A DNA stretch of 33,894 bases from Nanobdellota archaeon (GTDB lineage: Archaea; Nanobdellota; Nanobdellia; Woesearchaeales; JACPBV01), in contig JAQBWB010000003.1 in NCBI GenBank assembly GCA_027623355.1, forward strand, positions 1-33,894. The letters are read 5' to 3'. The position numbers and the translations under genes were made by a program. The number at the start of each line of letters is the position of its first letter. Positions within the stretch are counted from its first letter, which is position 1. Under the pieces are notes generated by a model. It made no database searches. It had not been told where the DNA came from and was given only the letters and a program-made list of their open reading frames with translations. Below, in pieces: positions 1 to 33,894 of the stretch.

Positions 1-4
1 TTTA

Positions 5-342
5 GACTCAAAAGTCGATCTGAAGAGCGGGGCTTTGAACCCAAGCGACTTTTGAGTAACCAGGACTTTCTACTGAGCCTCCCTCTTAGGGCGCGTAGAA
101 ATCCTCTCGGCATAGCCTCAGTTAGCACAGGCTCAGCCCTGCTCTCAAGGCTGAAGACCGACATACTGAGCAATGAAACATTGCTGGTACCGCTAAAGCG
201 GTTCTCCGTAGGAGGCAACGGAAAATGAAACATTTTCCTAGTTGCGCTCACTTCGTTCGGCAACAACCCTCTTGTCGGTATGTTTTATTGATTTGAAGGG
301 CTTCGCAAAAGGGTGCTAACACAGGATTTCTACGCCCCCCCT
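5..342 (+). ncRNA. Large structured RNA candidate, family not recognised
   Basis: No convincing ORF occupies this stretch, but long-range complementarity is strong. A hairpin pairs 6-17 with 46-57 (12 bp). A domain is closed by 93-105 with 323-335 (13 bp, perfect), then 121-128 with 313-320 (8 bp), then 157-163 with 273-279 (7 bp). Inside are local hairpins at 170-184, 189-202, 204-214 and 220-238, two with GAAAC-type loops closed by ATG/CAT; GCAAC at 215-219 or 260-264 can pair with GTTGC at 241-245. The nesting is what an RNA would give. I looked for the SRP helix-8 motif and for RNase P conserved regions I and V and did not find them. Strand is assigned from the GAAA/TTCG loops and is uncertain, and the 5' end may lie outside the window. 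Confidence 0.6.
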
Positions 343-352
343 CTTAACAAGA

Positions 353-360
353 TTTATATA
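353..360 (+). promoter_or_regulatory. TATA box of rio1
   Basis: TTTATATA lies 30 nt before the ATG at 383. This places transcription initiation at or next to the start codon (leaderless mRNA). Confidence 0.7.
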
Positions 361-382
361 ACCAGTTTTCTTCTTGAGAGTA

Positions 383-1102
383 ATGCCTCACTATCCCAAA
401 GAAAAATTCAAGACCGAACATGCTGTTTTTGATAGATTTACGAATGATATTTTATTTAAACTGATTCGTCAGGGGTATTTTGCTGGTATTGAGAGTGCGA
501 TTGCACTTGGAAAGGAGGCAAATGTGTTTTCTGCAATACGTTCTGACGGTAAACGAGTTGCTATTAAGATATATCGACTAGAAACTAGTGATTTTAACAA
601 GATGTATGACTATTTGCGGGAGGATCCGCGATATGCCTTATTGAAGGGAAAGAAACGTAAAATTATTTTTCATTGGGTACAGCGAGAGTATCGGAATTTA
701 TTGAAAGCTAGAGATGCAGGTGTTTCGGTTCCTACTCCGCTTACGTTTAACAAAAATGTTCTTGTTATGGATTACATCGGAGGAGATATTGATGTTGCTC
801 CTCGTTTGATTGCGGTTGTTCCACCGAAAAAGAAGGCTTTTTTCGATGCTGTTGTTGAAAATATTAGGAAATTATACGTGGCGGACATGGTGCATGCCGA
901 TCTTTCTGCATTTAACATTTTGTATCATGATGATCCTATTTTTATTGATTTATCGCAGACGGTTACTAACAAGCATCAGCGTTTTGGTGAATTTTTGAAA
1001 CGAGATATTCATAATGTATGCACGTATTTTACCAAAATAGGTTTAAACGTGGATGAGGAGAAAGTGTGGCGAAAGGTAACGGGTAAAAAGGCAGAATTGT
1101 AA
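383..1102 (+). CDS. rio1: RIO1-type serine/threonine protein kinase
   Basis: Atypical protein kinase/ATPase that in archaea and eukaryotes acts in late small-subunit ribosome maturation. Visible motifs (numbered from ATG 383, 239 aa): nucleotide-loop GKEANVF at 43-49, the IKIY strand with the ATP-contacting Lys near residue 62, the catalytic loop HADLSAFN at 171-178 with Asp173, and the metal-binding IDLSQ at 188-192. The GKEANV and HADLSxxN signatures separate RIO1 from RIO2, and no N-terminal winged helix as in RIO2 is present. A TTG nine bases upstream is in frame, but the TATA spacing favours ATG 383. The next gene on the same strand is a KH protein of the Dim2/Pno1 type, a recurrent partner in 40S/30S biogenesis, so the neighbourhood agrees with the function. 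Length is normal for the compact archaeal form. Confidence 0.93.
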   Translation: MPHYPKEKFKTEHAVFDRFTNDILFKLIRQGYFAGIESAIALGKEANVFSAIRSDGKRVAIKIYRLETSDFNKMYDYLREDPRYALLKGKKRKIIFHWVQREYRNLLKARDAGVSVPTPLTFNKNVLVMDYIGGDIDVAPRLIAVVPPKKKAFFDAVVENIRKLYVADMVHADLSAFNILYHDDPIFIDLSQTVTNKHQRFGEFLKRDIHNVCTYFTKIGLNVDEEKVWRKVTGKKAEL

Positions 1103-1117
1103 ATTATACCTATAAAC

Positions 1118-1180
1118 ATGCCGAGACACGGCGTGATTATGAGATTCAAAGAATACCCTACACCTCATTGGTGTCGGCAT
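1118..1180 (+). other. Hairpin downstream of rio1, possible RNA element or terminator
   Basis: ATGCCG (1118-1123) plus ACAC (1126-1129) pair with GTGT plus CGGCAT (1171-1180), giving 10 bp with a two-base bulge and a loop of about 41 nt, followed by TTTT. It starts 15 nt after the rio1 stop. A 28-codon ORF begins at the same ATG but resembles nothing known. The large loop is atypical for a terminator, so a small structured RNA or 3' UTR element is possible. Confidence 0.35.
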
Positions 1181-1208
1181 TTTCATTGGAGTTTACAATC
1201 CTAAAAAG

Positions 1209-1377
1209 GTATGTGAATAGCATAGTCACTAGCGTTCGTAGGCTGCTAAAGCAACCATCTTCGAAATTCCTGAGATTATTCCTTGAAGGTGCTGCGTCCC
1301 CGGAGGGGGTCGACCCCTCGCAACGCACCTGCTTTGGAAGGTGAAAGAATTTCGATCTTAGGATGCTATGCACATAC
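1209..1377 (+). repeat. 169-bp structured repeat element, copy 1
   Basis: Near-identical to 17717-17885 and, over its first 81 bases, to 33814-33894; all copies are intergenic and in + orientation. The ends form a terminal stem: GTATGTG (1209-1215) with CACATAC (1371-1377) and ATAGCAT with ATGCTAT, 15 positions with one A/G mismatch. Inside, TCGAAATTC (1261-1269) pairs with GAATTTCGA (1347-1355). GGTGC+TGCG (1288-1296) pairs with CGCA+GCACC (1319-1329, two-base bulge), enclosing two mutually exclusive GC hairpins. GGCTGCTAAAGCAACC (1241-1256) is a small hairpin. The 3' arm overlaps a possible but unlikely upstream start of the KH gene. It could be a MITE-like element or a multicopy structured RNA. 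Confidence 0.85.
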
Positions 1378-1392
1378 CTAAAAAGACTAGGC

Positions 1393-1399
1393 TTTTAAA
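1393..1399 (+). promoter_or_regulatory. TATA box of the KH-domain gene
   Basis: TTTTAAA lies 29 nt before ATG 1422, the same geometry as the neighbouring leaderless genes. It argues against a start at 1368 inside the repeat. Confidence 0.6.
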
Positions 1400-1421
1400 C
1401 ATCTCACGAATTACGATTACT

Positions 1422-1988
1422 ATGGAAGAGTTCATGTATGAATTAAGGATACCGAAAGACCGGATTGCGGTAGTTATTGGTAAAGAGGGTGTTACTAAAA
1501 ATCACATTGAGAAATATACTAAAACAAAAATAGATATTGACAGTAAGGAGGGCGAAATTATCCTTACGGGTAAGGATGCTCTTGGTTTGTATTCAGCTCG
1601 TGAGGTTGTCACTTCAATCGGACGTGGATTTAATCCGGATGTTGCATTATTGTTATTGAAACCTGATTATGTCTATGATACCATCAACATGGCCGATTAT
1701 GTTGGAAACTCTAAGGATCATTTGCAGAGAATTCGTGGTCGTGTTATTGGTCGTGAAGGTAAAAGCAGACAGTTGATTGAGGAATTGACCGAAACTTATG
1801 TTGTTGTGTATGGAAAGACTGTAGGTATTATTGGACTTGCTGACTATGTCCCTGTTGCTCGAGCAGCTGTTGATATGTTGCTTGGTGGAAGTCCGCATGT
1901 TAACGTTTTCAAGATGATGGAACGTAAAAGACGAGATCTGAAAAGAGAGCAGCTGATGGGCGTTGAGTTGAAGGATGAATTTAAGTAG
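1422..1988 (+). CDS. KH-domain RNA-binding protein, archaeal Dim2/Pno1 type
   Basis: 188-aa RNA-binding protein with two KH-like repeats, as in the Dim2/Pno1 family that binds the 3' end of small-subunit rRNA during maturation. The N-terminal repeat carries IPKDRIAVVIGKEG followed by KNHIEKYTKTKIDID. The second repeat contains RGRVIGREGKSRQLIEEL followed by a TYVVVYGKTVGIIG strand. The GKEG and GREG loops are the expected GxxG motifs contacting RNA. The C-terminus is basic (MERKRRDLKREQ). An in-frame ATG at 1368 would start inside the 169-bp repeat; the TATA box at 1393 and loss of recognisable KH sequence before MEEFMYELRIPK favour 1422. It follows rio1, and the pair probably works in ribosome biogenesis although a repeat and a separate promoter lie between them. 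Confidence 0.88.
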   Translation: MEEFMYELRIPKDRIAVVIGKEGVTKNHIEKYTKTKIDIDSKEGEIILTGKDALGLYSAREVVTSIGRGFNPDVALLLLKPDYVYDTINMADYVGNSKDHLQRIRGRVIGREGKSRQLIEELTETYVVVYGKTVGIIGLADYVPVARAAVDMLLGGSPHVNVFKMMERKRRDLKREQLMGVELKDEFK

Positions 1989-1993
1989 TAATG

Positions 1994-2000
1994 TTTAAAT
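1994..2000 (+). promoter_or_regulatory. TATA box of the dienelactone-hydrolase gene
   Basis: TTTAAAT lies 30 nt before ATG 2024, between closely spaced genes, so this gene has its own promoter despite the 35-nt gap from the KH gene. Confidence 0.6.
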
Positions 2001-2023
2001 AGATTTTTTCTTGATTGGTTTAT

Positions 2024-2881
2024 ATGAAGTTCAAAGTTGTTCTTATTGTGGTTGTGTTCTTGTTACTGGGTTGTCAGCATGTGGAGCATCCCATGGATAA
2101 TCATCTTGGTTGTCAGGAGAGTGAGATTACTGCATCTGGCTGTGATTTAGCTGAGGAGGGAAAGAAGAACGTTGATTTGTTCTCTGGAATTGATAGTCTT
2201 GCAGTAAGTTCTGAGGAGGTTGTTTATGCTGAGCGTAATAAGGGTTATTTGAGTCAGCCTTTAGATGAGGGAGTATATCCAGGGATCATCATGATCCATG
2301 AATGGTGGGGATTGAATGAAAATATCGAGGATATGGCTCGATTGTTAGCGAATGAAGGGTATGTTGTGTTGGCCGTTGATCTTTATGATGGAAAGGTTGC
2401 TAGCAATTCGGCTGAGGCTGGACAGTACGCTGGTTCTGTGCGGGGAAATCAGGCAGAGGCTGTTGCTACTATGCATTCTGCTGCCGAGTATCTTCGTTCT
2501 TTAGAATCTGTTAGTGATTCACTTGCATCAATGGGATGGTGTTTTGGTGGTGGAGAGTCACTTCAACTAGCGTTATCGGGTGAAAATCTTGCAGCTACGG
2601 TCATTTATTACGGAAGTTTGGAGAGTGACCCTGAAGTATTACGTGTGATTAAACAACCTGTTTTGGGAATTTTTGGAGAGGACGATACTTCTATTCCTGT
2701 TGAATCTGTTCACGCATTTAATTCTGCGTTAGATTCTTTAGCTATTGAAAATGAAATTTATATTTATGAGTCGGTAGGTCATGCATTTGCGAACCCTTCT
2801 GGAATTCGCTATGCGGCCTCTGAAACGCTTGATGCATGGGAAAAAACGGTTGCATTTTTGGATGCTCATTTAAAAAGCTAA
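2024..2881 (+). CDS. Dienelactone-hydrolase family lipoprotein
   Basis: Alpha/beta-hydrolase of the dienelactone hydrolase family (285 aa from ATG 2024), predicted to be exported and lipid-anchored. It starts with a short hydrophobic signal and a lipobox-like LLLGC with Cys17. A linker of about 50 residues with two further Cys precedes the hydrolase fold. The family hallmarks are present: PGIIMIHEWWGLNENI, the nucleophile elbow GWCFGGG (Cys173), the acid in GEDDTSIP (Asp221) and the catalytic His in VGHAFAN (His253). This Cys-Asp-His triad is typical of the family, whose true substrates are usually unknown. Most members are cytoplasmic, so the lipoprotein signal is unusual. There is no functional link to the ribosome and topoisomerase genes around it, and the substrate cannot be predicted. 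Confidence 0.85.
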   Translation: MKFKVVLIVVVFLLLGCQHVEHPMDNHLGCQESEITASGCDLAEEGKKNVDLFSGIDSLAVSSEEVVYAERNKGYLSQPLDEGVYPGIIMIHEWWGLNENIEDMARLLANEGYVVLAVDLYDGKVASNSAEAGQYAGSVRGNQAEAVATMHSAAEYLRSLESVSDSLASMGWCFGGGESLQLALSGENLAATVIYYGSLESDPEVLRVIKQPVLGIFGEDDTSIPVESVHAFNSALDSLAIENEIYIYESVGHAFANPSGIRYAASETLDAWEKTVAFLDAHLKS

Positions 2882-2899
2882 ATTGTACTAATACTTAAA

Positions 2900-2907
2900 T
2901 TTATAAA
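2900..2907 (+). promoter_or_regulatory. TATA box of the top6B-top6A operon
   Basis: TTTATAAA lies 31 nt before ATG 2931. It supports ATG rather than the preceding in-frame TTG at 2928. Confidence 0.65.
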
Positions 2908-2930
2908 GTAAGTTCTTTTCGAGAATCTTG

Positions 2931-4709
2931 ATGGAAAAGAAACCTATTGCACATTTGATGGCTGAACAGCAGCGAGATATTAGTATTTCGCAGTTTTTCG
3001 AGAGAAACCGGCATTTGCTTGGATTTGATAACAAAAGAAAGTCGCTTCTTACCACAATTAAGGAAGCAGTAGATAATTCATTGGATGCCTGTGAGGAGGC
3101 TGAGGTGTTACCTGAGGTTATTGTCGAGGTTGTCGATATGGGTAATGATCGTTTTAGGGTTGTGGTTGAGGACAATGGTCCGGGAATTGTGAAGAAACAA
3201 ATACCTTCTATTTTTGCAAAATTATTGTATGGTTCTAAATTTTTTAAGTTATCTCAGACTCGAGGACAGCAAGGAATTGGTATTTCTGCGTCCGTTTTAT
3301 ATGCTCAGCTTACTACAGGGAAGCCTGCAAAGATTACCTCTCGGATTAGTGCTGATGATCCCGCTCATTATTATGAATTGCATATTGATACTAACACTAA
3401 CAAACCAGATATTGTGAAGGATGAGGTTGTTAATTGGAAGAAGGAGCATGGTACTCGGGTTGAGTTGGAGTTAGAGGGAAGCTATCAGCAGGGTTCTCAG
3501 AGTGTTGACCAGTACCTTAAGCAGACTGCAATTGTAAATCCTCATGTAACTATCATCTATACCAATCCTCGAGCAGAGCAACTTATTTTTGCTCGTGCAA
3601 CAGATCAGCTTCCAGTAAAAGCTAAGGAGATCAAGCCGCACCCGTATGGTGTCGAATTGGGCGTTTTGATCCGAATGATGAAAAACACTGAAGCACGTTC
3701 TTTGCAGTCGTTCTTATGTACTGAATTTTCTAGAGTAGGACCTGGTACGGCAAAGGAGATTTGCAGCCACGGAGCATTGGTTCCTACTACTAAGCCTAAG
3801 GATGTTAGTAGAGACATGGCTGAGAAATTGTTAACGGGTATCAATGCTACTAAGATTATTGCTCCACCTACTGATTGTATTAGTGCGATTGGAGAGGAAT
3901 TGTTGGAGAAGGGAATACGTAAGGAAATTAATGCTGAGTTTTATTGTTCTGTTTCTCGTCGTCCAGAGGTCTATCGAGGTAATCCGTTTGTGATAGAGGT
4001 GGGACTTGCTTACGGTGGAGAATTGAGTGCTGATGATCCTATTAAGGTGTTTAGATATGCTAATCGTGTTCCACTATTGTTTCAACAGGGTGCATGTTCT
4101 GTTAGCAAGTCTATTATTGCTACGGGATGGAAGAGTTATGGATTACATCAGAGTCGAGGTGCTTTACCAGTAGGTCCGATGGCATTAGTTATTCACATTG
4201 GTAGTGTTTGGGTACCTTTTACATCAGAAAGTAAGGAGGCTGTTGCTCACTATCCGGAGATTATTAAGGAGATTAAACTAGCATTGCAAGATATTGGTCG
4301 TAAGCTTGCAACATATGTTCGTAAAAAACATAGTATCCAGATAGAGGGTAAGAAGAGAAGTTACCTTGAGAAATATATTCCTCATGTTGCTAGTGCGTTG
4401 AAAGATTTACTAGGGTACCAGGATGATGAGGAAAAAAAGGTTTGTGAGATGCTAGAGACCATACTTGAGCATAAGCGTGGCGAATTAGAGGAGATTAAGG
4501 TTGATAATCCTGATTATGATGCTGACTTAGCTGCTATTGGAAAAGATGATAAGAAAGCTAATGAAGATGAATCAGATGAGGAAAAAGCTAAAGACGGCGA
4601 ATCAGATGAAAAAAAAGTAGCTGATACTCCAGAAGATTCAACTAATGAATCTACTGATGAATCTGAGAAAAACGATGATAAACAGACTACGCTTGGTGAG
4701 AAAAAATGA
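2931..4709 (+). CDS. top6B: DNA topoisomerase VI subunit B
   Basis: ATPase subunit of the type IIB topoisomerase that relaxes and decatenates DNA. The 592-aa protein has the GHKL fold near the N-terminus: EAVDNSLDACEEA (Mg-binding Asn), VEDNGPGIV, and the lid/glycine box TRGQQGIGISAS. Helix-2-turn-helix and transducer regions follow, with the switch-lysine type motif HQSRGALPVGPMALVIH. The C-terminus, roughly the last 55 residues, is a highly charged low-complexity tail (ESDEEKAKDGESDEKK and so on) instead of an ordered domain. It overlaps top6A by four bases (ATGA), so the two subunits are translationally coupled. An upstream TTG could add one residue; TATA spacing prefers the ATG. Confidence 0.96.
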   Translation: MEKKPIAHLMAEQQRDISISQFFERNRHLLGFDNKRKSLLTTIKEAVDNSLDACEEAEVLPEVIVEVVDMGNDRFRVVVEDNGPGIVKKQIPSIFAKLLYGSKFFKLSQTRGQQGIGISASVLYAQLTTGKPAKITSRISADDPAHYYELHIDTNTNKPDIVKDEVVNWKKEHGTRVELELEGSYQQGSQSVDQYLKQTAIVNPHVTIIYTNPRAEQLIFARATDQLPVKAKEIKPHPYGVELGVLIRMMKNTEARSLQSFLCTEFSRVGPGTAKEICSHGALVPTTKPKDVSRDMAEKLLTGINATKIIAPPTDCISAIGEELLEKGIRKEINAEFYCSVSRRPEVYRGNPFVIEVGLAYGGELSADDPIKVFRYANRVPLLFQQGACSVSKSIIATGWKSYGLHQSRGALPVGPMALVIHIGSVWVPFTSESKEAVAHYPEIIKEIKLALQDIGRKLATYVRKKHSIQIEGKKRSYLEKYIPHVASALKDLLGYQDDEEKKVCEMLETILEHKRGELEEIKVDNPDYDADLAAIGKDDKKANEDESDEEKAKDGESDEKKVADTPEDSTNESTDESEKNDDKQTTLGEKK

Positions 4710-5794
4710 AGAAAAGCCCCGTGATTGCAGATATTAGAGATATTGCCGATGGTATTTACAAGAAGATTTTGAAGAAGAAGCAGCCGGAGCTTGAGACACC
4801 TTTACGATCACTATCCAATGTTTCGTATGATTCCAAGTCAGGTTACTTTCAGATTATGAAAAAGATGAAGAATAGAACGCTTACGGTTAATACGATAAAG
4901 ACGTTTGCGCAGACTCTTCGAATGATGGGACTTTCGAAGGATTTGATTGAGGCTGATGATACTGCTACAAAGAGAGAGGCATATTATGTTTCTAAGAACT
5001 GGGGAGATGCACGATTTTCTGAGCAGCCTGATTCTGATGCGGTGATGGATGATGTAGAGGCTATGCTGATGGTTAACCGTGAAAAAATGGGTTTCATTCC
5101 AGAGGAAAAAGGTGGAGACATTGCGGGAAAATTAATTGTTGTTGACAAGGATAGTGATACTGGTGAAACTCTTAAGATTGATTGCACTAAATTTGGATCT
5201 GGAGCATATTCGATTCCTTCCTCGGTAGAGCAGTTGAAGTTTGAGACAAGTGCTAAATTTATTTTAGCTATTGAAACTGCAGGTATGTTTCAGCGACTTG
5301 CTAAGCACAACTTTTGGAAGAAGTCTAATTGTATTTTGATTTCTATGGGTGGTGTGCCTTCACGAGCTTGTCGACGCTTTATTAGACGTTTAAGTGATGA
5401 GAAGAAACTTCCTGTATACGTGTTTACGGATGGAGATCCCTACGGATTCTTTTCGATTTACAGAACTTTGAAAGTGGGTTCGGGTAATGCTGCTCACATT
5501 AACAAATACTTTTGTGTTCCGCAGGCTAAATTTATTGGTGTAACACCTCAGGATATTATTGAATATAAGTTGCCCACACATCCTCTTAAGGACGTTGATT
5601 TGAAGAAGATTAAGGATGTTTTGAAGAACGATCCGTTTTGTGCGCACTATAAGGAATGGCAGAAAGCTCTTGATCAGATGTTTAAAATGAAAGTTCGTGT
5701 AGAGCAACAGGCGTTTGCAGCTCAAGGTCTTAATTTTGTGATTGATACGTATTTGCCTGAGAAGTTGAAGAATCCTAAGACTTGGTTGCCTTAA
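4706..5794 (+). CDS. top6A: DNA topoisomerase VI subunit A (Spo11-like)
   Basis: DNA-cleaving subunit of topoisomerase VI, homologous to Spo11. The 362-aa protein has a winged-helix 5Y-CAP domain with TKREAYYVSKNWGD; by analogy with Spo11 the second Tyr (Tyr94) forms the covalent 5'-phosphotyrosine link to DNA. The Toprim domain follows, with the metal-binding Glu in AIETAGMFQRL and the Asp pair in VFTDGDPYGF. ILISMGGVPSRACRRFIRRL lies between these. Length and domain order are normal. It starts inside the last codons of top6B (ATGA overlap), which gives equimolar A2B2 assembly a simple basis. The stop is followed by a long hairpin shared with the convergent gene. Confidence 0.96.
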   Translation: MKKSPVIADIRDIADGIYKKILKKKQPELETPLRSLSNVSYDSKSGYFQIMKKMKNRTLTVNTIKTFAQTLRMMGLSKDLIEADDTATKREAYYVSKNWGDARFSEQPDSDAVMDDVEAMLMVNREKMGFIPEEKGGDIAGKLIVVDKDSDTGETLKIDCTKFGSGAYSIPSSVEQLKFETSAKFILAIETAGMFQRLAKHNFWKKSNCILISMGGVPSRACRRFIRRLSDEKKLPVYVFTDGDPYGFFSIYRTLKVGSGNAAHINKYFCVPQAKFIGVTPQDIIEYKLPTHPLKDVDLKKIKDVLKNDPFCAHYKEWQKALDQMFKMKVRVEQQAFAAQGLNFVIDTYLPEKLKNPKTWLP

Positions 5795-5847
5795 AGTCAT
5801 GGAAGACATAACGTATTGCATATGAATTGTTATGCCTTCCAAACTTT
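5793..5847. terminator. Hairpin between convergent genes
   Basis: TGGAAG (5800-5805) and CATAAC (5807-5812) pair with GTTATG (5829-5834) and CTTCCA (5836-5841), with one A/C mismatch. AAAG (5793-5796) and CTTT (5844-5847) can extend it. It begins at the top6A stop and ends about 35 nt before the 3' end of the opposing ligase gene. It is therefore a likely bidirectional 3'-end element or a small RNA; no clear U-tract follows. Confidence 0.4.
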
Positions 5848-5882
5848 AGTCACGGAAATAATAGTGTTACAATAGCCAGTAA

Positions 5883-7184
5883 CTAAAGGTCCATTAGTTT
5901 TGAAAGATTTCTTCTTGATTTCTCTATATCGGGTTTAATTAATGAAGAGGAGTAGAGTGCTATTTCTTGGGCGTCACTATCTCTTAAGGTATTGTCTTCT
6001 GCTAGTAATCCTTTTCTCTTTGCATAATCTAGGAGTTTGTCGGCGGTTGATTTTTTGCTTTCAATCATCTCTTCTACTGGTTTGATTAAGGGATGGAATT
6101 TCTTAGGTGTTGCATTTTTAGCGAATTTGTAGAATTTTTTTGTATAGTCACGGAGTTCTTTGTTTCTGTATCCTTGATAGACGGATGCTTTTTGTAGTCT
6201 ATTTCTTACTGCGGTATGGGGCGGGATGAATAGCACATTGTCTTCTTGTTTGAATGCGTTTGCCATTCCGTGGTCGGTTGGAAGGACCTCGATGAACTCC
6301 CTTTGGATTTTTCTCATGGCGTATTTGTAGAGGATCATGTTTGCGAAGTTAATGCTTGGCAGGTTGGTGTCCATTCCTCTTTGTTCTAAGGTCCCTAATT
6401 TATTTATTTTTACGGGACTCCAGGAGATGTCTAAGGGATAGGGATAGATGTCGCTCGGTTTTGCTTTAGGATCAGCCTTTTTTACTAATTGAAACCATTT
6501 GATTGTTCTTCTTTTGACTGAATGTAATAGGTCTTCGAGTGTTTGTTTATAGGGTGGAAGTCCTGCGAATTGTTGGTGCTTTGAATAGAGTCCGAGGTTG
6601 GTATGTAGTTTTCTGCCTCCACGGTAGAGCATGACACGCATATCTTTTGCTAGGTGGGTGTTGTCGCTAAAGGGCGAGCTTTGTGAAAATACTACTAGTG
6701 CAGGATCTGCTGCTATGGCTAGGTTGTAGGAACCTACCATAGATCTTGCAATTTTGCTGTTTTTTAGAATTTTTACATATTTTGTAACTGGATCGAAGAC
6801 TCCCTTAGGAAGAGTATAGTGGCAGTGGAAACCAAATGAGTTTAGTGCTTTTTCTGCTTTTTCTTTTCCTAGAATTTTTTCTTTTATTTGGTATTTGGGC
6901 TCTTTGTTATAGGATCTTTCAAACGTTCCTGGATAGCTGCCAAAAGAGAAGAGCTTTAAGTCCATTTTCTCTACGACTTCATTTACAATTTCTGTAGAAT
7001 TAAGCATTTCGAAGGCAGGACCGTGGGTTTCGACGTGAGGAAAGCATCCTAACTCGAGCATGTTGTTGCCGATTTCCTTGTAGATGTTGATATTGGGATG
7101 TTGTTGTTTTATTTTATTGATGACTTGGGGGGCTTCATTAGACATCTTGCCTTCTTTATCTAGAAGTGCTAACTCTACCTCCAT
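5883..7184 (-). CDS. GCS2-family carboxylate-amine ligase (glutamate-cysteine-ligase-like)
   Basis: ATP-grasp-like enzyme of the glutamine-synthetase/GCS2 superfamily, which joins an amino acid carboxylate to an amine using ATP. Visible family features: MEVELALLD (metal-binding Glu), CFPHVETHG, LFSFGSYPG, GFHCHYTLPKGVF (the HxHxG-like strand), VFSQSSPFSDN, and SWSPVKINKLGTLEQRGMDTN near residue 260 (the family's F-G-T-x-E-x-R-x-x-D block). Substrates could be glutamate plus cysteine or another pair; this cannot be decided from sequence. The first ATG in frame gives 433 aa but begins in the middle of the first conserved beta strand. The frame stays open upstream and encodes plausible protein to about 7235 without any ATG, GTG or TTG, so the true start is uncertain. 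Confidence 0.75.
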   Translation of the reverse strand: MEVELALLDKEGKMSNEAPQVINKIKQQHPNINIYKEIGNNMLELGCFPHVETHGPAFEMLNSTEIVNEVVEKMDLKLFSFGSYPGTFERSYNKEPKYQIKEKILGKEKAEKALNSFGFHCHYTLPKGVFDPVTKYVKILKNSKIARSMVGSYNLAIAADPALVVFSQSSPFSDNTHLAKDMRVMLYRGGRKLHTNLGLYSKHQQFAGLPPYKQTLEDLLHSVKRRTIKWFQLVKKADPKAKPSDIYPYPLDISWSPVKINKLGTLEQRGMDTNLPSINFANMILYKYAMRKIQREFIEVLPTDHGMANAFKQEDNVLFIPPHTAVRNRLQKASVYQGYRNKELRDYTKKFYKFAKNATPKKFHPLIKPVEEMIESKKSTADKLLDYAKRKGLLAEDNTLRDSDAQEIALYSSSLIKPDIEKSRRNLSKLMDL

Positions 7185-7254
7185 GCCTATTTTTGATCTC
7201 TTTAGAACTTTCTCTTTAGTGATATTATCCCCTATGTATTTTGGTGTATTATGA

Positions 7255-7262
7255 TATATAAA
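7255..7262 (-). promoter_or_regulatory. TATA box of the GCS2-family gene
   Basis: TTTATATA on the minus strand. With the spacing used by other genes here, transcription would begin near 7232, about 48 nt before the first in-frame ATG and next to an in-frame ATA at 7235-7233. Confidence 0.55.
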
Positions 7263-7300
7263 TGTTGTTGGTTTGAGAATAAAATGGGTTTATTGAAGAA

Positions 7301-7366
7301 AAAAATGGGCCTGAAGATAAAAGAGGTGCACTACTCCTTAACCTTCAGTCCAAAATGGGCCTGAAG
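7301..7366. repeat. Short direct repeat copying the tRNA-Arg 3' end
   Basis: AAAATGGGCCTGAAG occurs at 7352-7366, where it is the 3' acceptor strand and flank of tRNA-Arg, and again at 7302-7316. A weaker third match (AAAATGGG) is at 7281-7288. Duplicated tRNA 3' ends often mark past integration, but there is no integrase and the copies are only 50 bp apart. Confidence 0.5.
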
Positions 7367-7430
7367 GGATTCGAACCCTTGGTCTATAGCTTAGAAGGCT
7401 ATCGCCCTATCCAGGCTAGGCTACAGGCCC
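7356..7430 (-). tRNA. tRNA-Arg (anticodon UCU)
   Basis: On the minus strand the gene reads GGGCCTG (acceptor), a D arm, ATAGC-CTTCTAA-GCTAT (anticodon stem-loop with TCT), AGACC, AAGGG-TTCGAAT-CCCTT (T arm) and CAGGCCC, with discriminator A at 7356. All stems pair and there is no intron. CCA is not encoded; TTTT follows directly. It decodes AGA/AGG. Confidence 0.95.
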
Positions 7431-7454
7431 ATCCTTGTTGAAGTCCCGAGTGTT

Positions 7455-7462
7455 TATATAAA
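7455..7462 (-). promoter_or_regulatory. TATA box of tRNA-Arg
   Basis: TTTATATA on the minus strand, 25-32 nt before the mature tRNA 5' end at 7430. Confidence 0.6.
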
Positions 7463-7482
7463 TCTTTTCTCAAAGGATAAGG

Positions 7483-7489
7483 TTATAAA
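7483..7489 (+). promoter_or_regulatory. TATA box of trmI
   Basis: TTATAAA lies 29 nt before ATG 7512, giving a leaderless transcript divergent from tRNA-Arg. Confidence 0.6.
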
Positions 7490-7511
7490 GAAACTTGCGA
7501 CTAGATGGGTT

Positions 7512-8243
7512 ATGGATAAGGCCAAAGTATTGATGAATAGGGAAGGCAAGAAGTACCTTGTTAGGGATGCTGCTAATGATTATCACAGTGCTGACGGATT
7601 TTTTAGCACTAAGGATCTTTCTGGAAAGGCGGGAAAGGTAGTAAGTAACAAGGGCAAGGAGTATTCTTGTTTCGAGGCTTCTTTTTTAGATCTGTATAAT
7701 AAGATTAAGAGGAATGCTCAGATTATTACGTTAAAGGATATTGGGTTGATTATTACTGAGACTGGAATTGGGAAGGATTCTGTCGTTGTTGATGCGGGTG
7801 CTGGGAGTGGTGCACTAAGTTGTTTCATGGCGCATATTTGCAAGAAAGTTACTGCATACGAACTCCGTGATGATTTTATTGAGCTTGTTAAGAAAAACAA
7901 GGAAACTCTTGGATTGAAGAATTTTACATTAAAGAAAGGTAGTGTTTATACTGATGTTACTGAGAAAAATATTGATGTAATGACGTTAGATGTTCCTGAG
8001 CCGTGGGAGGCTTTAGGTAGTGCTAAGGGTGCTTTGAAGATGGGTGGTTTTTTGGTTTCTTATAGTCCAACTATTCCTCAGGTTATGGATTTTATTGAGG
8101 CTGTTCACAAAGAGTCTAGCTTTCTTCATTTGAAGACTGTTGAATTAGTGCAGCGGGAATGGGAGATTATTGAACGGAAAGTTCGACCTAAGACTACGCA
8201 GACAGTGCATACTGGATTCTTGACTTTTGTTAGAAAGATTTAG
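7512..8243 (+). CDS. trmI: tRNA (adenine-N1)-methyltransferase, TrmI family
   Basis: SAM-dependent Rossmann methyltransferase that makes m1A at position 58 (and 57 in some archaea) in the tRNA T-loop. The 243-aa protein has an N-terminal small beta domain (about 1-70). The catalytic domain follows, with the SAM loop VVDAGAGSGALSCFMA near residue 94, the acidic end of strand 2 in VTAYELRDDF, and the family motif LDVPEPW near residue 158. The C-terminal block TTQTVHTGFLTFVRK is characteristic of TrmI/Trm61. The length is typical of archaeal TrmI, which forms a homotetramer. Its TATA box faces that of tRNA-Arg. The stop is 22 bp from the convergent GNAT gene. Confidence 0.92.
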   Translation: MDKAKVLMNREGKKYLVRDAANDYHSADGFFSTKDLSGKAGKVVSNKGKEYSCFEASFLDLYNKIKRNAQIITLKDIGLIITETGIGKDSVVVDAGAGSGALSCFMAHICKKVTAYELRDDFIELVKKNKETLGLKNFTLKKGSVYTDVTEKNIDVMTLDVPEPWEALGSAKGALKMGGFLVSYSPTIPQVMDFIEAVHKESSFLHLKTVELVQREWEIIERKVRPKTTQTVHTGFLTFVRKI

Positions 8244-8265
8244 TTGAGTAAATTCTTTTCTTGGG

Positions 8266-8733
8266 TTAGGGGAAGATTGAGAAGACGAATTCATCTTTGT
8301 TGTTGTAGAAATGTTCTTTTAGTGTTGCTTCATGTTGCATTCCTAATTTTTTGTAAAATGCTTGTGCTTGAATGTTATCTGCATGGGTTAAGAGGTAGAG
8401 TTTTCTTAGTTTGGAAGAATGTTTTTCGTATTCTTCAGAGGCTTTTTTAATTAACGCTTCAAAAAGTTGCTTCCCTAGACCTTTTCCCTGCTGTGATTTT
8501 AGGACTGCAATACGATCTAGTTCTGCTAGTTGGTGTTTGGGTAGGCCATGCATCTGCCAGCTTGTTAATCCTACTATTTTATTATCTTCAACAGCTACAA
8601 GGTAGTTGTAGCCTTTGTTTGTTTCAGTTTTGAAGACTTCTACCCCTTCTTGAACAGAATCTATATTGTAGGCGTCTTTTAGGACTGCTGCTATCTGAGT
8701 TGCCTCTTGTTGTTGTGCGTTTCTTATGATCAT
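8266..8733 (-). CDS. GNAT-family N-acetyltransferase
   Basis: 155-aa acetyl-CoA-dependent acetyltransferase. The acetyl-CoA loop is clear in ELDRIAVLKSQQGKGLGKQL (Q-x-x-G-x-G, about residues 71-90). The C-terminal YLLTHADNIQAQAFYKKLGM is the usual GNAT strand/helix pair with the Asn and Tyr that often act in catalysis. Its ATG overlaps the glmS stop by four bases (ATGA), so the two are translated together. That coupling suggests acetylation of glucosamine-6-phosphate, the GlmS product, but sequence alone does not show the substrate; protein or small-molecule acetylation remains possible. Confidence 0.85.
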   Translation of the reverse strand: MIIRNAQQQEATQIAAVLKDAYNIDSVQEGVEVFKTETNKGYNYLVAVEDNKIVGLTSWQMHGLPKHQLAELDRIAVLKSQQGKGLGKQLFEALIKKASEEYEKHSSKLRKLYLLTHADNIQAQAFYKKLGMQHEATLKEHFYNNKDEFVFSIFP

Positions 8734-10523
8734 TCTACCGTTACACTCTTTGCTAAGTTTTTTGGTTTGTCGGGGTCGTGATTTCTTAGGGTTGCAATGT
8801 AATATGCGAATAGTTGTAGGGGGATGGTTGCTAGTAATGGCGTTAGGATATAAGAATTTTCTGGTATGTAGATGACATGATCTACTTTCTTTGCAATTTC
8901 TTCGTCTCCTTTAGTTGCAATTGCAATTACTACTCCTCCCCGTGCAGTTACCTCTTCGATATTACTGATTACTTTCTTGTAGGTTCGGTCATCTTTTGTT
9001 GCTATTGCGATTACGGGCATTTGTTCATCAATTAGTGCGATAGGCCCGTGCTTCATCTCTGCCGCAGGATAGCCTTCAGCGTGGATATAGGAGACCTCCT
9101 TGAGCTTTAGAGCACCTTCTAGAGCGATAGGGTAGTTGATTCCGCGTCCAAGGTACAGTGCATGGTGTTTTTTGTAGAATAGTTTTGCTAATTTCTTGAT
9201 GTGTTGTGTTTCTTCTATCGCTTGTTCTATTTGTAGCGGAATTTTTCTTAGGTCTCGGACTCTATTTGCTATTTGGTCTTTTGGAAGGGTGTTCTTTAAT
9301 TTTCCTAGATGAAGTGTTAGAAGATAGAGGACTGTTAGCTGTGCTGTGAATGCTTTTGTTGACGCTACACCTATTTCCGGTCCAGCTTTAGTGTAGAGCA
9401 CTGCGTCTGACTCTCTTTCGATTGAGGAGCCTTTCACATTAACAATGGAAAGTATTTTTGCACCTTTAGTGCGAGCTTCTTTTAGGGCTGCTAGCGTATC
9501 TGCAGTCTCTCCACTTTGAGAAATGGGGACGATGAGAGTATTTTCTTCAATGATTGGATCTCGATATCGGAATTCTGAGGCGTATTCTACTTCAACTGGA
9601 ATCTTTGCTAGCTCTTCGATCATGAACTCACCTACTAGACCGGCGTGCCAGGATGTTCCACAGGCAACGATGATTATTCTTTTCACTTCTTTAAGATCTA
9701 TGTTGTCTTCGATGTTTTGTTCAAGTGTTTTTGCTATGGTTGAGGATTGTTCATGGATTTCTTTAAGCATGAAATGTTCATAGGCTTGCTTTCCTGCTTT
9801 TTCCGAATCCCACTCTATTGTTTCGATCTCTTTTTCTTTTTTATTTCCGTCGAGATCGAAGATTTCTACTTCGTCTATGGTAAGAACTGCGATTTCTTCA
9901 TTATCTAGATAGATTACTTTATTTGTTTGCTTTAGAATTGCGGGAGCGTCTGACGCGATGAAGTTTTCTTTTTCTCCAAGCCCAATAATTAATGGGCTTT
10001 CTTTTCTTGCAGCTATCAATTGATGAGGGTTGTCGGCTTCTATAATTCCTAAGGCATATGAGCCTTCTAGTTGTTTAAGTGTTTTAGCAATTGCTTGTAC
10101 AATATTTCCTTGGTTGTTTTCTTCAATGAGATGTGCAATAACTTCGGTATCGGTATCTGAGGTAAAGGTGTGTCCCTTGTGAGTTAGTTGTGCTCTTAGT
10201 TCAGAATGATTTTCTATGATGCCATTATGGACAATAGCTATGTTCTTGGTACAGTCTTGATGAGGGTGAGCGTTTTCTTTGGTTACTGATCCACAGGTTG
10301 ACCATCTTGTATGGGCTAGGCCTATGTTTCCTTTTTGATCTTTTAGGTTTACTTTTTGATCTACTTCGTCAATTTTTCCGCATTCTTTTTTTATAACGAT
10401 GGTTTTGTTTTCAATTGTTGCTAGTCCTGCTGAATCATAGCCACGGTATTCTAATTTTTTTAGAGATTCTAGAAGTACGGGCGCTATATTTCTTTCTGCA
10501 ATTGCTCCAACTATGCCACACAT
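8730..10523 (-). CDS. glmS: Glutamine-fructose-6-phosphate aminotransferase (isomerizing)
   Basis: First committed step to amino sugars: fructose-6-P plus glutamine gives glucosamine-6-P plus glutamate. The 597-aa protein begins MCGIVGAI, with Cys2 as the glutaminase nucleophile after Met removal, followed by LEYRGYDSAGL, HTRWSTCG and HNGIIEN of the Ntn amidotransferase domain. Two SIS sugar-isomerase domains follow: ACGTSWHAGL and PISQSGETADTLAAL in the first, GRGINYPIALEGALKLKE in the second, with the C-terminal KNLAKSVTVE that closes the active site. A TATA box 31 nt upstream makes it the first gene of a leaderless glmS-GNAT transcript. The product would feed UDP-GlcNAc, used in archaea for N-glycans and envelope sugars. 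Confidence 0.96.
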   Translation of the reverse strand: MCGIVGAIAERNIAPVLLESLKKLEYRGYDSAGLATIENKTIVIKKECGKIDEVDQKVNLKDQKGNIGLAHTRWSTCGSVTKENAHPHQDCTKNIAIVHNGIIENHSELRAQLTHKGHTFTSDTDTEVIAHLIEENNQGNIVQAIAKTLKQLEGSYALGIIEADNPHQLIAARKESPLIIGLGEKENFIASDAPAILKQTNKVIYLDNEEIAVLTIDEVEIFDLDGNKKEKEIETIEWDSEKAGKQAYEHFMLKEIHEQSSTIAKTLEQNIEDNIDLKEVKRIIIVACGTSWHAGLVGEFMIEELAKIPVEVEYASEFRYRDPIIEENTLIVPISQSGETADTLAALKEARTKGAKILSIVNVKGSSIERESDAVLYTKAGPEIGVASTKAFTAQLTVLYLLTLHLGKLKNTLPKDQIANRVRDLRKIPLQIEQAIEETQHIKKLAKLFYKKHHALYLGRGINYPIALEGALKLKEVSYIHAEGYPAAEMKHGPIALIDEQMPVIAIATKDDRTYKKVISNIEEVTARGGVVIAIATKGDEEIAKKVDHVIYIPENSYILTPLLATIPLQLFAYYIATLRNHDPDKPKNLAKSVTVE

Positions 10524-10546
10524 TTGGTTAAGAAGAGTAATGCTTA

Positions 10547-10554
10547 TATATAAA
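10547..10554 (-). promoter_or_regulatory. TATA box of glmS-GNAT
   Basis: TTTATATA on the minus strand, 31 nt before the glmS ATG at 10523. Confidence 0.65.
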
Positions 10555-10597
10555 TGAATACTAAACTATTGTTAGTAGTATTAAAAAAGGATTTATA

Positions 10598-11512
10598 ATG
10601 GCTTTACTAGTAAACAAGGACGGTGGAAAGGTAACCTCGCTTTCGGCTAAAGAGGTAACTCTTGAAAGTTTGAAACACTTTAATTCATCGCTTTCTGGTC
10701 GGATTTTGTCTTTACTTGCTCGAAAGGTAGATTATCCTATGGCGATTGCTCGAACATTGAAAGTACATGAGCAGCGAGTGTATTATCATATTCGTAATTT
10801 GGAGAAATCTGGGCTCATTAAGGTTATTAGGAGTGAGGCTAACCAGGGCGTTATACGGCAATACTATGGATTGGTGCAGGATGCTCTTTTTGTTAAGTTT
10901 AAGGAGTTTGAGGTTAACCATCAGCTTGATTTAGAGCCTGCAACTGAGCCTTTTTTAGAGCCGTTTATAGTTTCGGGTAAGTTGGATGCAGATATTATTG
11001 TAGGTAGTCCTGATCCGCACGGTCCCGATAAGGCTCGAAGTCGTGATGGTTATTATGGAATGGACTTAGCTTTGTTTTTGGGAAGTTTCGTTCACAATGT
11101 AGATAGATTACATGTTAAGTTAGATACCGAGGTTCGGGATTTAACGGGTAACATGATTGTGATTGGAGGTCCTGTTGTTAATGCGGTAACTGCAAAACTA
11201 GCTAAGTCGTTACCGGTGTATTTTGATGCTAAGAGTTCTTCTATTATCTCTAAACTTTCTAAGAAGACGTATGATGCTGATGAGATTGGAGTTATTGAGA
11301 AGATTGTGAATCCGTTTAATCCTAAATCTTCTATTTTGTTAGTAGCAGGTAAACGATATGCAGGTACTCGAGCTGCCATTATTGCTTTTACTCGTTATTT
11401 TTCTTTGGTTTCTGTTGGGAATAAGCATAATAAAAAGGTGTTTGCTAAGATTGTCGAAGGTGTTGACAAGGATTCGGATGGTTTGGTGGATGATGTTGAG
11501 ATTTTAGAGTAG
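10598..11512 (+). CDS. Winged-helix protein fused to an archaeal S-layer-type domain
   Basis: 304-aa protein with a DNA-binding look at one end and surface-protein sequence at the other. Residues about 30-80 form an ArsR-like winged helix: SGRILSLLARKVDYPMAIARTLKVHEQRVYYHIRNLEKSGLI. Residues 125-165 contain a conserved-looking IVGSPDPHGPDKARSRDGYYGMDLALFLG segment. From about 180 the sequence follows archaeal S-layer C-terminal domains: GNMIVIGGPVVNAV, an INPF-like IVNPFNPKSSILLVAGKRYAGTRAAI, and the end DKDSDGLVDDVEIL. No signal peptide or membrane helix is visible, so it should be cytoplasmic. It may be a regulator that uses an S-layer-like module as a sensor. The upstream sequence has only a weak TATA-like site around 10560-10568. 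The last 9 bp overlap the convergent SGNH gene. Confidence 0.7.
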   Translation: MALLVNKDGGKVTSLSAKEVTLESLKHFNSSLSGRILSLLARKVDYPMAIARTLKVHEQRVYYHIRNLEKSGLIKVIRSEANQGVIRQYYGLVQDALFVKFKEFEVNHQLDLEPATEPFLEPFIVSGKLDADIIVGSPDPHGPDKARSRDGYYGMDLALFLGSFVHNVDRLHVKLDTEVRDLTGNMIVIGGPVVNAVTAKLAKSLPVYFDAKSSSIISKLSKKTYDADEIGVIEKIVNPFNPKSSILLVAGKRYAGTRAAIIAFTRYFSLVSVGNKHNKKVFAKIVEGVDKDSDGLVDDVEILE

Positions 11513-12190
11513 TTTCTTTTGTATTATAGGATATATTAGTTCTTCCCATTTTGCATATGCCTCTGCAGAGGGATGGAGGCCATCATTTGCTACCATTTCT
11601 GGTTTCTTGTTGAGCTCTTGACTAAGCTCGAAGAGATGTATTACCGATAGATTTCTTTCTTTGGCTTGCTTAGTTATAATTTCATTGAATCGTCTTAGTT
11701 CTTGGGCTATATTTTTAGGATCTCCAAAGTATTTTGCGGCAGGTAGTTGCGAAAAGTCAGGGATTGTTACGATCACTAGGTTTTGATTTACTTCCTTTTG
11801 TATTTCATCTAGAAGTAATTGAAATTGCTGGTTGAAGGTAGTTTCATCAACACCTTGAACGTAATCATTTACTCCGATAAGGAGTGTTGCGAAGTCTGCA
11901 TTTGCTTCTTTTAGTAGGGGGATTTCTTTATCGAGTGCATCTTGCGTTGTCCAGCCCGTTACGGAAGGATTAGCTACTAGTTCTATCTTGATGTTTTCTT
12001 GTTGAAGATGTTTTGTTAGAAGTGATGGCCATGATTCTTGTTGTGAAGCTCCTTCACCGATGCTATAGGAGTCTCCTATTGCTACATATCGGATGGTGTT
12101 TGGATCTGTTGGTTCCATGATGTTTTTTTGACTGCAGGCAGTTAGTAGTAAAAGTATAATCGTTAGGAGGATTTTCTTTTTCATCTGCAT
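11504..12190 (-). CDS. SGNH/GDSL hydrolase lipoprotein
   Basis: 228-aa esterase-type hydrolase predicted to be secreted and lipid-anchored. The N-terminus is a lipoprotein signal, three Lys then LLTIILLLLTAC, with lipobox Cys19. The SGNH blocks are visible: block I VAIGDSYSIGEGAS (nucleophile Ser), block III LIGVNDYV (Asn of the oxyanion hole) and block V NDGLHPSAEAY (Asp and His of the triad). Substrates of such enzymes include acyl esters, lysophospholipids and acetylated sugars; none can be chosen here. The ATG overlaps the ABCE1 stop by one base (TAATG); a second ATG two codons on is equally possible. Coupling to ABCE1 is probably only genomic packing. Confidence 0.87.
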   Translation of the reverse strand: MQMKKKILLTIILLLLTACSQKNIMEPTDPNTIRYVAIGDSYSIGEGASQQESWPSLLTKHLQQENIKIELVANPSVTGWTTQDALDKEIPLLKEANADFATLLIGVNDYVQGVDETTFNQQFQLLLDEIQKEVNQNLVIVTIPDFSQLPAAKYFGDPKNIAQELRRFNEIITKQAKERNLSVIHLFELSQELNKKPEMVANDGLHPSAEAYAKWEELIYPIIQKKLL

Positions 12191-13953
12191 TAATTATAAT
12201 AATACTTTCCAGCATCTTTTTGCTTGCGATCCATAACGGAATCTAATTTGTTGATTCTTGGTCTTCCTGATTGGTCGTCTCTTCTTAGGGTGATTTGGAC
12301 TTCTTTTAGGAGTAGATTCATTCCTTCTTCCATGCTCATGGGACCTATTTGTTTTCCTTCTCTTGCAGGCTGTCCTTCGAAGACGATTAATCTATTTGCT
12401 ACGTAATCTAGAAAGACAAGATCGTGGTCAACTATTAGAATTGCTTTTCCGGTTGTGTCGGCTACATTTCTGATGATTTTTGAGATTTTTAGACGCTGTT
12501 CGGTATCTAGGTATGCTGAGGGTTCGTCTAAAAGAATAATGTCTGCTTTCTTTCCTAGGGCTTCTGCAACGGCTACTCTTTGGAGTTCTCCTCCGGAAAG
12601 TTGTTTGAGTTGGCGAGTGAAGAGGTCTTTTAGATTGAGTGGATCGATGATGTCGTTAGTATGATACTGGATTGTTTGCTTTAGGACATTCATTACTAGC
12701 TCTTCTGAATCTGATGCTAGATTTTGGGGTTTATAGGAAATGGTTGCTGTTGTTTCTAATTTTCCAGTATCGGGAGTTTCTACTCCTGCTAGTAGTTTCA
12801 TGAAGGTGGTTTTTCCGATTCCGTTTGGCCCTAGAATCCCGATTACCTCTTGGTTGTGGATATTACCTGCATTTGACTTTAGAGTGAAGTTTCCTAATTT
12901 CTTTTCCATAGCAGGCCATTCGAAGCGCACATCCTTCTTTTTTTCCTTATCTGATGAGCGCACTTCGAACTTGATCTTATGATCGCGGAATCGGACGTTA
13001 TCGTCTTTGAGATAGCCCTCTAGATAGGCATTCATTCCTGTTTTTGCAGGTTTTAATTGCGAAACGATGCCATAGACCTTTTCTTTTCCATACATTATGT
13101 TTACGAGATCGGCCATATAGTCCATTACGATGAGATCGTGCTCGATTACTAGAACTGAGGTGTCTTCATCAGCTAAGTCGCGAATGAATCTTGCTATTTT
13201 TAGTCGTTGTTTGATATCTAGAAAGGAGCTTGGTTCGTCAAAGATGTAGAGATTTGCTTTTTTGAGAACGGTTGCAGCGATTGCGACACGTTGCATCTCT
13301 CCACCCGAGATTTTGTTGATATCGTTATCTAGAATGTTATCGAGTTCTAGAATTTCTATGACTTCCTTTAGTTTTTTGGTTTCATTTACTTTATCTAGTA
13401 ATTCTTTTACTTTTCCTTTAGCATTTTTTTGAATTAATTCTACTTCTTGAGGTTTGTAGCTTACAATAATTTCTTTTTTCTTGAATTTCTCCATAAAGAT
13501 CTGCATCTCTGTGCCTTTGAAGAGTTTGATTAATTCGTCAATGTCACTTTCTTCTTTTTCAGCATCTCCTAAATTAGGTTTAATTGAGGATGCTAGAATT
13601 TTGATGGCGGTAGATTTTCCGATTCCGTTTACTCCGATGATTCCAACAACTTTACCGAAGGTGGGTGTAGGAAGTGAATAGAGAATGAACTGATCTTTTC
13701 CGTATCGATGAATGGGGCGTGTTGTGAGGTGATCAGGTAGTTTGACCATATGAATTGCATTGAAGGGACAGACGTTTACAACTACTTGGAGTGTATCGTT
13801 TGCTAAGTCTTCATTTATTTGTGCCTTTCCGTCTGGACCTTTGACTATTGCTTCTATGCCCATGCGGTTTAGTGGGCTTTTCTTTATACAGAGATAACCA
13901 CCACATCCTTCTGGATTGCAGCGGTCCTTTTCTACAACAGCAATTCGTTTCAT
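12190..13953 (-). CDS. ABCE1/Rli1 ribosome-recycling ATPase with degenerate Fe-S domain
   Basis: Twin-ATPase that splits ribosomes after termination. The 587-aa protein has two complete nucleotide-binding domains. NBD1: GIIGVNGIGKST, KISGGEMQRVAIAA, YIFDEPSSFLD, VIEHD. NBD2: GILGPNGIGKTT, QLSGGELQRVAVAE, ILLDEPSAYLD, IVDHD. Hinge motifs and length are normal. The N-terminal domain should carry eight Cys for two [4Fe-4S] clusters. Here cluster-I positions are C12, C17, C22 and Ser26 (normally Cys-Pro) with an extra residue between the second and third. The cluster-II stretch EDLANDTLQVVVNVCPF keeps only C62, with Ala51, Thr54 and Val57 where Cys is expected. The fold seems to remain (RMGIEAI, CPFNAIHMV). 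A TATA box lies 30 nt upstream. Confidence 0.93.
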   Translation of the reverse strand: MKRIAVVEKDRCNPEGCGGYLCIKKSPLNRMGIEAIVKGPDGKAQINEDLANDTLQVVVNVCPFNAIHMVKLPDHLTTRPIHRYGKDQFILYSLPTPTFGKVVGIIGVNGIGKSTAIKILASSIKPNLGDAEKEESDIDELIKLFKGTEMQIFMEKFKKKEIIVSYKPQEVELIQKNAKGKVKELLDKVNETKKLKEVIEILELDNILDNDINKISGGEMQRVAIAATVLKKANLYIFDEPSSFLDIKQRLKIARFIRDLADEDTSVLVIEHDLIVMDYMADLVNIMYGKEKVYGIVSQLKPAKTGMNAYLEGYLKDDNVRFRDHKIKFEVRSSDKEKKKDVRFEWPAMEKKLGNFTLKSNAGNIHNQEVIGILGPNGIGKTTFMKLLAGVETPDTGKLETTATISYKPQNLASDSEELVMNVLKQTIQYHTNDIIDPLNLKDLFTRQLKQLSGGELQRVAVAEALGKKADIILLDEPSAYLDTEQRLKISKIIRNVADTTGKAILIVDHDLVFLDYVANRLIVFEGQPAREGKQIGPMSMEEGMNLLLKEVQITLRRDDQSGRPRINKLDSVMDRKQKDAGKYYYN

Positions 13954-13975
13954 AGTTGAGGTGCTTAGAAATCTG

Positions 13976-13983
13976 TTAATAAA
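13976..13983 (-). promoter_or_regulatory. TATA box of ABCE1
   Basis: TTTATTAA on the minus strand, 30 nt before the ABCE1 ATG at 13953. Confidence 0.55.
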
Positions 13984-14038
13984 TGTGTTGGTTCATGTTC
14001 ATACCGCACACGCCTTAAGATGGTTTTAATGGACTAAT

Positions 14039-14884
14039 TTATTTTTTCTTCTTTTTACGTCTCTGGTTTCTTAGAATTTCTCGTTCTTCTTTTTCAATTA
14101 TTTTTTCTTCCTTGATAATCTTTTCATCCACACTTTTTCTTTGGAAGGCTTGAGAGTTTGAAATGTAGACTAGTAGGATAGCGATGAAGACGATGTTGAT
14201 GATTGCGCTTAACAGTGCCTCTACACTAAATGCTAGTCGTGCTGCAGAGGTTGTCGGAGTGATGTCCCCGTAGCCTACGGTTGTAAATGTGACAATGGAA
14301 AAATAGACAAAGGTTCCATAGCTAGGAGTGCCTTCTTGTGAGAACGAAAATGCAGTTTCCTGGTCCAGGTAGATGCTATGATAGAGCTGTGCGAATCCTA
14401 GGATATAGAAGATGAGGATAGATGTATAGATGAGTAGGATGAAGAGTTGTCGATGACGTTTGAACCAATGCTGAAGATCGATATCAATTCCAAGCACTTC
14501 GGGACAGATGATGAATGTAACCACGATATAGGAAGCGATGTGGAGAAGTTGAGTGAGTAGGATTGAAAAGTCTCCCCTTACTAGAATAGAGGGAATGGCA
14601 GTGAACACACCCAGGATGAGGAATGCTACTAATGCGTATCTTACTCCTTTTACGTTTTCTCGCGCATTAATGTAGGGCACGACAAAGAAGAAGACGAGAT
14701 AGGTTAACGGAATCATGAGAATGTTGGTAATAATTGTTGGCGAGGTTTGTAGTCTTACAGATAGGAACCCTGCAAGATAGGTAGCGATAAAGAAACAGAA
14801 GGTAATAGGTGCTATAAAGAGAAGATTATAGAATGCTAGCTTTCCAATTGTAATGACTTCTTTACTACCACCTCTCTCTGGCAT
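14039..14884 (-). CDS. Ion channel of the two-TM-pore K+ family
   Basis: Integral membrane protein of about 281 aa with K+ channel pore. Hydrophobic segments lie near residues 17-44, 54-73, 85-103, 109-130 and 149-168 (counted from an ATG at 14890). They are followed by the pore helix FVYFSIVTFT and the K+ selectivity filter TVGYGD (about 204-209), then a last membrane helix at 219-243. The C-terminus is a short coiled coil, rich in Glu and Lys and ending in KKKKK; there is no RCK regulatory domain. No regularly spaced Arg that would mark a voltage sensor is seen. Two ATGs are possible (14890 and 14884); the TATA box spacing of 30 nt favours 14884. It has its own promoter, separate from ABCE1. 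Confidence 0.85.
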   Translation of the reverse strand: MPERGGSKEVITIGKLAFYNLLFIAPITFCFFIATYLAGFLSVRLQTSPTIITNILMIPLTYLVFFFVVPYINARENVKGVRYALVAFLILGVFTAIPSILVRGDFSILLTQLLHIASYIVVTFIICPEVLGIDIDLQHWFKRHRQLFILLIYTSILIFYILGFAQLYHSIYLDQETAFSFSQEGTPSYGTFVYFSIVTFTTVGYGDITPTTSAARLAFSVEALLSAIINIVFIAILLVYISNSQAFQRKSVDEKIIKEEKIIEKEEREILRNQRRKKKKK

Positions 14885-14906
14885 ACTCATATTCTTATGG
14901 TCAAGA

Positions 14907-14914
14907 TTTATAAA
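14907..14914. promoter_or_regulatory. Palindromic TATA box, shared by channel gene and tRNA-Thr unit
   Basis: TTTATAAA is its own reverse complement. On the minus strand it lies 30 nt before ATG 14884. On the plus strand it would start RNA near 14935, upstream of the hairpin cluster and tRNA-Thr, which has no closer TATA box. Confidence 0.5.
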
Positions 14915-14926
14915 TGTTGCTGATTT

Positions 14927-15017
14927 CGTGGATACTTACTCAACCACGCCTCCATGGCTAGCCTTTACAAAGGCTAGGATCCAAAGAGGCCAAGTACTCT
15001 TACTTCGTAAGTGTACT
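14927..15017 (+). ncRNA. Hairpin cluster upstream of tRNA-Thr, possible small RNA
   Basis: Three consecutive hairpins. CGTGG (14927-14931) pairs with CCACG (14944-14948). GCCTC (14948-14952) pairs with GAGGC (14986-14990), enclosing CTAGCCTTT (14958-14966) with AAAGGCTAG (14969-14977). AGTAC+CTTAC (14993-15003) pairs with GTAAG+GTACT (15007-15017) around one T/T mismatch. GCCTCCATGGCT at 14948 resembles the 5' end of the following tRNA (GCCTCCGTGGCT), so part may derive from a tRNA duplication. It would be cotranscribed with the tRNA. No C/D or H/ACA signature is clear. Confidence 0.45.
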
Positions 15018-15036
15018 AGCAAACAACCAGACTTAT

Positions 15037-15109
15037 GCCTCCGTGGCTTAGTAGCTATAGCGGCGCTCTCGTAAAGCGCAGGTCGGGAGTGCAACTCTCC
15101 CCGGGGGCT
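15037..15109 (+). tRNA. tRNA-Thr (anticodon CGU)
   Basis: GCCTCCG/CGGGGGC acceptor (one U-G), GCT/AGC D stem, GCGCT-CTCGTAA-AGCGC anticodon arm with CGT, GGGAG/CTCCC T stem, discriminator T as in archaeal Thr tRNAs, then a T-rich tail. The T-loop reads TGCAACT instead of TTCRANY (G at position 55) and the D-loop has C where G19 is expected. It decodes ACG. Confidence 0.85.
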
Positions 15110-15119
15110 TTCTTTTTCT

Positions 15120-16376
15120 TTAGGCAACTCCAAGGAAAGGGGTTATAAACATTACTCCGGAGAGTATTATGATTCCAACAACCGTAGTATAACACACCCC
15201 ATTATAGAATCGAGAATTGACATGTTCTCCCATCAGCTTCTTGTCATTGATGAGTTTGAGGATGTAGATGAGTAGGAAGGGTAATGCAATTCCATTGATG
15301 ACTTGAGAGGTGATGATTATCTTTAGAAGGGGTGCATGAGGTATCAGCGTTACTCCTGCTCCAACGAGAATAAGGAATGCTAGGATTCCATAGAACTGAG
15401 GTGCTTCTTTGAACTTTCTGTTTAACGATGATTCCCACCCCATCCCCTCACAGATTTGAAAGGAGGTAGCTAGTGGGATGATGAAGGCTGCTGCTAGCGA
15501 AGCTGCAAATAGACCTACTCCAAACAGCATTCCTGCATATTCTCCTGCAAATGGGATTAGTGCGCGTGCGGCATCTGTAGCCGTTTCAATGTGGATACCA
15601 CTTTTGAATAGAGTTGCTGCACAGGCGATGATAATAAAAAAAGCTATGATATCGGTGATGATTGAACCTATGATGACTTCCATTCTCGTATATTTGTAAT
15701 CCTTTATCTGGACTCCTTTTTCTACGATGGTTGATTGGAGATAGAACTGCATCCAGGGTGTGATTGTGGTTCCGATGATCCCGATGAGGATTACGATGTA
15801 ACTCATGTCCCAGGAGAAATGAGGGGTAAAGAGTTCTTTTGTTGCTAACGACCAGTCGGGCTGTGCCAAAAAACCGGAGAAGATATAGGCAATGTAAAAC
15901 AGACAGAGTAGTAGAAATACTTTTTCTATTGCTTTGTAATTGAGTTTGATGATTGCTACCCATATGCCTAGCGCTATGAGAGGTACCACTAAATATTTAC
16001 TGAGATGGAATAGTTGCGAGGCAGCCGCTATTCCTGCGAAATTAGATACGATAATAGAAAGATTGGCAATAAACATGAGCAGCATCAGTACGAATGTTAC
16101 TTTTAGGCCAAATTTTTCTCTTATGAGGTCAGACAGGCCTTTACCCGTGACTACACCCATACGTGCTATCATTTCTTGAATGATGATGAGGACAAAAGTT
16201 ACTGGTATGAGCGACCAGATTAACGTATAGCCAAAGTGGGCTCCTGCAATAGAATAGGTAGTAATCCCACCTGCATCGTTATCGACAATGGAGGTAATAA
16301 GTCCAGGTCCTACGACTGCAAGTAAAATGAGAGAAAATTTCCAACGAGATTTAATTGCTTTTTTAATTTTACTCAT
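15120..16376 (-). CDS. NRAMP-superfamily divalent metal transporter
   Basis: 418-aa membrane protein with about 11 hydrophobic segments and the LeuT-like NRAMP fold. In the unwound TM1, canonical Mn/Fe transporters have DPGN; here the motif is VDNDAGGITTYSIAGAHFG (Asp32, Asp34). In TM6 the usual MPH is replaced by TITPWMQFYLQS (about 203-214). Loss of the metal-coordinating Met suggests a harder ion such as Mg2+, as reported for NRAMP-related magnesium transporters, but this is inference. It overlaps by eight bases the upstream gene for a soluble PRC/MgtE-N/CBS protein, the type of module that senses Mg2+ in MgtE channels. The two probably form one transport system. The protein starts ATG 16376 inside the end of that gene. 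Confidence 0.88.
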   Translation of the reverse strand: MSKIKKAIKSRWKFSLILLAVVGPGLITSIVDNDAGGITTYSIAGAHFGYTLIWSLIPVTFVLIIIQEMIARMGVVTGKGLSDLIREKFGLKVTFVLMLLMFIANLSIIVSNFAGIAAASQLFHLSKYLVVPLIALGIWVAIIKLNYKAIEKVFLLLCLFYIAYIFSGFLAQPDWSLATKELFTPHFSWDMSYIVILIGIIGTTITPWMQFYLQSTIVEKGVQIKDYKYTRMEVIIGSIITDIIAFFIIIACAATLFKSGIHIETATDAARALIPFAGEYAGMLFGVGLFAASLAAAFIIPLATSFQICEGMGWESSLNRKFKEAPQFYGILAFLILVGAGVTLIPHAPLLKIIITSQVINGIALPFLLIYILKLINDKKLMGEHVNSRFYNGVCYTTVVGIIILSGVMFITPFLGVA

Positions 16377-17649
16377 TACTATTGAGCAAAAGTGGGCGCA
16401 GTCTGCTACGTTTCCAGGATTCAGGCATGATTTCGGTCAATACTTCATCCGCAGTTACTACTCCTTGAATGACTTCATGGTCATCCACCACCGGTACGGT
16501 GAATAAATCATACCTGGCAATTACTTTTGCTATCTCCTCTTTTGTGGTATGCAGATGTACTCGGATAATATCTTTTTGCATAAATTGGCTCACTTTCTTT
16601 TTTGGTGAAGCGGTGATGAGTGAGCGTAATGGAATAACTCCGAGGAGACGTTTTTTCCTATTTGTGACATATAGGTGGAATGTCCTATTTGTTGCTGGTT
16701 TTGTTCTTCTTAAGAGAGCAATAGTTTGTTGGGCAGTAAATGTTTGAGGAACGATAATCATATTGGTATGCATGATTGCTCCCGCGGTAGCTTCTGGATA
16801 GTGAAGGATTTCTCGGATGACTGCACTATGTTCTTTATCTACAAAAGAAAGAATTTTTTTAACTCTTGTTTTTGGCATTTCTCCTAGAAGATCTGCAGCA
16901 TGAGATGCAGGGATATTTTCTATAATTTCTGAGATGCTTTTTAGTCTTAGTGATTTGAAAAAAGATTCTTGAACGCGGGGTTCGGCATCTATCAATGTTC
17001 GCACTGCTTTTTTGCGGTTTAATGTTTTGAATATGAGTGCTCGTTCTTTTGAGTCAAGATCCTCCATGATATCTGCTATATCTTCTGAATGGAGATCGGA
17101 AATTTGTTTTTTTTGGATTTTGACGTGAATGTCGTGGTGATGATTTCCTAATGTTTCTACTTTATCCCATCTGATTACATAGTCAGATGTTTTTTTAGTG
17201 AACAGGTTTGCGAGTCTCGGGAAGCCAAGACGCCGGACCATACTCCTCATGCCTACTGCAACAGCAGCAACACAGAATTTCCCCTCTATTTTCCCTAGAA
17301 TGATGTCATTCACGCGAACTACTTTTACCCCGTCAACGTCAACTAATTGTTTATCAAGAATATCTCCTAGCGTTAATTCATTGCCACGAACAAATGCAGG
17401 ATTTATTTCTTCTTCATCTCTATCAAGGAGGATGTTTATCTGAACTTTTCTTCCTGATTGTTCCTCTTTTAATTCATCTACTAGCTTCCACGGAATTTTT
17501 TTTAGGTAGCCATCATCGGATTTGTAGATTAAGTGGGTGATTTCGGCGAACTCTTCACCGTCTATGAAGACAACGTCTTCGAATCTGCCGATCTTGGTTT
17601 CTGACTTATCCAATACCGGCTTTTTTTGTAGATCGCTAAAGTACACCAT
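16369..17649 (-). CDS. PRC-barrel/MgtE-N/CBS regulatory protein
   Basis: 426-aa soluble protein. Residues 1-75 look like a PRC-barrel (KIGRFEDVVFIDGEEFAEITHLI) and 95-165 like a second one. Residues 183-285 match the MgtE N-terminal superhelix (ISDLHSEDIADIMEDLDSKE, IPASHAADLLGEM). Residues 285-410 form a CBS pair (YPEATAGAIMHTN, ending FTVPVVDDHEVIQGVVTADE). The MgtE membrane pore is absent. In MgtE these cytosolic domains bind Mg2+ and close the channel. Here they are encoded as a separate protein directly upstream of, and overlapping, an NRAMP-type transporter, so a Mg2+-dependent gate for that transporter is likely. The TATA box at 17702-17695 implies a leader of about 23 nt, unlike most neighbours. 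Confidence 0.88.
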   Translation of the reverse strand: MVYFSDLQKKPVLDKSETKIGRFEDVVFIDGEEFAEITHLIYKSDDGYLKKIPWKLVDELKEEQSGRKVQINILLDRDEEEINPAFVRGNELTLGDILDKQLVDVDGVKVVRVNDIILGKIEGKFCVAAVAVGMRSMVRRLGFPRLANLFTKKTSDYVIRWDKVETLGNHHHDIHVKIQKKQISDLHSEDIADIMEDLDSKERALIFKTLNRKKAVRTLIDAEPRVQESFFKSLRLKSISEIIENIPASHAADLLGEMPKTRVKKILSFVDKEHSAVIREILHYPEATAGAIMHTNMIIVPQTFTAQQTIALLRRTKPATNRTFHLYVTNRKKRLLGVIPLRSLITASPKKKVSQFMQKDIIRVHLHTTKEEIAKVIARYDLFTVPVVDDHEVIQGVVTADEVLTEIMPESWKRSRLRPLLLNSNE

Positions 17650-17694
17650 TTTATCTGCATTACTAATTCCCCGTTAGAATTATTGGTTTGCAGT

Positions 17695-17702
17695 TATATA
17701 AA
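17695..17702 (-). promoter_or_regulatory. TATA box of the MgtE-like/NRAMP operon
   Basis: TTTATATA on the minus strand, 53 nt before ATG 17649. The 337-bp gap to the next gene is otherwise filled mainly by repeat copy 2. Confidence 0.55.
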
Positions 17703-17716
17703 GGTTTGGTTTTGCT

Positions 17717-17885
17717 GTATGTGCATAGTATAGTCACTAGTGTTCGTAGGCTGCTAAAGCAACCCTCTTCGAAATTCCTGAGATTATTCCTTGAAGGTGC
17801 TGCGTCCCCGGAGGGGTCGACCCCTCGCAACGCACCTGCTTGTGAAAGGTGAAATAATTTCGACCTTAGGATGCTATGCACATAC
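17717..17885 (+). repeat. 169-bp structured repeat element, copy 2
   Basis: Same length and orientation as copy 1. The terminal stem here is complete: GTATGTGCATAGTAT with ATGCTATGCACATAC, where the A/G mismatch of copy 1 becomes a C-G pair and one C-G becomes U-G. Differences in the interior are few and include a one-base deletion in the GC-rich hairpin and a one-base insertion near 17842. These would alternate reading frames, so the conserved product is structure, not protein. It lies 15 bp upstream of the MgtE-like promoter. Confidence 0.85.
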
Positions 17886-17956
17886 GTTTTGCTTTTTTAG
17901 TGTTGGAGAATTTTTTCCTTCTTTGAATTTTTTTTACTCCATTTTTCTTTGGAAAG

Positions 17957-17964
17957 TTTTATGA
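17957..17964 (+). promoter_or_regulatory. TATA box of the small basic/membrane ORF
   Basis: TTTTATGA lies 30 nt before ATG 17987, the standard spacing here. It supports real expression of the small gene that follows. Confidence 0.45.
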
Positions 17965-17986
17965 AGTTATTACCCTATGATTGAGT

Positions 17987-18305
17987 ATGGATCAGAGAAG
18001 AGTTGACCATTATTTCTATATGCTTCCTAGAGTCATGCATAAGCGAGTTACACTGATTAATCGCGCCATTAAGAAAAAGCACCGTATCGATAAAGTGGTT
18101 GCTCGGCGAGGAGTCAATAATCGTAGGAAGAAAAAGCTCTTTTTTAACTGCAGTGTATAGCTTACTCTCTGTTCTTCTTAAAACTGGTGCAGTGGCAGGA
18201 GGTATCACTGTTGGAGTATCTTCTCTCACCTATTGGGTTGTAAGAAGTTCACAATATCTTATCGACAGTCTTAGAAAAAATTTTGAATACTATTTTAGTC
18301 TTTGA
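17987..18305 (+). pseudogene. Small membrane-protein gene, apparently frameshifted
   Basis: From ATG 17987, which has a TATA box 30 nt upstream, an ORF of 57 codons ends at 18160. It is very basic (VMHKRVTLINRAIKKKHR, RRKKKLFF) and soluble-looking. The +1 frame stays open to the TGA at 18303-18305 and encodes a hydrophobic stretch (FLTAVYSLLSVLLKTGAVAG, then GITVGVSSLTYWVV) and a short tail. The two parts join into one protein of about 107 aa if one T is removed from the T6 run at about 18140-18145. This suggests a single-base indel (assembly error or mutation) or programmed +1 slippage. No family is recognised. The end overlaps convergent trpS by 11 bp. Confidence 0.45.
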
Positions 18306-19413
18306 GAATAAACTTGTCTATGTGCTTTCTTGCGAGCTCTCGTTTCTTTTGGTGCACTTTTAGGAAAGCATTTACTTTTTCGATGAGGATTGCTTTTAAT
18401 TCTCCACTTAATAATTTTCCAGACTTGTAGTTGTCGCGTATACTCTTTAGTTTTTTGTCATCCTCTTCGAAGAAGGTTAACCATTGGTAGGCTGCATCGA
18501 TTGCAGGATTGCCACCATGCTTTCGATGTTCTTCTAAGGTGTCTTTTCCTCCAGAGAAGGCGTACTTGTTGATTTTCTTTTTTACTTCATCGGGAGTGTC
18601 GGTTGTGAAGATAGTAGCGTGGCTTCCTTCTGAGGTCGACATTTTTCCTTCTGGCCCTAATAGAGATGGAAGGAAGGTGCAGTGAATTGCAGCGGTTTTA
18701 GGGTAGCCTAACTTAGGTGCTACGTCTCTTGCAATGCGCCAATAGGGATCTTGATCGATGGCTGCAGGTATTAGGGTTCTTGTTGGTTTTTTCTGGTGTA
18801 CTGTAGGCAGGAAGCAGGTCGCTGATTGCATGGCTGGCCAGAAGTACATTCCAATGTTTGTGGAATTATCAAATCCGAATACGGCTTGAGCACTGGATGC
18901 TGTTACTTTTTTTGCTACTTTTATTGCAATCTTATACATTGTTTTTGCGTAATCAGTATCTACAAAAATAAATGTTTTTTTAGGATCGAAACCCATGGCA
19001 ATGAAATCGAGTGCATTCTCATAAGCTAGTTTATTTGTTTCTTCTAGAGTAAGATCTTTACAGAGAAACTTTTCATCGTCTGTGATTTGGAAGTACAGGG
19101 GGATATCTAATGCATCCTGAAGATATTTGCAAAAGATCCAGGGTACGATATGGCCGAGATGGGTGTTTCCTGAGGGACCGCGTCCAGTGTATAATGCTAC
19201 ACTTTTCCCTTCTTCGTGCTCTTTAAGGAAGATTTCTAGGTCTCGGTGCGAGAAAAAGATTTTTCTTCTAAGCATGTGGTGCGATTTCTTTGCAGCTTTC
19301 TCAATTTTTTTAATTAGTGGCTCTGTAAGATGATTGGTACCGAACTCTTCGATTAGGCGTTCGTAATCAACTACGCCTTTTACTTCCCATGGAGTTACTT
19401 TTGCTTTAGACAT
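18295..19413 (-). CDS. trpS: Tryptophanyl-tRNA synthetase
   Basis: Class Ic aminoacyl-tRNA synthetase of the archaeal/eukaryal type, 372 aa; joins Trp to tRNA-Trp. N-terminal TPWEVKGVVDYERLIEEFG is typical of this type. The HIGH-like motif is RGPSGNTHLGH, the KMSKS loop is GKMSTSEGS, and the Trp/ATP pocket includes AAIDQDPYWRIARD and QITDDEKF. No editing domain, as expected. It is the last gene of the tryptophan operon and overlaps trpA by eight bases, so the enzyme that consumes Trp for translation is expressed with the enzymes that make it. An additional C-terminal basic tail (HQKKRELARKH) is ordinary. Confidence 0.95.
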   Translation of the reverse strand: MSKAKVTPWEVKGVVDYERLIEEFGTNHLTEPLIKKIEKAAKKSHHMLRRKIFFSHRDLEIFLKEHEEGKSVALYTGRGPSGNTHLGHIVPWIFCKYLQDALDIPLYFQITDDEKFLCKDLTLEETNKLAYENALDFIAMGFDPKKTFIFVDTDYAKTMYKIAIKVAKKVTASSAQAVFGFDNSTNIGMYFWPAMQSATCFLPTVHQKKPTRTLIPAAIDQDPYWRIARDVAPKLGYPKTAAIHCTFLPSLLGPEGKMSTSEGSHATIFTTDTPDEVKKKINKYAFSGGKDTLEEHRKHGGNPAIDAAYQWLTFFEEDDKKLKSIRDNYKSGKLLSGELKAILIEKVNAFLKVHQKKRELARKHIDKFILKD

Positions 19414-20209
19414 ATCGTGTGGCTTCCTTTAATTCTTTTACAAAGGCTACTGAAAGTTGTATGAGGTCTTCTTTCTTATTAAGGTTTTGTTCTATGATCT
19501 TAATGAGGGCGGAACCTACAATGATTCCATCGGCTCCTGCTTCTGCTACTTTTCTAACCTGTTCTTTGTTTGAGATGCCGAATCCTACGCAGATGGGTTT
19601 TCTGAGGAGTGGTTTAATTTCTTTTAGGTGTTTTAGACTGCGTTCTTTGAGGTCTTCTTTTGCTCCGGTAACGCCTAGTCTTGCGACGTAATAGATGAAT
19701 CCCGTTGTTTTGTTTTCTATTTTTTGCAGGCGTTCTTTATTGGTTAGTGGACTTACCATGAAGATTAGCTGTATTTTGTATTTTCTTGCTTTGATTTCGA
19801 ATTCATTGGATTCTTCTGGAGGGACATCTGCTATTAGCACAGAATCTACTTTTGCTTGTTGAGCTAATCTAAAGAATTTTCCTATTCCTTGTTGATAGAC
19901 TAAATTTGCGTAGACTAGGAGGTTGATTGGGATATCGGTTTCTTTTCTTAGCTCTTTTATCAGCTCAAAGTTCTTTTCTGTTGTCATTCCCGCTTTTAAT
20001 GCACGCTGATCTGCAGCTTGGACTGTTTTTCCGTCTGCAATTGGATCGGAAAAGGCGAATCCTAGTTCTAACATGTCTGCTTCTTTTGCTATTGCAGTTA
20101 GCAATTCTAGAGATGTTTTGTAATCGGGATCGCCTAGTACTAGGAAGGGTATAAGAGCTCGTTCCACATTGTCTTCTAATGCCTTGAATTTGGTTAGGAG
20201 TGGGTTCAT
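19406..20209 (-). CDS. trpA: Tryptophan synthase alpha chain
   Basis: Cleaves indole-3-glycerol phosphate to indole and glyceraldehyde-3-P; partner of TrpB. TIM barrel of 267 aa with [20 protein letters not shown], containing the catalytic Glu and Asp (E49/D60 in the enteric enzyme), [11 protein letters not shown] of loop 6, and the phosphate loops [13 protein letters not shown] and [24 protein letters not shown] follows. Length is normal. Its ATG overlaps the trpB stop by four bases, and its own end overlaps trpS by eight. The TM-free, compact sequence gives no sign of decay. Confidence 0.96.
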
Positions 20210-21390
20210 TCTATTTTTACTCCTAATTCTTTCGATGCTATCTCTAAGTCTTTGTCGCCACGTCCTGAAAGATTGATCAGGACAACTTGGTCTTTGAATT
20301 CGGCGTGATGTTTAATGAGATAGCCTACTGCATGGGCTGATTCTAGAGCGGGGATGATTCCTTCTTGTTTACTTAGTTCTTCGAATCCTTTCAGACAATC
20401 GGTATCGGTTGCGAAGTCGTACTCTGCTCGCTTCTTTTTTCTTAGGTAGGCATGTTCTGGTCCGACTGCACTGTAATCTAGACCTGCCGATACGGAATGA
20501 GTGTTGTCAATTTGACCATCGGGATCTTGCAGCACAAATGTTTTTGATCCATGGATGATGCCTAGACGTCCTGCTACTGGATCTGCGAAACGTGCTGCAT
20601 GGTGATGTCGTTTGATGCCGCGACCTCCTGCTTCTACCCCTATCAATCGTACTTTTTTATCTCGAATGAATCCTTTGAAGATTCCGATTGCGTTTGATCC
20701 ACCGCCCACACACGCAATGACTGCATCGGGTAGTGATCCTTGCATTTTGAGTATCTGTTTCTTTGCTTCTTTTCCGATGACGGTTTGGAAATAGGCTACC
20801 ATTTCGGGATAGGGGTGTGGTCCTAGAGCTGAACCTAAGAGATAGTGAGTTGTTTCTACTGAACCTGCCCAATCTCTTAGTGCTTCATTAATAGCATCTT
20901 TTAGGGTTTTAGAGCCGGAATCTACCGGGTGTATTTTTGCTCCTAGTAATTTCATCCTAAAGACATTTTGTTTTTGACGTTCGATGTCGACAGTTCCCAT
21001 ATAAATTGTGCAATCCATTCCGAGAAAGGCAGCTGCGGTTGCGGTTGCGACGCCATGCTGTCCTGCTCCGGTTTCTGCGATGATTCTTTTCTTGCCCATG
21101 CGCTTTGCTAGGAGTGCTTGGCCGATAGCGTTGTTTATTTTATGGGCTCCGGTATGGGCTAGGTCTTCACGTTTGAGATAAATTTTGCAGCCTAGTTGCT
21201 CTGAAAGATTTTTGCAGAAGGTTATGGGGGTGGGGCGTCCTACGAACTCCTTTAGAATTTTTTCGAGTTCTTGTTTGAAGTTGCCATCTTGCTGTGCAGA
21301 GATAAAGACTTGTTCGAGTTGTTGCACTGCAGGTATTAACGTTTCAGGCATAAAAATGCCGCCGAATTCCCCAAAATACCCCTTTTTCAT
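20206..21390 (-). CDS. trpB: Tryptophan synthase beta chain
   Basis: PLP enzyme that condenses indole with serine to give tryptophan. 394 aa, the TrpB1 length, beginning [20 protein letters not shown]. The PLP lysine is in [13 protein letters not shown], the catalytic Glu in [13 protein letters not shown], the phosphate loop is [10 protein letters not shown], and the C-terminal part has [14 protein letters not shown]. The COMM/alpha-interface region ([18 protein letters not shown]) is present, as expected for a TrpA-dependent form, not the longer TrpB2. It lies just after a small membrane-protein gene in the operon (stop TAA immediately precedes its ATG). Confidence 0.97.
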
Positions 21391-21720
21391 TTAGTCTGTA
21401 AATATTTGAAAGATCAATAATCCTACTGCAGCTATCATGACCCACCTATATGCTAGGAAGATGAACCCTACAAAGGGCAATGAGACTCCTACTAGCGAAA
21501 GGATTGCGAGTAGTGCATAGATTCCCACCAGGAAGCAGGTAACAAGGTATGCTTTTCCTATGGTTCCTCCTTTTGAAATTCCGATCATCAATAATACAGT
21601 AGCTCCGAAAATTGCTAGGGTATCGATGATGCTTGGAAGTTGAAAAAGAGAGATTATGTTATTGAGCAGTATTAATGTAACCAATAGTGATGATAATTTT
21701 TTAATTTCCATGTTTTGCAC
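21391..21720 (-). CDS. Small membrane protein inside the trp operon
   Basis: 109 aa with three or four membrane segments: about 8-28, 31-49, 56-81 and 83-106 (SLLVTLILLNNIISLF, IIDTLAIFGATVLLMIGI, KAYLVTCFLVGIYALLAILS, GFIFLAYRWVMIAAVGLLIF). No motif or family is recognised and no signal peptide is needed. The start overlaps the end of trpF by 20 bases (an internal ATG at 21711 is also possible), and the stop touches the trpB start, so it must be cotranscribed and probably translationally coupled. A role in moving indole, anthranilate or tryptophan across the membrane is conceivable from context only. Confidence 0.7.
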   Translation of the reverse strand: MQNMEIKKLSSLLVTLILLNNIISLFQLPSIIDTLAIFGATVLLMIGISKGGTIGKAYLVTCFLVGIYALLAILSLVGVSLPFVGFIFLAYRWVMIAAVGLLIFQIFTD

Positions 21721-22345
21721 CCATTATGAATTGTTCCATTTTTTTGTGGTCTTTTCTTTTTGCAGTTGCTTTTACACCACTATTCACATCCACTGCGTAC
21801 GGATTCACTGTTTTTATAGCTTGCGCTACATTTTCAGGATTTAGTCCTCCTGCGAGGAAGACTGGGATGTTTACTTGTTTTACAATTTCTGCGCTTAATG
21901 ACCAATCGTGGGTTTTTCCGGTTCCCCCCCTGCGCTCTCCTACTTTGGTGTCTAGTAAAAGATAATCTACGTACTGTTCGAACTTTTTTGCCTCTTTTAT
22001 CGAGGATTCGTCGGTCACCGAAATTGTTTTGGTCAGTTTTATTTTTGGAAGTGCCTGCCGAATTTTTCCTATTTCATCAAGTGTAATTTCATTATGGAGT
22101 TGGATGATTTGAGGTTTAATATGGTCTGCAAGATGGATGAGAGGGGTTGCGTGTTGGAGATAGGTTACGAGGACTGGTTGTATTTCGAGTGGGAGCTTTT
22201 GGATGAGTGTTTTTGCTTCTTCTCTTGTAATACTCTCTTCTGAGAACTTTACCTCTACAATGAAACCGAGAAAGTTTGCCCCTAGGACTGCTGCCTGTAA
22301 AGCATCATCTGAATTTGCAATTCCGCAGATTTTTACTTTAGTCAT
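21701..22345 (-). CDS. trpF: Phosphoribosylanthranilate isomerase
   Basis: Amadori isomerisation of phosphoribosylanthranilate to CdRP, third step from chorismate. TIM barrel of 214 aa with the catalytic Cys in VKICGI, the catalytic Asp in LLLDTKVG, RRGGTGKTHDWSL for the first phosphate contact, and LAGGLNPENVAQAI and AVDVNSGVK for the second. These motifs are all intact. It starts eight bases inside the 3' end of trpC and its own 3' end overlaps the membrane-protein gene. It is a separate gene, not a TrpCF fusion. Confidence 0.96.
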   Translation of the reverse strand: MTKVKICGIANSDDALQAAVLGANFLGFIVEVKFSEESITREEAKTLIQKLPLEIQPVLVTYLQHATPLIHLADHIKPQIIQLHNEITLDEIGKIRQALPKIKLTKTISVTDESSIKEAKKFEQYVDYLLLDTKVGERRGGTGKTHDWSLSAEIVKQVNIPVFLAGGLNPENVAQAIKTVNPYAVDVNSGVKATAKRKDHKKMEQFIMGAKHGN

Positions 22346-23087
22346 TTGTAAGGCGGTCTAGTTTATTTTGGATGTCTTTTGCTTGTAATAGCGATGTTCC
22401 GATGAGGAAAGCATCTGCTGTAGCGTTTGTGATGTCTTGATTTGAATGGTATCCTGATTCTGCTACAATTATTTTTTCTGGGGGTATTAGTTTTGCTAGT
22501 TTGTTGACTTTTTCTAGATCTATTTTTAGTGTGTCCAGGTTACGGTTGTTGATGCCTATAATTTCTGCATCGGTTTCTAGGACTAGTTCAAGTTCTTTTT
22601 TGGTGTGGACTTCGACAAGTGAATCCATTCCTAATTCCTTTGCTTTTTTTATGAATCGATTGAGTTTTGTTTTTTGTAGGATGGATGCAATTAAAAGGAT
22701 AGCATCTGCCCCATAGTGTCTGCTTTCAAGGATTTGGTATTCGTCGATGATGAACTCTTTTCTTAGAAGGGGTTTGTCGGTGACTTTCGCAACTTGTTGT
22801 AGTGATTCTTGTGACATACCAAAGAATTTTTGGTCGGTTAATACAGAGATTGCTTTTACTTTTGGATGCTGATCGTAGATTTTAATTACGTCTGGTAGTG
22901 AGTGGTTATTGAGCATGCCTGTTGAGGGTGACTTTTTTTTTATTTCTGCGATGATGTTGATTCCTTTTTGAGAGATAGCTTTCTTGAAGTTTTTGGTGCT
23001 GGGTTTTAAGATATGTTCTATTGGAAACTGCTTTTTTCTCTGTTCAACTTCCTTTTTTTTATGTTCTACAATTTGGTCTAGTATCAT
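22338..23087 (-). CDS. trpC: Indole-3-glycerol-phosphate synthase
   Basis: Closes the indole ring, CdRP to indole-3-glycerol phosphate, with loss of CO2. 249-aa TIM barrel. Typical blocks: NIIAEIKKKSPSTG (catalytic Glu and Lys), AISVLTDQKFFGMS, PLLRKEFIIDEYQI (general-acid Lys), GADAILLIASIL, IIGINNRNLDTLKID, IIVAESGYHS and AFLIGTSLLQA for phosphate binding. The N-terminal helix that precedes the barrel is present (ILDQIVEHKKKEVEQRKK). It is separated from trpD by 21 bp, the largest gap inside this operon. Confidence 0.96.
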   Translation of the reverse strand: MILDQIVEHKKKEVEQRKKQFPIEHILKPSTKNFKKAISQKGINIIAEIKKKSPSTGMLNNHSLPDVIKIYDQHPKVKAISVLTDQKFFGMSQESLQQVAKVTDKPLLRKEFIIDEYQILESRHYGADAILLIASILQKTKLNRFIKKAKELGMDSLVEVHTKKELELVLETDAEIIGINNRNLDTLKIDLEKVNKLAKLIPPEKIIVAESGYHSNQDITNATADAFLIGTSLLQAKDIQNKLDRLTND

Positions 23088-23108
23088 CTTTTACATCCTA
23101 TGATTATA

Positions 23109-24119
23109 CTACTGGTTTGTCCACGCTTTGAGCTTATTAAGCTTTTCTAGAGCGCTTTTGGAGTTAATAGAATTTTTTGCTTTTTCGATTCCCTCTTTTA
23201 TTGAGGAGGCATATCCAGTACAATAGATTGCTGCTCCTGCATTAAGCAGAACGATGTCTCGTTTTGGTCCTGTTTCTGTTCCATCAAGAACATGAGTGAT
23301 GATTTTTGCATTTTCTTTTGCATCTGCACCTTGTAATTCTTCTAATGAAGCCGGTTGAAATCCTACGTCTTCGGGCGTTATGGTGGATAGGGATACTGCC
23401 CCGTTATTGAGTTCGGCGATTGTTGATTCTCCAGTAAGGGTAAGTTCATCCATGCCGTTGCCATGTACTACTAATGCGCGTTTACACCCTAATTTGTTAA
23501 GGACATGTGCTAGTGGTTCTACTAAAGATACATCGTAAACTCCCATTAACTCATACTGGGCTGATGCGGGATTGGTTAATGGTCCTAGGATATTGAAGAT
23601 GGTTCTGGTTAAAATTTTTTTTCTTGCAGCAATTGCGTATTTCATTGCTGGATGGAATTTTGGAGCGAACATGAACCCCATTCCTACTTCGCTGATGCAT
23701 CGTTCTACCTGTTTCGGTTCTAAATTAATGTTAATTCCAAGAGCGGTTAGCACATCTGCTGCTCCTGCTTTTGATGAGACTGCTTTGTTTCCATGTTTTG
23801 CTATGGGAATATCGCAACCTGCTACCACAAATGCGGAGGCGGTAGAGATGTTGAATGTATTTGTTTTATCGCCACCTGTACCTACGATGTCTAGAAGCAT
23901 TTCTTGTTTAGGGTGTATTTTGGCTGCTTTTTTACGCATGATGGTTGCACAGGCTGTAATTTCTTCTATTGTTTCTCCCTTTTCTTTTAATGCTATAAGA
24001 AAATCAACGATATTGTCATCGGAAACGTTACCGGACATAATTTCATTCATGGCGGATTCTGCTTGCTTTGGAGAAAGATCTTGCTTTTGTTTTAGCTGGG
24101 CAATTATCTCAGAAATCAT
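23109..24119 (-). CDS. trpD: Anthranilate phosphoribosyltransferase
   Basis: Transfers phosphoribose from PRPP to anthranilate. 336 aa, with an N-terminal helical domain and the nucleoside-phosphorylase-like core. Signatures: DIVGTGGDKTNTFNISTAS (PRPP-binding loop), IAKHGNKAVSSKAGAADVL, FAPKFHPAMKYA, and NILGPLTNPA. Length and motifs are normal. Its ATG overlaps the trpG stop by four bases, so anthranilate synthesis and its next step are coupled. It is not fused to trpG, unlike in enteric bacteria. Confidence 0.97.
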   Translation of the reverse strand: MISEIIAQLKQKQDLSPKQAESAMNEIMSGNVSDDNIVDFLIALKEKGETIEEITACATIMRKKAAKIHPKQEMLLDIVGTGGDKTNTFNISTASAFVVAGCDIPIAKHGNKAVSSKAGAADVLTALGININLEPKQVERCISEVGMGFMFAPKFHPAMKYAIAARKKILTRTIFNILGPLTNPASAQYELMGVYDVSLVEPLAHVLNKLGCKRALVVHGNGMDELTLTGESTIAELNNGAVSLSTITPEDVGFQPASLEELQGADAKENAKIITHVLDGTETGPKRDIVLLNAGAAIYCTGYASSIKEGIEKAKNSINSKSALEKLNKLKAWTNQ

Positions 24120-24694
24120 TTTATCGAGTTAATTACGTTCTTGATTATTTCGGCGCCTACGGGCGTGAGAATAGATTCGGGATGGAATTGGACTCCTGTA
24201 ATGGGAAATTCTTTGTGGCGAACAGCCATTACTACATCTCGCTCAACTGATCTTGCTGTTACCTCAAGACAATAGGGGATGTCATATCCTACAAGCGAAT
24301 GATATCGTCCTGCTTGGAAGGGCGAGGGTATTCCAGCAAAGATTCCTTGATTATCATGTGAAATTTTTGATGATTTTCCGTGAATGGTTTCAACGGCCTT
24401 GTCGATACGTCCACCAAAACATTCAATGATTGCTTGATGGCCTAGACAGACTCCAAAAATAGGGATCGATTTGTGATAGGTGTTTATGATCTCTTTTGTG
24501 TTTCCTGCTTGCTTAGGTGTTCCGGGTCCGGGAGAGATGACTATGAGTTGAGGTTTTTCCTTCGTAATGTGCTCATTAATGATTTTCATATCAATGTTGT
24601 TTCTGAACACGGTAACAACGCACCCTTGTTTACGGAATTCATCAACAATATTATAGGTGAATGAGTCGAAGTTGTCGATAAAGAGTGCTTTCAC
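24116..24694 (-). CDS. trpG: Anthranilate synthase glutamine amidotransferase subunit
   Basis: Class I glutaminase that supplies ammonia to TrpE. From a GTG start at 24694 the protein has 192 aa and begins MKALFIDNFDSFTYNIVDEF, exactly where the family starts. A longer reading from ATG 24730 would add 12 residues in trpE-overlapping sequence and is less likely. The oxyanion/PGPG motif VISPGPGTP, nucleophile elbow FGVCLGHQAI (Cys) and FHPESI (His, Glu) are all visible. The GTG sits in a GTGA overlap with the trpE stop, consistent with stoichiometric translation of the two subunits. Confidence 0.95.
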   Translation of the reverse strand: MKALFIDNFDSFTYNIVDEFRKQGCVVTVFRNNIDMKIINEHITKEKPQLIVISPGPGTPKQAGNTKEIINTYHKSIPIFGVCLGHQAIIECFGGRIDKAVETIHGKSSKISHDNQGIFAGIPSPFQAGRYHSLVGYDIPYCLEVTARSVERDVVMAVRHKEFPITGVQFHPESILTPVGAEIIKNVINSIK

Positions 24695-26295
24695 TTTGCT
24701 GCCTCCGCTAGTTCTAGTGCCTGTAGGCATGCTTGCGCCTTTTTCTCTGTTTCCTGGAATTCTAATTCTGGCACAGAATCGAAGACGATACCTGCTCCTG
24801 CTCGAACATATGCTTTATTATTTCTAATATACATTGATCGGATTGTAATTGCAGTATCCATATCGCCGGCAGGTGTAATATATCCTACAGCCCCTCCATA
24901 AAATCCACGACTTTCTTTTTCATGTTGGCGTATGAGTTTCATTGCCTCCACCTTAGGTGCACCGGTTAGGGTTCCCATGTTCATTGTTGCAAGATACGCA
25001 TGTAATGCGTCAAGACCAACTTTCAGAGTTCCTTGTACATTTGAGACAAGATGTTGTACATGGGAATATTTTTCAATTACGAATGGCTCATTGCAGAATC
25101 TAGTTCCTGTAACTGAGACTCGTGCAATGTCATTTCTTGCAAGGTCAATAAGCATGGTGTGTTCAGCGATTTCTTTTTTGTCAGTTTTGAGTTCAACTTC
25201 ATATTTTGCATCGAGATCAGGGTCGATTGCATTCTCGGGTGTGAGTCCACGAGGTTTTGTACCTGCTATGGGCCTGATCTCTACAATTTTTTGTTCATTT
25301 CCTTGTACTCTGAGTGCCATTTCAGGAGATGCACCTAATAAAATGCCATCCTCTTGGTGGATATAGAACATATAGGGCGAAGGATTAATCGATTTGAGTT
25401 TTTCGTAGACCGCTAGGGGTTCGGCATTGGTGTTTTGGATGATTGTTCTTGAGGGAACTGCCTGAAAAATGTCTCCACGAAAGATTTTGTTTTTTATTTC
25501 AGAGACGATGTTTTCGTATTCTTTCGAGGTGGTGTCAGTTTCTGGTTCTGTAATTTTACCTTTTACCTTTTTTGGAATAATAAGTTTCTTTTCTAGTGTT
25601 TTTTCGTATTCGCTCATCGTTTTTTTAGCATTTTGGATAAGGGTTTTCTTATTTGCATCGGTAACTAGCACATTTACAATTATTTTAGTAACGCCTTTCT
25701 TATGATCGCTTAAGAATAAGTTGTCAAGATAATAGAACTCGTAGTCTGGTGTATCTAGAGTATTTTGTTGGTTCTTTGGAAGTTCTTCGAATTGATCGAT
25801 CATGTCGTAGCCGAATGCACCGAAAAGTCCACCGAAATGAGTACATGGTTTTTCTGGATGTTTGAATTTGAATGCGATTGTTCTTAGAATATCAAAATGA
25901 GTCTTTGCTTTTATTCGGTCATCTTCATTGCTTTCTTTTCTTTGTGGTTGTAAGGTCCCATAGAGGATGTTCTTTTTATGGACGAGTTTGTCAACAAACT
26001 TGAGGTCTTTTTTGATTGCTTTGATGAATTGTAGTCCGGTATCATTAAGTGCTTTAATTTCAAATTCTTCTTTGCGTCCAGATACTTTAAGGCATGGAGA
26101 TGCAGATCCTATGCTTTGCTCACCATATTTTGGGACAATATCGGCTGATTCGAAGAGAAGAGAATATTTCTTTTTTCCGTAATTGGATAGTTTTGCGAAG
26201 TATTCGGTAGCATCAAGGGGTTCTTCGATAGTTTTCACTAAAGAAACAATTTGGCCAATTTTTGCTTTTTCGACTTGTTCAACGAATTCTTCCAA
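24691..26295 (-). CDS. trpE: Anthranilate synthase component I
   Basis: Chorismate-using subunit, 534 aa, first enzyme of the pathway. The N-terminal half carries YSLLFESAD, corresponding to the LLES tryptophan-binding motif, so feedback inhibition is probably retained. The catalytic half has FQAVPSRT, SPEMALRV, RPIAGTKPRG, DLARNDIARVS, LTGAPKVEAM and YGGAVGYI. The start is TTG at 26295, preceded by GGTGG, with a TATA box at 26335-26328; this leaves a leader of only about 10 nt. No in-frame ATG or GTG is better placed. It is the first gene of an unbroken operon down to trpS. Confidence 0.94.
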   Translation of the reverse strand: MEEFVEQVEKAKIGQIVSLVKTIEEPLDATEYFAKLSNYGKKKYSLLFESADIVPKYGEQSIGSASPCLKVSGRKEEFEIKALNDTGLQFIKAIKKDLKFVDKLVHKKNILYGTLQPQRKESNEDDRIKAKTHFDILRTIAFKFKHPEKPCTHFGGLFGAFGYDMIDQFEELPKNQQNTLDTPDYEFYYLDNLFLSDHKKGVTKIIVNVLVTDANKKTLIQNAKKTMSEYEKTLEKKLIIPKKVKGKITEPETDTTSKEYENIVSEIKNKIFRGDIFQAVPSRTIIQNTNAEPLAVYEKLKSINPSPYMFYIHQEDGILLGASPEMALRVQGNEQKIVEIRPIAGTKPRGLTPENAIDPDLDAKYEVELKTDKKEIAEHTMLIDLARNDIARVSVTGTRFCNEPFVIEKYSHVQHLVSNVQGTLKVGLDALHAYLATMNMGTLTGAPKVEAMKLIRQHEKESRGFYGGAVGYITPAGDMDTAITIRSMYIRNNKAYVRAGAGIVFDSVPELEFQETEKKAQACLQALELAEAAK

Positions 26296-26327
26296 TCTAC
26301 CACCCAGTGTCTGAGATGCGGTAATGA

Positions 26328-26335
26328 TATATAAA
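26328..26335 (-). promoter_or_regulatory. TATA box of the trp operon
   Basis: TTTATATA on the minus strand, 40 nt before the TTG start of trpE. No TGTACA palindrome of the TrpY type is seen next to it. Confidence 0.6.
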
Positions 26336-26550
26336 TCTTTACCTAACTCCTATATACATGAGGGTCTTTATGACTAAATAAGCTTTATTTATCATTTTTA
26401 GCTCTTATTTGATTTAATTATCTCTTTTTAATCCTTATTCTCTTTCATTTCTCTATTTGGTTCTTTTTTAGTCTTTATTTGCCTCGTAGCTAGAGTCAGA
26501 TTTTGCTTTTTTCCGTCATTTTCCACTAATACTGGTTCGTGGTCGATACA
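26336..26550. other. T-rich spacer between trp and ribosomal-protein promoters
   Basis: A 353-bp gap separates the two divergent operons. Its middle part (about 26380-26500) is strongly pyrimidine-biased on the + strand, with recurring TTATTT and CTCTTT words. No credible gene is present: the only small ORFs are 7-18 codons, none rich in Trp codons. It may hold activator or regulator sites, but none can be named. Confidence 0.4.
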
Positions 26551-26555
26551 AAGCT

Positions 26556-26562
26556 TTTTAAG
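26556..26562 (+). promoter_or_regulatory. TATA-like box of the rps13 operon
   Basis: TTTTAAG, with initiation expected near 26585, the first base of the leader stem. The rps13 start lies about 64 nt further on, so this mRNA is not leaderless. Confidence 0.5.
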
Positions 26563-26583
26563 TAAGATGAGTTTCCCAGGTAT

Positions 26584-26640
26584 AACAGCCCGAGTTCATA
26601 AGAGCGCGTTTAGGGTTCATGAATTGAATTTCTGGCTGTT
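26584..26640 (+). promoter_or_regulatory. Folded mRNA leader of the rps13 operon
   Basis: AACAGCC (26584-26590) pairs with GGCTGTT (26634-26640) to close the leader, and TTCAT (26595-26599) can pair with ATGAA (26619-26623). The stem begins at the predicted transcription start and ends eight bases before the start codon at 26649. It is a candidate binding site for feedback regulation by an operon protein such as S4 or S13. Confidence 0.45.
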
Positions 26641-26648
26641 CGAATAAT

Positions 26649-27188
26649 ATGGTAGAAGAAAAACAAAAAGTAGATGCTAGTCCTGTCGAAAGCAAGAAGC
26701 CTGTTGTAAAACCACAGGATAATTTTAGACACTTTGTACGAGTTGCTCAGACTGATCTTGATGGAAAGAAGTCTTTAGTAATGGGTCTTCGTAAAATTAA
26801 GGGTGTTGGAGCAATATTTGCTAATATGGTTTGTGCACTTTCTAAGATTTCTACTACTAAAAAAGTTGGCGATTTGAATGATGCTGATGTAGCGACACTG
26901 GATGCTGTTTTGAAAGATCCTAAGGCAGCAGGTGCTCCGTTGTGGACTTTGAATAGGAGAAAGGACATGGACACTGGAGAGGATATGCACCTCATTACTA
27001 ACGATCTTATTTTTGTAAAGGATAATGACATTAAAGCTCTGAAAAAGATGAAATCTTACCGTGGTGTAAGACATATGCAGAATAAACCTGTACGTGGACA
27101 GAAAACGAAGAGCAATTTCCGTAAACACAAGGGTAAGGTTTCTCTTGGAGTTAGAAAGAAATCTGGTTCAAAGGCAGGTAGAGTATAA
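26649..27188 (+). CDS. rps13: Small ribosomal subunit protein S13 (uS13)
   Basis: 179-aa protein of the 30S head, contacting the P-site tRNA and the 50S subunit. The archaeal/eukaryal form is recognised from FRHFVRVAQTDLDGKKSLVM, GLRKIKGVGAIFANMVC (helix-two-turn-helix), DIKALKKMKSYRGVRHMQ and the basic tail PVRGQKTKSNFRKHKG. About 25 N-terminal residues, rich in Lys, Glu and Val, precede the conserved domain. First gene of rps13-rps4-rps11-rpoD, the archaeal counterpart of the bacterial alpha operon. A structured leader lies directly upstream; rps4 starts two bases after the stop. Confidence 0.97.
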   Translation: MVEEKQKVDASPVESKKPVVKPQDNFRHFVRVAQTDLDGKKSLVMGLRKIKGVGAIFANMVCALSKISTTKKVGDLNDADVATLDAVLKDPKAAGAPLWTLNRRKDMDTGEDMHLITNDLIFVKDNDIKALKKMKSYRGVRHMQNKPVRGQKTKSNFRKHKGKVSLGVRKKSGSKAGRV

Positions 27189-27190
27189 AC

Positions 27191-27928
27191 ATGGGAGACC
27201 CAAAGAAAACAAGGAAATTGTATCGTGGACCTAGCCATCCCTGGCAAAAGGAACGATTAGAATCAGAGATTCTATTACTTAAGGAATACGGTTTAAAAAA
27301 TAAAAAAGAACTTTGGAAGGTTGACTCTTTACTCAAGAATTACATGCGTCAGGCTAAGCGTCTTATTGCTTTGGGTGGCGAACAGGCTGAAAAAGAGAGA
27401 AGACATCTTCTTGCAAAATTACAATCATTAGGTTTACTTGAATCTGAAAGTGGGGTAGCTGATGTTTTGGGTATTTCACTAAAATCTTTACTTGAACGCC
27501 GATTACAGACTATTCTTCATAGAAAACATCTAGCTCGATCGGTTATACAGGCACGACAGTTTATTGTTCACGAGCATGTTTTGGTTGGTGAAAAGAAACT
27601 TACCGTTCCTTCGTATCTTGTTTCCGTTTCTGAGGAAGCATCCATCTCTATGGCACCTGGTTCTTCTTTAGCAAATCCAGAACATCCTGAAAGAGCTGCA
27701 GCTAAAGTTGCTTCTTCAAAGAAAGAGGAAGTAGTTGTTGAGGACAAGGGCAAAGAAAATCCTAAGAAAGATACTAATTCGGAAAAAGCTGAATCAAAGA
27801 AAGATACTAAAAAAGAAAAAGCTGAAGCTAAGAAAGATACTAAAAAAGAAAAAGCTGAAGCTAAGAAGGATGCAAAAGAAGAAAAAGCTGAAGTGAAGGA
27901 AGAAACAAAAGAGGAAAAGTCAGAATGA
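27191..27928 (+). CDS. rps4: Small ribosomal subunit protein S4 (uS4) with repetitive tail
   Basis: Primary 16S rRNA binder in 30S assembly. 245 aa. Residues 1-160 are ordinary archaeal S4: [18 protein letters not shown], then the S4 RNA-binding fold with [19 protein letters not shown], and [20 protein letters not shown]. About the last 65 residues are an added, Lys/Glu-rich tail. It ends in tandem 11-residue units ([11 protein letters not shown] type) of alternating charge, probably helical or disordered. The stop overlaps rps11 by four bases. Usual archaeal S4 proteins are about 170-180 aa, so the extension is unusual. Confidence 0.96.
27764..27925 (+). repeat. 33-bp tandem repeats in the 3' end of rps4
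   Basis: Units at 27764, 27797, 27830, 27863 and a partial one at 27896 encode [22 protein letters not shown] twice, [11 protein letters not shown] and [10 protein letters not shown]. Units 2 and 3 are almost identical in DNA, showing recent duplication, while the outer units have diverged. Confidence 0.85.
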
Positions 27929-28323
27929 TTAAAAGCAACATGAGATGGGGAGTAGCACACATATATTCTAGTTATAACAATACTATTATTCACATTACCG
28001 ATATTAGTGGTATGGAAACCATTGCTTTAAGTTCTGGTGGACAGGTTGTTAAGTCTGACAGAATGGAAAGTTCACCTACTGCTGCTATGACTGCTGCTAA
28101 GAGAGTAGCTGAAATTGCACGAGATAAGGGCATTGGCGGTATTCACGTTAAAATTAAAGCACCCGGTGGTCACAATGGACCTAATAATCCCGGTCCTGGA
28201 GCACAGGCCGCAGTACGAGCATTATCAAGAATGGGATTACGCGTAGGCATTATCCAGGATGTAACTCCGCTTCCGCACGATGGGTGTAGAAAGAAGGGCG
28301 GAAAAAGAGGGAGGCGAGTATGA
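27925..28323 (+). CDS. rps11: Small ribosomal subunit protein S11 (uS11)
   Basis: 132-aa platform protein near the mRNA exit site. Motifs: [58 protein letters not shown] and the C-terminal [20 protein letters not shown], matching archaeal/eukaryal uS11. Starts in an ATGA overlap with rps4 and ends in an ATGA overlap with rpoD. Confidence 0.98.
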
Positions 28324-29132
28324 TGGAAGTCACACTTATAGATCAGGATAAGGGGGGAAACTCGGTTTCTTTCATGGTTAAGAATACTACTGCAGCGTTT
28401 GCTAATGCACTTCGAAGAACTGTTATTGAAGATGTTGCAACGATGGCTATTGAGGATGTTGAATTCAGAAAAAACACTTCGATTTTATATGATGAGATAA
28501 TTGCTCATCGCCTTGGACTTATTCCACTTACTACTGATTTGAAGAGTTATATGCTACCTGAGGATGTTGATGAGGATCAGCGTGAATCTGCTCGCTGTAG
28601 ATTAAGTATGACTCTTAATGCAAAAGGGCCTTGCACGGTCTATGCTAAAGATATAGAATCAATGGATCCTAAGGTGAAGCCTGTTGAGGGAGATATGCCG
28701 ATTGTTAAATTATTGAAAGGTCAGAGTTTAGAATTAGAATGCGGTGCGTTTCTGGGTAAGGGAAAAGAGCACGTAAAATGGAGCCCAGGGCATATTTTTT
28801 ACAAGCAGCGTGCGCAAGTTACTATTCACAACGATAAGATTAAAGATAAGGAAAGCTGTGTTGAGCTTGTTCCAAACGGAGTTTTGGTTTTGGAAGGTGG
28901 TAAGCTTGCAATCGCTAAAGGAAAGGAAAACGATGCTGATATGTGCATGGTTGCAGCAGATAAGAATCCGGAAGGTTTTACGATTGAGAAAACAAATGAT
29001 TTCATTTTCACTTTAGAATCCTGGGGTCAGTTGGATACCAAAGAGATTTTGGTTGAAGCAGCTGACGTACTAGGAAAGAAACTTGACCTTCTTGCAGAGA
29101 AGGTTAAGAACGCAAAGGCGATAGAGAATTAA
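28320..29132 (+). CDS. rpoD: DNA-directed RNA polymerase subunit D
   Basis: Archaeal counterpart of bacterial alpha and eukaryal Rpb3; with RpoL it nucleates polymerase assembly. 270 aa. Dimerisation motif near the N-terminus: [26 protein letters not shown], and [20 protein letters not shown]. The inserted domain 3 (about residues 165-220) is present but lacks a ferredoxin-type Cys set: only [11 protein letters not shown] and [15 protein letters not shown] remain, where cluster-bearing forms have C-x2-C-x2-C-x3-C-P. It therefore should not bind an Fe-S cluster. The end ([20 protein letters not shown]) is normal. An ATGA overlap fixes the first ATG; the next codon is also ATG. Confidence 0.95.
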
Positions 29133-29133
29133 T

Positions 29134-29244
29134 GCGAGGGTGCCGGAGCGGTCAAACGGGCTAGGTTGAGGCAGTGATCGCGTAAGCGAACTTCAAACGC
29201 CTAGTGGCTTAGTGCCTGCGCGAGTTCAAACCTCGTCCCTCGCA
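29134..29244 (+). tRNA. tRNA-Leu (anticodon GAG) with 27-nt intron
   Basis: GCGAGGG/CCCTCGC acceptor, CCG/CGG D stem, CTAGG/CCTAG anticodon stem, variable arm GGC/GCC, T arm with TTCAAAC, discriminator A. The intron at 29172-29198 sits after position 37. Exon TTGA pairs with intron TCAA (4 bp), flanked by three-base bulges GGC and ACG, a textbook bulge-helix-bulge; the intron tip is TCGC-GTAA-GCGA. Splicing gives loop TTGAGGG. No TATA box precedes it, so it is processed from the ribosomal-protein transcript. Confidence 0.95.
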
Positions 29245-29256
29245 TCATACGAAAAA

Positions 29257-29622
29257 ATGGTAAAACGAACCGGACCAACAAATCCTCAGTTGAAAGGATT
29301 GCTAGAAACATTGGAAGATCGCTCTAGATCTGAGAAGATTCCCCTATGGAAACGGATTGCGGATGATTTAGGTAGATCGTCTCGAGCTCGTCGTGTTGTT
29401 AACCTTTCAAAATTAAATAGATTTACTCAGGCTGATGAGGTTGTTGTTGTTCCTGGAAAAGTACTTGGTTCAGGCGTGTTAAGTCACAAACTCACCGTTT
29501 CAGCTTTCCAGTTTTCAGGAGAGGCAATGAAGAAAATTGTCGAAGCTGGTGGAGTTGCTATCCCCCTTCAAGATTTTATTAAAGAAAGTCCTAAAGGAAA
29601 ACGTGTTAGGGTGATTGGATAA
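29257..29622 (+). CDS. rpl18e: Large ribosomal subunit protein L18e (eL18)
   Basis: 121-aa archaeal/eukaryal large-subunit protein related in fold to L15. Recognised from RTGPTNPQLKGLLETLED, WKRIADDLGRSSRARRVVNL, VVVVPGKVLGSGVLSHKLTV and AFQFSGEAMKKIVEAGG. The ATG at 29257 is 13 bp after the tRNA-Leu; reading frames starting earlier would fall in the tRNA. Ends in a TAATG overlap with rpl13. The tRNA-Leu/L18e/L13/S9 order recurs in other archaea. Confidence 0.96.
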   Translation: MVKRTGPTNPQLKGLLETLEDRSRSEKIPLWKRIADDLGRSSRARRVVNLSKLNRFTQADEVVVVPGKVLGSGVLSHKLTVSAFQFSGEAMKKIVEAGGVAIPLQDFIKESPKGKRVRVIG

Positions 29623-30035
29623 TGATAGTTGACGGTAAAGATATGCTACTTGGAAGATTGTCTAGTTTGGTTGCTTCTAAAGCTCTACTTGGCGAGAAAG
29701 TAGATATTGTTAATTGTGAGAAGATCGTTATTTCTGGAAAGAAAGAACGTATTTATGCTGATCAAGTTGCTCGCAAACAGATGGGTTCTTCAACAAAGGG
29801 TCCTTTCTTTTTTCGTGTTCCTGAAAAATTTGTTAGGAAAGCTATTCGAGGAATGTTGCCTTACAAGGGATACCATGGAAGGCTTGCTTATGAGCGTATA
29901 AAATGCCATAGGGGTATTCCAGCTGCATTTGCTCAACAGAAACCTACTGTTTTTGAAGAGGCACACGTAAAGCGATTGAAATTAATGAGATTTGCTAGTG
30001 TAGAAGAGATATGTAACATTATGGGTGGAAAATGA
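29622..30035 (+). CDS. rpl13: Large ribosomal subunit protein L13 (uL13)
   Basis: 137-aa protein binding 23S rRNA early in 50S assembly. Archaeal form with DGKDMLLGRLSSLVASKALL, VNCEKIVISGKKE, GPFFFRVPEKFVRKAIRGM and LPYKGYHGRLAYERIKCHRG. The C-terminal end is short. Start overlaps the rpl18e stop by one base and the end overlaps rps9 by four, so the three genes are translated as a chain. Confidence 0.97.
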   Translation: MIVDGKDMLLGRLSSLVASKALLGEKVDIVNCEKIVISGKKERIYADQVARKQMGSSTKGPFFFRVPEKFVRKAIRGMLPYKGYHGRLAYERIKCHRGIPAAFAQQKPTVFEEAHVKRLKLMRFASVEEICNIMGGK

Positions 30036-30433
30036 AAACATTAACAACTTCCGGAAAAAGAAAACGAGCCATTGCACGAGCTACTATTAGCGAGGGCAAG
30101 GGCGTTGTAACAATTAATGGGGCAGATTTATCTATTCTCCAGCCTTTAATGTCAAAGAGTAAGATTCGTGAACCGTTAATCTTGGCTGGCGAGTTAGCTT
30201 CGAAATATAATATTGCTATTCGTGTTGCTGGTGGAGGAGTTAGTTCACAGGCAGATGCATGTAGATTAGTTGTTGCTAAAGCACTTACTGAAGTTACGAA
30301 AAATGACAAGCTTAAAGATATCTTTTTGAAATATGATCGTCAGTTATTAGTTGCTGATGTTAGACGTAAAGAACCTTCCAAGCCAAATAGGCATGGGCAG
30401 GCAAGAGCGAAAAGACAAAAGAGCTACAGGTGA
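30032..30433 (+). CDS. rps9: Small ribosomal subunit protein S9 (uS9)
   Basis: 133-aa head protein whose C-terminal tail reaches the P-site tRNA anticodon. Motifs: TTSGKRKRAIARATISEGKG, EPLILAG, VAGGGVSSQADACRLVVAKAL, and the tail RRKEPSKPNRHGQARAKRQK ending KSYR, matching the universal KxR terminus. ATGA overlap with rpl13. Confidence 0.97.
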   Translation: MKTLTTSGKRKRAIARATISEGKGVVTINGADLSILQPLMSKSKIREPLILAGELASKYNIAIRVAGGGVSSQADACRLVVAKALTEVTKNDKLKDIFLKYDRQLLVADVRRKEPSKPNRHGQARAKRQKSYR

Positions 30434-30437
30434 TACC

Positions 30438-30635
30438 ATGATTATACCCATACGATGCTACAGTTGCGGAAAACCTATTGGACAGCTTTGGGAGAAATAC
30501 TTAGAAGCTGTTAAAAAGGGAGATGATAGAAAGAAAACTATGGACGAACTTGGTTTAAAGCGATACTGCTGCAGAGCTTTGTTTCTTGGTCACGTTGATC
30601 TGATCGATATTGCCGCTCAGTTCAAGAAGGTTTGA
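30438..30635 (+). CDS. rpoN: DNA-directed RNA polymerase subunit N
   Basis: 65-aa zinc-binding RNA polymerase subunit (Rpb10 homologue) that supports the D/L platform. The N-terminus MIIPIRCYSCGKPI has the CxxC pair, and KRYCCRALFLGHVDLID supplies the adjacent CC pair of the atypical zinc motif. The ATG at 30438 is chosen because the family begins exactly here; GGTGAT, which contains the rps9 stop, lies three bases before it and can serve as ribosome-binding site. Earlier in-frame starts would lie inside rps9. Confidence 0.96.
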   Translation: MIIPIRCYSCGKPIGQLWEKYLEAVKKGDDRKKTMDELGLKRYCCRALFLGHVDLIDIAAQFKKV

Positions 30636-30637
30636 GG

Positions 30638-30916
30638 ATGTCTCAACTCTTAGTTGAGATAGTAATGCAGTCTGGTACTGATCCTCGTTCCTTCTATGGT
30701 CATGTTTTGGGGACTCTCCTTGAAACTATTTCTCAAAATGAGGTTTTTTTGGCTATTGTTGCCAGGGAGAGTGCAGGATACATGGATTACGAAAATGGGC
30801 AACTTGTCGTTAACGCTTATTCACCTAACATCTTGATTCAGTGGAATCATGATGCTGAACCTAGAATCATCCTTCACGGAACTTATACTCATGTTGTCGT
30901 CCCCCACAACACTTAA
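30638..30916 (+). CDS. Unknown 92-aa protein after rpoN
   Basis: Two bases after the rpoN stop, with GAGG just before the ATG. The 92-aa protein is predicted soluble, mixed alpha/beta: a helix-rich start (SQLLVEIVMQSGTDPRSFYG), then strands VFLAIVARESAGYMDYENGQ, QLVVNAYSPNILIQWN and RIILHGTYTHVVVPHN. No motif or family is recognised. In many archaea rpoK follows rpoN, but this sequence shows no RpoK/omega signature. Cotranscription with the ribosomal/RNA polymerase genes suggests a housekeeping role at most. The TATA box of leuS overlaps its last codons. The start could also be a TTG two codons earlier. Confidence 0.7.
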   Translation: MSQLLVEIVMQSGTDPRSFYGHVLGTLLETISQNEVFLAIVARESAGYMDYENGQLVVNAYSPNILIQWNHDAEPRIILHGTYTHVVVPHNT

Positions 30917-30919
30917 ATA
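30913..30919 (+). promoter_or_regulatory. TATA box of leuS
   Basis: TTAAATA lies 29 nt before ATG 30942 and overlaps the end of the upstream gene. Confidence 0.55.
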
Positions 30920-30941
30920 CGAATTACTGATTTCTTAGTTG

Positions 30942-33806
30942 ATGTTAGACTTCAATGCGATTGCTGATAAGTGGCAGAAGAAATGGGAGAAAGAGAAGGC
31001 GTTTGCGGTTGAAGTTAATTCGAAACCTAAATTCTATGAAGCTATTGTGTATCCGTACATGAACGGATTATTGCATCTTGGTCATTTGTTTACGTACACC
31101 ACTAGCGAGGTTATGCTTCGTTACAAGCGTATGCGTGGTTTTAATGTTCTTGCTAAGTTTGGTTTTCATTGTACAGGAACTCCTATTGTTGCTGCCGCTA
31201 AACGGGTTGCAGAGGGAGAGCCTACGCAGATTGAGACTTTGAAAAAAATGGGGATTTTGGCTTCGGAGATTCCTAAATTTAAAGATCCAGAGTATTGGTG
31301 TTCTTATTTTCCTGAAGAGACTTTGAAAGATGTTAAGGCATTGGGATTTTCTATTGATGAGCGGTATTCGTTTAAGACCACTTCCTTGAATCCACCGTAT
31401 GATGCCATGATTCGATGGCAGTTTAATACGTTGAAAGAGAAAGGATATGTTAAGCAGGGAGAACATCCTGTTGTTTGGGATCCTAAGGAGAACGTTCCGG
31501 TTGGTGATCATGATAGGATTGAGGGCGAGGGAGAGACTCCTAAGGATTTTATTTGGCCAAAGTTTAGGTTACAGGATAGTGATTTAATTTTAATGGCAGG
31601 TACTACCCGACCTGATGCATTGCTTGGACAGACTAATTTGTGGGTTGATCCGGATGCAATGTACAAGATTGTGCATGTTAAGGGTGAGAAATGGGTCGTT
31701 GGCGATGCTGCAATTCAAAAGATTGAATTTCACCTCGGTTTTAAGCCAGAGGTTGTTGGAGAGATTGCATCTACTGAACTTATTGGTAAATGGGTTCAGG
31801 GACCATTGGTGGACTATCCATTGTATATTGTTCCTGCATGGTTTATCGATGCTAATGTTGGTAGTGGTATTGTTTATTCTGCTTTAGAGGATCCTGTTGA
31901 TTTAATTGAGATTAGAAAAATTCAGTCTGATAAAAAGATTATTGAGAAGTATGGGCTGGATGAGGCAGTAGTCGCTAAACTCAAACCGATTCCTATCATC
32001 GATGTTTCTGGGATGGGCGAGGATTTAGGAGATGAGATTGCTCGTGAATTTGGCATTACCTCCAGTGAACAGAAAGCTAAGATTGAGAAAGCTAAGTCAG
32101 AATTAAACAAACGTGTTTTTAGAAAGGGAGTTATGAAGGAAAGTACTGGTAGATATGCAGGCATGAGTGTTCCTGATGCTCAGGAGGCCATCAAAGAGGA
32201 GCTTATCAAAAATGGCGATGGAGTTATGTTTTATGAGTTAACAGGCAAGGTTGTTAGTCGATCGCTTGCGGAATGTGTTGTTAAGATTGTTGACGATCAG
32301 TGGTTTATTGAGTACAATGATCCAGATTGGAAAAAGAAGACTCATGAATGTCTTGATGATATGAAGATGCATCCTGAGGTTGTGCGAAAACAGTTTCACT
32401 ATGTTGTTGATTGGTTGAATCATTGGGCTTGTACTCGGGAGTTTGGTTTGGGTACTCAGCTGCCGTGGGATGATAAATGGGTTATTGAATCGTTATCTGA
32501 CAGTACGTTTCAGATGGCGTATGGTACTATTTCAAAATATCTTCAGAATCCAACAGAATATGGCATATCTTCTGACAAATTAGATGATGGGTTCTTTGAT
32601 TATGTCTTTTTGGGAAAAGGTAAGGTGGAAGATGTTGTGGCAAGTACTGGAATTTCTAAAAAGATGGTTGACACGATGAGAGGAGACTTTGAATATTGGT
32701 ATCCTTTTGATTTTAGGAATTCAGCTAAGGATTTGTTACAAAACCATTTGGCGTTTTGTGTTTTTAATCATACTGCAATCTTTCCAAAGAAACATTGGCC
32801 CAAAGCATACGGATTGAATGGGCGGATTATGGTTAACAATGAGAAGATGTCTAAATCTAAAGGTAATTTTTTCACTGCTCGCGAACTCTATTCATTACAT
32901 GGTCCAGATATTGTTCGATTGACCTCGGCAAATGCGGGAGAGGGCATAGATGATGCTAATTACGATATGCAGTTTTTAGAGACTGCCAAGCGAAGGTTAT
33001 CAGATATTGATTTGTTTATTGAGGAATATCATGGTAAGGGTAGGAAATCTAAAAAGTATATTGATGAGTGGTTTATTTCGGTGGTTCATCAGTGCATTAA
33101 GCAGGCTACCCACTCGATGGAGAATGTATTATTTAAATCTGCAATTCAACATGGATTTTTGGATATGCAGCGTCATTTGAAATGGTACATGAACCGAACG
33201 CATGATGATCCTTCACGCGAGGCAATCGATCTATACATTATTTCTCAGTTATTGACGTTGGCTCCGTTTGTACCTCATTTTGCAGAGGAATGTTGGGAGA
33301 AAATTGGCGGAGAGGGATTTATTTCTCATGGTTCTTGGCCCATAGCTGATGATAAAAAGATTAAAGAGTCGATGCATGTTGGAGAGGAGTTGTTACGTGA
33401 TACGTTAGCCGATATTCGTGCGGTATTGAAGCTTGCTAAGATTGAGAAACCTACTGCGATATCCCTTTTTGTTAGTGCTTCTTGGAGATATTCTCTTTTC
33501 AAGGATGTAGCAGTATTATTTGAGAAGGATCAGAATCCTAAATCTGTGCTTGATGGAATTATGAGGAACCCTGTTTACAAAAAACAGGGCCCGTGGATTT
33601 CTAAGAATGTTCCTCGAATGGTTGGTAGTCGTAAGATTCCTAGTGTTGCCTTGAGTCAGAAAGAGGAGATGAACATGCTTGCTGAGGCTACTCATTTTAT
33701 TAAAGAGATTTTTGGTTGTGATGTCTCTATTGTTAGTGCGGATAAAAGCGATGAGCATAAGGCTAGCTATGCTTTGCCGGGAAAACCTGCTATTTTAGTT
33801 GCTTAA
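30942..33806 (+). CDS. leuS: Leucyl-tRNA synthetase, archaeal type
   Basis: Class Ia synthetase charging tRNA-Leu. 954 aa. Starts FNAIADKWQKKWEKEKAF; the HIGH motif is in YPYMNGLLHLGHLFTYTTSE and the KMSKS loop in NEKMSKSKGNFFTARELYS. The inserted CP1 editing domain follows WDPKENVPVGDHDR and has GTTRPDALLGQTNLWVDP and GSGIVYSALEDPVDLIEI. These correspond to the family's T-rich RPET and VPAHxPxD motifs, but with RPDA in the first and no His in the second; the aspartate that excludes cognate Leu is kept. The anticodon-binding helical bundle and C-terminal domain are complete. An in-frame TTG precedes the ATG; the TATA box favours ATG 30942. A repeat copy begins seven bases after the stop. Confidence 0.96.
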   Translation: MLDFNAIADKWQKKWEKEKAFAVEVNSKPKFYEAIVYPYMNGLLHLGHLFTYTTSEVMLRYKRMRGFNVLAKFGFHCTGTPIVAAAKRVAEGEPTQIETLKKMGILASEIPKFKDPEYWCSYFPEETLKDVKALGFSIDERYSFKTTSLNPPYDAMIRWQFNTLKEKGYVKQGEHPVVWDPKENVPVGDHDRIEGEGETPKDFIWPKFRLQDSDLILMAGTTRPDALLGQTNLWVDPDAMYKIVHVKGEKWVVGDAAIQKIEFHLGFKPEVVGEIASTELIGKWVQGPLVDYPLYIVPAWFIDANVGSGIVYSALEDPVDLIEIRKIQSDKKIIEKYGLDEAVVAKLKPIPIIDVSGMGEDLGDEIAREFGITSSEQKAKIEKAKSELNKRVFRKGVMKESTGRYAGMSVPDAQEAIKEELIKNGDGVMFYELTGKVVSRSLAECVVKIVDDQWFIEYNDPDWKKKTHECLDDMKMHPEVVRKQFHYVVDWLNHWACTREFGLGTQLPWDDKWVIESLSDSTFQMAYGTISKYLQNPTEYGISSDKLDDGFFDYVFLGKGKVEDVVASTGISKKMVDTMRGDFEYWYPFDFRNSAKDLLQNHLAFCVFNHTAIFPKKHWPKAYGLNGRIMVNNEKMSKSKGNFFTARELYSLHGPDIVRLTSANAGEGIDDANYDMQFLETAKRRLSDIDLFIEEYHGKGRKSKKYIDEWFISVVHQCIKQATHSMENVLFKSAIQHGFLDMQRHLKWYMNRTHDDPSREAIDLYIISQLLTLAPFVPHFAEECWEKIGGEGFISHGSWPIADDKKIKESMHVGEELLRDTLADIRAVLKLAKIEKPTAISLFVSASWRYSLFKDVAVLFEKDQNPKSVLDGIMRNPVYKKQGPWISKNVPRMVGSRKIPSVALSQKEEMNMLAEATHFIKEIFGCDVSIVSADKSDEHKASYALPGKPAILVA

Positions 33807-33813
33807 TATAAGC

Positions 33814-33894
33814 GTATGCGCATAACATAGTCACTAGCGTTCGTAGGCTGCTAAAGCAACCATCTTCGAAATTCCTGAGATTATTCCTTGAAGG
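33814..33894 (+). repeat. 169-bp structured repeat element, copy 3 (cut by window end)
   Basis: First 81 bases of the element, starting seven bases after the leuS stop. The internal sequence is almost identical to copies 1 and 2, while the 5' terminal arm differs (GTATGCGCATAACAT). The matching 3' arm lies outside the window. Confidence 0.85.

Follow-up and report, generated by a model that had tools for sequence, protein, structure and literature searches.

Analysis of a 33,894-nucleotide stretch of contig JAQBWB010000003.1 from a Nanobdellota archaeon (the whole of it referred to as the window) revealed a gene for the ribosome-recycling ATPase ABCE1 (Rli1), which, judging from its sequence, very probably encodes a working protein with one [4Fe-4S] cluster in its N-terminal domain, not two. 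Almost all archaea and eukaryotes carry ABCE1, an essential protein whose need for two Fe-S clusters has still to be explained; natural one-cluster forms bear on this question.

The gene is the only ABCE1 in the window, with a reading frame intact throughout (Table 1). Pfam assigned two copies of ABC_tran to the protein, as well as Fer4_RLI (PF04068, the N-terminal RLI Fe-S domain), the latter at 23.1 bits, barely above the 23-bit cut-off. The top PDB matches were structures of P. abyssi ABCE1 (3j15/3bk7), which aligned end to end with a phmmer E value of about 2e-187, and an AlphaFold model of the protein superposed on 3bk7 with a TM of 0.94. The catalytic motifs are intact in NBD1 (GVNGIGKS at 107, SGGEMQR at 216, DEPS at 239 and EHDL at 271) as well as in NBD2 (GPNGIGKT at 375, SGGELQR at 453, DEPS at 476 and DHDL at 509). 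A reading made earlier from the sequence only had called the protein ABCE1 with both ATPase sites intact, and was borne out on both points. Thus the full-length homology, the two head-to-tail NBDs and the intact catalytic motifs that define ABCE1/RLI are all present, while of the eight Cys expected for two [4Fe-4S] clusters the cluster I set only was found; the protein was therefore classed as an ABCE1 variant and not as a standard member. It shares both NBDs, signature motifs, hinge, Fe-S fold and motif-1 spacing with canonical archaeal ABCE1/Rli1 (P. abyssi 3bk7/3j15 and S. solfataricus), but differs in having four of the eight ligands, no cluster II site, and a predicted helix in place of the loop of that site. 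The closest named relatives are MAGs labelled Woesearchaeota or Nanoarchaeota. The gene was single-copy in the genomes checked, and a second ABCE1, which in canonical form had been named as a possible objection, was not found in a search across the source genome (91 contigs totalling 1.07 Mb, with 80% completeness).

Table 1. ABCE1 of the window and the features of its Fe-S domain
Feature	Position	Strand	Basis
Ribosome-recycling factor ABCE1 (Rli1), 587 aa, one copy	12190..13953	(-)	ORF, Pfam, PDB matches, model
Single-cluster Fe-S domain (kind A), residues 1-75	13729..13953	(-)	Alignments; model pLDDT 81-90 here
Retained putative cluster I ligands of motif 1: C12 (13918-13920), C17 (13903-13905), C22 (13888-13890)	13888..13920	(-)	Canonical spacing
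S26, replacing the fourth Cys of motif 1 (cluster II ligand)	13876..13878	(-)	Alignments
Former cluster II loop: A51 (13801-13803), inserted D53, L55 (13789-13791) and V58 (13780-13782) for three Cys	13780..13803	(-)	Alignments, model
C62, last Cys of motif 2, retained as putative fourth cluster I ligand	13768..13770	(-)	Alignments

Alignment to P. abyssi ABCE1 showed that the eight ligand positions read C12, C17, C22 and S26 in motif 1, and A51, L55, V58 and C62 in motif 2. Motif 1 has the canonical spacing (C-x4-C-x4-C-x3-S), and the spacing of motif 2 is changed by the single inserted residue D53, upstream. The sequence-only reading had correctly identified the four remaining Cys, the replacement by Ser26 and that by A51; its T54 and V57 are one residue off and should be L55 and V58, and of the altered spacing that it reported in both motifs only that of motif 2 held up. 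The second cluster is absent as it claimed, all cluster II ligands having disappeared; but its description of most ligands as lost is incomplete, since one cluster is cleanly lost and the other complete.

The solved structure of a dicluster ferredoxin that shares the fold of the ABCE1 Fe-S domain shows cluster I bound by the first and third Cys of motif 1 (position 2 being Asp there) and the fourth of motif 2; cluster II is bound by the fourth Cys of motif 1 and the first three of motif 2 (PMC2946596). The partition used here was taken from that structure and from the reciprocal loss pattern among relatives, and the assignment of C25 and C61 of yeast Rli1 to different clusters (PMC4523923) is consistent with it. 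On this partition the window protein has the full cluster I set (positions 1, 2, 3 and 8) and has lost the cluster II set (positions 4, 5, 6 and 7), so that the two cross-motif sets of a bacterial-type 2[4Fe-4S] ferredoxin are not both present. Since the survivors are the exact ligand set of one cubane, the protein is to be read as a one-cluster ABCE1 and not as a decayed one; random loss of four of eight ligands would yield such a set with a chance of 2/70 per event. C12, C17, C22 and C62 are predicted with high confidence to bind cluster I, in an ABCE1-specific C-x4-C-x4-C site closed by the last Cys of motif 2, and we infer that the site is occupied by a real [4Fe-4S] cluster.

Alignment with the ABCE1 of relatives, structural modelling of the N-terminal domain and a search for SUF/ISC genes had all been proposed as checks. 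The first revealed that cluster II loss recurs among relatives, in which the reverse loss, of cluster I with retention of cluster II, is no less common. Across the archaeal class of the window, the Fe-S domain was compared in 168 ABCE1 sequences, with P. abyssi included as reference, and each was assigned to kind K (both clusters), kind A (cluster II lost, cluster I intact) or kind B (cluster I lost, cluster II intact). There were 64 K, 46 A (window included), 50 B, seven intermediates and one sequence with no readable domain, counts that reflect searches directed at kinds A and B. A set composed mostly of one relative per family gave 53 readable domains, with 41 K, three A, seven B and two intermediates. 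Loss of both clusters was found in none of the readable Fe-S domains of the 168 sequences.

After thinning by genus, C12, C17, C22 and C62 were conserved in 100% of kind A, and C26 and C55 in 0%, position 26 being S, D or N in every sequence. The opposite was seen in kind B, with C26, C55 and C58 at 100%, C52 at 97%, and C12, C17, C22 and C62 at 0%; in kind K, C62 is likewise 100% Cys. In some proteins of kind A a lone Cys persists at the first position of motif 2, which counts against a clean one-cluster reading. Kind A comprises several sequence types: that of the window's family f1, that of f38, that of f42/f21/f88/f66/f2, an NP type (f25, f55) and a DP type (other orders and f67). Intermediates with seven or eight Cys adjoin kind A in f1, f70 and f38; close to the window are G001, G004 and G237 with seven Cys, and f38 contains G281 with eight and G279, G282 and G283 with seven.

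Two residues outside the ligand set also vary with kind. Cys35, a non-ligand (Ala in P. abyssi), tracks cluster II, being present in 89% of K, 100% of B and 8% of A. Residue 71 of the window protein (13741-13743) is Lys where Asn is usual: Asn was found in 97% of K and B, and Lys in 40% of kind A. By our own mapping, this position presumably corresponds to N70 of S. solfataricus, the cantilever-strand Asn that contacts rRNA h5 and hinge 1. Contacts of the Fe-S domain to rRNA differ in places, as at K71, which counts against the one-cluster reading of a working ABCE1. Two states were also found inside single genera, with kind B beside canonical ABCE1 in g41 (G270 and G273 are B, G040 is canonical) and likewise in g207 (G330 versus G327, G329, G331 and G332).

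For the structural comparison, AlphaFold models of the window ABCE1 and of one kind B protein were used, both free of metals. The model of the window protein predicts a helix (residues 53-61) where the motif-2 loop used to be and leaves the motif-1 loop open; in the kind B model, a helix (15-24) is predicted over the former motif 1 and the motif-2 loop is open. In both models, therefore, the loop of the lost cluster is predicted to lie in a helix.

The kinds are scattered over the ATPase-domain tree, which required 25-26 changes of kind, although this tree came from a short search under LG+G4 and its single branches are to be read with care. Its strongly supported branches alone force at least nine changes for A and at least eight for B. 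A single origin of kind B was rejected (AU test for one clade on the NBD tree, p about 2e-56). The kind B groups f15 and f55/g208 carry unrelated replacement sequences, and more than one independent loss is therefore very likely. By contrast, a tree of the N-terminal domain without the ligand segments (51 columns) grouped the kinds with six changes, and the difference suggests that exchange of the Fe-S domain from one gene to another may also have taken place. After a few original losses, the reduced domain could then have passed between lineages through exchange of the gene's 5' portion, in place of repeated loss, a history that is compatible with the one-cluster reading and to which we give a nearly even chance. 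In its favour, the Fe-S domains of G001 (L083) and G237 (L082) are 96% identical while their NBDs are 61% identical, and in genus g41 the kind B and canonical proteins have NBDs 78-80% identical. However, the N-terminal data amount to 51 columns, and the AU test did not reject a tree that keeps G270, G273 and G040 together (p 0.57). Third codon positions are saturated between G001 and G237 and thus give no hint of a recent exchange, and such an event is unsupported as the cause of their 96% identity. Moreover, certain losses plainly occurred separately: kind B of f15 and of f55/g208 carry their own sequences, and f1 and f38 their own intermediates.

The search for Fe-S assembly genes found SufB and SufD in the source genome. 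SUFBD was absent from about half of the 59 relatives searched, and SUF was present in 8/10 single-cluster genomes, more often than in the rest of the relatives set. Loss of Fe-S assembly as the cause of the reduced domain is thereby ruled out.

Cys4 sites are able to bind Zn, and the four remaining Cys might hold Zn or another metal, or a 3-Fe cluster, so that the domain would no longer be a [4Fe-4S] domain. The frequent absence of SUFBD among relatives fits this, but site spacing and neighbouring residues are unchanged from canonical ABCE1, the nearest relatives still have seven Cys, and SUF is present in this genome and, among the relatives, more often in single-cluster genomes than in the rest; we consider such a replacement improbable. 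Still less probable is that cluster II persists through non-Cys ligands, namely the Ser, Asp or Asn at position 26 together with others. Asp ligates a cluster in some archaeal ferredoxins (PMC2946596), and the constant S, D or N of kind A would suit this, but the window carries A, L and V at the other three positions, these positions are for the most part hydrophobic or variable in the remaining sequences, and the loop is predicted to be helical. An error of sequencing or of binning, or decay of the gene, is conceivable for a draft genome in 91 contigs, yet has next to no probability and is refuted for the pattern as a whole: the frame of 587 aa is intact, the retained Cys are invariant, relatives with seven- and eight-Cys intermediates exist, and the same state recurs in many independent MAGs, including the near-complete single-contig genome G364, which settles the concern about read errors raised earlier.

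When ATP drives closure of ABCE1, its Fe-S domain rotates and docks onto the small subunit close to uS12, h5 and h44 (PMC7196836). One cluster, with a helix in place of the other, would be enough to keep the domain rigid, and such a domain could still swing onto the small subunit and split ribosomes, as ABCE1 does with aRF1/Pelota. The clusters would then be structural staples and not redox centres, and either one may suffice where, as for these archaea, oxygen is low. Most Woesearchaeota are anaerobes (PMC5994134). Yeast Rli1 with C25S or C61S grows only without oxygen, and the double mutant is dead (PMC4523923), which fits the one-cluster reading, although single ligand changes may leave a damaged cluster and are not equivalent to deletion of the whole site. 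The window protein resembles these mutants in that one cluster is impaired, but they are laboratory single-residue changes, whereas here the whole site was lost naturally and the state is fixed. Against the one-cluster reading, the review literature states that both clusters are essential (PMC8153317).

We searched open-access papers that mention ABCE1 together with DPANN, or ribosome recycling together with Woesearchaeota, and found no report of a one-cluster ABCE1. Ferredoxins that lost one of two clusters are known, and share with the proteins described here a pseudo-twofold fold in which one site is lost while the other stays. Such ferredoxins are electron carriers, whereas the clusters of ABCE1 are described as structural and not redox-active (PMC8153317), and in ABCE1 the loss occurs in mirror image within one order. 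We tentatively propose, at somewhat less than an even chance for the whole account, that the two ABCE1 clusters are interchangeable staples, that this order has repeatedly and reciprocally deleted either one and put a helix instead, that the reduced domain has also moved between ABCE1 genes as a module, and that the one firm rule is retention of at least one cluster.

The existence in nature of one-cluster forms of either polarity, together with the intermediates, suggests that neither cluster by itself is strictly required. Kind A and kind B proteins are ready-made material for testing the role of each cluster in ribosome splitting, and for asking why yeast needs the two-cluster form when oxygen is present.

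In the same class, no ABCE1 match at E 1e-40 was found in G359, G371, G375, G379, G381, G385, G391, G392, G394, G398, G400, G401, G209 and G308. Many of these genomes are more than 90% complete (G209 100%, G308 98%), and matches were obtained for relatives from several of these families; ABCE1 may be lost or very divergent in the genomes listed. Elsewhere in the window, tryptophan biosynthesis genes and TrpRS are clustered on the (-) strand at 18295-26295 according to the ORFs, and seem to form a complete pathway although the archaeal genome is small.
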